DNA of 64,000 nucleotides from a virus, in IMG/VR virus record IMGVR_UViG_3300035670_000058, positions 1-64,000 of that record; one strand, 5' to 3'. Shown here piece by piece: positions 1 to 64,000 of the stretch. Under the pieces are notes generated by a model. That model saw only the letters and a list, made by a program, of their open reading frames with translations, searched no databases and had not been told where the DNA came from. Position numbers and translations under genes: made by a program. Within the stretch, counting starts at the first letter, position 1; each line of letters starts with the position of its first letter.

Positions 1-2522
1 GTTATGCTCAAGGACAGGCAACAATCTTTGCAGCCTATCAGGGATATGCTCAAGCCGCAGGAACCTTGCTTGCATCTATGTATGCAGTTGCACAGGCAGA
101 GGCTAAAGTTTACGTCCAACTCTCAACCGTAGATGGATACGCGCAGTCTCTAGGGCTTATTGGTGTAACAGATAATCTTTATACAGCGATTGATGAGATA
201 ACGCCAGATGATACTGACTACGTAGTCGGTACAGGTTCAAATGCAACATTTGCTCTTGATTCCGTATATCCGCCAACATGGAAGATTGATCATATCCTGC
301 GTATCCGCTATCAGACTGCTGGTGTCGGTGCGGGTGGAAATGTTCAACTACGTCAGGGTAGTACAATTATCTGGCAGACTGTTGGAAATATTACTGCTTC
401 TGAATGGACAACACTTGAGTACAGCCTGACCCCTGCTGAGATGGCATCGATCACAGACTACTCAGATTTGAATGTTCATATCACGACTGTTGATAAGTTC
501 CTTATCTCTTGGGTTGAATTCCAAGTCCCCTCTGGAGAGCCATCCTCACGTATACGGAATTACGCACAGGCTCAGGCTGACATCAAGCATACTTCTGAAG
601 AGGTTGCGCAAGCACAGGCAGATATTCTGGCTACTGCTCAAGTATTTGCTCAGGCACAAGCGCACATTTATCGCACAGAAATTGGTGCAGCAAATGCACA
701 AGCAGCGATAAAGCAAACATACACCAACTTCGCTCAGGCACAGGCAGATACCAAGCAAACGTATCAGGCATACGCGCAAGCACAGGCCGATATCAAGCAT
801 ATGTATCAAGTATTCGCACAAGCGAATGGTTCTATCAAGCAGCAATATCAGCAGTTTGCTCAGGTCGCAGCCATTGTTCGGACAACAGAAACGGTTGTTG
901 CTCAGGCACAGACTAGCGTAAAGGCTTCCTACCAAGTATCTGCACAGGCACAAGGCTCTATCAAGCAGACGTATCAAATTTATGCACAGTCACAAGCAAC
1001 TATTGAGCAAACATACCTTGTCTACGCTCAAGCACAAGCAGTCATCAGAAATACGTATCAGGTATACGCGCAAGCCCAGAGCATTATACGGACAACAGCA
1101 CAAGTATTTGCAAATGCTCAAGCTAATATCAAGCATACATATGAGGCATTTGCTCAGGCTGAAGCACAGATTCTTATCCCAATCTACACTAGGGAGCAAA
1201 TTGCTCAGGCGCAAGCAAATATTATTGCAACTTATCAAGCCTATGTCCAAACACAGGCAAAGATCAATGCTTACGGTGTTCAAGGGTATGCTCAAGGTCA
1301 AGCATGGATCGGTGGACAAGTTGTCCAGTATGCACAAGCACAGGCAAGACTATATGCGTTCAATATTCAAACTTACGCACAATCTCTAGCGCACATACAA
1401 CGGACTGAACTTGGGTATGCTCAAGCGCAAACATCTATCAAGCAGACTTACAGTATATATGCACAAGCACAAGCACAAATTCGCGCACAATACCTTGTTA
1501 CTGCTCAAGCCGAAGCATGGATAGAAGTAATCTCCAATGCCTATGCTCAGGCTAACGTTTGGATCAAGGTAACCTTCACAGCCTCTGCACAGGCACAAGC
1601 AAAACTGCGGGCATACGGTGTTCAGAGTTACGCTCAAGCCAATGCGTATATCTTTGGATCATGGCAACAAGTTGCTCAAAGCCAAGCAACAATCAAAGCA
1701 ACTACAACGGTTGAAGCCAATGTACAGGCCGATATTAAGCAGACTTATCGTGGATTTGCACAGGCTCAAGGCTGGATTCTTATCACAGGCAAAGCCTATG
1801 CACAAGCCAGATCAACTATCGAAACAACCTATACTAGCAATGCTCAAGCGCAAGCAAAGGTCAAGGCTATTGGTGTTCAAGCCTGTGCAAATGCACAAGC
1901 AAATATCAAGGCTACATATCGTGGATTTGCGCAAGCACAGACTACAATAAAAACAGCATATATCCAGACTGCTCAAGCAAATGCGTATACACGGATAACT
2001 ATCCCAATATTTGCTCAAGCACAATCACAAATTAAGACAACTTACTATGTAAGTGCACAAGCACAAACAGGTATTAAAGCATCCTATCAGGCATATGCAA
2101 ATATAACAGCCATAGTAATGAACGCCTCGGTGGCTTACGGTCAAGCAGGGGCCGCTGTGAAGGCTGTGGGGCAATCCTACGGACAGGCTGAAGGCTATAT
2201 TCGAAACTTCTACCAAGCATATGCTCAGGCGCAAGGACACATAGTTATTCTAGATGTGCCCGTATTCGCACAGGCGCAAGCAGTAATTAGTAAGTCTGCT
2301 GGATATGCACAAGCGGAAGCATCCATTACTGTTGTCAATTTCCTAAAAAGTCTTACTCTTGAAGATCGGGTAGATATGGGCTTGATCCTTGCTGATCAAC
2401 TATCATTCACTGTGGTACTACAAGATACAGGAATCACAATAAGCTTAAAGGATACAAATATGACGCTAGAATTATCAGACAGGGAAATAGATCAACTTGA
2501 TCTATCAGATAAAAATTATTAG
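1..2522 (+). CDS. 14-residue-repeat fibre-like protein (5' end outside window)
   Basis: The reading frame is open from base 3, already inside repeat units, so the start lies outside the window; about 839 residues are visible. More than forty tandem units follow the consensus (Y/F)AQAQAxI(K/R)xTYQx, mostly exactly 14 residues (42 bp). A non-repeat, beta-rich block of about 120 residues (roughly bases 160-540) interrupts them and looks like a jelly-roll or carbohydrate-binding insert. The last 60 residues are also non-repetitive. The 14-residue period equals two heptads (aromatic and Ile at one position, Ala and Thr at the other), so an alpha-helical coiled-coil shaft is possible; the alternating A-Q-A-Q could equally suit a beta fibre. 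A paralogue lies at 29358. Role as a tail fibre or appendage is inferred from repeats and that paralogue's position. Confidence 0.75.
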   Translation, partial: YAQGQATIFAAYQGYAQAAGTLLASMYAVAQAEAKVYVQLSTVDGYAQSLGLIGVTDNLYTAIDEITPDDTDYVVGTGSNATFALDSVYPPTWKIDHILRIRYQTAGVGAGGNVQLRQGSTIIWQTVGNITASEWTTLEYSLTPAEMASITDYSDLNVHITTVDKFLISWVEFQVPSGEPSSRIRNYAQAQADIKHTSEEVAQAQADILATAQVFAQAQAHIYRTEIGAANAQAAIKQTYTNFAQAQADTKQTYQAYAQAQADIKHMYQVFAQANGSIKQQYQQFAQVAAIVRTTETVVAQAQTSVKASYQVSAQAQGSIKQTYQIYAQSQATIEQTYLVYAQAQAVIRNTYQVYAQAQSIIRTTAQVFANAQANIKHTYEAFAQAEAQILIPIYTREQIAQAQANIIATYQAYVQTQAKINAYGVQGYAQGQAWIGGQVVQYAQAQARLYAFNIQTYAQSLAHIQRTELGYAQAQTSIKQTYSIYAQAQAQIRAQYLVTAQAEAWIEVISNAYAQANVWIKVTFTASAQAQAKLRAYGVQSYAQANAYIFGSWQQVAQSQATIKATTTVEANVQADIKQTYRGFAQAQGWILITGKAYAQARSTIETTYTSNAQAQAKVKAIGVQACANAQANIKATYRGFAQAQTTIKTAYIQTAQANAYTRITIPIFAQAQSQIKTTYYVSAQAQTGIKASYQAYANITAIVMNASVAYGQAGAAVKAVGQSYGQAEGYIRNFYQAYAQAQGHIVILDVPVFAQAQAVISKSAGYAQAEASITVVNFLKSLTLEDRVDMGLILADQLSFTVVLQDTGITISLKDTNMTLELSDREIDQLDLSDKNY
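3..2340 (+). repeat. Degenerate 42-bp tandem repeat encoding 14-residue A/Q-rich units
   Basis: Runs of GCTCAAGCACAAGCA-like sequence recur about every 42 bp, interrupted by the insert at about 160-540. The repeats are diverged at DNA level, with synonymous variation, so the period is kept by protein selection rather than by very recent duplication. Confidence 0.85.
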
Positions 2523-2533
2523 GTGGTGATTAT

Positions 2534-2827
2534 ATGGCAAAGCCTAATCGATATGTGCTTGGATCAAAGCCAGAGCTCGATTTAACTTTTTACAACGAAG
2601 AGGGGCAAAGATTTACCCCGACAGAATATCGATTGAGCGTAAAAGACCCGACAGGGGTGGTCACCACCTATTCTGGCGGTGATTTAACTCAGGCGTCAGG
2701 GTATTTGTTCGCAATGTACAAACCCCCTGTGGTGGGCTACTACGAGTATGAAGGATGGGGCAAGGATGGTGCCGGCCGAGAGATCGCATCTACTGCCTCA
2801 TTTGAAGTCTATGATCGATTATATTAG
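2534..2827 (+). CDS. Small beta-rich protein of unknown function
   Basis: 97 residues with ATG after a GGTGGTGA ribosome site, 11 bp behind the fibre-like gene, so probably co-transcribed with it. The sequence alternates polar and aromatic residues and reads like a single Ig-like or baseplate-type beta domain (Y-rich, ending in a strand). I do not recognise the family. Its place directly after a fibre gene suggests a small structural or fibre-attachment protein; that is inference from position only. Confidence 0.7.
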   Translation: MAKPNRYVLGSKPELDLTFYNEEGQRFTPTEYRLSVKDPTGVVTTYSGGDLTQASGYLFAMYKPPVVGYYEYEGWGKDGAGREIASTASFEVYDRLY

Positions 2828-2833
2828 AAGACC

Positions 2834-2863
2834 TTGAACCTACGCTAGTCACTGTGCTATGAT
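2834..2863 (+). promoter_or_regulatory. Sigma70-like promoter upstream of structured RNA
   Basis: TTGAAC at 2834-2839 and TATGAT at 2858-2863, separated by 18 bp. The 9-mer TTGAACCTA recurs at 42349 and 42465, and the 18-bp spacing is shared with the promoters at 42349, 47488 and 52156. Predicted transcription start is near 2870, exactly where the self-complementary sequence begins. Confidence 0.7.
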
Positions 2864-2868
2864 GGCAT

Positions 2869-3187
2869 TAGCCAGAATGGGTAGGGACCGCCCCTCTCAC
2901 TTAGGGGTTTGTGAGCAGGGAAACCTATTCGTTCTGGCAAATACTTCTGGTACACAACTTAGATAGATATACTAATCAAATTCGAAATCCGGTGACACAG
3001 TTCGATACGCATACCTCTGTTCTTCGCTTATCCTAGGTGACAAGCGTACCAAGTCCCTGCTATCTCCCTGAAACGTGACGAGAGAGTATGATTCCCTGTG
3101 CAGTCACTATCATTTTCTAGGTCTAGCGACGGTTAGCGATATTATTTCTGGCCGGAAATAATGGGTGTGTACCAGAAGTTTTCTTTT
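2869..3187 (+). ncRNA. Putative large structured RNA
   Basis: No convincing ORF. Pairing seen by eye: GCCAGAA 2871-2877 with TTCTGGC 2932-2938, continued by GGGTAGG 2879-2885 with CCTATTC 2924-2930. Inside it CCCCT 2891-2895/AGGGG 2903-2907 and CTCAC 2896-2900/GTGAG 2911-2915 interlock, as a tight pseudoknot or as alternative hairpins. A perfect 14-bp helix (2943-2956 with 3166-3179) encloses GTGAC-ACAG 2992-3000 with 3096-3107, then TACGC 3006-3010/GCGTA 3044-3048 and ACCT/AGGT, plus an 8-bp hairpin 3141-3148/3155-3162. The closing strand runs into TTTTCTTTT, which could end the transcript. It sits directly behind a promoter and ahead of an HNH gene and the tRNA array. I recognise no known family; function unknown. 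Confidence 0.65.
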
Positions 3188-3198
3188 GAGGTATTATT

Positions 3199-3642
3199 AT
3201 GAGAGTTTACGGTCCCTATACAAGAAAAGACGGACGTAAGCACGTCGTACTCTGGAACGGGGAAACGACCCAAACAGTTTCTTATCCTCGCTATATTATG
3301 GAAGCCCATCTAGGGCGCAAGTTAGAAGAGTGGGAAACTGTTGATCATATAAATAGAGACTTTACGGATGACCGGATTGAAAATTTACGACTAGTGGGAA
3401 GGAGCCAACACAGCAAGGACGACGCTACCTACGCTAAACTCATAAAAAATGAGTGCGTTTGGTGTGGAACCAAGTTACTGCGGCGTCCAAGTAAGATGAG
3501 AGAGGCTGCCAAGAGGGCACAGGCTGGTCCCTTTTGCAGTAAGAAATGTATAGGGGAGTACGGAAGAATGGTACAAAATTCAATGCTAAGACTTCCGATT
3601 CAAGATTCCCCCCAGTCTGAGTATTATCAAAAAGAGAAATAA
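3199..3642 (+). CDS. HNH homing endonuclease
   Basis: 147 residues, ATG after a GAGG ribosome site. An HNH_3-type core (ETVDHINRDFTDDRIENLR) lies around residues 47-65, with the catalytic D-H pair and downstream Asn; a C-terminal zinc finger follows (CVWC near residue 93, then CSKKC). Such proteins are usually free-standing homing endonucleases cutting phage DNA. It lies between the structured RNA and the first tRNA gene, 6 bp ahead of the tRNA. Whether it is mobile together with the RNA is unknown. Confidence 0.88.
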   Translation: MRVYGPYTRKDGRKHVVLWNGETTQTVSYPRYIMEAHLGRKLEEWETVDHINRDFTDDRIENLRLVGRSQHSKDDATYAKLIKNECVWCGTKLLRRPSKMREAAKRAQAGPFCSKKCIGEYGRMVQNSMLRLPIQDSPQSEYYQKEK

Positions 3643-3648
3643 CTCTGT

Positions 3649-3725
3649 GGGGGCGTATTCCAATCGGTAGAGAAATGGGTCTTAAACACCCTAAAGTGTG
3701 GGTTCGAATCCCACCGCCCCTACCA
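3649..3725 (+). tRNA. tRNA-Leu-type, anticodon UAA, short variable loop
   Basis: Acceptor GGGGGCG/CGCCCCT, anticodon loop CTTAAAC, T arm GTGGG-TTCGAAT-CCCAC, discriminator A73 and encoded CCA. The anticodon UAA reads UUA (Leu). The variable loop is only 5 nt (AAAGT), whereas bacterial tRNA-Leu normally has a long class II arm. The D stem is weak (about 3 bp). Confidence 0.85.
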
Positions 3726-3726
3726 T

Positions 3727-3803
3727 CCTCTCGTAGCCCAATAGGCAGAGGCGACTGTCTCAAAAGCAGTTCAGTATCAGTTCGAATCTGATCGAGAGGA
3801 CCA
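3727..3803 (+). tRNA. tRNA-Leu-type, anticodon CAA, short variable loop
   Basis: Acceptor CCTCTCG/CGAGAGG, anticodon stem ACTGT/GCAGT around loop CTCAAAA, T arm ATCAG/CTGAT, A73 and encoded CCA. Anticodon CAA reads UUG. The variable loop is 5 nt (TCAGT), again not class II. Starts one base after the previous tRNA's CCA. Confidence 0.88.
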
Positions 3804-3805
3804 AT

Positions 3806-3883
3806 GGCGTCGTAGCCCAACTGGCAGGAGGCGCGTGCCTTAGGAGCATGACAGTAGGAGTTCGAATCTCCTCGACGCCACCA
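3806..3883 (+). tRNA. tRNA-Leu-type, anticodon UAG, short variable loop
   Basis: Acceptor GGCGTCG/CGACGCC, anticodon stem CGTGC/GCATG around CTTAGGA, T arm AGGAG/CTCCT, A73 and encoded CCA. Anticodon UAG reads CUA (Leu). Variable loop 5 nt (ACAGT). Third in a row with a leucine anticodon and class I-like architecture. Confidence 0.88.
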
Positions 3884-3964
3884 TTACTTGATTTGCCCCA
3901 AGTTGTATCAATACTGAATATTAGTATGTGAAGCACTCGCTTCGCTTATTAAGGAGGTATTGAT

Positions 3965-4288
3965 ATGGAATCCAAAGAGTACCAAGCAGCATACTATAAG
4001 AAAAATCGTGACGTTCTAAGGGCTAGGCAAAATGCTACCGCCAAGCAGCGCAGAGCCAGCCTAAAGCCTATAGTCTATAGATGGTTAAATCCTGATGGAA
4101 TAACTGTTGACTATGTAGGACGAGGGACTATTGAAAGAGCCAAAGATAAAAAGAAAAAGGAATGGCTAACTAAGGAACATACTCTAATCTACGAAGAGTG
4201 CCTAAATGAATGGCACGCTATGGAGATGGAGGGCAAATGGGGGCAATTGTACGCCCCCAGATATAATAAAGACGGCTATAGAAAATAA
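3965..4288 (+). CDS. GIY-YIG-like endonuclease
   Basis: 107 residues, ATG after AAGGAGG. A basic N-terminus precedes a compact GIY-YIG-like core: VYRW near residue 36, then DYVGRG near 48 and a late EWHAMEMEGKWG segment carrying the expected Glu. It is clearly paralogous to the protein at 57075: both share a YVGRG motif, the EW-AME-EGKWG block and the ending NKDGYR. Family members of this kind are usually free-standing homing endonucleases. It sits between tRNA genes, a common site for such elements. Nuclease activity is inferred. Confidence 0.75.
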   Translation: MESKEYQAAYYKKNRDVLRARQNATAKQRRASLKPIVYRWLNPDGITVDYVGRGTIERAKDKKKKEWLTKEHTLIYEECLNEWHAMEMEGKWGQLYAPRYNKDGYRK

Positions 4289-4295
4289 AGCACTC

Positions 4296-4372
4296 CTCCC
4301 CGTGGCGCAACCGGATAGCGCGACAGACTTCTAATCTGTAGGTTGAAGGTTCGAATCCTTTCGGGGAGGCCA
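4296..4372 (+). tRNA. tRNA-Arg (UCU)
   Basis: Acceptor CTCCCCG/CGGGGAG, anticodon stem ACAGA/TCTGT around CTTCTAA, T arm GAAGG/CCTTT, discriminator G and encoded CCA. Reads AGA/AGG. Confidence 0.92.
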
Positions 4373-4392
4373 TTCTTTTCTAAGAGGTAACC

Positions 4393-4938
4393 ATGCTAGA
4401 CCCTAACTCATTCAAACAACCGTTAATGCTGGATATCGGGGCTGGCGGTTATTCATCTGATGATAAGTTTACTTCAGTAGACCTTATAACTAAATGTGAT
4501 ATTCAAGCCTCAATGGAGGCTATCCCCCTTCCAGATGGTTGTGTTGAAGCGATATTTTCTTCAAATGCACTGGAACATATTGGAAAACATCAAATTGTTC
4601 CCACTTTACGGGAATGGTGTAGGTTACTAAAGGTAGGCGGAAAACTTCAACTCGTTGTTCCTGATTTAGAGTGGGCATGCCTTTGGTGGCTTGCTCATCA
4701 GGATGATCGCGGTTGGAGTATGGACATTTTGTACGGGCATCAGTTACATGCTGGTGAATACCATAAAACAGGATTTACTCCGCGAATTCTTTGGGACTAT
4801 TTCCAAGAGGCTGGAGGGTTTGAGGTTCATAAAATTGAGTATATGTTTGGTGATTATGATGAAACCCCGTTAGAGGACGGCAATACCAAAGTAGATGTTA
4901 GCCAACGTTGTATTTCTTTGGAGGCTAGCAAGATTTAA
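4393..4938 (+). CDS. SAM-dependent methyltransferase (class I)
   Basis: 181 residues, ATG after AGAGGT. Motif I is LDIGAGG (about residues 13-19), followed by an acidic SVDL strand end, DIQASMEAIPLPD, then FSSNALEHI (motif IV region) and a LLKVGGKLQLVVPD strand. This is the Methyltransf_11 pattern of small-molecule, sugar or protein methyltransferases; the (D/N)PP(Y/F) and PC motifs of DNA methyltransferases are absent. It lies between tRNA-Arg and tRNA-Pro, 1 bp from the latter. Substrate unknown; tRNA modification or glycan methylation are both possible. Confidence 0.8.
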   Translation: MLDPNSFKQPLMLDIGAGGYSSDDKFTSVDLITKCDIQASMEAIPLPDGCVEAIFSSNALEHIGKHQIVPTLREWCRLLKVGGKLQLVVPDLEWACLWWLAHQDDRGWSMDILYGHQLHAGEYHKTGFTPRILWDYFQEAGGFEVHKIEYMFGDYDETPLEDGNTKVDVSQRCISLEASKI

Positions 4939-4939
4939 T

Positions 4940-5013
4940 CTGGGTGTGGTGTAATGGTCGCACGCGGCGTTTGGGGCGCTGTAGTAGGGGTTCGAATCCT
5001 CTTACCCAGACCA
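4940..5013 (+). tRNA. tRNA-Pro (UGG)
   Basis: Acceptor CTGGGTG/TACCCAG, anticodon stem CGGCG/CGCTG around TTTGGGG, T arm AGGGG/CCTCT, A73 and encoded CCA. Variable loop 4 nt. Confidence 0.88.
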
Positions 5014-5042
5014 CCTTTAGAGAGGTAGAGTTATTAATAAGC

Positions 5043-5444
5043 GTGAAGGAGAAGAGAACACGTCCGTTTAGGCGGCACGGTTATTATCCATTATCTTACA
5101 ACTTTGTCAGACAGAAAGACGGTAAATATGTCCAATGTGCATACTGTGGAAAGTTTGTATACCATCGTAAAATAACAAGAGATCATATCTACCCTAAATC
5201 CAAGGGCGGTATTTTAAAAGCCCCAGCATGTGAGCCTTGCAATAGTGAGAAGGAGGACATGCTGCCAATAGAGTGGGCTGTTTATGCTACAAAGCATAAG
5301 CGTGATCTTGCGGTTATTCCGATTGGAGCGGAGTTTTTATCTTGCGAGGAAGGCAAGGAACAACTGTACGCTGATCTTAGTTATTTGTTTGAAAAGGCTC
5401 TGACAAAGAAATTCAAAGCAACGCTGCTGTCGTATAACGGTTAG
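5043..5444 (+). CDS. HNH endonuclease overlapping tRNA-Gly
   Basis: An open frame extends back through tRNA-Pro, but the conserved protein begins after it; GTG at 5043 is the most plausible start (133 residues), although the best ribosome site (AGAGGT at 5021) is rather far. A zinc-ribbon HNH core is clear: CAYC near residue 32, RDHIYPKSKGG near 46 and CEPCN near 63. The last 22 bases, including the stop, lie inside the tRNA-Gly gene, so coding and tRNA sequence are shared. Probably a free-standing homing endonuclease within the tRNA array. Confidence 0.8.
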   Translation: MKEKRTRPFRRHGYYPLSYNFVRQKDGKYVQCAYCGKFVYHRKITRDHIYPKSKGGILKAPACEPCNSEKEDMLPIEWAVYATKHKRDLAVIPIGAEFLSCEEGKEQLYADLSYLFEKALTKKFKATLLSYNG

Positions 5445-5497
5445 TACAACAGTCTTCCAAATTGTTAGTCAGGGTTCAATTCCCTGTAGCAGCACCA
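5423..5497 (+). tRNA. tRNA-Gly (UCC)
   Basis: Acceptor GCTGCTG/TAGCAGC, anticodon stem ACAGT/ATTGT around CTTCCAA, T arm CAGGG/CCCTG, encoded CCA. Discriminator is A, where bacterial tRNA-Gly usually has U. The 5' part overlaps the HNH gene. Confidence 0.88.
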
Positions 5498-5522
5498 ATT
5501 CTTTAAAAAGGAGGTGATTTCT

Positions 5523-5882
5523 TTGGCACAGCATATAGGTGTCTTTCGCTCAGAAGCGAGAACAGCAACATCAAGTACACCAGATTTTAAAAACTACGAT
5601 GGTATTGGCATGATTGCAGTGATTGATTGTACAGCAGTCACCGATACTCCTTCGGTAGTCTTTACTATTCAAGGAAAAGACCCGGCTTCTGGTAAGTATT
5701 ATACAATTCTAGCGTCGGCTGCAATAGTTGGAACAGGAACAACCGTATTACGTGTTCATCCTGACCTTACTGCGGCGGCAAATACTGTGGCTAAGGATAT
5801 GGTTCCTGCTGTATGGCGCGTAACTGCTACCCATGCAGACACAGATTCTATTACGTATAGCGTAGGAGTATCATTGGTATGA
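5523..5882 (+). CDS. Virion-like beta protein of unknown function
   Basis: TTG at 5523 is chosen because AAGGAGGTG lies 7 bp upstream; an in-frame GTG at 5514 falls inside that ribosome site. 119 residues, rich in Ala, Thr and Val with alternating strands and no Cys, like small phage head or tail accessory proteins. It is translationally coupled to the next gene (4-base overlap at 5879). Position between tRNA-Gly and tRNA-Trp is unusual for a structural gene. Function not recognised. Confidence 0.7.
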   Translation: MAQHIGVFRSEARTATSSTPDFKNYDGIGMIAVIDCTAVTDTPSVVFTIQGKDPASGKYYTILASAAIVGTGTTVLRVHPDLTAAANTVAKDMVPAVWRVTATHADTDSITYSVGVSLV

Positions 5883-6190
5883 GTAGTGGCGAATCAGACG
5901 TTGTAACCTTTAAGGTAAACAACAATGGGACTACCTACCCCGTAACTGGTGATGATTGGTGGAAATCTACATCGACATATAGTAATTTTGCTTTTTCCTA
6001 TAACTACCCAGTTTACTATTATCAGGTTACTTGCCCCAAGTGTTCGACATTAAATTGGGCGGAAGTAGATAAGATCATTACTTGTAAGGGTGAATATCAG
6101 GCAAGGAACAATAGAAAAATTCCTTGCGGAGCAAAGATTAAAGCAGTGCTTGAACAGGTGGATTACGAAGTCCCTGTAGCCAAGCCCTAA
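5879..6190 (+). CDS. Zinc-ribbon protein of unknown function
   Basis: 103 residues, ATG overlapping the previous stop. A Tyr-rich N-terminal half (SYNYPVYYYQ) is followed by CPKC near residue 53 and two later Cys (ITCKGEY, IPCGAK), which together could bind one zinc. It ends 3 bp before tRNA-Trp. Overlap with the upstream gene suggests the two act together. No family recognised. Confidence 0.7.
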   Translation: MSSGESDVVTFKVNNNGTTYPVTGDDWWKSTSTYSNFAFSYNYPVYYYQVTCPKCSTLNWAEVDKIITCKGEYQARNNRKIPCGAKIKAVLEQVDYEVPVAKP

Positions 6191-6193
6191 CAC

Positions 6194-6268
6194 ATGGTGG
6201 TCGTTCAACGGCTAGGATAACTGTCTCCAAAATAGTTGATCAGGGTTCGAATCCCTGCCGCCATGCCA
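6194..6268 (+). tRNA. tRNA-Trp (CCA)
   Basis: Acceptor ATGGTGG/CCGCCAT, anticodon stem ACTGT/ATAGT around CTCCAAA, T arm CAGGG/CCCTG, discriminator G and encoded CCA. Confidence 0.9.
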
Positions 6269-6286
6269 ATATGAAAGGAAGAGGAA

Positions 6287-6508
6287 ATGGACGATAAGAT
6301 TTTAAAGACAATCAGCACGAATTTTATGGTCAGTTACTTGGTAGCATCTTTTGAGATCACTGCCGTCAAAAGCAAGGGGCTTCCCCCGACTGAAGAAGGC
6401 GAAGAGTTGATGAAGGTATTTGACGGTCATGCTGAGACACTTTTGAAGTCTCTTGATACCGCAGGGTTCCAGATTGTCAACAAGGTCCCTGAACCATTTC
6501 TAAGGTAA
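6287..6508 (+). CDS. Small protein of unknown function
   Basis: 73 residues, ATG after GGAAGAGG. Largely helical with mixed charge and no motif I recognise. It lies between tRNA-Trp and tRNA-Asp, ending 5 bp before the latter. Confidence 0.65.
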   Translation: MDDKILKTISTNFMVSYLVASFEITAVKSKGLPPTEEGEELMKVFDGHAETLLKSLDTAGFQIVNKVPEPFLR

Positions 6509-6513
6509 CTACT

Positions 6514-6588
6514 CCCATCATCGTATATCGGATATTATTCCTGACTGTCGATCAAGCGAGAGGGGTCCGACTCCCCTTGGTGGGACCA
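6514..6588 (+). tRNA. tRNA-Asp (GUC)
   Basis: Acceptor CCCATCA/TGGTGGG, anticodon loop CTGTCGA on stem CCTGA/TCAAG (one C-A mismatch), T arm AGGGG/CCCCT, encoded CCA. Discriminator appears to be A, whereas G73 is the usual Asp identity base. Confidence 0.8.
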
Positions 6589-6590
6589 AA

Positions 6591-6666
6591 GCCGTGATCG
6601 TATAGATGGTCTGTACATCGTTCTGAAACAGCGAAGGTGTCGGTTCGATACCGACTCGCGGCACCA
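6591..6666 (+). tRNA. tRNA-Phe (GAA)
   Basis: Acceptor GCCGTGA/TCGCGGC, anticodon stem TCGTT/AGCGA around CTGAAAC, T arm GTCGG/CCGAC, A73 and encoded CCA. Starts 2 bp after the previous tRNA. Confidence 0.92.
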
Positions 6667-6667
6667 A

Positions 6668-6742
6668 GGGCGCGTAATTCAATGGTAGAATGCTAGACTC
6701 TTAATCTGGAAGTTATAGGTTCGAATCCTATCGCGCTCACCA
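6668..6742 (+). tRNA. tRNA-Lys (CUU)
   Basis: Acceptor GGGCGCG/CGCGCTC, anticodon stem CTAGA/TCTGG around CTCTTAA, T arm ATAGG/CCTAT, A73 and encoded CCA. Confidence 0.9.
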
Positions 6743-6744
6743 AT

Positions 6745-6820
6745 GGCGTTCATAGTGTAACGGTTAGCACTAGGGGTTGTGGCTCCCTCAGTAGGGGTTC
6801 GAATCCCCTTGATCGCCCCA
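6745..6820 (+). tRNA. tRNA-His (GUG)
   Basis: Encoded G-1 opposite C73, the hallmark of tRNA-His; acceptor GCGTTCA/TGATCGC with one T-T mismatch, anticodon stem AGGGG/TCCCT around TTGTGGC, T arm AGGGG/CCCCT, encoded CCA. Confidence 0.88.
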
Positions 6821-6830
6821 AGGAGATATA

Positions 6831-6932
6831 ATGTCAGAGATTAGATTTGGGTACAGGCTTGAAGCAGCCATACTTGATTTAATTGTTACTCTTACAGAGT
6901 ATATTAGGCATCGTATGAATAACAACTATTAG
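6831..6932 (+). CDS. 33-residue microprotein
   Basis: ATG preceded by AAGGAGA at 5-bp spacing, starting 10 bp after tRNA-His. The product is a single predicted amphipathic helix (EAAILDLIVTLTEYIRHRM). Its TAG stop shares two bases with the first bases of tRNA-Ile. Too short for family assignment; the good ribosome site is the main support. Confidence 0.55.
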   Translation: MSEIRFGYRLEAAILDLIVTLTEYIRHRMNNNY

Positions 6933-7006
6933 CCCTGTCGTCCAACGGTATAAGATACCTTGCTGATAACGAGGGGAACACGGTTCAACTCCGTGCAGGG
7001 CTACCA
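6931..7006 (+). tRNA. tRNA-Ile (GAU)
   Basis: Acceptor AGCCCTG/CAGGGCT, anticodon stem CCTTG/CGAGG around CTGATAA, T arm CACGG/CCGTG, A73 and encoded CCA. Overlaps the upstream microprotein's stop codon by 2 bp. Confidence 0.9.
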
Positions 7007-7020
7007 TAACAGGAGGATAA

Positions 7021-7182
7021 ATGACACCGGAGCATCAGCGATTAATAAACGCTTACGAGGCAGCATCAAAAAAAATCCGTGATCCAAAAGGTGGAACAGG
7101 AGCCGAGTCAGAGTATAAGATCGCATATCAGAATATGGTCAAAGCCGGTATCGCTCTTCAGATTAAGAAGAAGTACCGATGA
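7021..7182 (+). CDS. 53-residue basic small protein
   Basis: ATG after AGGAGG at 5-bp spacing; the stop overlaps the next start as ATGA, so the two are translationally coupled. Mostly helical with Lys-rich ends (ASKKIRDPKGG and a KKKYR tail). No family recognised. Confidence 0.65.
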   Translation: MTPEHQRLINAYEAASKKIRDPKGGTGAESEYKIAYQNMVKAGIALQIKKKYR

Positions 7183-7373
7183 AGAATACAGTTGATGGCG
7201 TTATTGAGTATCTTATAGAGAATGGGATGGACGAGGATGAAGTCGATCACTATCTTTATGAGAAGCAAGCAAATGGCAAGACGCTAATGAAAATGATTGT
7301 TGAGAAAGACTGGGATAACGTCTGGAGAATTATCAACAAGTTTATCTTCGGTGATATCTGGATAAACAATTAA
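7179..7373 (+). CDS. Small acidic protein of unknown function
   Basis: 64 residues, start overlapping the previous stop (ATGA). Acidic N-terminal half (ENGMDEDEVDHYLYE), aromatic C-terminus. Ends 6 bp before tRNA-Arg(UCG). No motif recognised. Confidence 0.65.
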   Translation: MKNTVDGVIEYLIENGMDEDEVDHYLYEKQANGKTLMKMIVEKDWDNVWRIINKFIFGDIWINN

Positions 7374-7379
7374 AACTAC

Positions 7380-7455
7380 CCGCCCATAGCGCAATGGATA
7401 GAGCGACTGACTTCGGATCAGTAGGTTGTGGGTTCAAGTCCTACTGGGCGGGCCA
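7380..7455 (+). tRNA. tRNA-Arg (UCG)
   Basis: Acceptor CCGCCCA/TGGGCGG, anticodon stem ACTGA/TCAGT around CTTCGGA, T arm GTGGG/CCTAC, discriminator G and encoded CCA. Confidence 0.92.
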
Positions 7456-7457
7456 AT

Positions 7458-7541
7458 GGACTAGGTGAGCATGTTTGGTGCGCTCAGTTGACTGTAAATC
7501 AACCACATCACTTGTAGGTTCGAATCCTATCTAGTCCACCA
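7458..7541 (+). tRNA. tRNA-Tyr (GUA)
   Basis: Acceptor GGACTAG/CTAGTCC, anticodon stem GTTGA/TCAAC around CTGTAAA, a 10-nt variable region (shorter than typical bacterial tRNA-Tyr), T arm GTAGG/CCTAT, A73 and encoded CCA. Confidence 0.9.
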
Positions 7542-7545
7542 TCGT

Positions 7546-7622
7546 TGCGGGCGGAGGGTAAGGTATCCTAACTGTCTCATAAGCAGCCATAAATTGGGTT
7601 CGATTCCCAAGCTTCGCAACCA
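7546..7622 (+). tRNA. tRNA with anticodon CAU (Met or Ile2)
   Basis: Anticodon loop CTCATAA on stem ACTGT/GCAGC, T arm TTGGG-TTCGATT-CCCAA. The acceptor pairs about TTGCGGG with TTCGCAA and uses G-T pairs, so the exact ends are uncertain; CCA falls at 7620-7622. It could be elongator Met or a lysidine-modified Ile2; the sequence alone does not decide. Confidence 0.7.
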
Positions 7623-7639
7623 ATATTAAAGGATAGGGA

Positions 7640-7674
7640 AAGGAGTAGCCTTCGGGCTGCTCCTTATTTTTTTG
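7640..7674 (+). terminator. Rho-independent terminator closing the tRNA cluster
   Basis: AAGGAGTAGCC, a TTCG tetraloop, GGCTGCTCCTT (one G-T pair), then ATTTTTTTT. Lies just after the last tRNA and before the packaging genes. Confidence 0.88.
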
Positions 7675-7689
7675 TGTTTGAGGTTTATT

Positions 7690-8334
7690 ATGTACGAAAT
7701 TGATCCTAAATATCAAGGTAAGATTAACCGGATGCGCAATCTTGCGATGTTCAAGGGCAAAACTGACCTTGAAATCCTAGAGCATATCTTGCGTAAAGAG
7801 GGCGAGAAGCGTGTTAAGGAGGTTCCTGTAAAGGAGGATTCTCTTTCTTATAATGCCCGCTACAAGCGATTGTTTGATCGCTTCCAAACTGAATATGGCG
7901 TGGACATGAATGAGTCCAACGATACCGAGGCATTGAAGTTGCTAGTGAAGCATACGCTTCAGTTAGAGACACTTGACAAGCAGATACAAAATCTTCAAGA
8001 GTTACCGCACATGACAAATGAGGATACCCGCACTCTGAAGAACCTAGCCGACGTGCAGCGCAGCCTTGTGACCAGCGTTACAGAGTTGCAGGATCGCCTT
8101 GGTATCTCGCGCAAGGCGCGTAAAGAAAAGCAAGTCGATGACGTTCCCCAATTTATTGAAAGCCTTAAGACTAAGGCGGCTGAATTCTGGGATCGCAAAA
8201 CCGTTCAAATCAGATGTGAGAAATGCCAAATTGAATTAGCTCGTTATTGGCTTAACTTCCCCAAGCGCCCATTGAGCATTAAGGTTGAACTTGAATGTGA
8301 GCGTTGTGAGGAGAAAGTGATTTATGTTAGATAG
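7690..8334 (+). CDS. Putative small terminase subunit with C-terminal zinc ribbon
   Basis: ATG at 7690 is preferred over an in-frame TTG inside the terminator, giving 214 residues with a GAGG ribosome site. The N-terminal half is helical and charged (DLEILEHILRKEGEKR), the middle looks like a coiled coil (about residues 75-140) and the C-terminus has CEKC and CERC about 27 residues apart, suggesting a zinc ribbon. It overlaps the large terminase gene by 11 bp. The small-terminase role is inferred from position, size and helical content; no HTH is obvious. Confidence 0.55.
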   Translation: MYEIDPKYQGKINRMRNLAMFKGKTDLEILEHILRKEGEKRVKEVPVKEDSLSYNARYKRLFDRFQTEYGVDMNESNDTEALKLLVKHTLQLETLDKQIQNLQELPHMTNEDTRTLKNLADVQRSLVTSVTELQDRLGISRKARKEKQVDDVPQFIESLKTKAAEFWDRKTVQIRCEKCQIELARYWLNFPKRPLSIKVELECERCEEKVIYVR

Positions 8335-9928
8335 CGCACTTGACGAAAGAGACTGGGCACTTCTGCAAGTAATTCAGAACCCTGTTCTCTTTCGTGAATT
8401 CATCAATGAGGATGATCCTAACTGGCAACCGCTAGAGCCTCATGAAAGAGCGTGGACAAGCAGTACCGCTCAATACCTATCCATGTGTTGTGGCCGAGGT
8501 GTCCGCAAGACAACAGCAATGATTGAATTGCTCTATTACTGGGTTATAAATAAAATGTATATACCCGGTGATCCTGGCCTATTGGTATATGTGCCAAACA
8601 AAGCACAGAAGGATGCCATCTTCCCCCGTGTACGACAAGCATGTGAACAGCACTGGCTGATTAAATTCCTTGTCAATTCCAATAAGATCAATGTTCAGGA
8701 AGGTCGTATTGAATTCCATAATGGTTTTACATTCATCCTGAGAATCGCCGGTAGCGAGGGCAAAGAGTCTAACGTTATCTCTATCCACACAAGCCGCATA
8801 TGGGTTGACGAGGCTCAATCTTTCCCGTGGCTTGCATGGAAGTCTCTAGGTAATGTTTTGAAGTTTGATATTCCTGGACACATGATGTGGGTATCAGGCG
8901 TTCCAAATGGAGAGCGCAAGGATAATGTTCTCTATACCTGTGATCAATTAGACGATAAATATATCTCATTTAATATCCCACAGAATAAAATGAGTTGGTG
9001 GAGTCCCGATCTTGAGTATCAACGACGCAAGGAATACAACGCGCTACTGGAGGACTCAGAGGATTACAAGCACTTCGTTCTAGGGCAACATGGAGTACCA
9101 ACGTATTCTATCTTTGACCGGGTACGGTTTAAGATCGAAGACTATGAGATATTCAAGGTTGTCCTAGCGCAGCACAACTTCGACAATACCAAGCGATTCG
9201 ATACCGATGGTGTTCTTCGCTATCACATAAATGAGGTTGCTGTGCCTCCTCCTGTGCCCTACGACGGCGGTGTAAAGCCTCTGCTGGGTTTGGGCTACGA
9301 CGTTGGCTATTCACCTGACCCTGCGGTTTTCTTTGTAATGTATCAAGACAAATACGGGCAGTGGAAATGCCTTGCCCGGTTTGTACTACAACGTGTAGAG
9401 TATGCATTACAGAGGGAGTTTATGGCATATCTTGATACGATCTATCAATTCGATTTCTTAGGAATCGATATGGGAGGGCCAGGCAAAGTCCAGTATCAGG
9501 ATTTGGCAGGAGAACTCACAGATTTCAAAAGTTACAAGTATCTGGAACGACTGTTCCCCGTAGAATTCGGTTCCTATATGGTCGTGGCTGTAGACGAAGA
9601 TGGTGTGGAAAAGAAAGACCAGACCAAGAGAGTTTCAGTTGAGACACTATCGCGCTGGGTACATGAGCATCGGTTTGTATTCTCTAAAGAGGATACTGAT
9701 CTTATGGATGAACTGGAGCGCACTAAATTCACTCGGACAATGACTGGTGAGCCTGTCTATAAGACAGATGACGATCACCAGATGGCGGCAATGATGTGTG
9801 CCATCATGGCATATGAGCATAAGTTTGGACCGCCTGTTGTTATTGAGCGACCAGAAATAAAACCAAAGTTAATTAGAGCCGGCTGGCTAGATACCACAAG
9901 AGAGGGAATAGGAGCATATGGCAGATAA
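8324..9928 (+). CDS. terL: Terminase large subunit
   Basis: 534 residues. The ATPase half shows a P-loop-like GRGVRKT (about residues 58-64), where the usual second Gly-Lys is GVRK, and a Walker B strand ending RIWVDEAQSF (about 158-167). The nuclease half has an RNase H-like first acidic strand LGLGYDVGYSPD (about 321), then FLGIDMGG (about 378) and DDDHQMAAMMC (about 482). This is the motor that packages DNA into the prohead and cuts it. It overlaps both the putative small subunit (11 bp) and the portal gene (11 bp). Confidence 0.92.
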   Translation: MLDSALDERDWALLQVIQNPVLFREFINEDDPNWQPLEPHERAWTSSTAQYLSMCCGRGVRKTTAMIELLYYWVINKMYIPGDPGLLVYVPNKAQKDAIFPRVRQACEQHWLIKFLVNSNKINVQEGRIEFHNGFTFILRIAGSEGKESNVISIHTSRIWVDEAQSFPWLAWKSLGNVLKFDIPGHMMWVSGVPNGERKDNVLYTCDQLDDKYISFNIPQNKMSWWSPDLEYQRRKEYNALLEDSEDYKHFVLGQHGVPTYSIFDRVRFKIEDYEIFKVVLAQHNFDNTKRFDTDGVLRYHINEVAVPPPVPYDGGVKPLLGLGYDVGYSPDPAVFFVMYQDKYGQWKCLARFVLQRVEYALQREFMAYLDTIYQFDFLGIDMGGPGKVQYQDLAGELTDFKSYKYLERLFPVEFGSYMVVAVDEDGVEKKDQTKRVSVETLSRWVHEHRFVFSKEDTDLMDELERTKFTRTMTGEPVYKTDDDHQMAAMMCAIMAYEHKFGPPVVIERPEIKPKLIRAGWLDTTREGIGAYGR

Positions 9929-11603
9929 TTTTAAACTAGCAAAGTCCTCAGTATATGAAGGACCCGCTCCATTTGGGGAGGGCTACGGTACATTCATGAT
10001 GCCCTATGCCAATTCTGCGGACTCCTATTACAGAGCACTTGGCTTGACACCAGAGAAACTGGTTGTCCCTAAAGAATACCATGAAGTATTACAACTTGTA
10101 TATGATTTCTACCAGCGTGGCGGTATCATCGCCACCGTTGTCAACAGGCTAGCGGAGTTGTCTGTTACCGAGATTCGGAACGGGCAGCGCAAAACCACTG
10201 ACGAGCAGAACGCTTACTTTGATGCCGTTCTGCATAGAACCCCCTCGCGTTTGATGCGCTTCTTGCGAACATGCGCGCTGGAGTATTATTTGTCAGGTCT
10301 AGTGATTCCCAAGATTGAATATGAAAGTGTTATGGGCCGTGATCTGCACCCAAAGCTTACTCCAACTAAAGAATATATAGTTCCCAAGTTTGACCTATAT
10401 CCACCCAATCTGGTGTGGGTTGTATGGGCTGGTTGGGGGGAGAAGGAATACTACCTCAAAATACCTGAGGCCGATGTACGGTTGATACGCAACGGTGGAA
10501 GTCGAGTCAAAGAGCAGCAATTGAAGTATCAGACATATCAGCAGTTTTATCCATCTCTGGTTGAAACTGTGAAGAATGGAGCAGATAAAATACTTCTCAA
10601 GGATATTGATCCAATTTTGCGCAAAGAGATTTCATACTCTCCCTATCCCGTCCCATATCTTTACAACGTCTTGGAGCCATTGATATTCAAGCAGCAACTA
10701 CGAAGAATGGACTTTGCAGTAGCCTCTAGAGTCATCAATGCTATTCTGCTGGTAAAGGAAGGTAATGATAACTACCCCATAACTGAGGAGACTCGCGCTA
10801 ACCTCGATGAATTAAAGGTTCAGATATTGGCACGATCAAATAATCCAAAGTTAATGGAGCGGCTATTCATACTATTCTCTAACCATACGACTACGTTAGA
10901 GTGGATTACTCCTGATGTCTCAGCGATGCTGGATCAGGACAAGTATCGACAGGCTAATGAGGAATTATCAGAAGGCTTGGGATTCGCACGTATTTTGGTA
11001 ACAGGTGAAAGCAGAGGGACAGGAACAGCGTCGGAGGTTTCTACTTGGGCCATTCAACCAATGATGGAAGAATTGCGGTCTAATCTTAAAGAATGGATTA
11101 CAACATTATACGAAGAACTTTCTGAGTTGAATAGATTTAGAAACACTCCAGCACCAATGTTCAAGCCCATACGTCTTCAGGATTTTGTCAAGACTGCCGC
11201 AGTATTCTCACAGTTGTTTACCGAAGGAAATCTTTCACGGACAACACGCAACGAGTTGGTGGGAACTGATTTTGAAACAGAAGTTGAACTTATGCGCGAT
11301 GAGTTGGAATTGATGGACGGACTACCTCAATTCCCAGCCATGCCTTACAGCCCACAGCCAGCCATAACAGGCGGGCCGGGTGCAACGGGCAAACCGGGAA
11401 GACCGTTGGGAAGTCAAAACGTTCCTATAAATAATAGGAACACGGGCGTAAAGCCGCGTAATCAAAAGCCTTTATCAAAGGTTAAGCAAGCAGACATGAC
11501 TGATGATGAATTAGTTGAAGCATTGATTGCCCTTGCAGAAGAGCGGGGCATAATTATCGATACAAAGATTATCGAGGAAACACCGGATTTGATGAATGAA
11601 TAA
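9918..11603 (+). CDS. Portal protein
   Basis: 561 residues, ATG after AGGAG. Position directly behind the large terminase and overall pattern fit a portal: an N-terminal alpha/beta part with the long central helix region (EETRANLDELKVQILARSN and SNLKEWITTLYEELSELN), a GTGTASEVSTW segment as in portal crown/stem regions, and a low-complexity Gly/Pro/Asn-rich stretch near residues 475-515 before an acidic C-terminal helix. It forms the dodecameric ring at the capsid vertex. Assignment rests on context and fold pattern. Confidence 0.82.
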   Translation: MADNFKLAKSSVYEGPAPFGEGYGTFMMPYANSADSYYRALGLTPEKLVVPKEYHEVLQLVYDFYQRGGIIATVVNRLAELSVTEIRNGQRKTTDEQNAYFDAVLHRTPSRLMRFLRTCALEYYLSGLVIPKIEYESVMGRDLHPKLTPTKEYIVPKFDLYPPNLVWVVWAGWGEKEYYLKIPEADVRLIRNGGSRVKEQQLKYQTYQQFYPSLVETVKNGADKILLKDIDPILRKEISYSPYPVPYLYNVLEPLIFKQQLRRMDFAVASRVINAILLVKEGNDNYPITEETRANLDELKVQILARSNNPKLMERLFILFSNHTTTLEWITPDVSAMLDQDKYRQANEELSEGLGFARILVTGESRGTGTASEVSTWAIQPMMEELRSNLKEWITTLYEELSELNRFRNTPAPMFKPIRLQDFVKTAAVFSQLFTEGNLSRTTRNELVGTDFETEVELMRDELELMDGLPQFPAMPYSPQPAITGGPGATGKPGRPLGSQNVPINNRNTGVKPRNQKPLSKVKQADMTDDELVEALIALAEERGIIIDTKIIEETPDLMNE

Positions 11604-11862
11604 TTACAAGATAGTAGCAGTTTTATGGGAAGATCATATTTATGTTGACAGGGATAAGATTCCTAGAACCCCCGATGAAGAGATAATGACTACACTCTCG
11701 GTCGGAATTCTTTACCAAGAGACTCCAAAAGCAATCACCCTTGTCAACTCCGTTGAACGGTATGATGATCGTGATGATGCTTCCTATACAATTATTTTGA
11801 GATCAACAATCCAAGCGATCCAAGAATATGGAGAGATAGAATTATATAGTTTAAGAGAGTGA
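11596..11862 (+). CDS. Small acidic protein of unknown function
   Basis: 88 residues, starting inside the last codons of the portal gene (8-bp overlap), so likely coupled to it. Alternating strands and helices with many Asp and Glu; no motif recognised. Tight packing with portal suggests a head-assembly accessory. Confidence 0.7.
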   Translation: MNNYKIVAVLWEDHIYVDRDKIPRTPDEEIMTTLSVGILYQETPKAITLVNSVERYDDRDDASYTIILRSTIQAIQEYGEIELYSLRE

Positions 11863-11868
11863 TTAAAT

Positions 11869-12192
11869 ATGAGTGATACTATTACTGTCGCACTAATTAG
11901 TGCATTAGGCGCTCTAATCGTTTCATTCATTGGTGTATTTGTCGCTAAAACATATAAGATTGGTCCCAACCAGGATAAACTCGTGCAGACATTAAAGGAT
12001 TTATTAGCGATTCAGGATAAAAAAATTGAAGAACTTCAAAATATGATAGAGCAAAATCAGAAAGAGATTCTTGATAGCCGCAATAAGATTGTTCAATTAA
12101 CAACTGAACTGGAAAGTTTAAAAGATTTAACTGTGAGTCAAGCCCTATTGATTACCGACTTGCAGCGACAGTTGGGTGGTAAGCGTGGATGA
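11869..12192 (+). CDS. Membrane-anchored coiled-coil protein
   Basis: 107 residues. One N-terminal transmembrane segment (about residues 7-25, ALISALGALIVSFIGVFVA) is followed by a heptad-rich helix (about 40-105, IEELQNMIEQNQKEILDSR). Placement between portal and protease is unusual for a membrane protein; it could be a holin-like, superinfection or scaffold-anchoring factor. It overlaps the next gene, another membrane protein. Confidence 0.72.
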   Translation: MSDTITVALISALGALIVSFIGVFVAKTYKIGPNQDKLVQTLKDLLAIQDKKIEELQNMIEQNQKEILDSRNKIVQLTTELESLKDLTVSQALLITDLQRQLGGKRG

Positions 12193-12484
12193 TTTTATAT
12201 ATGTTGTACACTTAGAAACAATAATTCCAGCACTGTTTGCTGGATTTCTTACAGGGGTAACACTCTTTACTACGTTTAAACTTAGTGTGCAGCATTACTA
12301 TTTGCTGGCACTGGTACAACTGATCTTTGGAGTAGTCGGGATAACCACCCGCTATCTTGAGAATGCTGAGTTTGGGCGCTTTGCGGGTGTAATCTTTTTA
12401 TACTACATTTTCCTAGGTAGCGCGATTTTAGGACAGAAATTATACGCTAAAATAAAAACAGCGCCCTATTTATCAAATAAATGA
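12185..12484 (+). CDS. Small integral membrane protein
   Basis: GTG at 12185 is preferred (GGGTGGT 4 bp upstream); an in-frame GTG lies at 12176. About 99 residues with three hydrophobic segments (IIPALFAGFLTGVTLF, YYLLALVQLIFGVVG and GVIFLYYIFLGSAIL). It overlaps the coiled-coil membrane gene by 8 bp. The pair may work together in the host membrane; function is unknown. Confidence 0.72.
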   Translation: MDDFIYVVHLETIIPALFAGFLTGVTLFTTFKLSVQHYYLLALVQLIFGVVGITTRYLENAEFGRFAGVIFLYYIFLGSAILGQKLYAKIKTAPYLSNK

Positions 12485-12525
12485 AGTTTCTATAAATGGA
12501 AGTAGAACCCGAAGGGGGTGAATTG

Positions 12526-13662
12526 ATGGATAAAGCACAGTTTGAATCAACTATCGCAGAAATTATAGATGTTCCTACCGATGATTTTGAGCATCCCTTT
12601 TTAACAAAAGTCAAGTTTATTTTTACGGACGATAGAGGGAATGCAAACAAGCAGGGAATCGAATTAGAAGATTTTGATTCGGTTGCGAAGAGTTCTATTA
12701 ATATGCCCCTAAAGATTCGCTACACCCATGCCGGTGCAGGAGGTCATGACTTTTCAATTCCGATTGGACATATAACTCGTATGTATCAGGAAACAACTGA
12801 GGCTGGGGTAGCAGAATTAATTGGTGAGGGTGTTCTTTACAAAGAAGAATATCCCGATGAGGTTGCCTATCTAAAGCAAACTCATGAAGCGGGCAAGGCT
12901 CCCGGTATTTCTTGGGAGTTGTCTTATCAGGATTCTGTCACCAAAGCAGGAGTTGACTGGCTTAAAGGTGTTGTAACCAGAGCCGCAACTTTCGTCAAGT
13001 TTCCTGCATACGGTAACCGCACAGGACTATTGGCAATAGCGCAGAGTAATATCTACTCTATCACTGAAAGTCAGATGATGGATACCGAGTTTATGGATGA
13101 GTTGAAGGAAATCGTAGATGAATTAAACGCATTAGTACAGGGAAAGCCAGAAACCGAAGACGAGGAAGATCACCAGAATGATCTCCTAATGGGTGGCGCA
13201 TCTCAAAACACGGGAGGTAACGAAGTGGACGAATTACAGAAGGCTCAAGCAGAGTTGGAGGCTGCGCTTGCCAAGGTTGCAGAATTAACTGCACAACTTG
13301 ACACAGCACAGACAACAATTACTGACTTGACAACAGAGAATGAGGGATACAAGCGAAATGCTCTCGTTGCAGAGCGAACCGCGAAGATCGTAGAAGCCGG
13401 AATCAAGATTGAGTCCGATCAGGAGAAGTTGGCGCAGAAGCAGGAACTATGGTTGGCTATGTCACCAGAAATTTTTGAGGCTTACGTCACAGATTTGGCA
13501 GAGGCTTCAAAGCCTACACAGACTGCTCCTAAGGATAAGGCCGCTGCTTCTAGCAAGGAAGGTCTACCAAAGTTTACTGCGGTAGCAGGACAGGAGAAGA
13601 CACTAGACGATTTGAAGGCAGTCGGAAGACTAGCTTCAAGAGGAATAGCAGCAGATATATAA
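12526..13662 (+). CDS. Prohead protease with C-terminal scaffold-like coiled coil
   Basis: ATG at 12526 follows GGGGGTG, giving 378 residues; an upstream in-frame ATG (12496) lacks a good site. The N-terminal 190 residues resemble phage prohead serine proteases: IRYTHAGAGG (about 63-72, candidate His) and GISWELS (about 126, candidate Ser context). A strong coiled coil (about 240-285) and an Ala/Lys-rich tail follow, as in protease-scaffold fusions. Placement directly before the decoration and capsid genes supports this. The catalytic assignment is tentative. Confidence 0.68.
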   Translation: MDKAQFESTIAEIIDVPTDDFEHPFLTKVKFIFTDDRGNANKQGIELEDFDSVAKSSINMPLKIRYTHAGAGGHDFSIPIGHITRMYQETTEAGVAELIGEGVLYKEEYPDEVAYLKQTHEAGKAPGISWELSYQDSVTKAGVDWLKGVVTRAATFVKFPAYGNRTGLLAIAQSNIYSITESQMMDTEFMDELKEIVDELNALVQGKPETEDEEDHQNDLLMGGASQNTGGNEVDELQKAQAELEAALAKVAELTAQLDTAQTTITDLTTENEGYKRNALVAERTAKIVEAGIKIESDQEKLAQKQELWLAMSPEIFEAYVTDLAEASKPTQTAPKDKAAASSKEGLPKFTAVAGQEKTLDDLKAVGRLASRGIAADI

Positions 13663-13683
13663 AAAAGGAGGTAGGCACGTAGC

Positions 13684-14322
13684 ATGGCTGACGCAATTAA
13701 CACTGGTAATCCAGTTGATACTACACAATTCATCGTAAACAAGTACGATGATATTGATGGCGCTCGACTAAACCAAGACACAGGAAGAGGAAGATTTGCA
13801 TTCCGAGATACTAACGGACGCATGACACTTCCCCGAACACTTACAGAGGCCAAGTTGGCAGTATTCCCTGTCGATTGGCCCAAGCCACTTAACCCCGGTC
13901 CTTATTTCACAGGACCTGGCCTTAATGGCACAACAGTAAACGTTTGGAATGATGGATCACTTGGCGCACAGGAAACTGATTTTGAACTCGATCCAGATGC
14001 TGCTTATGTAGCAAACTGGCCGACAGGCATAACTCAGTACGATATTCCTTTGATGTTCTATGGACTTCCAATGGCATCAGGAAACAAGGCTCTTGTATTT
14101 GACGGTGGAACATTCACCTTCGGATCAGGCGCATACGCTGGCGTTTCATCTGACTATAACATCGGATCAAAGGTTTATGCAGATTACGCTTTAGGCAACG
14201 AAGGAAAGTTGACAGTTTCTGGAGCAGTAGCAGGAAACACCGTAGTCGGTGTTGTTGTTGACAAGGGAACATTCGGAATAAACACAATCACTGTTAAGCT
14301 CAAGGGCTTAGCAGCACTTTAA
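13684..14322 (+). CDS. Head decoration-like protein
   Basis: 212 residues, preceded by AAAGGAGG. The C-terminal 70 residues carry the beta pattern of small capsid decoration proteins (IGSKVYADY, GKLTVSG, NTVVGVVVDKG), similar to DUF2190-type domains, while the first 140 residues are an extra aromatic-rich part. It lies between protease and major capsid genes, the usual place for a head-stabilising protein. No Cys. Confidence 0.68.
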   Translation: MADAINTGNPVDTTQFIVNKYDDIDGARLNQDTGRGRFAFRDTNGRMTLPRTLTEAKLAVFPVDWPKPLNPGPYFTGPGLNGTTVNVWNDGSLGAQETDFELDPDAAYVANWPTGITQYDIPLMFYGLPMASGNKALVFDGGTFTFGSGAYAGVSSDYNIGSKVYADYALGNEGKLTVSGAVAGNTVVGVVVDKGTFGINTITVKLKGLAAL

Positions 14323-14355
14323 GCTGAGTACGTATAAAGGAGGCGAAATAGTAGA

Positions 14356-15363
14356 ATGACAGTAAGATTAGACCCAAATATAACTCCTGAATACCGAAAG
14401 GCAGTTGCGGAGTTAGCGAAGACTGACCGAAGCGCACTTGCGGAAGTTATTACAGAGTATGTTGACCCCGTATATCTAACTCTTGATCTCGCGGGCACAT
14501 TTATGAGTACCCGAGAGATGAATTTCGGTGACATTCTTGTTAAGAGATTCAAGGGAAAGTACAACGTTCAACAGATCGTTCCCGGTCAGATTACTCTTGG
14601 TCAACAGATCACAGTCAAGGATAAGGCGGTTTCTTATAACCTAGATATCCTTGCTGCAAAGGCTGAGTACAACACACTTGAACTTCAGCATGGTGGCCCA
14701 GCGTTCACACCGGAAACAGTACGAGCCGACATCAAGAAGGCTCTTGACGAAAAGATTCTCATGCGCTCATGGAATGCGCTTGCAAATATCTGGACTGCTG
14801 GCAATGCTTCTGCATTGACAATTCCGGGTGCAACATATTCCAACTTCATTGACGCATCTGGTCCCTTGACATCAACTGCTCTTGACAATGCTATCGACCA
14901 TGTTAATTACTGGGCTGGTAGTGTTAAGGCTATTATCGGAACAGAGGGCGCTCTTGCACCACTCTCAACATTTGGACAGTACACAATGATTGGCCCAGGA
15001 ACAGAGAAGCACTATGTGACTACTGATGGGCGACCAGCCGGTACTTTCCAGAATACTTCACCATTTGGCAATGGATCAAAGGCTGTAGAGGCTTATCGCG
15101 GAGTAACAAATATTGTCAGAGTCAAGCAGATTTTTGACAACAGTGTATTCCCGCCAAAGCCACTTCTTCCTTCGGACTTCGTTCTTGTCGTAGGTGACAA
15201 CATTGGTGAATTCATTACCTATGGTGGACCACAGGTTAAGGAGTACGTGGACAACAGACCAACTCCTCCGTACTGGAACTATGAGACATGGCTACAGTTT
15301 GGTATGATGGTTTGGAATGCTCGCGGCATTGTAAAGATTGCTTGTACATCAACTGTCCCGTGA
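14356..15363 (+). CDS. Major capsid protein
   Basis: 335 residues, strong AAAGGAGG site. Follows protease and decoration genes and has the composition of HK97-fold phage capsids: helical N-arm (EYRKAVAELAKTD), a P-domain with long helix (PETVRADIKKALDEKILMRSW), an A-domain-like strand set and the C-terminal YETWLQFGMMVWNARGIVKI segment typical of encapsulin-like capsid ends. A terminator follows immediately, as usual for a highly expressed capsid gene. Confidence 0.85.
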   Translation: MTVRLDPNITPEYRKAVAELAKTDRSALAEVITEYVDPVYLTLDLAGTFMSTREMNFGDILVKRFKGKYNVQQIVPGQITLGQQITVKDKAVSYNLDILAAKAEYNTLELQHGGPAFTPETVRADIKKALDEKILMRSWNALANIWTAGNASALTIPGATYSNFIDASGPLTSTALDNAIDHVNYWAGSVKAIIGTEGALAPLSTFGQYTMIGPGTEKHYVTTDGRPAGTFQNTSPFGNGSKAVEAYRGVTNIVRVKQIFDNSVFPPKPLLPSDFVLVVGDNIGEFITYGGPQVKEYVDNRPTPPYWNYETWLQFGMMVWNARGIVKIACTSTVP

Positions 15364-15392
15364 TCGTGAATAGTTGAGTATTAGATAGATGT

Positions 15393-15440
15393 GGGCCATC
15401 TTCGGTCGTTGTTGGCCGGGGATGGCCCCTTCTTTTTTAT
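15393..15440 (+). terminator. Terminator after capsid gene
   Basis: GGGCCATC at 15393-15400 pairs with GATGGCCC at 15421-15428 around an inner C-G-rich loop, followed by TTCTTTTTT. Separates head from downstream genes. Confidence 0.85.
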
Positions 15441-15444
15441 TAGG

Positions 15445-15459
15445 GTGTTATAATAACAC
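15445..15459. promoter_or_regulatory. Perfect palindrome overlapping a TATAAT box
   Basis: GTGTTAT-A-ATAACAC is a 15-bp perfect palindrome; TATAAT occupies 15449-15454. No clear -35 box is visible at 17-18 bp. It could be an operator over a promoter restarting transcription after the capsid terminator. Only sequence symmetry supports this. Confidence 0.4.
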
Positions 15460-15471
15460 GGAGGATTAGAT

Positions 15472-15933
15472 ATGGTAACGGAATGGGTGTATTTTAAGAA
15501 GAATGTTAAATTCAATGTTGGGGTGCGGTATCATCTACGTGATGCTGACGGTCTTGTACTTAGCGAGGCTAACCCGTATGTAAACATTGATAAAAACTAT
15601 CTGCGGGATTTCTTGACTGCAAATAAGAGCGCGATTGAGAAGGGCTTGATTGTCCAAGTAGACGAGCCAGTCCTTACATTTGAAAGTCAGAACGCAATCT
15701 CTGACGAAGAAGCGGAGACAATAGTCAAGAATCTATTCACACTTAAAAAGCGTCTACCTGAGATCACTTCAGAGGCTGCGCTTGGTAAGTTATACGAGGC
15801 AGCAAAGCGTCAGAAGCGGGCACCGAAGATCATTGAAATGATTGAGAATCGACTTATGGAAATCTCTCCGTCAACAATGATGGGAGAGGCGTGGGATTTA
15901 CGAGGGGACGAAAACAACGAAGAAGGTGAATAA
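15472..15933 (+). CDS. Protein of unknown function, head-tail region
   Basis: 153 residues, ATG after CGGAGG. N-terminal beta part (VYFKKNVKFNVGVRYHL), then a charged helical part with an LeM-like EAALGKLYEAAKRQKRAP segment. First gene after the capsid terminator; head-tail joining or tail-assembly role is only inferred from position. Confidence 0.72.
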   Translation: MVTEWVYFKKNVKFNVGVRYHLRDADGLVLSEANPYVNIDKNYLRDFLTANKSAIEKGLIVQVDEPVLTFESQNAISDEEAETIVKNLFTLKKRLPEITSEAALGKLYEAAKRQKRAPKIIEMIENRLMEISPSTMMGEAWDLRGDENNEEGE

Positions 15934-15935
15934 TA

Positions 15936-16379
15936 TTGAATATGCTAGATTTGGTCCCAGCAATGCGGAGACATATTCACAACTATATTGAAACTGATGA
16001 AACAGATTCCGAGTTAGCAGCATTTCTAGCGGATGGGGTAGAAGCGCTACAGTTTAGATGGGATCGAACATACGTCATTACGCATATTCCACCTATGACG
16101 TTCACCGTGGAGCCTGTGATTGCATCAAAGGATAAGCGCCCTATTGTACTGATGGCTTCCATCATCTACAAGATGGGTAGATTGCAACTCTCTGGCTTTA
16201 CTGATGGAGATTTCTCCTACGATCCACAGCAGGGTCGTCAGAACCCTATCCAAATGGACATCGAAGAATTGGCGAGGTTCTTGCCAATCTATCGACTAGC
16301 AAAGGGCACAACCGCCCCAATGAGAGGCTACAACAATGTGTTGAATCCAGAATCATACAGGTGGTTGGCGCTACTCTAA
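15936..16379 (+). CDS. Putative head-tail connector
   Basis: 147 residues from TTG 15936 (AAGGTGA 6 bp upstream; an ATG lies at 15942). Predicted helical bundle start (LVPAMRRHIHNYIETDETDSELAAFLADGVEAL) matches the gp6/gp15-like connector pattern in which N-terminal helices bind DNA-exit ring partners. Two genes after the capsid, as expected for a head completion protein. Confidence 0.6.
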   Translation: MNMLDLVPAMRRHIHNYIETDETDSELAAFLADGVEALQFRWDRTYVITHIPPMTFTVEPVIASKDKRPIVLMASIIYKMGRLQLSGFTDGDFSYDPQQGRQNPIQMDIEELARFLPIYRLAKGTTAPMRGYNNVLNPESYRWLALL

Positions 16380-16388
16380 GGAGAAGGA

Positions 16389-17045
16389 ATGGTTGATGTA
16401 ACAATTATAGTCCCCACATATTTTGGGGGCAACATGCTATATAATTGTATAGACAGCATACACAAGGCAGTGACAAACCCCAAGATACTAGTATATAAAA
16501 ATGACATCGGTTGGCTTAAAGCATGCAATGAGGCCATGCAGTCAGTGACTGGCGATGTCATTTTGCTTAACGATGATACATTTGTGTTAACAGATATTAT
16601 TGCAGAGATGAGTAATCTGGCCTACTCCAAAGATGAGATAGGTATCGTGGGTGGAAAAGCCCTGTCTGCTGCAAATCCAGACACAATTATCAATTACGGT
16701 ATCTATGTGGGAGTGGATGGCAATACTGCTCACAAACATTTCGGTAGACCACGCGATTCTGTAGGAATAGAAACACAGAAGGCTGTCGAGGGTTCATGTA
16801 TCTATATCAAACGAGCGGTGCTTGATGAGGTTGGATACTTTGATGAAGCCTTTGGAATGGGCTACCGCGAGGAGGTTGATCACCAGTTTCGCGCAAGAGA
16901 AGCGGGTTGGAAGGTTGTCTCCTGTCCAACCGCTGAGTATATACATTATGTATCTCAGACACATAGCAAAGTTGGAATCAACAACGATAAGTACACATAT
17001 TTTATGGAAAAATGGGGAAAGAAATTAAAGTTAGGGATTGTATAG
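16389..17045 (+). CDS. Family 2-type glycosyltransferase
   Basis: 218 residues, ATG after AAGGAGAAGG. Classic GT-A features: VTIIVPTYFGG at the N-terminus, nucleotide-sugar/metal site LLNDDTFV (about residues 58-65), EGSCIYIKRAVLDEVGYFDEAF (about 137-158) and a YREEVD acidic motif (about 158) followed by RAREAGW. Such enzymes transfer sugar from a nucleotide sugar to an acceptor. Being embedded among head-tail genes it may glycosylate a virion protein; alternatively it modifies host wall glycans. Confidence 0.88.
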   Translation: MVDVTIIVPTYFGGNMLYNCIDSIHKAVTNPKILVYKNDIGWLKACNEAMQSVTGDVILLNDDTFVLTDIIAEMSNLAYSKDEIGIVGGKALSAANPDTIINYGIYVGVDGNTAHKHFGRPRDSVGIETQKAVEGSCIYIKRAVLDEVGYFDEAFGMGYREEVDHQFRAREAGWKVVSCPTAEYIHYVSQTHSKVGINNDKYTYFMEKWGKKLKLGIV

Positions 17046-17057
17046 AAGGAGAAGGAA

Positions 17058-18035
17058 ATGGCAACTAGAGCAATTGGTGAGATGGCTATTTTTTATGGCG
17101 ACAAGCAGAACAACGGCGAGTACGACAACGGAGTCTGGATGGATATACTTGATATCCCGTACATTCAGAACATTGAAGAAGCCGGGTTGTATAAAACTAT
17201 TATCAGGACGCTTTGGCTAGAATCGTCCGGTTGGTCCAAGACTATCCGTGAGAAGTATCCTCATGTTGTTCAGATTGGTCTACATGACCATCCCCTCTCT
17301 ACGCATATATCAAGACTGCCAGCCGATAGACAGTACGCATACTTGGCTGATTTAGAGAATTTAGATGGCGTTATGGTCCATCGTGAAGAGGAACGGCAAT
17401 TTTATCAAGTGACTCTTCCATCAAAGCCTGTAGAGCGTGTTGGCCTACCATTCCCTGTAGATAGTTATGAGAAAAGATATGGACATCTACGGAATTCCGA
17501 GAAGGAATACATTGGTTTAGGTGTGGGTGCGGCAGACAATGATCGCAACTTTATCTCTAACTTGATCGTATTTCAATCATTAAAATTAAGATACCCCGAC
17601 CTTCAAGGTGTGTTTCTATCTATCCCACATCAGTTAATGCCATACGTGATGTACATGGCAGAAAAATTCGACGGGGTTTATATCCACCAGCGGACAAATA
17701 TGAATGAATATCTTGAGATTCTTAACCGCTGTAAGTTTGTAATTAGTCTGCCTGATAGAAACACACCGGGTCGGCTCCAAGGAGAAGCAGCCTTCTTCGA
17801 TATCCCAGTGGTTGGTTCAAGCCGGTTGGAACTCCAAGAGGAGTTATTCCCTGACTTGAGCGTTGAACCGTTCGCATTAGAGGATGCCCTAGATTGCTCT
17901 CTGAGGCTTCTAGAAGACCCTGAGTGGGGCAGAAAGATCGCGGAGGACGCTCACAGCCTCTTAATAAAAGAATATAACTATGATAAGAGTCGTGAGAGAT
18001 TTAATGATTTGATGAAGAAAATAAAGGGTGAGTAA
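17058..18035 (+). CDS. Putative GT-B glycosyltransferase
   Basis: 325 residues, ATG after GAAGGAGAAGG and 12 bp behind the GT2 gene. The C-terminal half has a GT-B-like layout: NMNEYLEILNRCKFVISLPDR, a GRLQGEAAFFDIPVVGSS segment corresponding to the donor-binding E-x7-E region, and a final DDLMKKI-type helix after RLLEDPEWGRKIAEDAHSL. The N-terminal half is less conserved. Likely acts in the same glycan pathway as its neighbour; acceptor unknown. Confidence 0.75.
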   Translation: MATRAIGEMAIFYGDKQNNGEYDNGVWMDILDIPYIQNIEEAGLYKTIIRTLWLESSGWSKTIREKYPHVVQIGLHDHPLSTHISRLPADRQYAYLADLENLDGVMVHREEERQFYQVTLPSKPVERVGLPFPVDSYEKRYGHLRNSEKEYIGLGVGAADNDRNFISNLIVFQSLKLRYPDLQGVFLSIPHQLMPYVMYMAEKFDGVYIHQRTNMNEYLEILNRCKFVISLPDRNTPGRLQGEAAFFDIPVVGSSRLELQEELFPDLSVEPFALEDALDCSLRLLEDPEWGRKIAEDAHSLLIKEYNYDKSRERFNDLMKKIKGE

Positions 18036-18037
18036 CA

Positions 18038-18511
18038 TTGCCGGAAATTATCAGAGTTAATCGGGAGTGGATAAAGAGACAAATTGATTCTGCCCGAGTA
18101 AGTATAGGTCGGAATGTTTCGTTCTATACAACGAGCAGAACCGACTGTACGCTTTGTCTGGCTAGCGGTTACTACAATGAAACACTAGACTCAACATTCT
18201 ATACAGGATGCCCAATATGCTCAGGGAATTTCTACATCGATGCTGTTACCCAACACGTTGTCCTTGCAAGAGTCCACTGGACGAACGATGAAGCCGCAAC
18301 GGCTACACCGGGCGGCAAGTATTACATCGGTGACGCGACTGTAACTATAGACCCGTCGTATTTAGACGTGGCAGAAGCCACACAAAATGAGACAGGCACA
18401 GTCGTCGTTGATGGGCACGATATGCAGATAACAAAAATCATCCCGCAGGGCGCACCTGAACCTAATAGGTATCGGGTGGTTTTAAAGAACCAAGGAGAGC
18501 GCCCATCTTAA
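18038..18511 (+). CDS. Zinc-finger-containing connector-type protein
   Basis: 157 residues from TTG 18038 with AAGGGTGA upstream. CTLC near residue 37 and CPIC near residue 58 form a likely zinc knuckle inside an otherwise beta-rich protein. Proteins of this type are found in phage head-tail regions as stopper or neck proteins; that role is inferred from position only. Confidence 0.65.
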   Translation: MPEIIRVNREWIKRQIDSARVSIGRNVSFYTTSRTDCTLCLASGYYNETLDSTFYTGCPICSGNFYIDAVTQHVVLARVHWTNDEAATATPGGKYYIGDATVTIDPSYLDVAEATQNETGTVVVDGHDMQITKIIPQGAPEPNRYRVVLKNQGERPS

Positions 18512-18526
18512 GGTAAGGAGAGGACA

Positions 18527-18796
18527 ATGACATTTGAGACAAATATGGTTGTCTGCCCGCATTGCAACGAGGCATTTCAACATAATAAGATCAATGGTAT
18601 GGCACTAATAGAAGCAGCATCTGATATTGAGAAGCGCAAGCGTATGTATTGCAAGTTATCTTTGGATGCTTTAGAAAGATTGCAGAAAGAAGATAAGCTG
18701 AACTTCCCGCAGATAAAAAAGATTGTACTTGATAACTTCAATGATTATACAAGAGACATCCACACTATTATAGGCTTCGGAAGGGAGGCAGAATAA
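18527..18796 (+). CDS. Small zinc-binding protein of unknown function
   Basis: 89 residues, ATG after AAGGAGAGG. CPHC at about residues 11-14 and a lone Cys near 43; the remainder is helical and charged. No family recognised. Between two head-tail genes. Confidence 0.65.
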   Translation: MTFETNMVVCPHCNEAFQHNKINGMALIEAASDIEKRKRMYCKLSLDALERLQKEDKLNFPQIKKIVLDNFNDYTRDIHTIIGFGREAE

Positions 18797-18810
18797 GGGG
18801 TTGATACCCT

Positions 18811-19551
18811 ATGTTAAGAGTAACGGTTACGGGGCTAGAGTATTATCGAGAACGTTTTGCAAAAACGCCGTGGGTTATTAGAGATGCTATGTATACGACA
18901 GCTAGGGAATTACGCCCACGAATGTTGGACATAATTTCAGAAGCGTTTGGTCAAGCTGCTGATATGGCTGAAGGATTCCCACATGAATATATTGGCCCCT
19001 TAATGCGCGTTATACAAACTAAAGATGTGGATTGGATGGAAGGAGCAGACGGATTTTCAGTCTTCTTTGACTTTGATAAGTTAGGCACCTATGACGATTT
19101 AATAGAAGGAGCTCACTATAAAGCAGTATTAGCGGATGGTAGAACTTCCGAGATTCCATATAAAGGGGCTGAACTTAAAAACCCTGTTTTAAAACGCTAT
19201 TATGCGTGGCTTCGTTTAGATGAGGGATCACGCCAAGATACATACGAAAAAAGAGCAAAGTATTGGGAGTCTAAAGGACTTGCCCCTCAATGGCTGCTAC
19301 TAAATAATGGGCAAACACTTTATCAACCTTATATTCAACCAGCCCCTATTATTGAAACAATAGAAGCTTGGTTAGGTTACGAGGCAACGCGCCTGTTTAG
19401 AGAAGTTATAAATAGAGAATTTCAAAATCTATGGGGCCACAATTATATACCGACTCCTACTACATATGGAGCATTCAAGAAGCGGCCAGGGTATGAATAT
19501 ATCAGGGTTGGCAATAAGATGGCTGGCTCAAGAAAAATTAGAGATTATTAG
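18811..19551 (+). CDS. Putative tail-completion protein (HK97 gp10-like position)
   Basis: 246 residues; ribosome site weak (GGGGTTGATACCCT). Start resembles gp10-like neck proteins (VTVTGLEYYRERFAKTPWVIRDAMYTTARELRP), followed by an aromatic-rich C-terminal half unlike the short family members (usually about 150). It lies directly upstream of a tail-terminator-like gene, the normal order. Assignment tentative. Confidence 0.55.
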   Translation: MLRVTVTGLEYYRERFAKTPWVIRDAMYTTARELRPRMLDIISEAFGQAADMAEGFPHEYIGPLMRVIQTKDVDWMEGADGFSVFFDFDKLGTYDDLIEGAHYKAVLADGRTSEIPYKGAELKNPVLKRYYAWLRLDEGSRQDTYEKRAKYWESKGLAPQWLLLNNGQTLYQPYIQPAPIIETIEAWLGYEATRLFREVINREFQNLWGHNYIPTPTTYGAFKKRPGYEYIRVGNKMAGSRKIRDY

Positions 19552-19562
19552 GAGGGATGAAT

Positions 19563-20030
19563 ATGGTAGAGATGAAACAAGATACCGAAACGATAGCAAT
19601 CGCAGCCGGTATTACAACCTATTTATCCTCTCATGGTTATACTGGAATTGAAATTAACTCAGCCTTTATAGCAGATGAGCAGATTGCACCACCACTGATT
19701 TCATTATACTATCTTCCAAACGGTCCTGAACCGTTTCAAATGGGAAACACCACAGAGAAACTATACAAGAGAGTCCTACAGATTGACCTCTATATGGAAT
19801 CTCGACAGAAGGTGACAGCACTTGTTGACTTGCTGATGGATTATCTGGATACTTTTGCGGTGTACCTTACTGATCCTATGCAAAATAATGCAGTTGTTGG
19901 AAGTTTAACGTGCCAAGATACCGACTCGATTTATGGTCAGATAGTAACACCGACCGTAGAGCGGCCAAGGGTGGCACGTTGGAGGGGTATCCTTAGGGCT
20001 ACGCTTGAAGCGCATTATCCTAATGGATAG
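19563..20030 (+). CDS. Putative tail terminator protein
   Basis: ATG 19563 gives 7-bp spacing from AGGAGGG; the in-frame ATG at 19557 is too close. 155 residues. The layout of a helical start, then strands including KRVLQIDLYMESRQKVTALVDLLMDYLD, fits tail terminator proteins that cap the tail tube, and it precedes the major tail gene. Assignment from order and pattern. Confidence 0.6.
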   Translation: MVEMKQDTETIAIAAGITTYLSSHGYTGIEINSAFIADEQIAPPLISLYYLPNGPEPFQMGNTTEKLYKRVLQIDLYMESRQKVTALVDLLMDYLDTFAVYLTDPMQNNAVVGSLTCQDTDSIYGQIVTPTVERPRVARWRGILRATLEAHYPNG

Positions 20031-20146
20031 GCCCAGATAAGAATAACTTAGAGTGTTATTAGTAAGGAGCCGTACACAAAAATAGGGCGGCAAAGTGGAA
20101 AGGGAAGGGACGATATAGATAATTACCCTTAAAGGAGGAATAACTT

Positions 20147-21361
20147 ATGGCAAGAAGAGCAAGAGTGCACTCAAGAGATTTACAGCCCTTGATTGCAGCA
20201 CCAAAGGGATTATTTGCTGCCGCCCGAGTTCAACGATTCGATTGGCCGATAAATATTCCTGTAACATATGTAGATGAACTAGGACGCAAGTTGCACGTAG
20301 GTTCAACAAGAGAAATTCCAGAGGTAACAGTTACCGTGGAGGCTCTTGAATCAAGCCACAATGCATTTGCATATTTGACAGGCCACACACCGGGAACATT
20401 CCCAGTGTCGGGCGCATCAATTACAGACCTAAAAAACGTTGATGTTATCGGACAGATTAGAGATGCCTCTACTTTAGGCGTAGTCAATGCTCTTTACGTT
20501 CGACGTGGTATCGTAACAGGACTTGACGCTTCCTTTGATGTACGAAACAACTCAACTGTAACGTACACAGTTACTTCTAATCAGAAGAAAGAATTCAAGC
20601 AGCCAGTTTACTACCAGTCATTCACTGTGACAACAACTGGTTTGGGACAAACCCTAAGCCAGACACCTACATACTTGACAAGAACATCAGGATATATTAT
20701 CGATGCATTCCGCACAGGAACAGATGGCTCTAACGGATTCCTTGATGAGAGCCTTGTTGCGTATCAAGGAGACTTCAACGTTACTGGAAGTACGATTGTT
20801 TTCCGGGGCACAAATGTTCAGCCCAATGATACAATTTGGGTTACATACTGTGCACCAGTAACTACCAAGACATTTGAGGCTCTTGATAATGTTGCACCAG
20901 CAGCCATTCAAGGAAAATATGTTCCGCTTACAATCAGCGTGAGCGATATTCCGAGAGTACAAAGCGCTTCAATCCGCGCCTCATTCCAGAGCGAGTCAAT
21001 CGTAGAGATGGGTGGATTGGGCAAGCCGATTGGTGTAGAGTTGGGTATCCCTGAGGTTACAGGAGATATCACAGTCTTGAAGACTGACAATGAATTGCTT
21101 TCAATTCTTGAAGGCACGGGCACAGGATCAACCGGCCCTGTTGAGCAGGATGTAGAGTACGCTAAGGATACACTTCCGTTGAAGGTTACTCTAAAGGACC
21201 CCGCAAATCCAGCCCGCGCAATTATGACATACTATGTACCAGCAATTACGATCAACTCTGAAGGAGATTCTTCTAGTGTCAATGCTTCAATGGAAGAGAC
21301 ACTATCTTGGTCATCTTCAACAGGTGAGTTGTTCATCATGTCCGGTGCAGGAGTATATTGA
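20147..21361 (+). CDS. Major tail (tube) protein
   Basis: 404 residues, ATG after AAAGGAGG. Beta-rich throughout with repeated VTVTVEALESSHNAFAY / TKTFEALDNVAPA-type strands and conserved VYVRRGIVTGLDASFDV. Position between tail terminator and tail chaperone, plus a strong terminator right after, fits the abundant tube subunit. It is longer than typical (about 200-250), so extra surface domains are likely. Confidence 0.78.
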   Translation: MARRARVHSRDLQPLIAAPKGLFAAARVQRFDWPINIPVTYVDELGRKLHVGSTREIPEVTVTVEALESSHNAFAYLTGHTPGTFPVSGASITDLKNVDVIGQIRDASTLGVVNALYVRRGIVTGLDASFDVRNNSTVTYTVTSNQKKEFKQPVYYQSFTVTTTGLGQTLSQTPTYLTRTSGYIIDAFRTGTDGSNGFLDESLVAYQGDFNVTGSTIVFRGTNVQPNDTIWVTYCAPVTTKTFEALDNVAPAAIQGKYVPLTISVSDIPRVQSASIRASFQSESIVEMGGLGKPIGVELGIPEVTGDITVLKTDNELLSILEGTGTGSTGPVEQDVEYAKDTLPLKVTLKDPANPARAIMTYYVPAITINSEGDSSSVNASMEETLSWSSSTGELFIMSGAGVY

Positions 21362-21398
21362 TCCTAAGTAACTTGGGTTGCTATTAGATTAGCATTAA

Positions 21399-21437
21399 GG
21401 GGATAGCCTCATTTTGGGGCTATCCCCATATTTTTTA
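21399..21437 (+). terminator. Terminator after major tail gene
   Basis: GGGGATAGCC at 21399-21408 pairs with GGCTATCCCC at 21418-21427, followed by ATATTTTTT. Confidence 0.9.
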
Positions 21438-21452
21438 TTGGAGGAAAAGGAA

Positions 21453-22184
21453 TTGGGAAAGTTAACGAATCTCCTTAAGTGGCATAAACAAATTATTATT
21501 AAGGATGAAAAAGGATTAATTATTAGAGATCAAAATAATAATCCTATCCAAATGTACATGCGAGTCATTGGGGATAAAGACCTAGAAGATGCAATGCTCA
21601 AGGCACGCTTTGCTTCTGCACAGTTGCGCAAAGAATTAGCAAACTTGGAATCTGAGCAATATTTGGCAAATGTAGCAGTCTTTTCTGAGGCTACTAAAGA
21701 ACAGTGTATTGAAATGATTGTGCAAGGAAGAGCGGCTAACTGGGCTGGAGAAGCATTCTCTGTTGTAAAAATGCCCGATCTCCCTGAGATAAAGGAGATA
21801 GCCATTGATCCTGATGCTCCAACTCTTGAAGAGTTGGAAAAATTAGACAATGCAATTTTTGAGGTAAATACAAAATACCAAAAAGAATTGGCCCTATATG
21901 TTGAATCTAGAGAAAAAGGTTTAAGAACTGAACTTAAGGATTTACCGCTTGAGGAACTGCAAGAGAGGGCCAAAAATGAAGTCATTATTGTAATGGCTGT
22001 TTCTACGTATCTTGATACGCTAGCGGATGAAAAGATTTGGCGATCAGTTTATCAGGATGAAGAATTTACTATACCCGAATTTAATGGTATAGAAGAATTT
22101 CAAAACTTACATTCCTTTTTAAAGGACCAATTACGTCAGGAATATTCTTCCTTAGAACAAGGATTAGATGAAATAAAAAACTAA
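21453..22184 (+). CDS. Tail assembly chaperone, short form (gpG-like)
   Basis: TTG at 21453 follows GGAGGAAAAGG; upstream in-frame codons fall in the terminator. 243 residues, acidic and helical. It ends in the slippery heptamer A AAA AAC (22175-22181) directly before TAA. Slipping by -1 joins it to the frame ending at 22468. In long-tailed phages the short and frameshifted forms bind the tape measure and guide tail assembly. Position just upstream of the tape measure gene fits exactly. Confidence 0.85.
   Translation: MGKLTNLLKWHKQIIIKDEKGLIIRDQNNNPIQMYMRVIGDKDLEDAMLKARFASAQLRKELANLESEQYLANVAVFSEATKEQCIEMIVQGRAANWAGEAFSVVKMPDLPEIKEIAIDPDAPTLEELEKLDNAIFEVNTKYQKELALYVESREKGLRTELKDLPLEELQERAKNEVIIVMAVSTYLDTLADEKIWRSVYQDEEFTIPEFNGIEEFQNLHSFLKDQLRQEYSSLEQGLDEIKN
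22175..22181 (+). promoter_or_regulatory. Programmed -1 ribosomal frameshift site
   Basis: AAAAAAC read as A AAA AAC in the chaperone frame, immediately followed by the zero-frame stop TAA. The -1 frame stays open for 95 codons. A stimulatory structure downstream was not worked out. Confidence 0.85.
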
Positions 22185-22468
22185 TAGAGGGTAGCGCTTG
22201 GGCCAGTATATTAGCAATCGCTAAAGTTACAGGGCTACCCATTCTAGAAGGTATTAAGAGCGCTGATGATATGCCTTATCCAATTTCTTATGCAATTATG
22301 CAGCGTACAAGAATTGACTCGTTTGCTGAGTTGCCAAAAGAGAAGCGGCCACCGAGAGACTTGTGGTACAAGCCTCATAAGTTAGAAGAATTTTTTGATG
22401 AAGTCTTTGAGCGAAAGGATACAAGCCAGCCGAAATTTGTAGAGTTTGACCTAGAGGATGTGGAATAA
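22175..22468 (+). CDS. -1 frameshift extension of the tail assembly chaperone (gpGT-like)
   Basis: After the A AAA AAC site the -1 frame reads on without a stop from codon CTA at 22181 to TAA at 22466-22468, adding 95 residues; the fusion would be about 338 residues. An ATG at 22271 lies in this frame but has no good ribosome site, so the segment is more likely made by frameshifting. The extension contains MPYPISYAIMQRTRIDSF and an acidic C-terminus, like T-domains that contact the tape measure. It ends 3 bp before the tape measure gene. Confidence 0.8.
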   Translation, partial: KKLIEGSAWASILAIAKVTGLPILEGIKSADDMPYPISYAIMQRTRIDSFAELPKEKRPPRDLWYKPHKLEEFFDEVFERKDTSQPKFVEFDLEDVE

Positions 22469-22471
22469 TAA

Positions 22472-25400
22472 ATGGCAGGAAGAATTGTAATCGGAGTTGA
22501 AGGGTCTGCACCTACATTAAATTCATTTTTTGCTGGTGTCTCCAGAACAGCGGATACTTGGGTTAGGGATATGGAGTCTAAGTATGCAAGAGTATTTGCA
22601 ACTGGCGACCCGAGCAGAGGCTTTAAACCTATAACCACAAAAATGTTTGATAATGGTGTATTAGATCGATCAAGCGTTAACTTTAGAGAATGGGGTTCAG
22701 CAATTAAAACGACCCGTTTTGAAGTTGATGAATTGCGTAACTCAATTAAAGCTACTGTTAAGGCTGGACTTGTTTTAAGCGATGGTACATTTCTTCCTGT
22801 TCAAACAGTGCAACGCGAATTTGGTGATGCTAAAAAGTGGCTTCAAGCCCTTAATGATGTTGAAGCTGCCAATGCCCGAATAGCACAGTTGCAGCAAACT
22901 AGGGATGCTAAAAGATTTGCGCTTGATAGATCAAGATTATATTCGACAGCACAAGTTCAAAATCTTCAAGCACAAGAAACGTCACAAATTCAAGCACGAA
23001 CTGCGGCACAACAACAGTTTAATCAGGCTCTTCAACGATGGCAAAATCTTCAAGCATCTCCCGGTCCCGGTCCCGGCGCTCCTTTAGCCGCTACTCAAGC
23101 ATGGGCAGCGGGTTTAACACAGGCTCAACAAGACCTACAAGTAAAAACTGCTGCTTTAAATACAGCAACAAGTAATCTAGTTAATACCCAGCAACAACTC
23201 GCAGTTGCAATGTCAAATCCCGCGTATGCCAATTATCAAAACGAATTAGATAAAATTGATAGATCATACAATAGGATGTCAAGGCCAGCACGTAAAGGTT
23301 TAGTAGATGCACAAAATAGAGAACTACAATTCTCAACAGGTAAATTAGAGAACTTCCCACCGGAATTTACACAAATTCCTACAGCCGCTAAGCGAGAGCT
23401 TGCTAGAGCAGGACTAAACGTCCTTAATCCTGACGAAATGGTAAATACTCAGAAGGCTAATTTTGGTACTGCCTATAGAGACTTAACGACAGGGTTAACT
23501 CATTTTAACGTTGAGTGGATGAATACTCAGCAAATTGGTGGTCAAAATATTCAAACAATGCAGAAGGCTACCATTACTGTTGATAAGTATGGAAAGGTTG
23601 TACATACGACAGCCAGAAATCTTCGTGGATTTGGAAATATGCTTGAAATGATTGGGCGTGACTTCCAAAAGGTTATTGAATGGACAGTTGCAACAACACT
23701 TATCTTTGGAAGCATTCAAGCAATGGGCCAGGCTGTAGATATTATCAAGCAATTAGATGCTGATTTGACTCGTTTTGCAGTTACTGCTAATTTAAGCACT
23801 AAAGAAGTTAAAGGTTTTTATGATAGTATGTTTAGAGTTGCACAATCAACTGCAACTCCAATTGAAGAACTTGTAACTGCTGCTGACGATTTAGCGCTAG
23901 CTATACGACGACCGGGCCAAAGTACCCAAGAGTTACTTGTAGATATTGAAAGACTTGCCGAAGCAATTGGTATTTATACTAACCTTACTGGGCAGGATAC
24001 AGTATCTGCAACTGATCAGTTAGTTGCTGTCATGAAACAATTAGGATATACAGCAACTGGAGTCTTTGAAATTTTAAATAAGGTTACTGCTGCCGCTGGA
24101 GGACAGGCAGGAGCAATTGCTGATATCACCAAAGGTCTTGCTGTTATGGCAGAAGCCGGCGAACAAGCCGGTTTATCTGTTGATCAACAAATTGGTGTTA
24201 TTAAAACACTGTCTCAGGTTACATCTAAGTCTCCTGCTGAAGTAGCAACAGCCTTTAAAAACTTGGTAGGCGCGTTGGAAAATCCAGCGGCTATTAAGGC
24301 ATTAAAAGCACTTAATATTCAATTGATTAGCGAAGGCAATGATATTATTGGAATCTATCAGAATATTGCTGAGAAGATTACTTTGGGACAAATTGCTCCA
24401 ACAGAGGTGTCTGGTTTACTAAGGGCAATCTCTGGAGGACCAAGACGTGCACCGGATGCTGCGGCACTTCTTGCTAATATTAATACAGTTGTTAAAGAAA
24501 CAGGTGTTTCCCAAAGAGCCACCAACGAAGCATTCCTGGCTAATGCCCAAATTATGGATACATTGAATGCTAAGTTTACCCAGTTCCAAAATGTACTAAA
24601 GAATCAAACTTTCAAGCAGTTTGGACAGGTTGTAAATGATGTTTTAAGCACATTAATTCCATTAGTTACTAAATTATTAGAAGGTTTAACTCTTATACCG
24701 CCGCAAGCATTTACTGCTATGGCCGCTCTTACAGGCATGTTCCTTGTAATGCGGCTAGGTAGCAAGGCTATTTTAGGGCTAGCAGGAGCGCTTCGTGATC
24801 TTGCAATGGCGCAAAGAGATTCTACTAACCAACTTAACCTATGGAAACAAGCCCAAGCAAATGCAAATAGTACAACTATGATGGGCAGACTATCTTCTAA
24901 TAAGGGCAAAATTGCGGGAGTTGCAGCAGGGGCTGCAACCGGGGCTGCATTAGCAGCAGCATCTGGTGGGGGTATGCAGCAGATGGCCGGGGCTGGATTA
25001 TCTGGCTTAGGTATGGCCCTTATGATGCTACCAGAACCTTCGATGCTGACAAAAGTTGCGGGCGGGGTGGCTATTGTTGCTGGCTCGTTACTGGCTATGT
25101 GGGATGGAGGAATGAAAGCCGCTAAATCAAATGAGGAAGTCGCAGCCTCTGTTGTTCAAATATATACTAGTGCTAGAAACGCATCTGAAACTGTTAATGC
25201 TCTTCAAAAAGATCAAAAGTTGTTAACAGCTCAAATGGATATTTTAAATAAAAAGCAATCGCTTACAAATGAAGAACAAGCATCCTTAATTCAACTAAAT
25301 AAAGAATGGGCTGCAAGTTCTATTGCAGTGGCTGAAGCACAGAATGAACTAAATGCTTCACTAGAAGCATTAGCAACCGAACTTCCCCAATTTAAAAATA

Positions 25401-27442
25401 TTATTTACGATATAAGTATGCTAACTGGAAATGATTTAAAACAAGCCATTGATAAGTATATTGAAATGGTTCTTAATATTCAGTATCCTGAGCGTCTAGT
25501 TGGGGGGATCATGCCCTCTGTAAATATTACAGAACAAGGAGAAGGAAGAGCAGGGCGCGAGATAATCCCTAGAATTCCCACTATAAATACTGATGAATCT
25601 CAATATATTGGGTCTGTTAAATATGCACGAACAGTTTCTGGATCACAGGGGACCTTTACGTCAACTGTAACAAAAACAGGTATTGATCTGCGTAATTTAA
25701 AAAATGACGCATCAGCACTTGAAGCTATAATGAACCAAATTGAGCAAACAGGTAGTATGGGATTTGCAAATACAACTGAAAATTTTGGATTAATTGAACA
25801 AGCAATGGCTAATGTAGCAGACCCAGCTAAGGCGGCTAAATTCCAAAAGATATGGACTTCATATACAATTAAAAATAGCCAAACTGCTGCCGTTAAGGAC
25901 TATTTTGAGTTATTAAATGCTGGCTTAACAGTTCTTAAAACAGTAGACCCTGTAGTCGCTGGAAAAATAGAGCAGCAATCAAAAGCTGCTGAACAATTAG
26001 TTAATGAAGCTTTTAAAATTACCCCAGAGACAGCAGGACCCTTATTTGAAGAAATTACTAAAGCCCTAAGCGGCGCTTTTAATACAAAAACACCTATTGG
26101 TGATGAAGTAATTTCAGGATGGGCCGAGCAACTGGCTAAACTCCAAGACCCTATGAATTGGATGAATCTATCGGCAGATGTACAAAAAGCACGAATTGAT
26201 GCAATTAAAGAGGCTTGGTATGGAGTAATCACAGCCGCTGAGCAAGCGGGTCAGGTATATGAAAATAATAATAAGATGATGGAAGAATTTAATAGTTGGA
26301 TAGCATCTGAACAAGCACGTTTAGCGGAAAGTACAGCACAAAATCGAGCGGATTTCCAAGCGGGGAATATCAAAGGTCCCGATTTTGAAAGGGCTATATC
26401 TCAGAGTAAAGCTTTGTTTGATGGATTAACCATGATTCAAGCAAAAATGCAAGAAATTCAAGATACCAATGCTTATGATATGAGTAAACCTTTAGAAGAG
26501 CAATTAAACTTGATGCCAAATGTAGCAAAGGAACTTGAAAAGATCAATGGACTTCAAGATGCTGGAAATCTTACAACCAATCAATTAATTATGCGAATGT
26601 TTGGTCTGGCCGATGTTTATAACTTTACAGGAAAACAAGCCAAAAACTTTGTTAAAGACCTTATAAAATTATTTGATGCTTTAGAGGTTATCTCTAAAAT
26701 CAAGGCAAGGTTCCGTATCGAGGGAGATGCCTCTCAGGCTATCGCGGTATTAGAAGCTACCTATGATGCTATTTTAGCATCATTTGCTGCTCAAGGCGGC
26801 GGTAAAAATATTAAAGGCGCAAGACAACTTGCAGATTTACGCTCAGCTATTAGCGCTTTAAAGGGAGCAAATAACGCTATTGCAAGCGTAGGTTCAAGCT
26901 TTAGAGGTGCTTCTGGACGTAGCACAAATCGAGGAGGAGGAGGGGGAGGAAGTTCAAAACAAGGTAAAGATTATGGAGAACTTGATCTTCCCGAAGAATT
27001 ATCTGGTCTTCCAAATCGAGATTCCTTGATTAAACAAGCCATTAGAAATGCCCGCGCACTTCAAAAAACAATACCGGGTGCATCTAAAGAAGCAAAGAAT
27101 GATGTTGTTTCAATTCTTGATGGTATGAAAAAACTTGAAACAGTACGTGGAGTACGGGAGGATTTGCTTCGACGTGCATTAGAAGATTTAGCAAACATTG
27201 AGAAGAAAAGATTAGAGATGGAATCAAAGGCTGATACAATCAGACGTATTAGAGTGGGCGGGGGAGACTTCTCAGCCATTGCAAACGTTCCTGTAAACTC
27301 TAAAACAGGAGTCAGTGTAGGTGGACCGGAAGGTCCGATCAATGTAACCCTTAACTTGAATGGGCAAGTTATGACGCCCGCTCAATTTGAACAATTTGCA
27401 AATATGGTTGCAGCCGCATTGAAGCGACAACTAGCGAAATAA
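22472..27442 (+). CDS. Tape measure protein
   Basis: 1656 residues, the longest gene here and directly after the chaperone. The first 350 residues are Gln/Ala-rich coiled coil; then a TMP-type block (MRRPGQ/ATSKSPAEVATAFKNL region, about 440-680) like phage minor tail/TMP core domains; hydrophobic segments at about 740-880 (AFTAMAALTGMFLVM, GVAAGAATGAALAAA, VAGGVAIVAGSLLAM) that may insert in the host membrane; and a Gly-rich linker near 1487. It sets tail length and helps DNA entry. At roughly 1.5 angstrom per residue a tail near 250 nm would follow. Confidence 0.92.
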   Translation: MAGRIVIGVEGSAPTLNSFFAGVSRTADTWVRDMESKYARVFATGDPSRGFKPITTKMFDNGVLDRSSVNFREWGSAIKTTRFEVDELRNSIKATVKAGLVLSDGTFLPVQTVQREFGDAKKWLQALNDVEAANARIAQLQQTRDAKRFALDRSRLYSTAQVQNLQAQETSQIQARTAAQQQFNQALQRWQNLQASPGPGPGAPLAATQAWAAGLTQAQQDLQVKTAALNTATSNLVNTQQQLAVAMSNPAYANYQNELDKIDRSYNRMSRPARKGLVDAQNRELQFSTGKLENFPPEFTQIPTAAKRELARAGLNVLNPDEMVNTQKANFGTAYRDLTTGLTHFNVEWMNTQQIGGQNIQTMQKATITVDKYGKVVHTTARNLRGFGNMLEMIGRDFQKVIEWTVATTLIFGSIQAMGQAVDIIKQLDADLTRFAVTANLSTKEVKGFYDSMFRVAQSTATPIEELVTAADDLALAIRRPGQSTQELLVDIERLAEAIGIYTNLTGQDTVSATDQLVAVMKQLGYTATGVFEILNKVTAAAGGQAGAIADITKGLAVMAEAGEQAGLSVDQQIGVIKTLSQVTSKSPAEVATAFKNLVGALENPAAIKALKALNIQLISEGNDIIGIYQNIAEKITLGQIAPTEVSGLLRAISGGPRRAPDAAALLANINTVVKETGVSQRATNEAFLANAQIMDTLNAKFTQFQNVLKNQTFKQFGQVVNDVLSTLIPLVTKLLEGLTLIPPQAFTAMAALTGMFLVMRLGSKAILGLAGALRDLAMAQRDSTNQLNLWKQAQANANSTTMMGRLSSNKGKIAGVAAGAATGAALAAASGGGMQQMAGAGLSGLGMALMMLPEPSMLTKVAGGVAIVAGSLLAMWDGGMKAAKSNEEVAASVVQIYTSARNASETVNALQKDQKLLTAQMDILNKKQSLTNEEQASLIQLNKEWAASSIAVAEAQNELNASLEALATELPQFKNIIYDISMLTGNDLKQAIDKYIEMVLNIQYPERLVGGIMPSVNITEQGEGRAGREIIPRIPTINTDESQYIGSVKYARTVSGSQGTFTSTVTKTGIDLRNLKNDASALEAIMNQIEQTGSMGFANTTENFGLIEQAMANVADPAKAAKFQKIWTSYTIKNSQTAAVKDYFELLNAGLTVLKTVDPVVAGKIEQQSKAAEQLVNEAFKITPETAGPLFEEITKALSGAFNTKTPIGDEVISGWAEQLAKLQDPMNWMNLSADVQKARIDAIKEAWYGVITAAEQAGQVYENNNKMMEEFNSWIASEQARLAESTAQNRADFQAGNIKGPDFERAISQSKALFDGLTMIQAKMQEIQDTNAYDMSKPLEEQLNLMPNVAKELEKINGLQDAGNLTTNQLIMRMFGLADVYNFTGKQAKNFVKDLIKLFDALEVISKIKARFRIEGDASQAIAVLEATYDAILASFAAQGGGKNIKGARQLADLRSAISALKGANNAIASVGSSFRGASGRSTNRGGGGGGSSKQGKDYGELDLPEELSGLPNRDSLIKQAIRNARALQKTIPGASKEAKNDVVSILDGMKKLETVRGVREDLLRRALEDLANIEKKRLEMESKADTIRRIRVGGGDFSAIANVPVNSKTGVSVGGPEGPINVTLNLNGQVMTPAQFEQFANMVAAALKRQLAK

Positions 27443-27457
27443 AGGAGGTTTAAGACT

Positions 27458-28222
27458 ATGGGATTAGGACCAACACCCTCGTACTTAGCTAAGTATAATT
27501 CATATACTCTTCCCGGCTATGTACAACAGGAATCTTTTGATTCCAGTATGCGTATTGGTGACCATTACGCTCCATACGCTGATGGCTCCAACTCCGAAAT
27601 ATTGGGCCTCCAAAATAAAATGCTCTCCCTTACTCTAAAAGTATGGGAGCAAGATTATGCCACCTGTAAAGAGCAAGTCCAGCAAGCAGCCACAATGCTT
27701 CGCAGTAAACGTCAAGGATTTGCTCCATTGTATGTGCAGTATTCTGATAAGCACTACGAAGCATTGGTATCCTCAGTAAAGGTGGACAAAACCGCTGGGG
27801 ATACCCCACGAATGCTGGAGTATCAGGTTGACTTCCAGTGCAAGCCTTGGCTCATCAGCGACTCTACCAATACGCTTACAGGTTCAAGTCTAGCCCGCGT
27901 AAGCACAAATCTTGTCACCACAGGCAGGACAATTACTGATGGTGGCTGGACCCCTACAACGATCACAGTAACTGGCAGTGATATTACCATCTCTGGATAT
28001 ACATTAGCAGGAGATTTTGCTGGATTCATCAGCGTATCTGGATCAGTCACAAATCTTGTCATCGACAGTGAGGGTTTCTCTTCTACTGAAGGAACCACTA
28101 ACAGGAATGCTTACATGCGCTACGCGGATTATCGTGTATGGGTAGGGCCAGAAGAGACAACGTTCGTTGTCAGTGGAGCAACAGATATAACAATAGATTA
28201 CCACGATAGATGGTATATATAG
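27458..28222 (+). CDS. Dit-like distal tail protein
   Basis: 254 residues, ATG after AAAGGAGGTT. Follows the tape measure, the usual place for the distal tail protein. N-terminal segment NSYTLPGYVQQESFDSS and the LGLQNKMLSLTLKVW and YQVDFQCKPWLISD blocks are mirrored closely in the C-terminal 250 residues of the fibre protein at 29358, showing an internal duplication. The C-terminal half (TTGRTITDGGWTP) is a beta domain also shared with that protein. Confidence 0.78.
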   Translation: MGLGPTPSYLAKYNSYTLPGYVQQESFDSSMRIGDHYAPYADGSNSEILGLQNKMLSLTLKVWEQDYATCKEQVQQAATMLRSKRQGFAPLYVQYSDKHYEALVSSVKVDKTAGDTPRMLEYQVDFQCKPWLISDSTNTLTGSSLARVSTNLVTTGRTITDGGWTPTTITVTGSDITISGYTLAGDFAGFISVSGSVTNLVIDSEGFSSTEGTTNRNAYMRYADYRVWVGPEETTFVVSGATDITIDYHDRWYI

Positions 28223-28235
28223 GAGGTGAGGTATC

Positions 28236-29303
28236 ATGGCTGGTGGAGATTTAATTTTTGCAGACGGCTTTGATTCTGGATCATTAACTGGGTGGGTGGA
28301 TGCTCTAGATGTATGGATCGCTGCGGGTTCTTCCAGAATATCGGGTAGTGGTAGTGGTCTATATATCAGTCGTACAAGTACATATTTTACTGCTAAGGCT
28401 GCGATCTATACTGATATTTTTGACTACACAAGTGAGTTTTTATTTGGATTTGCGTTTAAATTTGGAACCGTTTTGGATGAGATTGCCCTTATACATTTCA
28501 TGGATGGAGCAACTAGAAATGATTGGGATACTGCTCAACTCTCTCTCTATATAAATAACACTGGAAAACTTGCATTTGGTAGATTCCACGGTGATTTTAC
28601 CATAACTGTTTTAGCAACTGGAACTAGAACAGTTTCAGCAGGAGCATGGCATTATGTCGAAGGTAAAGTAAAAATTCACGCATCTACTGGGTATGTTGAA
28701 ATCAAATTAGATGGTATGGAAGAGATTTCTATGACAACTAGCCTTGATACTACAAATACTGCTGCTAATGGTGCAAGTGTTATTGCTCTAGGGATGTCAG
28801 ATTCAACTGGTGGAACTACTGTATCAATAGATGATTTTTATCTCTTTGATAATGCAGGAAATGGTATGTCCTATATGGGAGATATTCGTGTCTTGGACCT
28901 AGTGCCCACTTCTGATGGGGCGTCTTCTGATTTTACCCCCTCAACAGGCGTGGATAATTATGCAACAGTTGATGAATTACCCCCTGTAGATAGCGATTAT
29001 GTTTATTCAAATGTTATTGGTCACAAAGATACATACGGACTCCAGAACCTACCGGCAAATGCTGCCGCTGTCTTTGCAGTCATGTATGTTACCAGATCAT
29101 TTAAAACAGACGCCGGGGCAAGAACATTACGAAATGTTATGAGACAATCAGGCGTAGATTATGAACGGGCTGATAGTGATACGGCTATTACGCTAAATGC
29201 CTCAACAACATTTTATTCAGAGACTGCTAATCCTGCAACAACCGTTGCTTATACTGTCAGCGATATCAATGATAACGAATTTGGCTTCAAGTTACAAGCA
29301 TAA
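28236..29303 (+). CDS. LamG/concanavalin-like tail protein
   Basis: 355 residues, ATG after AGGAGGTGAGG. Residues 1-205 read as a lectin-like jelly roll (FADGFDSGSLTGW, IYTDIFDYTSEFLFGFAFKF, HYVEGKVKIHASTGYVEIKLDG, SIDDFYLFDNAG). The remaining 150 residues form a second beta domain with VDELPPVDSDYVY, common in phage tail proteins. Likely a tail-tip or fibre-associated carbohydrate-binding protein; ligand unknown. Confidence 0.72.
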   Translation: MAGGDLIFADGFDSGSLTGWVDALDVWIAAGSSRISGSGSGLYISRTSTYFTAKAAIYTDIFDYTSEFLFGFAFKFGTVLDEIALIHFMDGATRNDWDTAQLSLYINNTGKLAFGRFHGDFTITVLATGTRTVSAGAWHYVEGKVKIHASTGYVEIKLDGMEEISMTTSLDTTNTAANGASVIALGMSDSTGGTTVSIDDFYLFDNAGNGMSYMGDIRVLDLVPTSDGASSDFTPSTGVDNYATVDELPPVDSDYVYSNVIGHKDTYGLQNLPANAAAVFAVMYVTRSFKTDAGARTLRNVMRQSGVDYERADSDTAITLNASTTFYSETANPATTVAYTVSDINDNEFGFKLQA

Positions 29304-29357
29304 CTGTAATTATTAATACAATAATAATTTCAATACAATGAAGGTGGTGAGGATGTA

Positions 29358-32300
29358 ATGGCTGTAGCCCACGACGCAGTTAGTAGTTATGGCGCTAGTA
29401 TCGCCAACGTAGGCTCATTCCAGTGGACACATACGCCATCGGGAACACCAAAAGGTGCAATTGTCTTTGTTAGCGGGCAAAACTTAACAATGGCTGCGAT
29501 AGTCGATACCGCTGTGACCTACGGCGGCGTGTCGATGACACAGATTCCATACACAGCCTTCGCCACCTCGACTGAACGTGGGTCCGTAACCGCTTATTTT
29601 CTTGCCAACCCCCCATCTGGGGCACAGACAGTTGTTGTTACACGAACTAACAACAATGTAACTACAAATGGTGTGTGTTGTACTGTTACAGCAGATAATG
29701 ATGTTGTGGTGCCTACTTCGTTGGTTAGAACTGTTGTTGGTGCTGCAACGCCCTTAACTGGGGCAAGTTCAACTGGCAGTAGTACAGCCTCTAGTTGGTC
29801 TTCTCTTACAGATATTGGTGACGGATCGCCGGGAACAAACTCTCAGCGCTATCTGTCGGTTTTTTGCGGCTTAGGCGTACCCCCGACTGCGGGTACAAAC
29901 GCTACAGTGGCATACTCCCACGATTTCGGAGCCTTGAGTTGGGTAGTCCTTCGGGAGACAACGCCATCGCAGGGCAATGTGACATTGGGTACCTCATCTA
30001 TCACGGATGACCTTGCTGCGCTAGGGCTTGCTGTTAAGGAGAAGGGACTTGTTAGTAGTGTAGCCCAAGCAAATGCCCAAATCACCCAGACAACTCAAGT
30101 CTTAGCCTATGCTCAAGCAGAAGCCGTGATGCTTGGGGCTTCTATAAACCATGCCTTTGCACAGGCAGAAGCCTCCATTTTATCTCTTTATATTATTCAG
30201 GTATCTGCTCAGGCAGAGAGTAGTATTAAGAGTACGTATATAGGTGCAGCACAGGCTGGCGCTCATACTCTAGGCTACTATACAGGAACAGGACAAGCAC
30301 AGGCATCTATTAAGACTGTATATCAGCAATATAGCCAGTCTAGTGCCTATATCTATATACGAAGTTACTCTAGTTCGCAAGCACAGGCAATTATTACCTA
30401 TAAAAATAGTAGTTATGCTCAAAGTGCTTCTTGGATCAAAGGAACAGAAAATGCTGTTGCACAAGCCCAAACAAAATTAATAGGTTTAGGCTTACAATCT
30501 GCACAAGCACTGGCTTGGATGGCTGGTTCATATATAGTTGTATCTCAAGCACAGGCTTTTATTCAAAATGGTTTGGCAGTTTATCTTCGTGGTACAGCCA
30601 ACCATAATACGGCAAGTAATTCTTTCACATTTGCTTCACCCTCTAACTTCTCAGCCGATGGATTGGCTATTATTGTTATAGCCTATGGTAATAATGGAAC
30701 GGCTGGAGCCGACCCCAACTGCGTTGTTACAGACTCCTTAGGTAACACATGGACTGCACGTCATGTGACCGTAAATGATCCAAGTATTGTCGCTGGTGTT
30801 GGTACAGTTCTTAGGATCGTTACAACTGAGCAGAATGCTGGAATCATTACTACAGGTACAAATATAACATTGACCTTTGGTAATGGTGTACAGGCTAAAG
30901 CCCTTGCTCTCTGGGAAATCAAATCAAATAGGGGGATTCCAAGATACTATAGTACAGGAACAGGATCAACTGGTAACTCTACTACCCCATCTGTAACATC
31001 TAGTACAATAACTGTTGGGGATGTTATCATTGGTGGTGTTTCTATCAAGCGTGGAGAGGCACCGGCAACAGTTGATACTGACACGACAAACGGTTTGTGG
31101 TCAGCAGAGCAATCTACTTATGCTGGAGATAAGTCTGTTGTTTCTCAGGTTAAGTTACAGACTTCAAGTGACTCTACGCAAACATATAATCCTACGTATA
31201 CAAATGCTGGCTATTGGGCTGCTGGTTGGATTTCTATCCGCTCCCTGCCTTATCAGAAATATGCACAAGCCAAAGCACATATTATATCTAGGGAAGTTTC
31301 AAGACCAGCACAAGCAGAAGCAACAGTAATTCAAGGAACACGCTATAGCACTCATGCACAGGCTCAGGGATCAATCATCCCTAACTTTAAGCAGTTTGCT
31401 CAGGCAAAGACCTCTATCAAGACATCTTATACAGCATCTGCTCAAGCCGCAGCAAAGATGTCTGTGTATGTTCAACATGCACAGGTTCAAGGATCAGTCC
31501 TTACTTATTATACGACATATGCACAAAGCGCTGCTGAAATCTCCTCCAAGATAAAAGTAAAATTTGCTCAAGCGCAAGCCTTGATGGAATATTCTGCTGT
31601 TTCCGCATTTGGAATCAGAGTCCTTGAAACACAAACATTCCCACAAGTAAACGTTACGGCACTTTCTCTTAGAATCTTAACAACACGTTCTACGTTCAGT
31701 TATGCAAACGTAACAGCAAAAATACAAAACCTTACCAACACTACTCAAATACATGCTCAGGCAAATGCCCATATAAAAATGGAAGCGCTGGTTGGGCTAG
31801 CACAAGCGCAAGCATGGTTACCCGTCTTTGCAGTTTCAAATATTTATATTAGAACGCTGTTTACAACATCTGATCCAGATGTGCGCGTAACTGCCGCTGG
31901 ATTAAGAGTTCTTGTCAGTAGGGGTTCTATTGAAACTGCCCAAGCACAAGCGTTAATAGACTCTGGGATTAAAATTAAGGTTGCTCAGGCACATGTTTCA
32001 ATCTACCGTACTCCGCATACCACATATTCAGAATTTGCACAAAGTCAGGCAATTATCAGGGCCAAGTATACTGCAAGAGCCAACGTAAGAGCATCGATCA
32101 AAAGAACTTCAGTCAAACACTCTCAAGCAAATGCGCTTATTTTCCATCCACAAGGTTTTGGACAAGCACGGGCAACCGTCAAGAAGGGCGGTACTGGTGT
32201 ATTCGCTCAAGCCAGTGCTTATATGCGTCTATATGTTGGCTATGCTCAGTCACGGGCTTGGATAACAACAGGGATACTCAAGAGCGCTCAAGCAACTACT

Positions 32301-33959
32301 TATATACGACTTCCTGCTGGATACGCACTAGCACGAACAAGCATAAAAACAACATATCTTGGACATGCACAAGCCACAGGAGCGGTGCTGTTCTCTGGAA
32401 TGTTTGCTCAAGCAAACGCTGACATTAAGCAAAAATATACCCAATCTGCACAAGCAAATGCGCTTATCAATTCTTATATTAAAGTTCAATTTGCTCAAGC
32501 ACAAGCGGTTGTTTTCCAGATTATCATAACAAGTTTTGAATTAAGGGTTCTTGAGGTTGGAACGCTTCCAACCGCTGGAGTTTCTGCGATCTTCCTGCGA
32601 ACACTTGTAAACAGGTCTACCTATAGAAGCGCACAATCTGCTGCATTGATCAGCAATATTTCAAAAGTTGCTTCTGGGCAGGGTGTGGGTTCTATAAGAA
32701 CACATTATGCGCAATCAGGCCAATCGATGGCCTATATAAGTGCTTATGGAGTAAGTTACTTTGCTCAGGCTGAAGCAAGTATCCTAAAACTTGCTGGATA
32801 TGGACAGGCACAAGCCTATTTACGTGCTTTTGATGTGGGGGCATTTGCCCAAGCACTTGCATATTCACTTGGTATGACATTTGTATACGGACAGGCACAT
32901 GTGTATATACGTCCCTTGACGGGTTCTGCACAAGCAAACGCACAGATAAAATCCACCTCTACACCGCACGCAAATACACAGGCAATGATTGAGATTCAAC
33001 GTAGAGGCTATGCACAAACAGAAGCATGGATATTGGACACTATCTCTATCTATTCTGCTACGGCACAAGCGCAGATTATCTATCGTATGTGGTCATCAGC
33101 ACAAGCAATGACAGAAATCACACGCTATAAGTTTGGATGGGCTAATGCTCTTGCTCGTATTGCTGGTCAGGAGCATGGCAATGCTCAGGCTCTCATAAAA
33201 GCACCCTCTCTTGGACTAGCTCAAGTCGCTGCCTTTATTAAGAACAAATATACAACAATTATTTATAATAACTACCTGTTGCCGGGATATTTACAATCTA
33301 AATCTATGAATGATTCTACTAGAATTAAAATATCTGGAGTACCATACTTCGATGGGCAGGATTCTGAATATATAGGCTTGGAGAATAAGACAATCTCATT
33401 GAGGTTCAAATTAGTGGGAGATACACTAGATAGTATGAAAACTCAAGCTACAACGGCTTCTACGATGGTGTGGAGTGCAAGAACTCAATCTAAATTGTAT
33501 ATTCATGCATTGGATAAATATTATCTTGCAGTTCCAAAATCATTCAAGATGGAGCCTTCCGCTTCTGAGCGTACACTGGATTATAGCGTTGACTTCAACG
33601 CCCAGCCTTGGCTTTATAGCGACGTTATAAATACGATTACAGGAACAACCTCTTTAGTAACGACAGGACGTACCATCGTTGATGGTGTTGCTACTCCAGC
33701 AGTAGTGATTATCTCAGGAACAGATGTCACTGTTTCAGGATATACCTCAGATGGCTCATGTACAGGATATTTTGCTACCTCTGGTAGTGTTTCTAACTTG
33801 ATTATCAATTCAGAGGAGTATTCAGCAACAATAAACGGAGTTAACAGAAACGATATTATGAGAAATCTAGACTATCAAATCTATGTGGGCCAGGGAATTA
33901 CGTACTTCGATATAACAGGAGCCACTAGTGCAGAAATTTCTTGGAGGAATAGGTGGTAA
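29358..33959 (+). CDS. 14-residue-repeat tail fibre with C-terminal Dit-like domain
   Basis: 1533 residues, ATG after GGTGGTGAGG. Architecture: an N-terminal beta domain (1-220); A/Q-rich repeats of the (Y/F/S)AQAQAxI type; a second beta insert (about 410-630, VVTDSLGNTW and VGDVIIGGVSIKRG); long repeat array with short RVLETQTFP-type inserts (630-1280); and a C-terminal 250-residue part paralogous to the Dit-like protein at 27458 (NNYLLPGYLQ, LENKTISLRFKL, DYSVDFNAQPWLYSD). The Dit-like end may dock the fibre to the tail tip. Role inferred from architecture and position. Confidence 0.8.
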   Translation: MAVAHDAVSSYGASIANVGSFQWTHTPSGTPKGAIVFVSGQNLTMAAIVDTAVTYGGVSMTQIPYTAFATSTERGSVTAYFLANPPSGAQTVVVTRTNNNVTTNGVCCTVTADNDVVVPTSLVRTVVGAATPLTGASSTGSSTASSWSSLTDIGDGSPGTNSQRYLSVFCGLGVPPTAGTNATVAYSHDFGALSWVVLRETTPSQGNVTLGTSSITDDLAALGLAVKEKGLVSSVAQANAQITQTTQVLAYAQAEAVMLGASINHAFAQAEASILSLYIIQVSAQAESSIKSTYIGAAQAGAHTLGYYTGTGQAQASIKTVYQQYSQSSAYIYIRSYSSSQAQAIITYKNSSYAQSASWIKGTENAVAQAQTKLIGLGLQSAQALAWMAGSYIVVSQAQAFIQNGLAVYLRGTANHNTASNSFTFASPSNFSADGLAIIVIAYGNNGTAGADPNCVVTDSLGNTWTARHVTVNDPSIVAGVGTVLRIVTTEQNAGIITTGTNITLTFGNGVQAKALALWEIKSNRGIPRYYSTGTGSTGNSTTPSVTSSTITVGDVIIGGVSIKRGEAPATVDTDTTNGLWSAEQSTYAGDKSVVSQVKLQTSSDSTQTYNPTYTNAGYWAAGWISIRSLPYQKYAQAKAHIISREVSRPAQAEATVIQGTRYSTHAQAQGSIIPNFKQFAQAKTSIKTSYTASAQAAAKMSVYVQHAQVQGSVLTYYTTYAQSAAEISSKIKVKFAQAQALMEYSAVSAFGIRVLETQTFPQVNVTALSLRILTTRSTFSYANVTAKIQNLTNTTQIHAQANAHIKMEALVGLAQAQAWLPVFAVSNIYIRTLFTTSDPDVRVTAAGLRVLVSRGSIETAQAQALIDSGIKIKVAQAHVSIYRTPHTTYSEFAQSQAIIRAKYTARANVRASIKRTSVKHSQANALIFHPQGFGQARATVKKGGTGVFAQASAYMRLYVGYAQSRAWITTGILKSAQATTYIRLPAGYALARTSIKTTYLGHAQATGAVLFSGMFAQANADIKQKYTQSAQANALINSYIKVQFAQAQAVVFQIIITSFELRVLEVGTLPTAGVSAIFLRTLVNRSTYRSAQSAALISNISKVASGQGVGSIRTHYAQSGQSMAYISAYGVSYFAQAEASILKLAGYGQAQAYLRAFDVGAFAQALAYSLGMTFVYGQAHVYIRPLTGSAQANAQIKSTSTPHANTQAMIEIQRRGYAQTEAWILDTISIYSATAQAQIIYRMWSSAQAMTEITRYKFGWANALARIAGQEHGNAQALIKAPSLGLAQVAAFIKNKYTTIIYNNYLLPGYLQSKSMNDSTRIKISGVPYFDGQDSEYIGLENKTISLRFKLVGDTLDSMKTQATTASTMVWSARTQSKLYIHALDKYYLAVPKSFKMEPSASERTLDYSVDFNAQPWLYSDVINTITGTTSLVTTGRTIVDGVATPAVVIISGTDVTVSGYTSDGSCTGYFATSGSVSNLIINSEEYSATINGVNRNDIMRNLDYQIYVGQGITYFDITGATSAEISWRNRW
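30060..33240 (+). repeat. 42-bp-period repeat region inside fibre gene
   Basis: GCTCAAGCACAAGC-type units recur about every 42 bp, with interruptions at roughly 30580-31250 and several shorter inserts. Diverged at DNA level. Confidence 0.8.
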
Positions 33960-33962
33960 ATT

Positions 33963-36900
33963 ATGCTTCAAATTAGACTGACTGATAGCGCGGGTAATAA
34001 TCCGATCATTTTGGAGAAAGCAGATAATAAGATTTACAATAAAGCTTTGAGTTCTGCCGATGAGGGCATCTCTTTTGAGTACCCTAAAAATGACAGCAAA
34101 TCAGCCTACCTTAATCCTTATGATTCTGCATCATATACGCGCCTGTGGGAAGTATGGAATACACGAACCAATAAGCGGCTTAATTTCGGTCCTATTACCA
34201 CCATCTCAGATGGCCCAGAAGCCTACCAGGTGGACGGTGACGGGCGTTCTGCCCTGCTGAACGACTACTATACGTCGATTAAAACATTTTATGGAAGAAT
34301 AGATTATATCGTGGAAGAAATGCGGTATGAGAATGTTGCTGTTTCTCCATCAAGTTCTGTCTTTATCCATAATCAAGACGAAGACGATGCCGATATGAAT
34401 GCTGTTCTAGGTATGTGGGCTTATCCATCTAATACATTTTTGGGGGAAGATAGGTATTATAATATAAGCAAATACTCTAAAGATTTTATTATTGATGAGC
34501 AAACAGGGTATATTCCGCTAGGGAAGATAGAGCCACCTAGAACATTCTCAACCACAAGTGAATACTGGACTGGTGCTGGTCCCTTTGATGCTGTTCTTAT
34601 AGATTTTGGTGCAGAATACGATATTTCCAGATTAAAACTTCTGTTTCCTTGGTGGGGAGGACCACAACGGGCAACCAATAGGACGTATGATTTCAAACTT
34701 GTTGGATACCCCGAAGGGAGTTGGAAAACGATCTATAATAGGGGTTTGGGTGATCCTATAGAATACTTAGACTCTTACTACCTATTAGGTGGTGTAAGTC
34801 GTATTGTAACTACTCCAGAGCGTCCCTATGAATTTTATGTTGGGACAACTGCAAGTGGCCTTGGAACACAGATAAACAGTTTTAATATTTTAGGTGGTTA
34901 TCAAAGTCCTCCATCGATTCGTTACTTAAAAATAGAAATTCAAGATGTGCATGCGTGGTTTGGTACTGATAATGATGCCAAGGCTGCACATGAAGGTTAC
35001 CCATATCAGTGTGAGCCTAGTTATCGCCCCGGTGATGATAGTTATTTTGGAAATAAGTTGGGGCTAATGACATATAAAAACAAAAATGGTGTTCTAAAAG
35101 AACGAAAAATTTCAGATGAGGTAATTAAGCCAAGCAATGATTGTAATGCTTCGGTTGTAGAATTAGGAGCTTATAAGGAGATTATCCCTAAAAATACTAT
35201 TAAACCACTAGCATTGCAGCGAATTGACAACAATAGTATGCAAATTGAGTATAGTCATTATCCACGCGGCTCAGAAATGACAAAAATTACTATTGATGAC
35301 AAACATTATCGTAAATTTGAACCCGGTACGTTTTTTAGGAAGTTTAAAATATCGTGGACTGGAGCAGATAATACCTACTATAAATTTTATAAGAAAGATT
35401 GCGATCAATGTTATCCAGATGGGTTCTCTTTTGGTGTTGTAGATGATGATAATAGTCTTATCTACTCTTCAGACAACTCCAGTGGTACAGATATCAACGT
35501 AAAAGGCAAGCAGTATACAAAACATATCCGAACAAGGGGTTCAAATACTTCAGAGGTCACTTGGGTAGATGCATGGAAAGGAATTACTGATCCTATGTCT
35601 TGGGGAGGAACGTATTCTTATTCTGAATATCAAAATGACTATTTTGTAGTGAGTTTCAGGGGAGAATCCTTAAAATGGTATGCAACGATACCAAGTGATA
35701 AAACCGGATCAAGAGTTAAAATTGAAATAAGACATAGACTTAACTCAGAATATAATAGAAGTTCTTCAAGTGTGGACCAACTTGTAGAAGATATACAATG
35801 GGCACTTGATCATAGCGAACCCTTACCACCTATTGAAATTGTAGATGGTAACCCACTATTTTGGAGTGACTGGACTGTTTTAGAGGCTGACTATCAACTA
35901 CCCAATAATGTATCAAGTTCTGTAGTTTATGAAATCCCTTATAATGCTGGAATACTAGAATCTGAAACAAGTTATCAAATAAAGGTTACCTTACTTACTG
36001 ATGGGTATTGTTCAATTGACTCGTTTGAGGGCTACTGGTCAGCCTCATTCACTGAATATAATGAGGATAGTTCCAGAATTGTACTCAGTAAGCCGGATGT
36101 TTTCAAGCAAATCTATAACAAGAAATTTACTGCTGGATCAATGTACAAATGGAATAAGCCGGGGGCTGCTGCTTCGATGCAGTTTGAGGGTGATCGTATC
36201 ATCATTCAGTCAGCAAAAGGAAGGCAGCATGGAAAATTGACACTTATTTTGCTTACCTATGAAGATGGTATCAATGAGTATGATCCCGGTACAGAAAATC
36301 ACGTATTCATACCTACTTCTAAAGGCGGTGATCCATCTGATGGGAGCCTCACAGTCAATCTAAGCACAGGTAAACGTGGTCAGGAGTTTGCTAACTTTAT
36401 CATCTTCGATAGTAACGATATTTTCAGTGATGAGGGCGGACTTCCTTGGGGCAAGTACATGATGAAAATTATCTATACGCCATCTGAAAAATATACGGCT
36501 AGCAAGACAGATAATGGATCATCATCGTTCCAGTATCGTTGTCGTGATTGTGATGGAGAAACGGATGGCAAGACAACAAGCATCTATAGATATGTTTATC
36601 TGGATGCTATTGGTGTTCATGAGCGGGTTGGGGTATCAGTTAATTTTGAGCAGAAGCCTCATCTTGAAATTATTAAATCAATGGCAGAGGCAATCCAAGT
36701 TGAGTGGGATGCCGCAGAGTCTGGTTTGATCTTTGAGCCAAGACTTGGCATTGATAAGGATATTGCCTTACGTGAAAGTGAGAATACACTTGTTTCCTAC
36801 CAGATCACAAATGATCTGAAAAAGGTAGCAACACGTTTACTTGCATACGGATCGTCTATTGATGGACTTGACTTATTTACTATTACAGAAGACAAGAAAA

Positions 36901-37199
36901 CAAGGGAAGCATTCGGTCGAACAATTACCAGGCAGAATGACTTTAGGGATATTGCCAGTTATAGTCAACTCATAGGTTTGTCTAGAATGGAATTGAAGAG
37001 GCGAAACAAGCCAGAACGGAGAATAACCGTTACACACAGGGCAGAGGAACTTGATCTTGAACGCGGAGATTCCTTTATTCTATGGACAAAGAAATCAGGA
37101 AATCTAAGAGTTAGAATTGAGCATATCTCACGAAAGGAATCATCATCCTCAGGTACAACGTTTGATATGGAGTGTGTGGAATGGCCTCAGATCAGTTAA
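33963..37199 (+). CDS. Hub-like tail protein with carbohydrate-binding insert
   Basis: 1078 residues, ATG after AGGTGG, 3 bp after the fibre gene. N-terminal 110 residues and the last 130 (KKVATRLLAYGSSID, MELKRRNKPERRITVTHRAEEL, GDSFILWT) resemble halves of tail hub/Tal-type proteins. Between them sits a discoidin-like domain (about 190-320, FDAVLIDFGAEYDISRLKLLF) and other beta domains, with a CDQC pair near 480 and a CRDCDG motif near 860. Probably the baseplate hub at the tail tip. No peptidase motif seen. Confidence 0.7.
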   Translation: MLQIRLTDSAGNNPIILEKADNKIYNKALSSADEGISFEYPKNDSKSAYLNPYDSASYTRLWEVWNTRTNKRLNFGPITTISDGPEAYQVDGDGRSALLNDYYTSIKTFYGRIDYIVEEMRYENVAVSPSSSVFIHNQDEDDADMNAVLGMWAYPSNTFLGEDRYYNISKYSKDFIIDEQTGYIPLGKIEPPRTFSTTSEYWTGAGPFDAVLIDFGAEYDISRLKLLFPWWGGPQRATNRTYDFKLVGYPEGSWKTIYNRGLGDPIEYLDSYYLLGGVSRIVTTPERPYEFYVGTTASGLGTQINSFNILGGYQSPPSIRYLKIEIQDVHAWFGTDNDAKAAHEGYPYQCEPSYRPGDDSYFGNKLGLMTYKNKNGVLKERKISDEVIKPSNDCNASVVELGAYKEIIPKNTIKPLALQRIDNNSMQIEYSHYPRGSEMTKITIDDKHYRKFEPGTFFRKFKISWTGADNTYYKFYKKDCDQCYPDGFSFGVVDDDNSLIYSSDNSSGTDINVKGKQYTKHIRTRGSNTSEVTWVDAWKGITDPMSWGGTYSYSEYQNDYFVVSFRGESLKWYATIPSDKTGSRVKIEIRHRLNSEYNRSSSSVDQLVEDIQWALDHSEPLPPIEIVDGNPLFWSDWTVLEADYQLPNNVSSSVVYEIPYNAGILESETSYQIKVTLLTDGYCSIDSFEGYWSASFTEYNEDSSRIVLSKPDVFKQIYNKKFTAGSMYKWNKPGAAASMQFEGDRIIIQSAKGRQHGKLTLILLTYEDGINEYDPGTENHVFIPTSKGGDPSDGSLTVNLSTGKRGQEFANFIIFDSNDIFSDEGGLPWGKYMMKIIYTPSEKYTASKTDNGSSSFQYRCRDCDGETDGKTTSIYRYVYLDAIGVHERVGVSVNFEQKPHLEIIKSMAEAIQVEWDAAESGLIFEPRLGIDKDIALRESENTLVSYQITNDLKKVATRLLAYGSSIDGLDLFTITEDKKTREAFGRTITRQNDFRDIASYSQLIGLSRMELKRRNKPERRITVTHRAEELDLERGDSFILWTKKSGNLRVRIEHISRKESSSSGTTFDMECVEWPQIS

Positions 37200-38224
37200 A
37201 TGAAGTTGGAAAATACATCAAAAAAAGTAGAACAGATGCAGATTATGCACTGAAAAAGGTACGCCCCAATCGTCCAACGGTAGAGCGCACACGGGATATC
37301 TTTGATATAGACATCCCATTCAGTATGCAATTTGAAGTCAAAGACACCCAGAAGAGCATTTCCCTTGATCTGGAATTTAATAAACCTCCACCGCAAAGCA
37401 ATTGTTTTTCTGATATTGACTGCCCGCGAGGTACGTGTGAGACATTCACACTTTCTGCTGGAGAACATGAGATAACATTAGCATATGGTATTCACCCTAT
37501 TAATGAGTTATTTCAAGTTTATGTCAATGGACAACCTTGGGCTACATCACAGTACGCTATACTTTCAAAAGGTGGCCTAGACACACCAGCAACAGTATTA
37601 GTTGCAAATCTTCCTCTAGCCTCTAATACAGTAGTTATCTGCTATATGATCTACTGTCTTGGTGAACTTTATACCGGTCAGGCATTTGGTGCTTTGCTTA
37701 GAAGTAATCATACTGAATGGGAATGGAATGGTGATCAACCACCGGCAGGATGGTATCCAGAACCAGCAATTGGTCCAGTTCATTATGAGGGTAATACTAT
37801 CGTTATTGATCAATCAATATATGCACGGGTTGAGGCATATGCCAACTACGCTCTTGCTCCCGGTCGATGTACAACAGACTGGCCTCCCGGTGGGTGTGAC
37901 TGCGGGAGAGGGGTAATCATTAATGTTAGTCTTGATCCATTCGTAAGCGATACTCTTAGATGGCCGTGTGGTTTATACTATGTTTCTGGTGATTGGCATT
38001 ATGATCAATATATGTATCTTCCAGCAGGAACACGTATTAGCGGCTCTTTTAGTATGCCAAGTCCACCAGAGGTTGGGGGTTGGGGATGGCAGTGGTGGGA
38101 AGTCAATGAAAGTTGGGTCAGGGTAGGAAGACTTCGAACGTACTTTCCAAATGAGGGCGGCTCTAAAGGTGTATGGGGGTATTGGGACGGAGCAGAGGCT
38201 TGTACACAAGGGGATTGTGTTTAA
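37181..38224 (+). CDS. Tail-tip accessory protein, paralogue of next gene
   Basis: ATG 37181 follows GGAG; an upstream in-frame GTG (37172) is less likely. 347 residues, overlapping the hub gene by 19 bp. N-terminus (NEVGKYIKKSRTDADYALKKV, then TRDIFDIDIPF and LDLEFNKPPP) matches the start of the gene at 38225. The body is aromatic and Cys-containing (CFSDIDCPRGTC, CDCGRG) and Trp-rich near the end. Function unknown; probably a virion protein. Confidence 0.72.
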   Translation: MASDQLNEVGKYIKKSRTDADYALKKVRPNRPTVERTRDIFDIDIPFSMQFEVKDTQKSISLDLEFNKPPPQSNCFSDIDCPRGTCETFTLSAGEHEITLAYGIHPINELFQVYVNGQPWATSQYAILSKGGLDTPATVLVANLPLASNTVVICYMIYCLGELYTGQAFGALLRSNHTEWEWNGDQPPAGWYPEPAIGPVHYEGNTIVIDQSIYARVEAYANYALAPGRCTTDWPPGGCDCGRGVIINVSLDPFVSDTLRWPCGLYYVSGDWHYDQYMYLPAGTRISGSFSMPSPPEVGGWGWQWWEVNESWVRVGRLRTYFPNEGGSKGVWGYWDGAEACTQGDCV

Positions 38225-38764
38225 ATGGATACTGTGAACGAACTAGGTAAATCTCTTAATAAAATAGCCAAAAACGCTAAACAAGCCGTTGAAAAGCAGT
38301 CGGCTGAATACCCCATGACTGAAACAGTTCGTGATATCTTTGACAGCATTGTCGCATATAGGGCACACTTTTTTGTTCCAAGAAAAGGAATGAGTATTAC
38401 GACTGATCTTCAATTTGAATTACCGCCCCCATTGGGATCGGGTAATTGTTGTGGAGATTGTTTCTGTACTGCTTGTGAGGTATATTCAACATCTGATTTT
38501 GCTGACTACGTGGGGTATACTTCATATCCCTATTTACCGGGGACATTGAGAATAGTTGATTCCCATAAACCACTTAATTCAGCAGTAAATGAAACTGATC
38601 CCGCTTCTGGTATCTTTACCTTAGGGTATGATCCAGATACTTCAAGTAGTTCTTATGTTTTATATGCTTGTTATATCTATCAATATGATGGACATTGTAC
38701 TACAAATCCTACGGAACCAACAGAAGTTTTAATTTATGGTCAAGGAATGGCACAAATTTCATAA
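38225..38764 (+). CDS. Cys-rich tail-tip accessory protein
   Basis: 179 residues, ATG following the previous stop without a clear ribosome site, so probably translated by coupling. Residues 1-70 are paralogous to the preceding protein (NELGKSLNKIAKNAKQAVEK, TVRDIFD, TDLQFELPPP). Then a dense Cys cluster GNCCGDCFCTACEVY, able to bind metal or form disulfides. Function unknown. Confidence 0.7.
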   Translation: MDTVNELGKSLNKIAKNAKQAVEKQSAEYPMTETVRDIFDSIVAYRAHFFVPRKGMSITTDLQFELPPPLGSGNCCGDCFCTACEVYSTSDFADYVGYTSYPYLPGTLRIVDSHKPLNSAVNETDPASGIFTLGYDPDTSSSSYVLYACYIYQYDGHCTTNPTEPTEVLIYGQGMAQIS

Positions 38765-38776
38765 GGAGGTGAAGGT

Positions 38777-38995
38777 ATGGCAGCAGTTTACCCTACAGGA
38801 ATACGGGTTTATATTGATGAAGAAGATGTTACGTATTGGATATTTGGTTCAGATACAATCGAAATCAATGATCTTGAGTATAGATTCCAAGGGATTGACC
38901 TATCCCCCTTCTGTGCAGAGCCGGGGGATCATAAATTAGAAATCACCTGTGATACAGGTGTTGGACGTGTTGAAGCGAGGATTCAAATAGAATGA
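38777..38995 (+). CDS. Small beta protein of unknown function
   Basis: 72 residues, ATG after AAGGAGG. Beta pattern (IRVYIDEEDVTYWIFG, CDTGVGRVEARIQIE) as in small tail-tip domains. The stop overlaps the next start by 4 bp. Confidence 0.7.
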   Translation: MAAVYPTGIRVYIDEEDVTYWIFGSDTIEINDLEYRFQGIDLSPFCAEPGDHKLEITCDTGVGRVEARIQIE

Positions 38996-39291
38996 AAAGC
39001 GATGCATACGTATTATTCACGGCAGAGGCTGAAAAGGCACGACAAGCATACGCCCAAGGTAAACGGATAGCCAAGCCTACAACAAAACCACAGTATGAAC
39101 TACTAAATACTGTAAGTTTAGTTGAAGCAGTCCACTTTGCCCAGAAAAATGGCTGGAAAGATAAGAAAGTTCAAGTCAAATCTTTCAGAATCAACGATAC
39201 TGAGATGGAATATATCGTAGAACCCTTCGAAACGGACTGCAAGTGCCCCAATCTGCTACGCTATGACGATTATTTTGGTGGGGGAGAATAG
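38992..39291 (+). CDS. Small protein of unknown function
   Basis: 99 residues, start overlapping the previous stop (ATGA). Lys-rich N-terminal half, then a CKC pair near residue 82. No family recognised; last gene of the tail-tip group. Confidence 0.68.
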   Translation: MKSDAYVLFTAEAEKARQAYAQGKRIAKPTTKPQYELLNTVSLVEAVHFAQKNGWKDKKVQVKSFRINDTEMEYIVEPFETDCKCPNLLRYDDYFGGGE

Positions 39292-39315
39292 ACACCTATA
39301 GTAAGGAGAAGGTTA

Positions 39316-40533
39316 GTGAAGATTTTCTATGTGGGGGATAGCCCCACAGTACCGACAGGATTTGGACAGGTGAGCAAGAATTTGCTCAGGCGTTTTATGG
39401 AACGGGGATACGAAGTCGAGGTTATGGGCATCAATAGTTTTGGTGAACCATATGACCGAGAAGAATTCCCCTATAATATCTGGCCGTGTGACAAGGGACC
39501 AATAGAGATGCTGTATGGCTACGCCAAAATGTGGCATATCGCCTCAAGGGTGAAGCCTGACATCATCTTCTTTTTGAATGATCCTTGGGTGATTGAACGC
39601 TACCTAGATCACAAGCCAGAAAGTTTTGCTGATGCCCATGTGAAATATATTGCATACTATCCGATTGACTCAGGACCGCTCAAGCCGCACTGGGCTAAGA
39701 TGCTTACTGAGAAGTTTGATGCACAGGTATGCTACTCTAATTTTGCTGAGCGCGTCATCATTGATGCCAACGAAGGAAAGAGGCCGGATAATCTGTACCA
39801 GATTTATCACGGTGTGGACACCAAGACATTCTTTCCTGTGGTGCAGGGACTCGCCCGTGCCAAGTTGGGACTTCCCCAAGATGATTTCATTGTAGGCATG
39901 GTGGCCCGCAACCAGTACAGAAAGCGCTTTGATATTTTGATAAAGGCTTTTGCTGAGTTTACAAAGAATAAAAAGAATGTACGCCTTTATCTGCACACAG
40001 CACTAGCCGATGTAGGGTTTGATATCCTTGATATTGCCAGACAATTCAACCTAGATGATAAACTTATTCTCACCGAGGATATGCGATTACCTGAGGGTGT
40101 ACCTGACTGGCAGTTGAATCTGATCTACAACACGTTTGATGTGAATGTTCTTCTAAGTTTAGGTGATGGATTTGGACTACCTGTAGCAGAGTCTATGGCC
40201 GTAGGATGTCCTCAACTTGTATCGGATCACTCCTGTTTGAAGGAGTTAGTAGACGGGCATGGTGGGTTAACTGTCAAGACTGCAACTTGGCTGCTCAATG
40301 TTTCAGGTATCAACACATGGGGTGGTGTACCTGATGTGGATGATGCTATTGCAAAGTTAGAATTACTCTACGATAATAGAGCTCTCCGTGTAAAGATGGC
40401 CGAGGATGCTTATCATTTCATTACGCAGGATAAGTTCAATTGGGATCATATTGCAGACCAATTTGATGAGGTCATCCGCAAGACGGCTCATATACTTCCC
40501 CGTACTTTGGCGGGGGTAGGAGCGGGTTACTAA
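39316..40533 (+). CDS. GT4-type glycosyltransferase
   Basis: 405 residues from GTG with AAGGAGAAGG upstream. GT-B fold: N-terminal MKIFYVGDSPTVPTGFGQVSKNLL (acceptor domain) and KPDIIFFLNDP; C-terminal VGMVARNQYRKRFDILIKAF and a donor-binding GDGFGLPVAESMAVGCPQLV segment with the E-x7-E type spacing. It overlaps the amidase gene by 1 bp (TAATG). Third glycosyltransferase in the window; may modify virion proteins or host wall glycans. Confidence 0.85.
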   Translation: MKIFYVGDSPTVPTGFGQVSKNLLRRFMERGYEVEVMGINSFGEPYDREEFPYNIWPCDKGPIEMLYGYAKMWHIASRVKPDIIFFLNDPWVIERYLDHKPESFADAHVKYIAYYPIDSGPLKPHWAKMLTEKFDAQVCYSNFAERVIIDANEGKRPDNLYQIYHGVDTKTFFPVVQGLARAKLGLPQDDFIVGMVARNQYRKRFDILIKAFAEFTKNKKNVRLYLHTALADVGFDILDIARQFNLDDKLILTEDMRLPEGVPDWQLNLIYNTFDVNVLLSLGDGFGLPVAESMAVGCPQLVSDHSCLKELVDGHGGLTVKTATWLLNVSGINTWGGVPDVDDAIAKLELLYDNRALRVKMAEDAYHFITQDKFNWDHIADQFDEVIRKTAHILPRTLAGVGAGY

Positions 40534-41345
40534 TGTACCAGATTACGTGGAAGTCTTCACCCAACAAGTGGACAGGCAGGAGTGGGTACCAGCCTATTGC
40601 GATTGTTAATCACCGCATGGTTGGATACCTACCCGGTACTGATGCTACTTTTTTAAATCCTGATAACGATGTATCCGCACACTTTGGCATAGGCTATCGA
40701 ACAGCAGGGGGACCCGTTCGTATTTCTCAATACGTCGATTTGTCTGATAGTGCTTGGGCTAATGGAAACTATGATCCCTCAGGAGGATGGCCGCTAGTAA
40801 AAAAGACTGCGGCTGGAACAGTTATCAATCCTAACTACTATACTATCAGTATAGAGCATGAAGATGGTGGACCTAATGACGGTGTAGTAACCCAGGCTGT
40901 AAAGGATGCATCCTGCTGGCTACAAACTATCATGTTATCAGGTGATATAGATTTGATGCGCTACGTTGGTATAGCGATACGGGATGTGGCTACGGCTACA
41001 GCACTAAAGGCTCTACCGCCGGCGCAGGAAACAATCATTGATCACAATAGAATATCAGGTAAACTTAAGCCCTACTGCTGGCGACCGTACAAGAATGATA
41101 CGGGCGGATTTCCAGCATGGCAACCAACGTTAATTAAACAATTACGAGGAAGCGAAATGGCAATACAGGACACTCTAGCACTGCTGGAGCAACAGATCAC
41201 AGAGTTGGAGAACCAGCGCAACGCTGCTGTTCTTGAGGCAGCACAGTCTAAAAGTAAACTTGACTCAGCAAAGATAATGGCTGATCAAATTGATATCAAG
41301 TCATCTGAAATTAACAGTCTTGCCAAGCAGATCAAGGCTTTATAA
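40533..41345 (+). CDS. N-acetylmuramoyl-L-alanine amidase (endolysin)
   Basis: 270 residues. Amidase_2 fold: NHR near residue 26, EHE near 108 and DHNRISGKLKPYC near 170, giving the zinc ligands and catalytic residues. The last 70 residues are a predicted coiled coil (LALLEQQITELENQRNAAVLE) instead of a classic wall-binding domain, perhaps for multimerisation. It cuts the bond between MurNAc and the peptide stem. Followed by a C39-like peptidase and holin. Confidence 0.88.
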   Translation: MYQITWKSSPNKWTGRSGYQPIAIVNHRMVGYLPGTDATFLNPDNDVSAHFGIGYRTAGGPVRISQYVDLSDSAWANGNYDPSGGWPLVKKTAAGTVINPNYYTISIEHEDGGPNDGVVTQAVKDASCWLQTIMLSGDIDLMRYVGIAIRDVATATALKALPPAQETIIDHNRISGKLKPYCWRPYKNDTGGFPAWQPTLIKQLRGSEMAIQDTLALLEQQITELENQRNAAVLEAAQSKSKLDSAKIMADQIDIKSSEINSLAKQIKAL

Positions 41346-41359
41346 GGGGGTGATGATAG

Positions 41360-41992
41360 TTGGCTTTACCGCACACAAAGAATATCTTTGACTATCCGCC
41401 CCGGTTTCAATTCGGGCAATCAGGGGCACCGTGCAACGGTCAATCATGTTGCACAGATACTTGTATCCAGATGATAGTAGATTTCTACAAGGATGATCAC
41501 AACTCCTTGGCAGAGATTCGACGCAAGGCACAGAATAAATATGCATTCGATGAGCGTCCATGCACTGGCATCAACCACCTTGAAGCGCTTAATGCACTAT
41601 CCCAGTATGGCTTAGGACATTACAAAGCTGGCTTCGGTGTTGATGCCGGCGATGTATGGAATTATGTTGCTACTGGACCTGTACTTGTAGGTGTCTGGTA
41701 CGGAAGTTATCCGAATGAGCATGGATATTGTGGTGGGATAAAAGCAGAATACGAGGGCAGAACTGACTGTGGATTCAGAGGAACCCATGCTGTTCTTGCA
41801 ATAGGGCGACGTTGGCATAACGGGCATCGTGATATCTATGTACGTGACCCAGATCATAACTCTCCGTCACGACCAGAGCGACCCAAGTATGATATCGTTC
41901 GTCTTCCTGACTTGAATAGAGCAATGCGGAATATTGTTCCGTATTCACCATTCACGAATACTTATGCAATTTACCCTACACGAAGAAAATAG
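41360..41992 (+). CDS. C39-like cysteine peptidase, putative second lysin
   Basis: 210 residues from TTG (41360) with GGGGGTGATGA upstream. A Gln-Ser-Cys-Cys-Thr-Asp-Thr-Cys stretch near residues 30-37 provides the nucleophile context, GTHAVLAIGRR near 140 the His, and RDPDHN near 163 the Asp: the peptidase_C39_2 arrangement. No signal peptide. Between amidase and holin, so likely a peptidoglycan peptide hydrolase or tail-tip-independent lysin. Substrate not proven. Confidence 0.75.
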   Translation: MALPHTKNIFDYPPRFQFGQSGAPCNGQSCCTDTCIQMIVDFYKDDHNSLAEIRRKAQNKYAFDERPCTGINHLEALNALSQYGLGHYKAGFGVDAGDVWNYVATGPVLVGVWYGSYPNEHGYCGGIKAEYEGRTDCGFRGTHAVLAIGRRWHNGHRDIYVRDPDHNSPSRPERPKYDIVRLPDLNRAMRNIVPYSPFTNTYAIYPTRRK

Positions 41993-42001
41993 GAGGTTAT
42001 T

Positions 42002-42286
42002 ATGTCATTGTTTGGTTGGCTAGAAAAGATTCCTTTCTGGCGTGATCTACCGTACCCAACAAAAGGAGCGCTGCTACGAGCCATGAAGGCTGCACTGTCA
42101 GTGTTTGTTGGTGTCTTGGTTGCAGCTTTAGCTCAGGGGATTCTTCTTCCACCTGAGTCAAGTCCTTGGATTGTTCTCATTGTTACTGCTGTATTGCAGG
42201 GTGTTGATAAATTCTTGCGCGAGCAGCAAATTGCAGCAGAGGCGGATGCAAATCCCGGTCCTCTCACAGATAATCCCACTCCGTAA
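42002..42286 (+). CDS. Holin-like membrane protein
   Basis: 94 residues, ATG after AGGAGG. Two hydrophobic segments (about 30-47, LSVFVGVLVAALAQGIL, and 53-68, SPWIVLIVTAVLQGV) followed by a charged Ala/Pro-rich tail, the size and charge pattern of phage holins. Last gene of the lysis group and followed by a strong terminator. Confidence 0.75.
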   Translation: MSLFGWLEKIPFWRDLPYPTKGALLRAMKAALSVFVGVLVAALAQGILLPPESSPWIVLIVTAVLQGVDKFLREQQIAAEADANPGPLTDNPTP

Positions 42287-42300
42287 GATGGAGACTACAA

Positions 42301-42341
42301 CGGGGCTGAGTGCTTTGTCCACTTGGCCCCGTTTTTTTTCT
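42301..42341 (+). terminator. Strong terminator after lysis cassette
   Basis: CGGGGC...AGTG, loop, CACT...GCCCCG (42301-42331) followed by TTTTTTTT. Confidence 0.92.
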
Positions 42342-42348
42342 TTTTGAC

Positions 42349-42378
42349 TTGAACCTAGGGGGTCCAACTCGTTATAAT
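42349..42378 (+). promoter_or_regulatory. Promoter for replication block
   Basis: TTGAAC at 42349-42354 and TATAAT at 42373-42378, 18-bp spacer. Shares TTGAACCTA with the promoter at 2834. Lies immediately after the terminator and before the plus-strand replication genes. Confidence 0.78.
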
Positions 42379-42388
42379 ATTTAGAGTA

Positions 42389-42417
42389 TATAGAGTATGT
42401 ATAGTATATACTCTATA
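42389..42417. promoter_or_regulatory. Inverted repeat behind the replication promoter
   Basis: TATAGAGTAT (42389-42398) and ATACTCTATA (42408-42417) form a perfect 10-bp inverted repeat with a 9-bp centre, about 10 bp downstream of the -10 box; a possible operator. A TATAAT also occurs at 42414-42419 without a convincing -35. Confidence 0.5.
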
Positions 42418-42464
42418 ATGCTCAGAGCATAAGGAGTGGTGCCGTTGCACGAATCTAGTCCGAT

Positions 42465-42494
42465 TTGAACCTAGCAAGCACGTTTTGCTACTTT
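42465..42494 (+). promoter_or_regulatory. Possible second promoter with TTGAACCTA box
   Basis: TTGAAC at 42465-42470; the -10 position at 18 bp spacing is TACTTT, a poor match. The spacer holds GCACGTTTTG (42478-42487), which also occurs in the minus-strand promoter at 61649. Weak as a promoter; the repeated box is the main reason to list it. Confidence 0.35.
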
Positions 42495-42507
42495 AACCCT
42501 AAGCCCA

Positions 42508-42993
42508 TTGTCCCGGCTGTCGGGACAGGCCAAGTATAGCACACAGGAGGCCAGATATCTGGATGATGACGTAGACATTTATAAGACCTGTGTTTTGTGC
42601 AATCTCTCAAAGACCTTGGATGATTTCCACCGCGCAAAGCGAAACAAGTACGGTCGGCGCAACTACTGCAAAGAATGCGACCGAAAGGTTAGAGATAAGA
42701 AAATTATCCTACCTCCCCGTGGTGAGCAAACACCCTATACAAAGGAACAGAAGAAAGATTGGAATCTTAAGCGTTCCTATGGGATTACACTAGACCAGTT
42801 TAAAGCAATGAGTTTATCCCAACAACACAAGTGCGCAATATGTCTTGAAGAAAAGAAACTTTATGTAGATCACGATCACTCAACAGGCGAAGTCAGAGCA
42901 TTGCTCTGTAATACTTGTAATAGAGCCTTAGGTTTTCTACATGAGGATATAGACCTTATGCAACGCGCCATACAGTATATAAGGAGTTTTTAA
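42508..42993 (+). CDS. Recombination endonuclease VII-like protein
   Basis: 161 residues if TTG 42508 is the start; the first codons overlap a hairpin (TGTCCCG 42509-42515/CGGGACA 42521-42527), and a CTG at 42559 behind AGGAGG is an alternative. N-terminal zinc pair CVLC/CKEC, then the endo VII core: CAIC near residue 109, VDHDHSTGEVRALLC near 120 and NTCNRALG near 134. Such enzymes resolve branched DNA before packaging. First gene after the promoter region. Confidence 0.85.
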   Translation: MSRLSGQAKYSTQEARYLDDDVDIYKTCVLCNLSKTLDDFHRAKRNKYGRRNYCKECDRKVRDKKIILPPRGEQTPYTKEQKKDWNLKRSYGITLDQFKAMSLSQQHKCAICLEEKKLYVDHDHSTGEVRALLCNTCNRALGFLHEDIDLMQRAIQYIRSF

Positions 42994-43728
42994 ATGCCGT
43001 TCTCTGAAGAGCCTAGAACATATAGTGAGACTAGAAATCGTACCAGCACTAGTTACGTTAAGTTTTCTCCTGATTACCGAGTAGTTCTGAGGATTCTTGA
43101 TAATAGAGCGAAAGTAATCTGGAAGCATTGGCTTCCTATGGCAAATGGCGGCAAGGGATTTGCTGTCAATTGCCCTAACACTTCATCTCAGGTACGTCCT
43201 TGCCCCATCGAGAAGATGCTGGAAGGACTTGCTCAGGATGACCCCAAGCGAAGGGAGTTAGGCTCACGCAGACGCTTTGTCGTCAACGTGCTGGATCGCA
43301 CCCCGCATACCGTTTGTGATTCCTGCGGGAATACTACCCCCGGTAAGAAGTGTCAGTTCTGCAAGGCTGATGTTTCTAAGAATGAGTTTGTTCCGCTCAA
43401 CAAGGTCAAGATTCTTGAGGGTGGACCTGAGTTGTTCAACAAGACTCTTAACCCGATTGAGAAGATGTATGTCGAGGATCATGGTGTCAACATTGATGCT
43501 TATGATCTTGTCTTTATGACGCAGGGTGTTGGTCGTGATCGTCAGATTGCTGCTAATCCTCTGAAGGTTGAGGAGTTGCCTGAGGAGGCATTCCTTGATG
43601 AGAATGGTGAGCGCCAGAAGTTGTTTGATCTGGAGATGCTTGCTGAGCCTACCAGCATCGAAGAGATTGATATGTACCTTGCTGGTGCAACAATCAAGGA
43701 AGTCAATGACGCCCGTGGGGTGAAGTAG
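42994..43728 (+). CDS. Putative single-stranded DNA-binding protein (gp32-like)
   Basis: 244 residues, ATG after AAGGAG. N-terminal half has a KVIWKHWLPMANGGKGF segment, RRRFVVNVLDR and then a four-Cys zinc finger (CDSCGNTTPGKKCQFC, about 107-122), as in phage gp32-type ssDNA-binding proteins that coat the replication fork. The C-terminal 80 residues are acidic, also typical. Between endonuclease VII and helicase genes. No direct family match was possible. Confidence 0.6.
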   Translation: MPFSEEPRTYSETRNRTSTSYVKFSPDYRVVLRILDNRAKVIWKHWLPMANGGKGFAVNCPNTSSQVRPCPIEKMLEGLAQDDPKRRELGSRRRFVVNVLDRTPHTVCDSCGNTTPGKKCQFCKADVSKNEFVPLNKVKILEGGPELFNKTLNPIEKMYVEDHGVNIDAYDLVFMTQGVGRDRQIAANPLKVEELPEEAFLDENGERQKLFDLEMLAEPTSIEEIDMYLAGATIKEVNDARGVK

Positions 43729-44181
43729 ATGGGGGTTGATTGGGATGCTCATCTAGTATTTGGATACGATCTAGGATTTCCTGATGAGGTTATACCCTAC
43801 GACGAAGAGCCATCTTGGTATGATCCTGAAGATGATGATTTACACCAGCAGTTGAATGATGCTTTGCTAGATAAACTTGCAGGATTCTCAGATAAATGGA
43901 CTAGGGAGGATACAAGTTACTGGGAACGAAGGAGCAGAGCAGAGGCTAAAATAGGCGTTGAAATATGGAATTATTGCTCGCTCTATGAGCGTGATTCCGC
44001 AGGACTTATTCTTGGGACTAAAGGATATCGAGCCTCAGAGGATGAGGTTGCAGAGATTACATCCGAAGACCTTGTTATTGATCCTGAATGGATTGAAAGG
44101 TTGGATAATGCGATTGCTGCCCTTGGTTTGAAGCCTAAGAATAGTAAACCCGCGTGGCTACTGTGCGCTTTAATGAGTTAA
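43729..44181 (+). CDS. Acidic protein of unknown function
   Basis: 150 residues, starting directly after the previous stop. N-terminal 45 residues very acidic (PYDEEPSWYDPEDDDLHQQLN); remainder helical with EIWNYC and a late CALMS. Unrecognised. Replication block placement only. Confidence 0.68.
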   Translation: MGVDWDAHLVFGYDLGFPDEVIPYDEEPSWYDPEDDDLHQQLNDALLDKLAGFSDKWTREDTSYWERRSRAEAKIGVEIWNYCSLYERDSAGLILGTKGYRASEDEVAEITSEDLVIDPEWIERLDNAIAALGLKPKNSKPAWLLCALMS

Positions 44182-44194
44182 ATATGGAGGATTG

Positions 44195-44557
44195 ATGGAG
44201 CAAGCGAAGCCCCTCTCACGATGGCGCTTCGAATTGCAGTCCATAGGAAAGCGACACTGGCCGGTATTCTACAGGGAATTCCTTGGAGTACCGGCCTCTT
44301 CCATTCCTAGGCTGTATAAGGCTCTGAATAACTACGGATTCTGGCCTTTGTTTGAAGCCATTGTGGAGTCAAGTGATAGAGAGTTAACCGGCGATCCCCT
44401 CAACTATGTGATCGCTGTAGCAAAAAATAAGTGGAAGGAAAAGGAACAGGAAAGCGAGACAGACGAAGCCTATCTGTCAGAGATTGATGCGGCTAAACGC
44501 CACAGCCAGCAGCGTAATGAGGAGTTGGCGCGCAAGTTGAAGAAGGTGAAAAAATGA
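44195..44557 (+). CDS. Small helical protein, possible replication accessory
   Basis: ATG 44195 after GGAGG (a TTG at 44192 is also in frame). 120 residues, basic N-terminal half (RWRFELQSIGKRHWPVFYREF) and a Lys/Glu-rich C-terminal helix (NEELARKLKKVKK). Resembles short helicase-loader or primosome-type proteins only in size and location. Stop overlaps the next start (ATGA). Confidence 0.6.
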   Translation: MEQAKPLSRWRFELQSIGKRHWPVFYREFLGVPASSIPRLYKALNNYGFWPLFEAIVESSDRELTGDPLNYVIAVAKNKWKEKEQESETDEAYLSEIDAAKRHSQQRNEELARKLKKVKK

Positions 44558-44640
44558 ACGAGAGTCTGTGGTGGATTGTCATGTTCTTTGTGTTTGTAGG
44601 ATTAGCCAATCTAATGGCTGCTTTAGGAAAACCTAAATGA
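44554..44640 (+). CDS. 28-residue membrane microprotein
   Basis: ATG overlapping the previous stop (ATGA); the gene also ends in ATGA with the next start, so it is caught in a chain of coupled genes. The product is one predicted transmembrane segment (LWWIVMFFVFVGLANLMAAL) with a short LGKPK tail. Confidence 0.5.
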   Translation: MNESLWWIVMFFVFVGLANLMAALGKPK

Positions 44641-45320
44641 GATTGCTTGATTTGTATTGTGGAGCGGGGCTGGCGGCAGATGGTTATGCTGCACTAGGAT
44701 TTGAAATTACTGGTGTGGATATACGACCCCAGCCCCACTATCCGTATGAGTTTATTCAAGGGGATGCCTTAGAGTATCTAAGGACTACTGACTTGAGTCA
44801 GTATGACATTATCCATGCCTCCCCGCCATGTCAGTTGTTTACAAGAGCAAAGCATCTGCGCACAGCGCAGGGTAGCAAAGCAAAAGAAAAGATTGACTTG
44901 CTAACACCTACTTTAAGCGTGCTTGCTGATCTCCCTATTCCTTGGGTAGTAGAAAATGTGGAGGGTGCCAAGAGCATTATGCCCTCCGATAGCGTGCGCT
45001 TATGTGGGTCCTACTTCCGTCTTGATGTGCAACGCCATAGGTTATTTGCTTCCAACATGGAAATCATTGGGACTCCTTGTGAGCATTGGAGATTTCCTAT
45101 TGATAGGGAGAGCCTGAGGCCACGACCTTGGGGAGTGTATCACGTACCGGGTGACTCTATCCCTAAGGGTGGACGAACAGCAAGAGATGCTGCCCATGCA
45201 CAGGAATTGATGGGGGTTGAACGTAACCTTCCTTGGGATTCCCTCAAAGAAGGATTCCCTCCTGCTTATACTTCATGGATAGGTGCATGGATTATTACTA
45301 ATCATTACTTGGGAGGTTAG
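44637..45320 (+). CDS. C5-cytosine DNA methyltransferase 1
   Basis: 227 residues. Motif I DLYCGAG (residues 4-10), catalytic PC motif ASPPCQ (about 60-65), ENV motif WVVENVEG (about 102-109) and a QRHRLF motif VIII (about 131). The target-recognition region is short (DRESLRPRPWGVY...) and the enzyme is small. It methylates cytosine C5. Start overlaps the microprotein stop; ends next to the helicase gene. No restriction gene nearby, so probably protects phage DNA. Confidence 0.9.
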   Translation: MRLLDLYCGAGLAADGYAALGFEITGVDIRPQPHYPYEFIQGDALEYLRTTDLSQYDIIHASPPCQLFTRAKHLRTAQGSKAKEKIDLLTPTLSVLADLPIPWVVENVEGAKSIMPSDSVRLCGSYFRLDVQRHRLFASNMEIIGTPCEHWRFPIDRESLRPRPWGVYHVPGDSIPKGGRTARDAAHAQELMGVERNLPWDSLKEGFPPAYTSWIGAWIITNHYLGG

Positions 45321-46628
45321 ATGACGAATCTAGTACCCTTTAACGAGGATTTTGAACGCGCAGTAATCATTGCGGTTCTCTCTGACCCGATGCTTCTGCC
45401 TAGGGTCAATCAAATAATCAACGCTGATGATTTCTTCAAGTCACAGAACAAGGAGATTTTTTCAGCCATCGAAGAAGTCGGGGTGGATAACCTTGACTCT
45501 CTTACTGTTGAAGATAAATTAAAGTCCGATACCAAGGACTACTTCAAGAATCTAGTTGAGGATTCCAGCCGCTATCTGCCCAGCATGAGCAACATCATGT
45601 ACTACGCCGATACTATCAAGGGCAAGGCAAGGATGCGGGCAGGAATTGATCTTGGTAGAGATATTGTAACGCTCTGCTATAACCCAGAGATGGATGCTGA
45701 TGATGCAATGCATCAGTTGGAGCAGAAATTCTCTACCTTCTTGCAGCAGAAGGTGCTTGACAATGTAACTGAATCAAGCACAGAAGCATTCAAAGAATTC
45801 TATGCCAACCTAGGCAAGCATGCCTATGATCCCAAGGCTGTGACGACTGGCTATCAGGCTATTGATCTGATGCTGCACAGACTTGAAGGATTGATTGTAT
45901 TGGCTGCACGCCCAAGCGTAGGCAAGACGGCACTTGCAATCAACATCACTCGCAACGTTGCTGAGAAGCACAAGGTCTTGTTCTTTTCACTAGAACAAAC
46001 CAGAGAGCAAATCTTTGAGAGAATGCTCTCAATTGAGAGCGAAGTAAACCTTGAGGACATACGCACAGGAGCCTTCCTAGCCAGTCCACAAGACACGCAG
46101 AGGCTCGATAGGGCCAAGGATAGTCTCTTGGTAGCCCTAGAGAATATTCATGTTGATGAACAACCGGAAATCCCTACGTCATATATCTCTAGCGTAGCAC
46201 GCCAGAAGAAATATGAATGGGGGGAGATTGGATTAATTGTAATTGACTATCTGCATATTGTTAAACTGAATAACAAACAGGTAGTTGATGCGCTGGGTGA
46301 TGCCACCAAGGAGATTAGAGCCTTGGGCAAGGAGTTAGGATGCCCAGTTATTCTATTGGCACAGCTTAAAAGATTAGATACTAACGATGCTAGCGGTAAG
46401 AGAAAGGCAAATCGTAGGCCCGACCTAACCGATCTACGCTCATCTGGAGAGATCGAACAGTCAGCAGATGTGGTTATTTTCCTGCATAGAGAGTCATATT
46501 ATGAGCAAGCAGGACTAGCCCCAGATAATGATGTAGTAGAGGTTATTGTAAAGAAGCACAGAAATGGCCGGCAAGGAATTGCTACCCTTCAATGGCTTCC
46601 ACAGTATGTTAAGTTTAAAGACTTATAG
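45321..46628 (+). CDS. DnaB-like replicative helicase
   Basis: 435 residues, ATG after GGGAGG. N-terminal helical domain (about 1-140), then RecA-type helicase: Walker A AARPSVGKTA (about 194-203), LFFSLEQTREQIFERM, Walker B IGLIVIDYLHIV (about 304-315), LAQLKRLD and RSSGEIEQSADVVIFLHRE. Unwinds the fork, probably with a host or distant phage primase. The MTase gene precedes without overlap. Confidence 0.93.
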   Translation: MTNLVPFNEDFERAVIIAVLSDPMLLPRVNQIINADDFFKSQNKEIFSAIEEVGVDNLDSLTVEDKLKSDTKDYFKNLVEDSSRYLPSMSNIMYYADTIKGKARMRAGIDLGRDIVTLCYNPEMDADDAMHQLEQKFSTFLQQKVLDNVTESSTEAFKEFYANLGKHAYDPKAVTTGYQAIDLMLHRLEGLIVLAARPSVGKTALAINITRNVAEKHKVLFFSLEQTREQIFERMLSIESEVNLEDIRTGAFLASPQDTQRLDRAKDSLLVALENIHVDEQPEIPTSYISSVARQKKYEWGEIGLIVIDYLHIVKLNNKQVVDALGDATKEIRALGKELGCPVILLAQLKRLDTNDASGKRKANRRPDLTDLRSSGEIEQSADVVIFLHRESYYEQAGLAPDNDVVEVIVKKHRNGRQGIATLQWLPQYVKFKDL

Positions 46629-46638
46629 TAGGTGATCT

Positions 46639-46854
46639 ATGGTGGATAAAGAGTTTAAATTATATGATGAAGCTCCAGGATTTTGGTTATATATTGCCCT
46701 GTCTCTTGCTGCTGATGTGAGCGAAAATCCACTGTTATCTGCTAAGAGTCCTTACAGTAAATTAGAGCGGTATAAGTACGATCTTTATACCACTTTCAAG
46801 GAAGCGGCTGAATCATATAATAAGCGCTCCAAGCGAGGTAAATACATTGGGTAG
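46639..46854 (+). CDS. Small protein of unknown function
   Basis: 71 residues, ATG after GTAGGTG. Aromatic-rich, with a helical LAADVSENPLLSAKS stretch and Lys-rich C-terminus; overlaps the next gene by 8 bp. Unrecognised. Confidence 0.68.
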   Translation: MVDKEFKLYDEAPGFWLYIALSLAADVSENPLLSAKSPYSKLERYKYDLYTTFKEAAESYNKRSKRGKYIG

Positions 46855-47491
46855 ACTAGTAAATTCAAAGAGGAAATTCGTATGCACTAAATGTCAAGGA
46901 CAGCAGATGGTATGGGAGGGGAAGTGCCGGTCATGCACGGCTATTGGTACGCTGGAGGAAGTGAATCTGACAAATGTACGGACAAAGAGTACCGAAACAA
47001 ACGAGCAGCGACGGCTTAGACGACGCTCTAAGGATTCTGAGAGAGGAATTGCTAAGCGAATGGTCGCAGCAGATGGACCCGATCCATCCTTTAGTAAGAT
47101 CGCTTCTAGCACGGGGCGTATTGGGCATATATCTAACATACGTGTTGATGCTGTTAGTAGAACCTACGTAACAGAGAATAAGAACAGGAAGATGCCTACG
47201 TGGCTGATTCAAGCGTGGGTACTAATTAATCAGAGGGGTGAAGATTTCCAGAAGAACGTGCTTCTGCACATTGATCCGCCCAACATGCCCAGAGATTATC
47301 AGTCTCAGGGTATGAAAAAGAAACTGGACACGATGGCAATCATCACGCAGTCTCGCCATGAAGAATTGATCCGCAAAGAAAAGGCTCTAGGTGAGTTGGA
47401 AAAGATTCTTTTTACCGATGTGAAGGACGCTGCCAAACTGGAACAGGCCCAGAATTTGTTCATCTATGATGAATTGGACAAGACGCCTTGA
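46847..47491 (+). CDS. RadA-type zinc-finger protein
   Basis: 214 residues from TTG with an AGG site. Residues 10-36 give CTKCQGQQMVWEGKCRSC followed by IGTLEEV, the layout of the RadA/Sms N-terminal zinc finger. The rest is basic and not the RadA ATPase, so it is a different protein sharing only the finger. It likely contacts DNA or RNA in the replication block. The gene overlaps its upstream neighbour by 8 bp. Confidence 0.7.
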   Translation: MGRLVNSKRKFVCTKCQGQQMVWEGKCRSCTAIGTLEEVNLTNVRTKSTETNEQRRLRRRSKDSERGIAKRMVAADGPDPSFSKIASSTGRIGHISNIRVDAVSRTYVTENKNRKMPTWLIQAWVLINQRGEDFQKNVLLHIDPPNMPRDYQSQGMKKKLDTMAIITQSRHEELIRKEKALGELEKILFTDVKDAAKLEQAQNLFIYDELDKTP

Positions 47492-47517
47492 CCCTCGGGA
47501 GGGCAGATTAGTACAAT
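47488..47517 (+). promoter_or_regulatory. Promoter-like boxes
   Basis: TTGACC at 47488-47493 and TACAAT at 47512-47517, 18-bp spacer, overlapping the end of the previous gene. Predicted start near 47524. Confidence 0.55.
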
Positions 47518-47562
47518 CAAGGCATGATCTGCAACACCCCCTTAACAGAGCCGCAACCTTCG

Positions 47563-47600
47563 GACAAAGCAGTGGGGGTATCGGGGGCGACAAAGCAGTG
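47563..47600. repeat. Direct repeat of GACAAAGCAGTG
   Basis: Two exact 12-bp copies at 47563-47574 and 47589-47600, 26 bp apart, in a leader of about 130 bp between a promoter and a coding start. May be a protein-binding or RNA element; purpose unknown. Confidence 0.5.
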
Positions 47601-47648
47601 TCACATGGCCTATATCGAAAGGTATAGTCGCCCACTATCGGAGGATGG

Positions 47649-47843
47649 ATGGAAATTTGTGACGACTTTTGGGATGAGTTTTTACGATGGGCTTTGGCGT
47701 TCAATAAGGTAAAAAAGGACGCGGATATCTACGACGTTTTTGACTGGATTCGTTCTCGTCAGCCGGGTGCTTCTCCTTACTCTCCCACATTCCTTGAAAA
47801 AATTGACAAGGAGATTGAAAAGGAGTTGGGTCCGTGGACATAG
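47649..47843 (+). CDS. Small protein of unknown function
   Basis: 64 residues, ATG with GGAGG just 4 bp upstream. Aromatic and acidic (DFWDEFLRWALAFNKV, DADIYDVFDW). It overlaps the next gene by 10 bp, which favours it over the open frame 47524-47712. Unrecognised. Confidence 0.6.
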   Translation: MEICDDFWDEFLRWALAFNKVKKDADIYDVFDWIRSRQPGASPYSPTFLEKIDKEIEKELGPWT

Positions 47844-48127
47844 AACAATTGATAGAAGAAATCCGTGGGTATCGGCAGCAGTTGAACGTTGAAAGAGAAG
47901 GCGAACATCTCTACAGCAACTATCAGGAAGTGATGGCTGTCATGTGGAGAGTGTCGGAAATACGTGAGGAGATTTCCTATCTGGAGTTACTAGGAACAGC
48001 AACACCACAGCAGCGTAAGTTTCGTACCGCTATCTTGGACCCCTTTATTGACAGGCTCCATGATATGGCAACGTTTGAGAGTAGAAAGATTACCGCAAAA
48101 GGTATTGAAGCAAAGGTGGACAGATGA
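47834..48127 (+). CDS. Helical protein of unknown function
   Basis: 97 residues from GTG (47834). Strongly helical and charged with Gln/Glu-rich heptads (LIEEIRGYRQQLNVEREGEHL). Stop overlaps the next ATG (ATGA). Confidence 0.65.
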   Translation: MDIEQLIEEIRGYRQQLNVEREGEHLYSNYQEVMAVMWRVSEIREEISYLELLGTATPQQRKFRTAILDPFIDRLHDMATFESRKITAKGIEAKVDR

Positions 48128-48441
48128 CGGAGTATTACCAGCATCTCAATGATGCCCTCAAGCCTAACAATAGTGAGGGCATTCTTGAAGAGTGGGAAGT
48201 TGAAGCAATCATCATCTCGTTTGTTGGAAAGCGGGGGGAAGATGGAGCATCAGAGGAAGAAATCTTTCAGGTTATCAAGTGGTGCGAGGAGATGCGTATT
48301 GGTGCCGAGTTAGTCAACCTTGTTTGCAAAGGTATCGTTGATATCAATCTGAAGGATGGCGAACCAGTATTTAGTGCTACGCCTGAGGGGCTGGAAGCAC
48401 TCAAGCAGGAAGAGGAGAAGAACAATGGCGCATTTAACTGA
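48124..48441 (+). CDS. Small acidic protein, HTH-like helices possible
   Basis: 105 residues. Helical pattern GASEEEIFQVIKWCEEM and LKDGEPVFSATPEGLEALKQ resembles a small winged-helix domain, but no strong family sign. In the same coupled gene chain. Confidence 0.62.
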   Translation: MTEYYQHLNDALKPNNSEGILEEWEVEAIIISFVGKRGEDGASEEEIFQVIKWCEEMRIGAELVNLVCKGIVDINLKDGEPVFSATPEGLEALKQEEEKNNGAFN

Positions 48442-48658
48442 GATGTTTTATAGCGATGACGAGTTGGATACTACCATTATCTTTAATGGTGCCCTGACAA
48501 CGGCATTTGTTTCTAGCCGCGAGTTGGGTGTCTATGCAAAGGGTAATGCGAAGCATAATTCTGAGGATGCTTACAACCAGCAAGTTGGTATGGACCTTGC
48601 TGTTGCTCGCGCTCGATCTCGCCTCTATAGCAAGATTGCAAAGCGCTTGGCGCGATGA
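48425..48658 (+). CDS. Small protein of unknown function
   Basis: ATG 48425 follows AGAGGAG, giving 77 residues; it overlaps the previous gene by 17 bp. Basic C-terminus (AVARARSRLYSKIAKRLAR). Unrecognised. Confidence 0.65.
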   Translation: MAHLTEMFYSDDELDTTIIFNGALTTAFVSSRELGVYAKGNAKHNSEDAYNQQVGMDLAVARARSRLYSKIAKRLAR

Positions 48659-48807
48659 ATAGACCCACGTATAGGACTACGGATACATCCTTTGGATGCC
48701 TAGGATGCCTAGTTATCTGGGCTATCTATCTAGGTATTGCGGGTGTAACTATAGCGTTTTTTGTTTGGGTAATTGTTACGGTACTAAATTTTTTGAATGT
48801 ACTTTAA
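48655..48807 (+). CDS. 50-residue membrane microprotein
   Basis: ATG overlaps the previous stop (ATGA). One or two hydrophobic segments (LVIWAIYLGIAGVTIAFFVW, VIVTVLNFLNVL) preceded by a CLGC pair. Too small to classify. Confidence 0.55.
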   Translation: MNRPTYRTTDTSFGCLGCLVIWAIYLGIAGVTIAFFVWVIVTVLNFLNVL

Positions 48808-48820
48808 GGAGTGATTTAAT

Positions 48821-49006
48821 GTGCCTCTTAATCCCGCTAAATTAGGAGAGAAAACATATAGGCGTCAATTCAAACTTATGAACCGTGTCGGTCAATTAGG
48901 TCGGCAGGGAGTACACGGGCCGGTGGAGAAAAGTGAGAAGAGGATACTTAATGCACACCTTGCTAAGTCGAAGGCGACTACTAAGAAGCGCACTTCGAAG
49001 GGGTAG
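48821..49006 (+). CDS. Small basic protein of unknown function
   Basis: 61 residues from GTG, with AAGGAGTG upstream; the overlapping ATG frame stops after 8 codons. Lys/Arg-rich (QFKLMNRVGQLGRQG, AHLAKSKATTKKRTSKG), likely nucleic-acid binding. Confidence 0.6.
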   Translation: MPLNPAKLGEKTYRRQFKLMNRVGQLGRQGVHGPVEKSEKRILNAHLAKSKATTKKRTSKG

Positions 49007-49009
49007 ATA

Positions 49010-49195
49010 ATGAGGGTAAAGATTGCCAGTACATCTACTTACTATGAGGCAATGATTCTGCGCAACGAGTTGCAGGAGAAGTATCCAGAGAAGACTTTCC
49101 AGATTAGGAAGACTGACAAGGGCACACGTTTTGTTGTGACTGAGCGAGTATTCACCAAGACTGAAAAGGGTAAGAAGCATGGCAATTCTTTCTGA
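49010..49195 (+). CDS. Small basic protein of unknown function
   Basis: 61 residues, alpha/beta pattern (KIASTSTYYEAMILRNELQEKY, FQIRKTDKGTRFVVTERVF). Overlaps the next gene by 17 bp. Unrecognised. Confidence 0.65.
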   Translation: MRVKIASTSTYYEAMILRNELQEKYPEKTFQIRKTDKGTRFVVTERVFTKTEKGKKHGNSF

Positions 49196-49469
49196 GATTA
49201 CCTACAACCGCCTTGCACGCAGCAAGGATATTGCGTATCTTCTCCTGCTCAATGACTATAATGAGTCGGTCAAGACAGGCAAGTTGGTGACCTTGAAGCA
49301 TACCACTACTAAAATCAAGACACGTTGGGAGACTGAGGATTCGTCTAATACCTCCCCCTTCACGTATGCAGCACTCATCATTGGGACCAAGAGTGTTGTC
49401 ATCTCAAGCATCCGTCCCATTGAGCGGACTGAATACGGTTACATGGATTTAGAGTATGACAGCCTCTGA
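49179..49469 (+). CDS. Small beta protein of unknown function
   Basis: 96 residues, start inside the previous gene's end. Basic middle (VTLKHTTTKIKTRW) and strands VVISSIRPIER. Overlaps the next gene by 14 bp. Confidence 0.65.
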   Translation: MAILSEITYNRLARSKDIAYLLLLNDYNESVKTGKLVTLKHTTTKIKTRWETEDSSNTSPFTYAALIIGTKSVVISSIRPIERTEYGYMDLEYDSL

Positions 49470-49644
49470 TAAAATCCCGCTTGAAGTTGAAACAGAGATG
49501 CAGATCATAGCCAACATGCTTGACTACAGTCAAGATTATAACTGGCTTGATCCTAAAGTATATGATATCGTCATCTCTGACGCATTAAAACTTATCAAAG
49601 CAGCAACATATGCTCGCTTGGAGGTAATGAAAAAGCAGACCTGA
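49456..49644 (+). CDS. Small helical protein of unknown function
   Basis: 62 residues; acidic helical sequence (LEVETEMQIIANMLDYSQDY). Directly precedes the RecB-like nuclease gene. Unrecognised. Confidence 0.6.
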   Translation: MTASDKIPLEVETEMQIIANMLDYSQDYNWLDPKVYDIVISDALKLIKAATYARLEVMKKQT

Positions 49645-49657
49645 AAGGTGTGATTAT

Positions 49658-50434
49658 TTGAGACACATATCCTACAGTTTCCTTCACTTACTGGCTTGCC
49701 CCTATGCAGCCTTCCTCAGATACGAGGGAGCCATACGGGCACCAGCAAATGAGTACCTAGCGCTTGGAAACGCTCTGCACCTTGCACTTGAGTTGTCCTA
49801 TAAGAAAACAGGACAGTTTGATGCGCAAGGTGCAGCATCTATTTTTACTACAGAGTTTCACCGTCAGATTGATGACGAGGAAATCTTTATTGGCTATCCT
49901 AAGAAGAAAAAGATGGAAGCAGAGGGCATCAACATGCTTGCCCTCTATGCACACGATGTTGAGTCAGGGAAAATCCCTGCCACTCCCTTGGACCATGAAG
50001 TAGAATTCAAGATACCGTTCAAGGATATCTATATCGTGGGCCGGATAGATAAGGTAGAGTTTGATCCTGCTATTGGCTACGATATTATCGACTATAAGAG
50101 TGGGAGTCAGGAGCCTGACCCTTGGTTCCTTCGCCACAATATCCAGTTAACTGTGTATGCGTGGGCATGCTTAGAGTTATACGGAGAGTTGCCCCATCGA
50201 GTTAAGTGGCATCATCTCCGCAATGGAAAGATTCTTGAAACAGAAAGGACAATGGAAGATATCGAGGATGTGAAGGTGATGATCTCCAACGCTATCTTGA
50301 TGGATAAGAAGGAGATCAGGCACAGAATCTTCCACGATCAGATTTGTAAATGGTGTGACTATCGTGGCCCCATCTGTGACGACAAAGGTTTGGAGGAAAG
50401 GATTCTCAGTGAACGAAAAGCAAAGCGTAATTGA
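49658..50434 (+). CDS. RecB/Cas4-like PD-(D/E)XK nuclease
   Basis: 258 residues from TTG. An early Cys (LLACPYAAF, about residue 14), GNALHLALE helix, then nuclease core VGRIDKVEFD (about 127-136), DIIDYKSG (about 143-150) and QLTVYAWA, and a C-terminal Cys set (HDQICKWCDYRGPIC) completing a probable iron-sulfur cluster with the N-terminal Cys. This is the RecB-family exonuclease arrangement, used in phages for DNA end processing or recombination. Overlaps the deaminase gene by 26 bp. Confidence 0.88.
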   Translation: MRHISYSFLHLLACPYAAFLRYEGAIRAPANEYLALGNALHLALELSYKKTGQFDAQGAASIFTTEFHRQIDDEEIFIGYPKKKKMEAEGINMLALYAHDVESGKIPATPLDHEVEFKIPFKDIYIVGRIDKVEFDPAIGYDIIDYKSGSQEPDPWFLRHNIQLTVYAWACLELYGELPHRVKWHHLRNGKILETERTMEDIEDVKVMISNAILMDKKEIRHRIFHDQICKWCDYRGPICDDKGLEERILSERKAKRN

Positions 50435-50906
50435 GGGGCTGATACCAATTAAGCATGTTGAACCATACTACAAATTAGCGCTTAAAGAAGCGCAGCAATC
50501 TCCATGTGTCCGACGCAAGTACGGTGTGGCGATTGCATTCGATAACCTTCAAACAGTAATCACCCACAATGCAAGAGTAACCCGTGCATGTAATTCAGCC
50601 TGTGTAAGAGAACGCTATGGCATAATACATGGATCACAAACTGAGTTAGGCGCAGAAGTACATGCTGAACAGGCTGCACTCATCGAGGCCAAGGGTAAGG
50701 GACTTGCCTTTGTATTGGCCGGGTGGAAGGGGGAAAAAGAGTTAAAGGGTGTCAATGTATACCCTTGTCTAGTCTGTGCACGAATGATTAAATATGCAGG
50801 ATATCTCTGGGTTTATATTAAGAACGAGACAGATCAAATTACTCCTGTGAGTATTTATGAAATCATTGAGTACCGTGAGCAAGAATTAGGGCCGGTGTAT
50901 GAATAA
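50409..50906 (+). CDS. Deoxycytidylate (dCMP) deaminase-like protein
   Basis: GTG 50409 with GGAGGAAAGG upstream gives 165 residues; an earlier in-frame start would overlap the nuclease further. Zinc site AEVHAEQAA (about 83-90) and PCLVCARM (about 119-126) define the cytidine-deaminase fold, the same layout as dCMP and guanine deaminases. In a phage with nucleotide kinases nearby it probably makes dUMP for thymidylate supply. Substrate inferred. Confidence 0.85.
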   Translation: MNEKQSVIEGLIPIKHVEPYYKLALKEAQQSPCVRRKYGVAIAFDNLQTVITHNARVTRACNSACVRERYGIIHGSQTELGAEVHAEQAALIEAKGKGLAFVLAGWKGEKELKGVNVYPCLVCARMIKYAGYLWVYIKNETDQITPVSIYEIIEYREQELGPVYE

Positions 50907-51126
50907 TTATTCAATCAGATTCATCGATGTTATCCCTGACTTTGCTACCCAACTGGGTATCAGTAATCTTGGGTACATGCATGTAGCAGTTAGACAGGCG
51001 GAGTATTATGGGTTCAATGAACTTGCAGAGTGGCTACAAACCGTCGAAGACAGGCTCAAGCGGGCAATCGAGGAAGAATGGAATGCGGAACCCTTCGATA
51101 ATGCTACCGACTCCAACACTTGGTAA
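50899..51126 (+). CDS. Small protein of unknown function
   Basis: 75 residues overlapping the deaminase stop by 8 bp. Amphipathic helix EYYGFNELAEWLQTVEDRLKRAIEEEW. Its end overlaps the likely start of the kinase gene by 44 bp, so one of the two starts may be misjudged. Confidence 0.55.
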   Translation: MNNYSIRFIDVIPDFATQLGISNLGYMHVAVRQAEYYGFNELAEWLQTVEDRLKRAIEEEWNAEPFDNATDSNTW

Positions 51127-51655
51127 CGTGCCTGTAGGATATCGACTGGCTTTCTACGGCCCGATGTCCTCAGGAAAGACTACCTGTGCTGACTATCTGG
51201 TTAAAAACTACGGTTATATTAGACTGTCCCTTGCTGACAAACTCAAGGCTATTGCTTACGAGTTGTATGGGGTGCAAGGAAAAGATGGTGATAACCGCAA
51301 GATTATCCAAGAGTTAGGGGACCGTCTACGCTCATTTGATGATGACGTATTCACTAAGTATCTCTTAGCCACAGTCAGAGAAAGGTATCCTTACAATAAG
51401 GTTGTTATCGATGATCTACGTCTGCCAAGAGAAGCACAACTACTTAAAAAGAACGGCTTTTATCTGGTACAAGTCCAATGCTCCGATGAGGTGCGCCTCG
51501 ACCGGATCAAGGCTCTCTACCCACGCCTCCCAGCAGCCCCACAGAGCCACGGTACGGAAGTCGCTTGGCTCCAGATACCTCCCCACACGGTAGTCAAATC
51601 GGAGGAACCCGCAGACTTATTTGCTCTTGATAGTTTAGTAGCGGGGCTAGACTAA
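51083..51655 (+). CDS. Deoxynucleoside monophosphate kinase-like protein
   Basis: ATG 51083 has AGGAAG 6 bp upstream; ATG 51101 and GTG 51128 are alternatives. About 190 residues. P-loop GPMSSGKTT (about 26-34), SLADKLKAIAYELYG as in phage dNMP kinases, then VVIDDLRLPREAQLLKKNG (DDLR motif) and CSDEVRLDRIK. It would phosphorylate dNMPs for phage DNA synthesis. A diverged paralogue follows 3 bp downstream. Confidence 0.8.
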   Translation: MRNPSIMLPTPTLGNVPVGYRLAFYGPMSSGKTTCADYLVKNYGYIRLSLADKLKAIAYELYGVQGKDGDNRKIIQELGDRLRSFDDDVFTKYLLATVRERYPYNKVVIDDLRLPREAQLLKKNGFYLVQVQCSDEVRLDRIKALYPRLPAAPQSHGTEVAWLQIPPHTVVKSEEPADLFALDSLVAGLD

Positions 51656-51657
51656 GT

Positions 51658-52170
51658 ATGCGAGTTGTTTTAGTAGGTACCAAACAGACCCCACGAACGG
51701 CGGTTGCGCGAGAGTTAGAACGAGCCTACAAATTCAAGGTTGTAGGAATGCTAGATGCGGTGGAGAGGATTTACCGCATCATCTATTTTAATAACAAGTG
51801 GAACCGTGTGCGATGGGAAAAGACTGTCAAGATTTATGATGCGCTCTACGAGGTTGATCCTGAGATATGGATTCAATACATGGAGCGCAGACTCAGCACA
51901 TCGACTCAGGATATTGTCATTCCCGATGTTAGATATGTTGCTGAGTTAGACAGGCTGCGCAATCTTGGTTTTACTGTTGTGCGTGTACGAGAAGAGGGGG
52001 GCACCTCTGTTCCACACCCCGGTAAATCATTGCTGGATGCGGGAGAGGGTACCGTTATTGTCCATGAATACTACGGGAAGTTGCCTGTAGACTTCGGAAT
52101 CTCGTTTGAAAATAGAAAAAACATGGTCGAAAACGTAAGTTATTTAGTTTCTAAGTTGAAGGAACGGTAG
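51658..52170 (+). CDS. Degenerate dNMP-kinase paralogue
   Basis: 170 residues. Parallels the preceding kinase: VVLVGTKQTPRTAVARELE at the P-loop position, KFKVVGMLDAVERIYRIIYF at SLADKLK and IVIPDVRYVAELDRLRNLGFTVVRV at the DDLR strand. The P-loop Gly-Lys-Thr is replaced by TPRTA, so ATP binding is probably lost or changed. It may be a partner subunit or an altered enzyme. The promoter at 52156 lies in its last codons. Confidence 0.68.
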   Translation: MRVVLVGTKQTPRTAVARELERAYKFKVVGMLDAVERIYRIIYFNNKWNRVRWEKTVKIYDALYEVDPEIWIQYMERRLSTSTQDIVIPDVRYVAELDRLRNLGFTVVRVREEGGTSVPHPGKSLLDAGEGTVIVHEYYGKLPVDFGISFENRKNMVENVSYLVSKLKER

Positions 52171-52185
52171 TAAGTCTTGTATAAT
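52156..52185 (+). promoter_or_regulatory. Promoter for the HTH gene
   Basis: TTGAAG at 52156-52161 and TATAAT at 52180-52185, 18-bp spacer, overlapping the end of the upstream gene; about 30 bp ahead of the GTG start at 52218. Confidence 0.72.
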
Positions 52186-52217
52186 CACTCTAGCCCCTAA
52201 TTACATAGGAGACTAGA

Positions 52218-52688
52218 GTGAGAAAGAAATCAGCACACCTGACGAGACTTATGATCGAGGGTATCAGTAACTATTCTCCCTACAAGGGAGGGAGGCTCAA
52301 CTACATCAGAGAGTACGACCCTGATCCCAACATCAATGTTGATCTGACTACCAAGATCGATATAGACCGGGCAATTGATATCCTCTACAGGCGCAAGGAA
52401 TTATCTGATCAAGAGATACAGATGCTTCGCTACGTCATGGCTGATGGACGATTGTCGCGTCGTGACATATCAAAGATGATCCAAGAAGAGGAAGGCTACT
52501 ACGTAGACCAGCGAACCATATCAAGACGATTGGAGACTGCCTACTCAAAAATCTCCAAGTTTCTTGGCTTTGAATACAGCGACAGTCGTATCTTTAGAAT
52601 GGTGGCTAAACAGATGGGCCGTCCCTACCCATACATTCTATCTGATGATGAGATAGACAAGATACAAACGATAATGGAGAGGGTTTAG
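52218..52688 (+). CDS. Sigma-region-4-like HTH protein
   Basis: 156 residues from GTG with a GGAG site. The C-terminal half has ELSDQEIQMLRYVMADGRLSRRDISKMIQ followed by VDQRTISRRLETAYSKISKFLG, the sequence pattern of a sigma70 region 4 or similar HTH, where the second helix contacts DNA. The N-terminal half is charged and not a sigma region 2. It has its own promoter, so it could be a middle or late transcription regulator. Confidence 0.65.
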   Translation: MRKKSAHLTRLMIEGISNYSPYKGGRLNYIREYDPDPNINVDLTTKIDIDRAIDILYRRKELSDQEIQMLRYVMADGRLSRRDISKMIQEEEGYYVDQRTISRRLETAYSKISKFLGFEYSDSRIFRMVAKQMGRPYPYILSDDEIDKIQTIMERV

Positions 52689-52889
52689 ATGCCGAGAGGA
52701 AGACCTAGAAAGGTTCCCGTTGTTGAGGAGCCAGCACCAAGCACAGTGCAACAGATTATAGCAAAGGTGATATCAGAAGAGTGTGGTATCCCTGGCTGCA
52801 TGCCTAAGTTTCATCTTACAGAAGCAGCCAGAGTTATAACAACCTTAGAGCAAGCAGGATATACAATTGGAAAGACCGCTACTTCTTGA
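52689..52889 (+). CDS. Small protein of unknown function
   Basis: 66 residues, ATG directly after the previous stop with GAGAGGG upstream. Starts with an AT-hook-like PRGRPRKVP, then CGIPGC. Overlaps the next methyltransferase gene by 23 bp. AT-hook role is a guess. Confidence 0.62.
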   Translation: MPRGRPRKVPVVEEPAPSTVQQIIAKVISEECGIPGCMPKFHLTEAARVITTLEQAGYTIGKTATS

Positions 52890-53523
52890 TCTATTCTGTG
52901 GCGCAGGGGGCGCAGCAAGAGGTTATGAGCAAGCAGGATTTGAGATAGTAGGTATAGACCTATACCCACAAAAGCATTATCCGTATGAGTTTTATCAAAT
53001 GGATGCGCTAGATGCACCCAGTCTTTTTTCTGATTGGAACATTAAAGTTATACATGCTAGCCCCCCGTGCCAAAGATACAGTGATCTTGCCAAGCGAAAT
53101 AAAAACGCTGACCAATGGCCTGATCTAATCCCTCAGGTGAGGAAAGAGTTACAGGCTTCGGGATTACCATACGTCATTGAAAATGTGGAGGGCGCTCCGC
53201 TAATTGATCCTTTGCTGCTATGTGGAGTTAGTTTTAAAAAGCTACGAGTCATTAGGCATAGATTATTTGAGTCTAATATAAAATTACATGGACCAGAACA
53301 TCAAAAGCACCCACTGGTCTTTACTAAAGATAAGCGCAAGAATCACTATGGAAAATTAAATGAGTGGGATTCATATGTAATGGTAAATGGTGGTGGCAAC
53401 TGTTCCGTAGCAAATGCACGGGATGCGATGGGTATTAACTGGATGACAAAGAAGGAATTAAACGAAGCCATTCCTCCTCAGTATACCAAGTATATTGGTG
53501 AACAACTTATGAGAGCGCTATGA
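52867..53523 (+). CDS. C5-cytosine DNA methyltransferase 2
   Basis: 218 residues from TTG. Motif I DLFCGAGGAARG (residues 8-19), catalytic ASPPCQRYSDL (about 64-74), IENVEGAPL (about 104-112) and RHRLFES (about 137). Similar size and order to the enzymes at 44637 and 54092. Overlaps the next gene by 4 bp (ATGA). Confidence 0.9.
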   Translation: MERPLLLDLFCGAGGAARGYEQAGFEIVGIDLYPQKHYPYEFYQMDALDAPSLFSDWNIKVIHASPPCQRYSDLAKRNKNADQWPDLIPQVRKELQASGLPYVIENVEGAPLIDPLLLCGVSFKKLRVIRHRLFESNIKLHGPEHQKHPLVFTKDKRKNHYGKLNEWDSYVMVNGGGNCSVANARDAMGINWMTKKELNEAIPPQYTKYIGEQLMRAL

Positions 53524-54101
53524 ACGTATTAGTTGCTTGTGAATTCTCAGGTGTAGTACGGGATGCCTTTATTGCTAAAGGGCATTCTGCTATATCATGT
53601 GATCTACTTGATACGGAGAGTCCCGGTCCTCATTACGTAGGTAATATCATGGACATTATTGATGATGGTTGGGACCTAATGATCGCCCATCCTCCCTGCA
53701 CCTATCTCACCAATAGCGGCGCACGATGGCTCTACGGGGGCAAGGGGACAGTCAAAGACCCTGATCGCTGGGCAAAGATGGAGGAATCAGCACACTTCTT
53801 TCTTGATCTATTGAATGCACCTGTCCCTCGTATTGCTGTAGAAAATCCAGTCATGCATGGACATGCTACGAAGATCATTGGTAGAAAGGCTGATCAAATT
53901 ATCCAGCCTTGGCAGTTTGGACATGGTGAGATCAAAGGTACGGGTCTATGGTTGAAGAATCTACCCCCGCTTGTGCCTACAAATATTGTAGACGGTCGTT
54001 CCCCGCGTGTGCATTATGCATCTCCCGGTCCTAACAGATGGAAGGAACGCTCTCGTACATATACAGGTATTGCGGAGGCTATGGCAGAACAATGGGGTTA
54101 G
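53520..54101 (+). CDS. Cytosine-methyltransferase-related protein
   Basis: 193 residues. N-terminal VLVACEFSGVVRDAF replaces the usual DLFCGAG motif but keeps a Rossmann start; IAHPPCTYLT (about 54-63) keeps the PC catalytic pair and AVENPVMHG (about 105-113) the ENP motif. This pattern occurs in phage proteins annotated as DNA methylase-like. It overlaps both C5-MTase neighbours, so it is probably co-expressed with them. Activity is uncertain. Confidence 0.72.
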   Translation: MNVLVACEFSGVVRDAFIAKGHSAISCDLLDTESPGPHYVGNIMDIIDDGWDLMIAHPPCTYLTNSGARWLYGGKGTVKDPDRWAKMEESAHFFLDLLNAPVPRIAVENPVMHGHATKIIGRKADQIIQPWQFGHGEIKGTGLWLKNLPPLVPTNIVDGRSPRVHYASPGPNRWKERSRTYTGIAEAMAEQWG

Positions 54102-54784
54102 TGCTACTTGATTTATTCTGTGGTGTTGGTGGTGCTGCAATGGGCTATCACCAAATGGGATTTGATATCATTGGAGTCGATATCAAACCTCAACCCAATT
54201 ATCCATTCAAATTCATACAGGCTGATGCATTAGAATTCCTACGGGAAATGAATTTCTATCCTGATGCTGTTCATGCATCGCCGCCCTGTCAAGGATACTC
54301 ATCCGCAATTAGAAGTGATGGTCGCTGGTCTAAGGGGGTACATAAAGGAAAAGATACGCCCAAGTTAATTCAGCCTGTTAGAGATATTCTAAGGGAGATG
54401 GAGTTAACATATGTCATTGAGAATGTCGAAGGAGCGAAGGATGATCTAGTGAAACCCCTACTACTATGTGGGGCGATGTTTGGTCTAGGCACACGTAGAC
54501 ATAGGTTGTTTGAAAGCAATGCTCCAATTAGAAGTATTGCACACGACCAACCTTGCTGGAAATTAACGCATCCAGTAGCAGAAGCATGGATTGCCGTTGA
54601 CCCAGAGAAGAGAGATCGTCGCATCTATAGGGTAGTAGGCAAGGGTAGGCAAACAGGGACGGTTGACGTATGGCGTGCGCTGATGGAGATTCCTTGGGCG
54701 CAAAGAGATTTAGAATTAGCAGAAGCAATTCCTCCTGCTTACACAAGATATATTGGTAGTGAATTATTAAGGATTGGTGTATAG
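54092..54784 (+). CDS. C5-cytosine DNA methyltransferase 3
   Basis: ATG 54092 is preferred (M-G-L-V-L-L-D-L-F-C); upstream frame would lie inside the previous gene. 230 residues: DLFCGVGGAAMGY (about 6-18), ASPPCQGYSS (about 61-70), VIENVEGAK (about 107-115) and RRHRLFES (about 134). The specificity segment differs from the two other copies, suggesting another target site. Confidence 0.9.
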   Translation: MGLVLLDLFCGVGGAAMGYHQMGFDIIGVDIKPQPNYPFKFIQADALEFLREMNFYPDAVHASPPCQGYSSAIRSDGRWSKGVHKGKDTPKLIQPVRDILREMELTYVIENVEGAKDDLVKPLLLCGAMFGLGTRRHRLFESNAPIRSIAHDQPCWKLTHPVAEAWIAVDPEKRDRRIYRVVGKGRQTGTVDVWRALMEIPWAQRDLELAEAIPPAYTRYIGSELLRIGV

Positions 54785-54788
54785 TTAG

Positions 54789-55211
54789 ATGAATAAAGAG
54801 ACAGACCTAGCGTGGGCTGCTGGGTTTATAGATGGCGAGGGTTGTGTTAGTTTGATTAAACGACGCAATGGAGATGGCTATCTATATTATCAGGCTAATT
54901 TAAATGTCCCCCAGATAGATAAAGCCCCGCTCGATAAACTGAAGGAAATGTTTGGAGGAAATATACGGGCCAATAAAATTATTGGTAATCGTAGACCCTC
55001 ATTTACATGGACAATTCACGCGGCTTCTTGTAGAAAAGCACTACAAGAAATGCTGCCCTATTTAATAGTTAAAAAGAAGGAAGCGCTACTTTTGCTAAGT
55101 ATAGATTTTGATTATACAAGATTAACAGATGAGAAACTAATGCAGCGAGAAAATGTTTGGGCGGCTCTTAGAGATCATCACAAGAATTTTATATTTAAGG
55201 TTGGTGGTTAA
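54789..55211 (+). CDS. LAGLIDADG homing endonuclease
   Basis: 140 residues, ribosome site weak. AWAAGFIDGEGCVSL at residues 9-23 is the LAGLIDADG motif; a single-motif enzyme would act as a dimer. Downstream ENVWAALRDHHKNF is a typical ending of these phage proteins. It lies between the methyltransferases and small genes, with no intron visible around it. Confidence 0.85.
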   Translation: MNKETDLAWAAGFIDGEGCVSLIKRRNGDGYLYYQANLNVPQIDKAPLDKLKEMFGGNIRANKIIGNRRPSFTWTIHAASCRKALQEMLPYLIVKKKEALLLLSIDFDYTRLTDEKLMQRENVWAALRDHHKNFIFKVGG

Positions 55212-55428
55212 GACGGCCAGATGTGTGGTCTGCGAAAGGCCGACTAGCGGAAGTTTAGAGTTTTGCAAGCATCATTTTGGTGAGTTTAAAGACGACATTC
55301 GGGACAAGAAACCTTGGGTTAGAAGTCTAAAGAATGAGGCTCAGCGCGAGCGTCGAAGAGCAAACCGGGAATTTGATAACACATCATTAGACGCTATCAT
55401 GGACAATGAGTATAGTCGCAGATATTAG
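55204..55428 (+). CDS. Small zinc-binding basic protein
   Basis: GTG 55204 (or TTG 55201) follows AAGG; an in-frame start earlier overlaps the endonuclease gene. About 74 residues with CVVCERP...CKHH, a likely zinc site, then KNEAQRERRRANREFD, very basic and helical. Overlaps the endonuclease gene by 8 bp. Confidence 0.55.
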   Translation: MVKTARCVVCERPTSGSLEFCKHHFGEFKDDIRDKKPWVRSLKNEAQRERRRANREFDNTSLDAIMDNEYSRRY

Positions 55429-55471
55429 GGGTGTTATGATTGAGAAGAGTTAAGCCTTTGTCTTGTTACTT

Positions 55472-55720
55472 ATGGAAACTTCGGATCATAAAAGCAAACG
55501 TCGAGGGCAAACGAAAACACATTGTATAAGGGGGCACGATAGAAGTTTATCTAGGATTGGTGAAGACTGTCGTGTCTGTGATCGTGAAAGAAACAGACTC
55601 AGACCAAGAACCCCAGAAGCAAAATATCTTCGCTATAAACGTGATCTTGCAGCACAAATACAGAAGAAGCAAGAGCGCATTCATGAGTTAGAAAGGATTT
55701 TACATGCACAAGAAAACTGA
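55472..55720 (+). CDS. Small zinc-finger protein
   Basis: ATG 55472 (TTG 55463 also in frame). 82 residues with HCIRGHDRSLSRIGEDCRVCDRER, a C-H-C-C pattern common in small phage zinc proteins, followed by a charged coiled-coil-like helix. Overlaps the next gene by 17 bp. Confidence 0.65.
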   Translation: METSDHKSKRRGQTKTHCIRGHDRSLSRIGEDCRVCDRERNRLRPRTPEAKYLRYKRDLAAQIQKKQERIHELERILHAQEN

Positions 55721-55910
55721 AGTCGAAATGGAGCGGGAGCGCATCACTAAGATCACTCGTACTCTAGTTAGACTTAAGCATTCTCTAAAGGCAGATGCAG
55801 AACTTAACCAGTTGCTTCCAGCAACACTTGATGAGTTTGACGAGTCTCTACAGAAGGGTGAACTGAGAACCCTAGAGTCTAGCCTTATTTCAGAGTTACT
55901 GGGGGACTAA
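55704..55910 (+). CDS. Coiled-coil small protein
   Basis: 68 residues, ATG after AAAGGA. Highly charged helix with heptad leucines (ITRTLVRLKHSLKADAELNQL). Ends directly before the exonuclease gene. Confidence 0.6.
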   Translation: MHKKTEVEMERERITKITRTLVRLKHSLKADAELNQLLPATLDEFDESLQKGELRTLESSLISELLGD

Positions 55911-56468
55911 ATGCTTGTAACTAAAAAGAAGTTACGGATACTCGATGTAGATATTGAGTCAAGACCTCTTTCATTTAGGGGCTTCCGTCCAACCGCAGAG
56001 ATAACTGCAATGGCATGGTGCTTTGCAGATGACCTGTCATCTATGGAAGTCTACCTGTTAGGTAGAGATAACCCAGAGGATATGCTCTGGGCATTTAGAA
56101 GTGCCTATAAGGAAGCAGATATACTGACGGGACATAACGTTAAATCATTTGATCTACCCAACATTAATGGGGCCATGCTGGAGTATGATATCCCCCAACT
56201 AGGTTCCAAGTTGGTGCAAGATACGTACACCGATCTACGGAAGCGTGGGGATATTCCAGCATCACAAGAGTATCTTGTTGATCTCTTTGGCATTGGTGCA
56301 AAGGTTCACATGAGTCAACACTCATGGCGTGACGCCAATAGGCTCACTCCAAGAGGCTTGGAGAGGACACGGGAACGTGTAACCGGCGACGTATACGATC
56401 ACATGCGCCTCAGAGTTGAGATGATTAAGCGAGGGCTTTTGCGCCCGCCTAAGATTTGGAAGCCTTAA
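55911..56468 (+). CDS. DnaQ-like 3'-5' exonuclease
   Basis: 185 residues, ATG after GGGGGA. Exo I ILDVDIESRP (about 10-19), Exo II ILTGHNVKSFDLP (about 71-83) and Exo III-type GDVYDHMRLR (about 159) give the acidic DEDD set of RNase-H-like proofreading nucleases. Could serve as proofreading subunit or in end processing; no polymerase domain is attached. Confidence 0.82.
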   Translation: MLVTKKKLRILDVDIESRPLSFRGFRPTAEITAMAWCFADDLSSMEVYLLGRDNPEDMLWAFRSAYKEADILTGHNVKSFDLPNINGAMLEYDIPQLGSKLVQDTYTDLRKRGDIPASQEYLVDLFGIGAKVHMSQHSWRDANRLTPRGLERTRERVTGDVYDHMRLRVEMIKRGLLRPPKIWKP

Positions 56469-56470
56469 GT

Positions 56471-56824
56471 ATGGATACAATCACACTAGTATTCTTTACC
56501 CTTCTGGGTGGGGGATTGCTCATTGCTTTTATTATAGAAGTGTTTGAGCTTAAAGGGCAGAAACAAGCGTTTGAAACTTGGTCTGCGCTTATTAATGATT
56601 ACATCGAAAGCTATGAAGAGTTAAAGAAAGCAATCAATACCAACGCTAATCTTCTAAGAGTTGCCGGCGAAACAATCAATGATCATGATCGTGTCTTACG
56701 AGTGATGTCAATTGTTGTTGATACACACTCAGAGATACTAAAACTTAACCCGCAGCTACGAGATCAACTTGAGCATCCCCCTGTCGATGGATTTATTGTG
56801 ACAGTAGGGGAAGACGTTGAGTAA
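56471..56824 (+). CDS. Membrane protein with coiled coil
   Basis: ATG 56471 (GGAAG upstream; TTG 56456 possible). 117 residues: N-terminal transmembrane segment (VFFTLLGGGLLIAFIIEVF) then a long helix. Overlaps the next gene by 8 bp. Confidence 0.65.
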   Translation: MDTITLVFFTLLGGGLLIAFIIEVFELKGQKQAFETWSALINDYIESYEELKKAINTNANLLRVAGETINDHDRVLRVMSIVVDTHSEILKLNPQLRDQLEHPPVDGFIVTVGEDVE

Positions 56825-57029
56825 ACGCTTTAGAATTTTAGCTACCGTTCTTATCTACAAAGACTACGAAAAAAATGAAGTACAGTATTACAATAGTGAA
56901 GATGAGTACATTATGTCTGTTGTCAATGATTGGCAAGAAGATAGCTATCTTAAATTAGCCGATGCACTTTCTTGGGATTATGAATCAGTAAACGGCATTG
57001 AAGTTTCTGTGATTGTTGAGGACGACTAA
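56817..57029 (+). CDS. Small acidic protein of unknown function
   Basis: 70 residues from TTG with GGGGAAG upstream. Beta/alpha pattern with many Glu and Tyr (VQYYNSEDEY). Unrecognised. Confidence 0.6.
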   Translation: MSKRFRILATVLIYKDYEKNEVQYYNSEDEYIMSVVNDWQEDSYLKLADALSWDYESVNGIEVSVIVEDD

Positions 57030-57074
57030 TCAAAATTTTTTGGGGGAGAAATTCTCCAGATTTTGAGGTAGCCT

Positions 57075-57422
57075 ATGTATGTTAAGAAAGCAAGACTAGT
57101 ATGCAGAAAATGTACTAAGCCATTAGATAGAAATGGATTTCTTTGCTCTTCTTGCCATGTACATTCTAATTCTAAAACTAGGAATAAAAAATATAAAGGA
57201 AGCCCGTTAGTATATGCGTTCTTTGACGGGGGAGAAGCCGTTTATGTTGGAAGGGGATCACGCTATCGTGTCAATAAGCATCGGTTTACTTCATCTTGGT
57301 GGACTCCTAACTTACTAGTGATAACGATGGACTGCAAAGACGAATGGGAAGCGATGGAATACGAGGGTAAGTGGGGTGGATTGTACCACCCTAAAATGAA
57401 TAAAGACGGTTATAGATATTAG
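57075..57422 (+). CDS. GIY-YIG-like endonuclease (second copy)
   Basis: 115 residues, ATG after GAGG. N-terminal four-Cys zinc ribbon (CRKC...CSSC), then GIY-YIG core LVYAFFDGGEAVYVGRG, RYRVNKH and DEWEAMEYEGKWGG, ending NKDGYRY. The core is paralogous to the protein at 3965. Probably a free-standing homing endonuclease that has spread within the genome. Confidence 0.75.
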   Translation: MYVKKARLVCRKCTKPLDRNGFLCSSCHVHSNSKTRNKKYKGSPLVYAFFDGGEAVYVGRGSRYRVNKHRFTSSWWTPNLLVITMDCKDEWEAMEYEGKWGGLYHPKMNKDGYRY

Positions 57423-57426
57423 GCAT

Positions 57427-57467
57427 AAAAAAAGGGAGGCTGCGAAGCCTCCCTTTTATTTTTATTT
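57427..57467. terminator. Bidirectional terminator between convergent blocks
   Basis: GGGAGGCT at 57434-57441, GCGA loop, AGCCTCCC at 57446-57453, flanked by A runs on the left and T runs on the right, so it can work on both strands. It separates the plus-strand and minus-strand genes. Confidence 0.9.
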
Positions 57468-57723
57468 ATGTCCACTCAATCTCTTTAGTTGGAACCCACG
57501 GGGGACGGTTCTCCTCGTTCTCAATAGAACGGGGGTTGCCTTTACTCAGTCCTTCAGTGTAACTCCAATCACATTCCATACAATACCAGTGAATGGCGCT
57601 GCTGCATCCTATGCAACTCATCCACACGCCATTATGACCGGGCCATGTATGGCAGTCAAAGAACCCGTTAACTTCTGAATTACACCTGGGGCAAAGATAA
57701 TCAATATCTTCGAAGTCACTCAT
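57466..57723 (-). CDS. Zinc-binding protein of unknown function
   Basis: 85 residues. CPRC near 11 plus CIGC near 37 and CMEC near 48 suggest two zinc sites, in a Trp-rich acidic protein. Last gene of the minus-strand block, ending next to the bidirectional terminator. Confidence 0.7.
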   Translation of the reverse strand: MSDFEDIDYLCPRCNSEVNGFFDCHTWPGHNGVWMSCIGCSSAIHWYCMECDWSYTEGLSKGNPRSIENEENRPPWVPTKEIEWT

Positions 57724-57724
57724 A

Positions 57725-58009
57725 TTATCTCAACAGATATGAAGTTGTATTACCAAGGATACCAATCATTGTAATGCCAATAGCAAGGGAAATGGCATAC
57801 TTCCTTCTGTGTTCTGTTACGCTTTTAACAAGCAGGATAATAATTGTGAACGCTATGAGTTTGAATGTTCCTACAAGGATAGGTCCCGTCTGTTCATAAA
57901 ACAATCGCATGATTGGATTCAATTCATTGCTGATACCCACAGTAGGTACGGCAGCAATAAACGTAGCAAAATCTGCCAGCATTACCAGTGCCAAGACAGC
58001 AATCATCAT
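57725..58009 (-). CDS. Integral membrane protein (DUF5658-like)
   Basis: 94 residues with three hydrophobic segments; the first holds LADFATFIAAV and is followed by NELNPIMRLFYEQTG, resembling DUF5658 proteins of phages and bacteria whose D-x-x-T...E-x-NP pattern faces the membrane. Start overlaps the upstream gene's stop (ATGA). Function unknown. Confidence 0.72.
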   Translation of the reverse strand: MMIAVLALVMLADFATFIAAVPTVGISNELNPIMRLFYEQTGPILVGTFKLIAFTIIILLVKSVTEHRRKYAISLAIGITMIGILGNTTSYLLR

Positions 58010-58251
58010 GGGACAGGCTCAATCTCATCAAGTTGAGCAAAGTAGCCCAGCATTCCTTGATTATCCAGAAGTGAAACACCTGGCCCATGAATAAGATAAT
58101 CGTTTGTATCAATTTCATAGACGGTCAGTACCTGACCGTTATATCCTTCGGTACGTGTGAGATAATCATAATCAGCAGGGTCACGCCAGTCGTAGTTTCC
58201 AACTGTGACCTTTACCTTCATACCAATCTTGACATCCTCTAGTTTCATCAT
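58006..58251 (-). CDS. Small beta protein of unknown function
   Basis: 81 residues. Early VKIGMKVKVTVGNYDW and YNGQVLTVYEID read like an SH3-like beta barrel. Overlaps the upstream stop by 4 bp. Unrecognised. Confidence 0.65.
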   Translation of the reverse strand: MMKLEDVKIGMKVKVTVGNYDWRDPADYDYLTRTEGYNGQVLTVYEIDTNDYLIHGPGVSLLDNQGMLGYFAQLDEIEPVP

Positions 58252-58559
58252 CCTGCCTTCTTTAGTTTACGTGTCTCTTGGTAGATATGGCCCTTTACTT
58301 TGCGTATCTCTTTAGTTAGAGCCACGCAGCGTGCCCGATACTCAGGGTCACGGGCACGCTTCTCACGTTCAAACTTTGCCTTGCGCTCACGCTCACAGGC
58401 ATTGCAGCGGACGAAGCCACGCTTGAAGTCCCAGAATTCCTCTGTGAGAGGCCAGAAATATCTACTGTTCTTAGCCTTGCAAGGCTCGCAACGATACTCA
58501 AACTCTTGAGTATCTTTATTCCATCGGATCGGCTGTGTCGTACTAACTTTACGGCTCAC
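58248..58559 (-). CDS. Small zinc-ribbon basic protein
   Basis: 103 residues from GTG. CEPCKAKNSRYFW and RCNACERERKAKFE form a four-Cys zinc site, then a very basic helix (ALTKEIRKVKGHIYQ). Looks like the HNH-like small phage proteins but the catalytic His is not clear. Confidence 0.68.
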   Translation of the reverse strand: MSRKVSTTQPIRWNKDTQEFEYRCEPCKAKNSRYFWPLTEEFWDFKRGFVRCNACERERKAKFEREKRARDPEYRARCVALTKEIRKVKGHIYQETRKLKKAG

Positions 58560-58624
58560 TCTCGATCCCTAAAGACAATAAGATAGGCAATCAACATTGC
58601 GAATCCTAGAAGTAAAATCTCCAT
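58556..58624 (-). CDS. 22-residue membrane microprotein
   Basis: ATG with a nearby GGGAG; the stop overlaps the next gene's GTG (GTGA). One hydrophobic segment (ILLLGFAMLIAYLIVF) and a RDRE tail. Weakly supported by size alone. Confidence 0.4.
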   Translation of the reverse strand: MEILLLGFAMLIAYLIVFRDRE

Positions 58625-58635
58625 CACTCCCTACC

Positions 58636-58890
58636 CTAGTGACTCCGCTTAGGGACAATCACCAGATCGAATCCTAAGGCATCTACAAGGGCCGCAAGCC
58701 ACACTACCCGTGTAGGATACAGCCCACGCTCATACTTTGATACAGTTGAAAGTGAAATCCCTGCTTTATCTGCAACCTGTTGCTGAGACAGTTGATTGCG
58801 TAAACGCTCAGACCTAGCAAGTGTCATAATACCATCAAGTAAGGATTTACCTCTAGCCTGATGATTCTGGGTAAGGTCAAGTCTACGCAT
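58636..58890 (-). CDS. XRE-family HTH repressor-like protein
   Basis: The start is ATG at 58890, 4 bp behind GGAGGT; an upstream in-frame codon lies inside the terminator hairpin. 84 residues. Helix-turn-helix LSQQQVADKAGISLSTVSKYERG (about 33-55) is the classic XRE pattern. A possible switch regulator. Candidate targets could be the palindromic promoters here, but there is no direct link. Confidence 0.85.
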   Translation of the reverse strand: MRRLDLTQNHQARGKSLLDGIMTLARSERLRNQLSQQQVADKAGISLSTVSKYERGLYPTRVVWLAALVDALGFDLVIVPKRSH

Positions 58891-58910
58891 TTTTACCTCC
58901 AAATAAAAGA

Positions 58911-58942
58911 ATAAATGCCCCACCAAAAGATGGGGCATTTAT
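58911..58942 (-). terminator. Terminator upstream of the XRE gene
   Basis: ATAAATGCCCCA, loop, TGGGGCATTTAT, with a T-rich tract on the minus strand. Ends transcription from the upstream minus-strand genes before the XRE gene. Confidence 0.85.
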
Positions 58943-58947
58943 CTAGT

Positions 58948-59322
58948 CTACCAATCCGTTTCGTCAGACTCACCCTCAGGAAGTTGAGGATCAAACGAAC
59001 GATTGATCTTTGCAGTCTCTTCGCGGCGATAACCTTTGTTATCGGACTTCCAGAGTGTAGCGACCTCTTGTGTGATAACCTCTTCCTCATAGTCGAGGGA
59101 TTCCTCGCGGAAAGAAGCAACACCAGAGAAGCAGCCAAGAATAGATGCTTTAGTAGAAGAGTCAGCATAGACACGAAGCGTGCCTACCATTGATCTCTCA
59201 GAATATGCGGTAGATTTATCATTAGGGGGTGACCAAGGACCGAAGGTAATCTTGGCCTCATCGGAAACAGTTATCCGAAACTTCTTTCCGTTGGACTTAG
59301 TTACCAGAATATTCCTAGACAC
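58948..59322 (-). CDS. Protein of unknown function
   Basis: 124 residues from GTG. N-terminal beta strands (NILVTKSNGKKFRITVSDEAKITFGPW), an acidic C-terminus (LPEGESDETDW). Shares its start codon with the end of the next gene (1-bp overlap). Unrecognised. Confidence 0.68.
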   Translation of the reverse strand: MSRNILVTKSNGKKFRITVSDEAKITFGPWSPPNDKSTAYSERSMVGTLRVYADSSTKASILGCFSGVASFREESLDYEEEVITQEVATLWKSDNKGYRREETAKINRSFDPQLPEGESDETDW

Positions 59323-59618
59323 TAGTTGGTTTTACCTCTCTGCTTGCGCTTCTCGATGATGAATACTTTGTAGAATTCTACCAGACCCATCATCATCTCT
59401 TCAAAGCATGGATCAAGGTGGAACCGCATAGGATGCCCGTCAGCGGCTTCATTCTTTATGGCCCACTCACTTCTACGGGGCCAAATAATCACATGCTCAG
59501 GGTCTTCTGTGATGTTGATCTCTTGCCCACATCTAGCGCAACTCTTAGGACTAATGCTGCCCCAATGAGTTTCGCTAGATGCGAGTTGAATCTGAAACTT
59601 CTCAGGTTCCCGAGTCAT
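59322..59618 (-). CDS. Small zinc-binding protein
   Basis: 98 residues. CARCGQEI near 27 with later His and Cys (HLDPC) could bind one zinc. Overlaps the next upstream gene by 17 bp. Function unknown. Confidence 0.66.
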   Translation of the reverse strand: MTREPEKFQIQLASSETHWGSISPKSCARCGQEINITEDPEHVIIWPRRSEWAIKNEAADGHPMRFHLDPCFEEMMMGLVEFYKVFIIEKRKQRGKTN

Positions 59619-60198
59619 CGAATGTAGTTGCTCCTATACGTTCTTTATAGTATCGAGCATTACGCTTCTCTGCCTCTAGGTCATTGACGAGATTGCGATT
59701 CGTTTCAAGGACTTCTTGTACTTTAGACAGGAGATATATTGCCTCCTCTCCCAGCATATTCGGCTCAAAATTGATCACATCATTGGGATCAATGTTGGCC
59801 TTGAGAATTTCAGCGCGGGCTTTCTCAATGGCTAGTTTTTGATTCATATATTCAAGCACATTGGGGATCGCTACAGACACGGCAGATAAATCCTTTTCAA
59901 CTTGACGCTCTGTCGCCCGCTCTTCGATTCTTTGTTCAACCTCTGAGGGTGGCTCCATGCGCGTAAGGCGCACTCCTGCAACACGGGCACGTCCTGTTGC
60001 AGCATCCTCATCCCGCAGAATCTCCAACTCGCCCATTCGCTGCAAGCGATAGAGAGTTTGATATACCTGCGAGTAATTCAGTCCGGTTTTATTGATCAGA
60101 TCGTCAATGGTGAGATTGATTTCACGCTGCTTATATGCGAGCAGCGTTGATCTTAGTTGATCTTGTAAATCGCCGCGACTGCCTACTTGTGCCGACAT
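59602..60198 (-). CDS. Winged-helix DNA-binding protein
   Basis: 198 residues. Residues 10-65 form a wHTH (LLAYKQREINLTIDDLINKTGLNYSQVYQTLYRLQRMGEL), the next part is a charged coiled coil. Adjacent to the RuvB-like gene (2 bp spacing), so the two may work together as regulator or loader. Confidence 0.72.
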   Translation of the reverse strand: MSAQVGSRGDLQDQLRSTLLAYKQREINLTIDDLINKTGLNYSQVYQTLYRLQRMGELEILRDEDAATGRARVAGVRLTRMEPPSEVEQRIEERATERQVEKDLSAVSVAIPNVLEYMNQKLAIEKARAEILKANIDPNDVINFEPNMLGEEAIYLLSKVQEVLETNRNLVNDLEAEKRNARYYKERIGATTFDDSGT

Positions 60199-60199
60199 T

Positions 60200-61036
60200 T
60201 TACAAATCCTTCAATAGAATCCGCCCTCTAGGCATGCGCCCTACCAGCCCTAGTTGCAGCAGATAAGGCTCAACTTCTCGCTCGATTGTCTTGGTATCAA
60301 GCCCCAGCATTGCTGAGAGATGAGATAGACCGACTGAACGGTCGGTATCGAGCGCAGCAAGGTACTTGTAATCGCGCTCAGTAAGACCATTTTTGTCGAT
60401 CCCTAGGATACTGAAAGCATCTTCTAGGTTTTTCTGGGTGGGGACAAAGTTGTTGTTGACAATCATCCAATCAAAGATGAATGACAGGTTGTGAATGGCT
60501 GCTCTAGGATTAAGGCGGGAACGCCTAGCAATCTCAGCAATTGTCTTGTCAGCCATAGTAAGATTTTTCCTGGCAACAGCGTTAGCCAGAATTTTCTCAA
60601 TTTCGTTCAAATTATACGGTTCTAGGTGAATTTCCCTGAATCTGGATTTAAACGCAGCAGGGACTTGACCGGGGCTAGTTGTGCAAGCAATCAATTGCAC
60701 AGACCCGCGATCAATTAGGAGGTTCAGTGAATCTGCGACAACAGAATCTAGGTTATGAACCTCATCAATGATTAGGGGATGCTTGATAAAGGGAGTGCCC
60801 TTGAACGCAGCAGCGTCCATTACCCTCGGCGTAATCCCCGCTGATTGGAAAATAATCTTTGCGAGTGAGGTCTTTCCTGTTCCGTAGGGACCATCGATAA
60901 GAATGTTGGGCAGGGAGCGTGCCTCGATTTGCGAGGCACTAATCATCAAGCGAGCAATTGCCTTTGGTCGTTCCTGCCCGACATAATCGTCAAAATTTTG
61001 GGGGGTGAAAATCCCCACCTTTTCAGAAGGGTACAT
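60200..61036 (-). CDS. RuvB-like AAA+ ATPase
   Basis: 278 residues. FDDYVGQERPKAIARL (15-30), Walker A GPYGTGKTS (49-57), Walker B IIDEVHNL (89-96), sensor-type ACTTSPGQVPAAFKSRF (117-133) and the C-terminal winged domain ending LVGRMPRGRILLK, which is the RuvB signature order. Shorter than bacterial RuvB (about 335). RuvB normally works with RuvA and RuvC in Holliday junction migration; neither partner is seen here. Overlaps the next gene by 1 bp. Confidence 0.85.
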   Translation of the reverse strand: MYPSEKVGIFTPQNFDDYVGQERPKAIARLMISASQIEARSLPNILIDGPYGTGKTSLAKIIFQSAGITPRVMDAAAFKGTPFIKHPLIIDEVHNLDSVVADSLNLLIDRGSVQLIACTTSPGQVPAAFKSRFREIHLEPYNLNEIEKILANAVARKNLTMADKTIAEIARRSRLNPRAAIHNLSFIFDWMIVNNNFVPTQKNLEDAFSILGIDKNGLTERDYKYLAALDTDRSVGLSHLSAMLGLDTKTIEREVEPYLLQLGLVGRMPRGRILLKDL

Positions 61037-61254
61037 TAATCTACTTTCACTATTGGAACGATAGTATCTCCCCTATCGGGAATAATACACATCTCCCTAT
61101 ATGAGAGATATTCGGGATTTGTCAGATATACGATATATCCGTTATCCTTTTTACATCGACGTAAAAAGAATCCTAGTTTATACCCGATAAAGTGGTCCTT
61201 TGACGAAACCTTTACCGGAGTCCCTTCTTTTAGGTTTATGGGCGGGTTTTGCAA
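61036..61254 (-). CDS. Small beta protein of unknown function
   Basis: 72 residues from a TTG; no convincing later ATG. Overlaps the next gene by 77 bp in another frame, so start or reality is uncertain. Pattern INLKEGTPVKVSS and NGYIVYLTNPEYLSY suggests a beta barrel. Confidence 0.5.
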   Translation of the reverse strand: MQNPPINLKEGTPVKVSSKDHFIGYKLGFFLRRCKKDNGYIVYLTNPEYLSYREMCIIPDRGDTIVPIVKVD

Positions 61255-61360
61255 CGCTAAGAACCTTCCGCTCCAGTTTGCGGGTTTTATCGAATTCCTC
61301 TGAGAATGCGCATGCAGCGCAATTCGGAGGTGTGCCCTTATGATTAGTTTGATGGCGCAT
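61178..61360 (-). CDS. Small zinc-binding basic protein
   Basis: ATG 61360 gives 60 residues: MRHQTNHKGTPPNCAACAFSEEF with one CxxC, then a basic tail (KRRDSGKGFVKG). Overlaps both flanking genes. Confidence 0.5.
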   Translation of the reverse strand: MRHQTNHKGTPPNCAACAFSEEFDKTRKLERKVLSVAKPAHKPKRRDSGKGFVKGPLYRV

Positions 61361-61619
61361 TAGCACCCTCATCCCAAATCTTGTGGGTAATTTTACCCCA
61401 AACGCTCAACGGAAAGTCAATAGTTGCCTCTGTTGGCTTAGTCTCACCGATTGTCTTAATGAGCATTGCTGCCCTGATACTGTCGTCGTTGTGGATCATA
61501 CTAAAATAAACGACATTAAGCCCATGCGGGTCAATTTTTGGAGCAAAATCGGGATTATACTTCTTCATAAAAGAAGCCAAATCGTTGCCATTGATAATAG
61601 TGTACGCCTTACCGGCCAT
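61344..61619 (-). CDS. Protein of unknown function behind operator-promoter
   Basis: ATG 61619 with AGGAGA upstream gives 91 residues; a more distal in-frame start would be inside the promoter region. Mixed alpha/beta (NGNDLASFMKKYNPDF, LIKTIGETKPTEATIDF). First gene behind the promoter at 61643-61671. Unrecognised. Confidence 0.68.
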   Translation of the reverse strand: MAGKAYTIINGNDLASFMKKYNPDFAPKIDPHGLNVVYFSMIHNDDSIRAAMLIKTIGETKPTEATIDFPLSVWGKITHKIWDEGANAPSN

Positions 61620-61642
61620 AGACTGTCTCCTAGTTTTTACCG

Positions 61643-61671
61643 AGTGTAGCACGTTTTGACGTGCTTGTCAA
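61643..61671 (-). promoter_or_regulatory. Promoter with palindromic operator in the spacer
   Basis: On the minus strand: TTGACA (61666-61671), 17-bp spacer, TACACT (61643-61648). The spacer contains GCACGT-CAAA-ACGTGC, a 6+6 palindrome. This is the best -35 box in the window. GCACGTTTTG of this site also occurs at 42478. Confidence 0.75.
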
Positions 61672-61688
61672 GGTGATAAAAATACGGG

Positions 61689-62489
61689 CTAGTTGCGCTT
61701 ACCGTCGCCCAAGGAAAGGGGGCCACTAACAGTAGAGCCGCTACGGATGCCACGGGTGAATTGAATATCGTGACCAGCAATGCGGCCTGATTCGTAGGCT
61801 GCTCTATAACTGGCCTGAGCGCTTTTAACAGAAATAAGCTTGGGGAATTGCTGATTCATAAACTCCTTCAATTTTGCACTGTCAAGTGTAATCAATGCAG
61901 TGATCGATGGATTGTCTGCCTCCATTGCTGTTAGGTTCTCTTCAAGCCTGTCGCGGATGGTACGTACAGCACCGACATAAAAGGAAGCCTTCCATGTCTT
62001 TCCATGTACGTGCAAAAGCGAGCGATCAGAGAACAGGTCAACGTCAGGGAATTGCTCCTGCATTTTGCGGAGTGCTTGAATCTGCTGCCACTTCTCTTCG
62101 GCAATGCGCTCCAGATCATGCATGATAACCTCATACATAAACTGAGCGACTTCTACGTTGGCTTTCTTGCCAAGGAAGTACATTCCCTTGCCTGAGTAAA
62201 CCCCCTTGCAGAGATTTCCCTTAGCAACGGCAAATGCCAAGTCTCGCTTCCACTCAATAACGTTAAGGCCAAACAACTCCTTGAAGTCATTGACAAGACG
62301 TGTCTCTTCGCGGTCGAGTTTGACGTTCTCAACCTGAGACATCTCAATATTGTACTTGACGAGCAATTCCTGAGCCTTAGCCGCAGCGAGTGCAGCCTCA
62401 TTCTCATTTGAGGATTTGCTCAGCGCCATCAATTTCTTGATCTTGATGACGAGTGATTCAGCCTCTTTATCCGAAAGATTATCCAGCAT
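61689..62489 (-). CDS. DUF2786-like protein
   Basis: 266 residues, ATG after AGGAGAA. N-terminal 50 residues (IKKLMALSKSSNENEAALAAAKAQELLVKYNIEMS) match the DUF2786 pattern, followed by a helical region with WKASFYVGAVRTIRDRL and an ISVKSAQASYRAAYESGRIAGHDI end. Widespread in phages, function unknown. Confidence 0.8.
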   Translation of the reverse strand: MLDNLSDKEAESLVIKIKKLMALSKSSNENEAALAAAKAQELLVKYNIEMSQVENVKLDREETRLVNDFKELFGLNVIEWKRDLAFAVAKGNLCKGVYSGKGMYFLGKKANVEVAQFMYEVIMHDLERIAEEKWQQIQALRKMQEQFPDVDLFSDRSLLHVHGKTWKASFYVGAVRTIRDRLEENLTAMEADNPSITALITLDSAKLKEFMNQQFPKLISVKSAQASYRAAYESGRIAGHDIQFTRGIRSGSTVSGPLSLGDGKRN

Positions 62490-62501
62490 TTATTCTCCTA
62501 G

Positions 62502-62533
62502 TCATAAAAATGAGGGGGCATAGAAGCCCCCTC
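62502..62533 (-). terminator. Terminator between two minus-strand genes
   Basis: GAGGGGGC, loop TTCTAT, GCCCCCTC, then ATTTTTAT on the minus strand. Confidence 0.88.
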
Positions 62534-62536
62534 GTA

Positions 62537-63406
62537 TTACCGATCCTTGAGATAGACTTCGTAAAGCCTAACTGCTTCAGCCTCCAGCGGAGTAAGAGGC
62601 TTATTAGCCCTATCAAGCAGAGAGATAGCCAGATCATCTTCCTCTGCATTCTCTGCGAGAGAAGCAGCAGTTTCAAGCCAAGTCCTGCGCTTGATAAGAC
62701 GCTCAATTGTTGGGAAATTAGTAGACTCGTTAGGAAGTTGAATAATGAGAGGCGTAGGCTCCTCATTATTCTCGATGATATCCGATGCTTCCATAACAAT
62801 TTCTTCCGGCTGAATGAGGGTCAGAGTTTTTGCCCCATTCTTAGAAAGACGAATATTATAGGGGATACGATCCTTTGTAGAACCCCTGTCAAAGTTGATC
62901 CTGCCTTCTTTGGCAAGAGACTCCATAACATGGGTCATATTGTGGAGATCGATGTTATCCCCATCCCTGCGCACAACCTTGACAAGATCAGAGGTTGTCT
63001 CAAAGTGCTGGTATTCAGTAACTGCGGCCAGAACCCTGGCCTTAAGTGAATCCTTTCGAAGAGTAGGAGGCTTAAGTGCATCCCTCTCTCGCTTATGCTG
63101 CTTATCCAGAGCAGCAAGGCCATCCTCCCTACCCATCAGAAGAGTCCAATGGTAAGAACGGCCATTAACCTTCCTGCCGGTTGCATCCATAGCGCCGAAT
63201 TCAAGACGTCGCGTAAGGATACCGCACTTCTCATAAGTACGGACGGCTGCATCAATAAAAGGAACGCCCATTTTAACTTCATGGGCAAACTTGCCGGAAG
63301 ACATGAAACGTGCTTCTGTGCCAACTGTAGGCATATACGCATACAGAGCCAGAAGAGCATCATACTCCCGAGCCTGACGGTTTGTGAAATTTGCCTTAGG
63401 CTTCAT
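62537..63406 (-). CDS. Probable DNA-binding protein with winged helices
   Basis: 289 residues. N-terminal 100 residues read as a winged-helix unit (FAHEVKMGVPFIDAAVRTYEKCGILTRR, then a beta wing), a second similar unit follows (LKARVLAAVTEYQHFETTSDLVKVVRRDGDN, NMTHVMESLAKEGRINFDRG). The last part is acidic and helical. Likely a replication or regulatory factor; unassigned. Shares one base with the upstream gene's stop. Confidence 0.68.
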   Translation of the reverse strand: MKPKANFTNRQAREYDALLALYAYMPTVGTEARFMSSGKFAHEVKMGVPFIDAAVRTYEKCGILTRRLEFGAMDATGRKVNGRSYHWTLLMGREDGLAALDKQHKRERDALKPPTLRKDSLKARVLAAVTEYQHFETTSDLVKVVRRDGDNIDLHNMTHVMESLAKEGRINFDRGSTKDRIPYNIRLSKNGAKTLTLIQPEEIVMEASDIIENNEEPTPLIIQLPNESTNFPTIERLIKRRTWLETAASLAENAEEDDLAISLLDRANKPLTPLEAEAVRLYEVYLKDR

Positions 63407-63519
63407 TAATTATCCCTCTTATGGTAACCCTTCACACAAAAAGCACAAAGGTTTGTTTTAGGTGTGACCCACGCGGCAATCGGAAGATCACAAACACACT
63501 TTGTACACTGACATTTCAT
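63406..63519 (-). CDS. 37-residue Cys-rich zinc protein
   Basis: ATG overlaps the previous stop (ATGA) and its TAA shares a base with the next ATG. Sequence starts MKCQCTKCVCDLP and ends with CAFCVKGYHKRDN: six Cys plus a His could bind one or two zinc ions. Coupling at both ends supports translation. Confidence 0.65.
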   Translation of the reverse strand: MKCQCTKCVCDLPIAAWVTPKTNLCAFCVKGYHKRDN

Positions 63520-63935
63520 GCCGCAGTTTCATCCACTTTGTAAGGCATAGGTTTGATAGGTTCTGCCCACATCAAAATTCTGCGGTACTTGTTTGACTTT
63601 ACATCGTCATAAACATGTACGCGCAGTTTGAAACCACGGGTAGCAAAATAGTTGTATAGCGTTCTAAACGGGTTGTTCCCCCTTTCTAGTGGCATTTGAT
63701 AATCGACAAACAATGTTTTGCCGGCGAGCAAATCTTTGACTAGGGGAGAATCAATTTCTTGGCGCACATAGGTATCCCTAGTCCTAATACCAGCACGCCA
63801 CGTATTTGGCACTACCTTATACTTATACTCCATATAAGCATAATTAGGCGCTGGTTTATCCATGCGCTTATGCTTTTTCCAGTAATAGCGACGTGATGAA
63901 GCACGCCGCATTTCTTTCTTCTCTTCAGGTGTCAT
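63516..63935 (-). CDS. Basic protein of unknown function
   Basis: 139 residues, ATG at 63935. Very basic N-terminus (KKEMRRASSRRYYWKKHKRM), then beta/alpha parts with FATRGFKLRVHVYDD. Possibly DNA-binding; unrecognised. Confidence 0.7.
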   Translation of the reverse strand: MTPEEKKEMRRASSRRYYWKKHKRMDKPAPNYAYMEYKYKVVPNTWRAGIRTRDTYVRQEIDSPLVKDLLAGKTLFVDYQMPLERGNNPFRTLYNYFATRGFKLRVHVYDDVKSNKYRRILMWAEPIKPMPYKVDETAA

Positions 63936-63938
63936 GGA

Positions 63939-64000
63939 TTACCAACCGTCACATCCATCGTAATAACTATCCACTTCCCCTTTGAGATTGTACTGAAAAT
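63939..64000 (-). CDS. C-terminus of a further minus-strand gene (partial)
   Basis: The minus-strand frame is open from the window edge to TAA at 63939-63941, giving the ending QYNLKGEVDSYYDGCDGW. Only about 20 codons are visible; the gap to the next ATG is 3 bp. Product unknown. Confidence 0.5.
   Translation of the reverse strand, partial: FQYNLKGEVDSYYDGCDGW

What the first reader, a model, noticed from the sequence alone, without database searches (positions are those of the whole stretch)
2834..3190. Promoter-driven structured RNA at the head of the tRNA array
A TTGAAC-N18-TATGAT promoter is followed at the predicted start site by about 310 nt with no good ORF and heavy self-complementarity. 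The 14-bp perfect long-range helix (2943-2956 with 3166-3179) encloses nested helices, and a separate 5' domain can form an H-type pseudoknot or two rival hairpins. Large ornate phage RNAs such as GOLLD and ROOL are known to occur near phage tRNA genes; this one is shorter and I do not recognise it. It may be a new class.
Basis: partly seen in the sequence, partly recalled or inferred. Interest (0 to 1): 0.88.

Follow-up and report, generated by a model that had tools for sequence, protein, structure and literature searches.

The report
Structured leader RNA before phage tRNAs
A phage that carries its own set of tRNA genes starts that set with a conserved promoter and a folded, non-coding RNA, and its relatives led to a previously uncatalogued RNA motif that heads or sits inside the tRNA clusters of dozens of other phages.

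Summary
2834-2863 is a promoter whose hexamers are kept in a relative (L004) although its spacer has diverged. About 310 nt follow with no good ORF and unusual folding (z -3.3). The 14-bp helix is real: L004 keeps all 14 pairs through five two-sided changes (2e-4 in simulation). No Rfam family matches. The RNA is the 5' leader of the tRNA array, in two parts. Domain 2 (2943-3179) is a discrete module known only here and in L004; a closer relative (L026) lacks it. Domain 1 is this phage's stripped version of something wider: L004 and L026 carry there a ~70-nt motif (P1-GGACAAGGCUUNGG-P2...P2'-GUGGGNNGCGAGUGG-P1') that also occurs in many Streptomyces phages and in Arthrobacter, Microcystis and metagenomic phages. 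Twelve of its 13 pairs covary; it usually starts at a promoter's start site, in tRNA/tmRNA arrays. The window has lost the motif's core, keeping promoter, outer stem and apical loop. The H-type pseudoknot is not conserved, and no conserved terminator supports an end at ~3187. Likely role, inferred: a cis-acting leader that keeps RNA polymerase going through the array, working like but not related to HK022 put.

The parts
2834..2863 (+). sigma-70-type promoter TTGAAC-N18-TATGAT with TG before the -10 (predicted start about 2869-2871)
   Evidence: Same hexamers and spacing in L004 with a different spacer sequence; TTGCAT-N18-TATAAT in L026; promoters at the orthologous place in the other relatives
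2871..2938 (+). domain 1: 5' hairpin, outer stem 2871-2885/2924-2938; reduced counterpart of the GGACAAGG motif of L004/L026 (core absent here)
   Evidence: Fold; outer GCCAG/CTGGC stem shared with L004 and L026; models R2 and R3 find no motif in the window
2896..2915 (+). apical hairpin CTCAC/GTGAG with loop TTAGGGGTTT (2901-2910)
   Evidence: Loop identical in L004, TGTAGGGGTTT in L026; 4 of 5 stem pairs changed on both sides, none broken
2943..3179 (+). domain 2: ~237-nt module closed by the 14-bp P1 helix
   Evidence: Homologue in L004 (1714-1956), BLASTN 62% identity; found only in these two with model R1; absent from L026 and other relatives
2943..2956 (+). P1 5' strand ACTTCTGGTACACA (pairs with 3166-3179)
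   Evidence: 5 two-sided compensatory pairs vs L004, 0 broken
3166..3179 (+). P1 3' strand TGTGTACCAGAAGT
   Evidence: as above
3018..3046 (+). TGTTCTTC (boxA-like, 3018-3025) and hairpin CGCTT/AAGCG (3025-3046)
   Evidence: L004 has TGCTCTTC followed by CACAT/ATGTG: 2 two-sided changes in 5 pairs; the boxA reading is a resemblance only
3123..3136 (+). hairpin CTAGC-GACG-GTTAG
   Evidence: L004 TTAGC-GACG-GCTGA: 1 two-sided and 2 one-sided compatible changes, none broken
3141..3162 (+). hairpin ATTATTTC-TGGCCG-GAAATAAT (self-complementary loop)
   Evidence: 3 of 8 pairs changed on both sides vs L004, identical loop
3199..3642 (+). HNH_3 endonuclease ORF, absent at this place in L004 and L026 (not part of the RNA)
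   Evidence: Pfam PF13392 E 5.8e-10; leader-to-tRNA sequence of L004 and L026
3649..7541 (+). tRNA array served by the leader, from tRNA-Leu(taa)
   Evidence: ARAGORN, 14 tRNAs; strongest + strand terminator-like site 7640-7665

Best explanation
This is the structured 5' leader of the transcript that carries the phage's tRNA array. Transcription starts near 2870; the nascent 5' end folds at once into a hairpin (domain 1) and then, in this phage and L004, into a compact module closed by a 14-bp helix (domain 2). It then runs on through the array to the terminator after the last tRNA, and tRNA processing by RNase P would cut the leader off. I think the leader most likely acts in cis on the polymerase that has just made it, suppressing pausing and Rho-dependent termination over the ~4.8 kb, poorly translated array, in the manner of HK022 put RNA. 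In relatives this place is filled by a widespread ~70-nt motif with an invariant core; this phage lost the core and may rely on domain 2 instead. Shown: promoter conservation, leader position, covariation, modularity, motif distribution. Inferred: co-transcription to the terminator, RNase P removal, antitermination, substitution by domain 2.
For: Promoter hexamers conserved while the spacer drifts, with tRNA-Leu(taa) downstream in L004 and L026. P1 and three other helices covary. Of 13 family members examined (window included), 11 have a folded leader beginning at or near the start site and two put the tRNA right at it. The domain-1 motif starts at the start site of a TTGACA promoter in Streptomyces phages; in Circinus and Ankus the order is promoter-motif-tRNA-Asn and further tRNAs. 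Motif covariation: 9 of 10 P1 and 3 of 3 P2 pairs changed on both sides, 90.6% of cells paired against 55% shuffled and at most 49% slid. One strong copy per phage, none in 150 Streptomyces genomes. The strongest + strand terminator-like site is past the last tRNA. HK022 putL, ~70 nt and just downstream of its promoter, works without dedicated protein factors on terminators 10 kb away (PMC9378689).
Against: No transcript or termination data. Two relatives have no leader at all and several have unrelated simple hairpins, so a leader is not strictly needed. The motif is not always at a start site or before tRNAs: L094 has two copies between ORFs, and in Streptomyces phage Braelyn the next gene encodes a vWA-TerF-like protein. 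Its shape (one stem with a 14 x 14 nt conserved internal loop) differs from the two stem-loops of put. The array holds many small ORFs, so it is not wholly untranslated. Domain 2 rests on two sequences.
Confidence: 0.42

Rival explanations
1. The leader is a protective and processing device: a stable hairpin at the very 5' end shields the precursor from 5'-end-dependent RNases and keeps the leader from mispairing with the tRNAs until RNase P and RNase E mature them. Any strong hairpin would do.
For: Relatives without the motif use unrelated but equally terminal hairpins (L007, L013, L015, L037); the window itself reduced domain 1 to a plain 15-bp hairpin.
Against: A generic hairpin does not need the invariant two-sided core GGACAAGGCUUNGG/GUGGGNNGCGAGUGG kept across unrelated phages; two phages have no leader.
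Confidence: 0.27
2. Domain 2, or the whole leader, is released from the tRNA precursor and acts in trans as a stable non-coding RNA, as GOLLD and ROOL are thought to do, for instance by binding a host factor or multimerising through the self-complementary UGGCCG loop.
For: Compact module whose ends are held together by 14 bp; tRNA-Leu about 10 nt after it in L004, so RNase P would free it; GOLLD and ROOL occur near phage tRNA islands (PMC12286853); self-complementary loop kept in both sequences.
Against: No Rfam match; only two sequences; no separate conserved terminator; much shorter than GOLLD.
Confidence: 0.17
3. The leader or motif is a ligand-sensing (riboswitch-like) element controlling the array in response to a metabolite or to tRNA.
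For: A strongly conserved internal loop between two variable covarying helices looks like a binding pocket.
Against: No alternative terminator or sequestered ribosome site seen next to it; downstream genes vary (tRNAs, vWA-TerF, unknown ORFs).
Confidence: 0.08
4. It is an intron or mobile-element remnant (group I intron, retron or IscB-type guide RNA) with the HNH gene downstream as its partner.
For: HNH_3 gene directly downstream; domain 2 present or absent among relatives; HNH genes next to or inside the motif in Streptomyces phages Bmoc and Persimmon.
Against: No group I, HEARO or other Rfam match up to E 10; L004 has domain 2 without the HNH gene; no reverse-transcriptase or RuvC-type gene next to it; the end repeats change by compensatory substitutions instead of keeping a recognition sequence; HNH genes are common in tRNA arrays.
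Confidence: 0.04

Closest known systems
HK022 put RNA (phage antitermination RNA)
   Same: About 70 nt, phage-encoded, directly downstream of a promoter at the head of a long transcription unit
   Different: put has two stem-loops and a triplex and precedes early genes; the motif here is one stem with a large conserved internal loop and mostly occurs in tRNA/tmRNA arrays; antitermination is untested
GOLLD and ROOL RNAs
   Same: Large structured phage RNAs near tRNA islands
   Different: No covariance-model match; far shorter; a leader with its own promoter and no conserved terminator of its own; known in two phages (domain 2)
Bacterial rRNA-operon leader (boxB-boxA-boxC antitermination)
   Same: Leader of a stable-RNA operon; domain 2 holds TGYTCTTC like boxA, followed by a hairpin, in both sequences
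   Different: The boxA likeness is 7-8 nt only, absent from the other leaders, and embedded in a closed domain

Membership tests
GOLLD / ROOL (Rfam families) | Match to the family covariance model | tested here: not met
   cmscan at gathering and up to E 10: no match; L004 leader only chance miRNA matches
GOLLD / ROOL (Rfam families) | Phage-encoded near tRNA genes | tested here: met
   tRNA array follows
HK022 put RNA | Lies just downstream of a promoter | tested here: met
HK022 put RNA | ~70 nt folding into two stem-loops | tested here: not met
   The motif is a single P1-internal loop-P2 stem; the window leader is ~310 nt in two other domains
HK022 put RNA | Suppresses pausing and termination through RNA polymerase | not testable with these tools
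   needs transcription assays
Group I intron | Core matching the Rfam model, inside a gene | tested here: not met
   no match; lies between promoter and tRNA, tRNA-Leu intact
Retron ncRNA | Reverse transcriptase gene next to an RNA with paired ends | tested here: not met
   paired ends present, but the neighbours are an HNH_3 gene and a tRNA in L004
GGACAAGG motif (described here) | Core GGACAAGGCUUNGG / GUGGGNNGCGAGUGG between P1 and P2 | tested here: not met
   window: no match with R2 nor with R3, filters off; met in L004, L026, L094 and phages of Streptomyces, Arthrobacter and Microcystis
rrn-type boxA leader | boxA (TGYTCTTT-like) bound by NusB-S10 | tested here: inconclusive
   TGTTCTTC / TGCTCTTC at the aligned place in two sequences; binding not testable

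The most novel reading that the evidence does not exclude
Phages have their own class of antitermination RNAs for tRNA and tmRNA arrays: a ~70-nt start-site-anchored motif (GGACAAGG/GCGAGUGG core) shared by unrelated phages, replaced in the window's phage by a different folded module (domain 2) doing the same job.
Probability: 0.27. Interest if true: 0.85.

Novelty: new variant of a known kind. Interest (0 to 1): 0.66.

Why it matters
Many large phages carry tRNA arrays, yet how these long, poorly translated operons are started, kept running and processed is little known. The leader gives a handle on that, and the motif it led to, present in dozens of sequenced phages including many isolated on Streptomyces strains, can be tested at once with cultured phages. 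It adds a structured-RNA family to the short list known next to phage tRNAs and shows that this place in the genome is a hotspot for swapping RNA modules.

Tried and rejected
Rfam: no family. BLASTN of the window RNA and of L004's in phage and plasmid records: nothing. Pattern scans for domain 2 in viral and genome collections: only L004 was a true match; the other viral hits looked unrelated, and the genome-contig hits were at the chance level, with eight of those loci negative for R1. Structure-aware alignment of window and L004 inflated compensatory counts because the alignment follows the structure, so it was not used as evidence. H-type pseudoknot: not conserved. Terminal-repeat mobile element: rejected because the repeats covary. 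R2/R3-like hit in L055 (8e-5 with R3) lacks the 3' core; Pseudomonas and Variovorax BLAST hits are GC hairpins, not members. L067's leader was considered as a divergent member; the models do not support it. Papers on a tRNA-array leader motif: none found, in an open-access library only.

Full report
WHAT IS THERE. The window is the first 64 kb of a 114,680-base virus record. At 2834-2863 stands TTGAAC-N18-TATGAT with TG before the -10, followed by about 310 nt without a good ORF, an HNH_3 gene at 3199-3642, and 14 tRNA genes from tRNA-Leu(taa) at 3649. The strongest + strand terminator-like site is 7640-7665, past the last tRNA. The RNA folds better than 100 of 100 shuffles (z -3.29) and matches no Rfam family up to E 10.

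RELATIVES. Terminase searches gave about 40 viral contigs, nearly all of one phage family, and the 97-aa gene upstream of the promoter gave leaders. In thirteen family members, the window included, the sequence before the first tRNA could be read. A promoter-like site stands at the same place in all (for L007, L008 and L010 read by eye; the script picked other sites there). What follows differs: L004 has domain 1 plus domain 2; L026 (same phage as L003, 89% terminase identity) has domain 1 only; L007, L008, L010, L013, L015, L037 and L040 have other hairpins; L067 has an unrelated ~340-nt leader; L052 and L047 start at the tRNA itself. So the place is conserved and its contents are exchanged.

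DOMAIN 2. Only L004 has it: about 62% identical by BLASTN. Model R1, built from the two, finds no third copy in the relatives or in the motif-carrying phages. Three more helices (3025-3046, 3123-3136, 3141-3162) show six two-sided and two one-sided compatible changes without a break, but were chosen with both sequences in view. A GTGA/TCAC pairing (2992-2995/3104-3107) is invariant and so untested. TGYTCTTC at 3018-3025 resembles boxA and is kept in L004; this may be chance.

DOMAIN 1. The window's version is a 15-bp hairpin with an inner hairpin whose loop TTAGGGGTTT is identical in L004 and nearly so in L026, while 4 of 5 stem pairs differ on both sides. That supports this hairpin, not the pseudoknot, whose other strand is missing in the relatives. 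Between these shared parts L004 and L026 carry GGACAAGGCTTNGG and GTGGGTAGCGAGTGG, absent here.

THE WIDER MOTIF. A scan for the 3' core in viral contigs found it in an unrelated contig, L094, which holds two copies. BLASTN of L026's domain 1 touched Streptomyces phages within their tRNA arrays, and of the Braelyn copy found 126 records, 93 of them Streptomyces phage records, some of these duplicates; Pseudomonas and Variovorax copies that were checked are not members by model R2. Reading the loci gave one architecture: P1, C, GGACAAGGCUUNGG, P2 of 3-4 bp, a loop usually beginning RUGA or RUAA and of very variable length, P2', GUGGGNNGCGAGUGG, P1'. Model R2, built from eight Streptomyces phage copies only, recovers L026 (8e-14), L004 (4e-12), Arthrobacter phage Mimi (4e-15), Microcystis phage Mwe-JY13 (1e-16) and both L094 copies (2e-8, 1e-5). 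On 20 distinct sequences 90.6% of pair cells are standard (shuffles 55%, slid at most 49%), 12 of 13 pairs change on both sides, and the covariation score is 0.81 against 0.18. The alignment was fitted to the model, which favours it, but the size of the difference and the slid controls leave little doubt. Usually the motif begins at the start site of a TTGACA-N17/18 promoter; in Circinus and Ankus it directly precedes tRNA-Asn, Leu, Val, Leu. No copy was found in 150 Streptomyces genomes with stricter filters. The window lacks the core even with filters off.

MECHANISM. A folded element at the extreme 5' end of transcripts of tRNA arrays, conserved across unrelated phages but replaceable, fits a device acting on the emerging transcript. 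I rank an effect on RNA polymerase (antitermination, as HK022 put, PMC9378689) above mere protection of the 5' end, because a protective hairpin would not need an invariant internal loop. The trans-acting reading remains open, chiefly for domain 2. None of these functions is shown.

NOVELTY. Neither domain nor motif was found in Rfam 15, and no paper in the open library was found to describe them. GOLLD and ROOL are known neighbours of phage tRNAs (PMC12286853) but are not matched. I class it as a new variant of a known kind (phage leader / structured RNA near tRNAs) because no new mechanism is demonstrated.

Noticed in passing
L141 (Streptomyces phage Bmoc) 1001-1513; L133 (Persimmon) 1628-2061: HNH endonuclease genes sit inside or overlap the GGACAAGG motif: in Bmoc a broken 5' copy, then the HNH gene, then a full motif of another type, as if homing carried its own copy.
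   Followed up: partly
L131 (Microcystis phage Mwe-JY13) about 2500-3280: The motif lies in a ~750-nt stretch without annotated genes after the terminase gene, with a promoter-like start, many GCCGAAAGGCA-type hairpins and ends resembling a tRNA acceptor and T arm; no Rfam match above chance. Possibly a large structured RNA.
   Followed up: partly
L067 2828-3175: A 348-nt promoter-driven leader before tRNA-Leu(taa) in another family member, without recognisable relation to the window's RNA or the motif; no Rfam or phage homologue.
   Followed up: partly
L140, L144, L145, L139, L141 (motif P2 loop): Long-loop copies share a second conserved internal loop (GUAGUUCAAGCG ... CCACUUAAUGAUGCUC around a small hairpin), a possible optional second tier of the motif.
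   Followed up: no
L013 about 3455-3506 and L015 about 2312-2362: A second hairpin (GCCATATCC...GGATATGGC in L013) between the 5' hairpin and tRNA-Leu, in the place that domain 2 takes in the window.
   Followed up: no
window 66-2522: Long repetitive ORF (818 aa) of YAQAQA-type repeats just upstream of the 97-aa gene.
   Followed up: no
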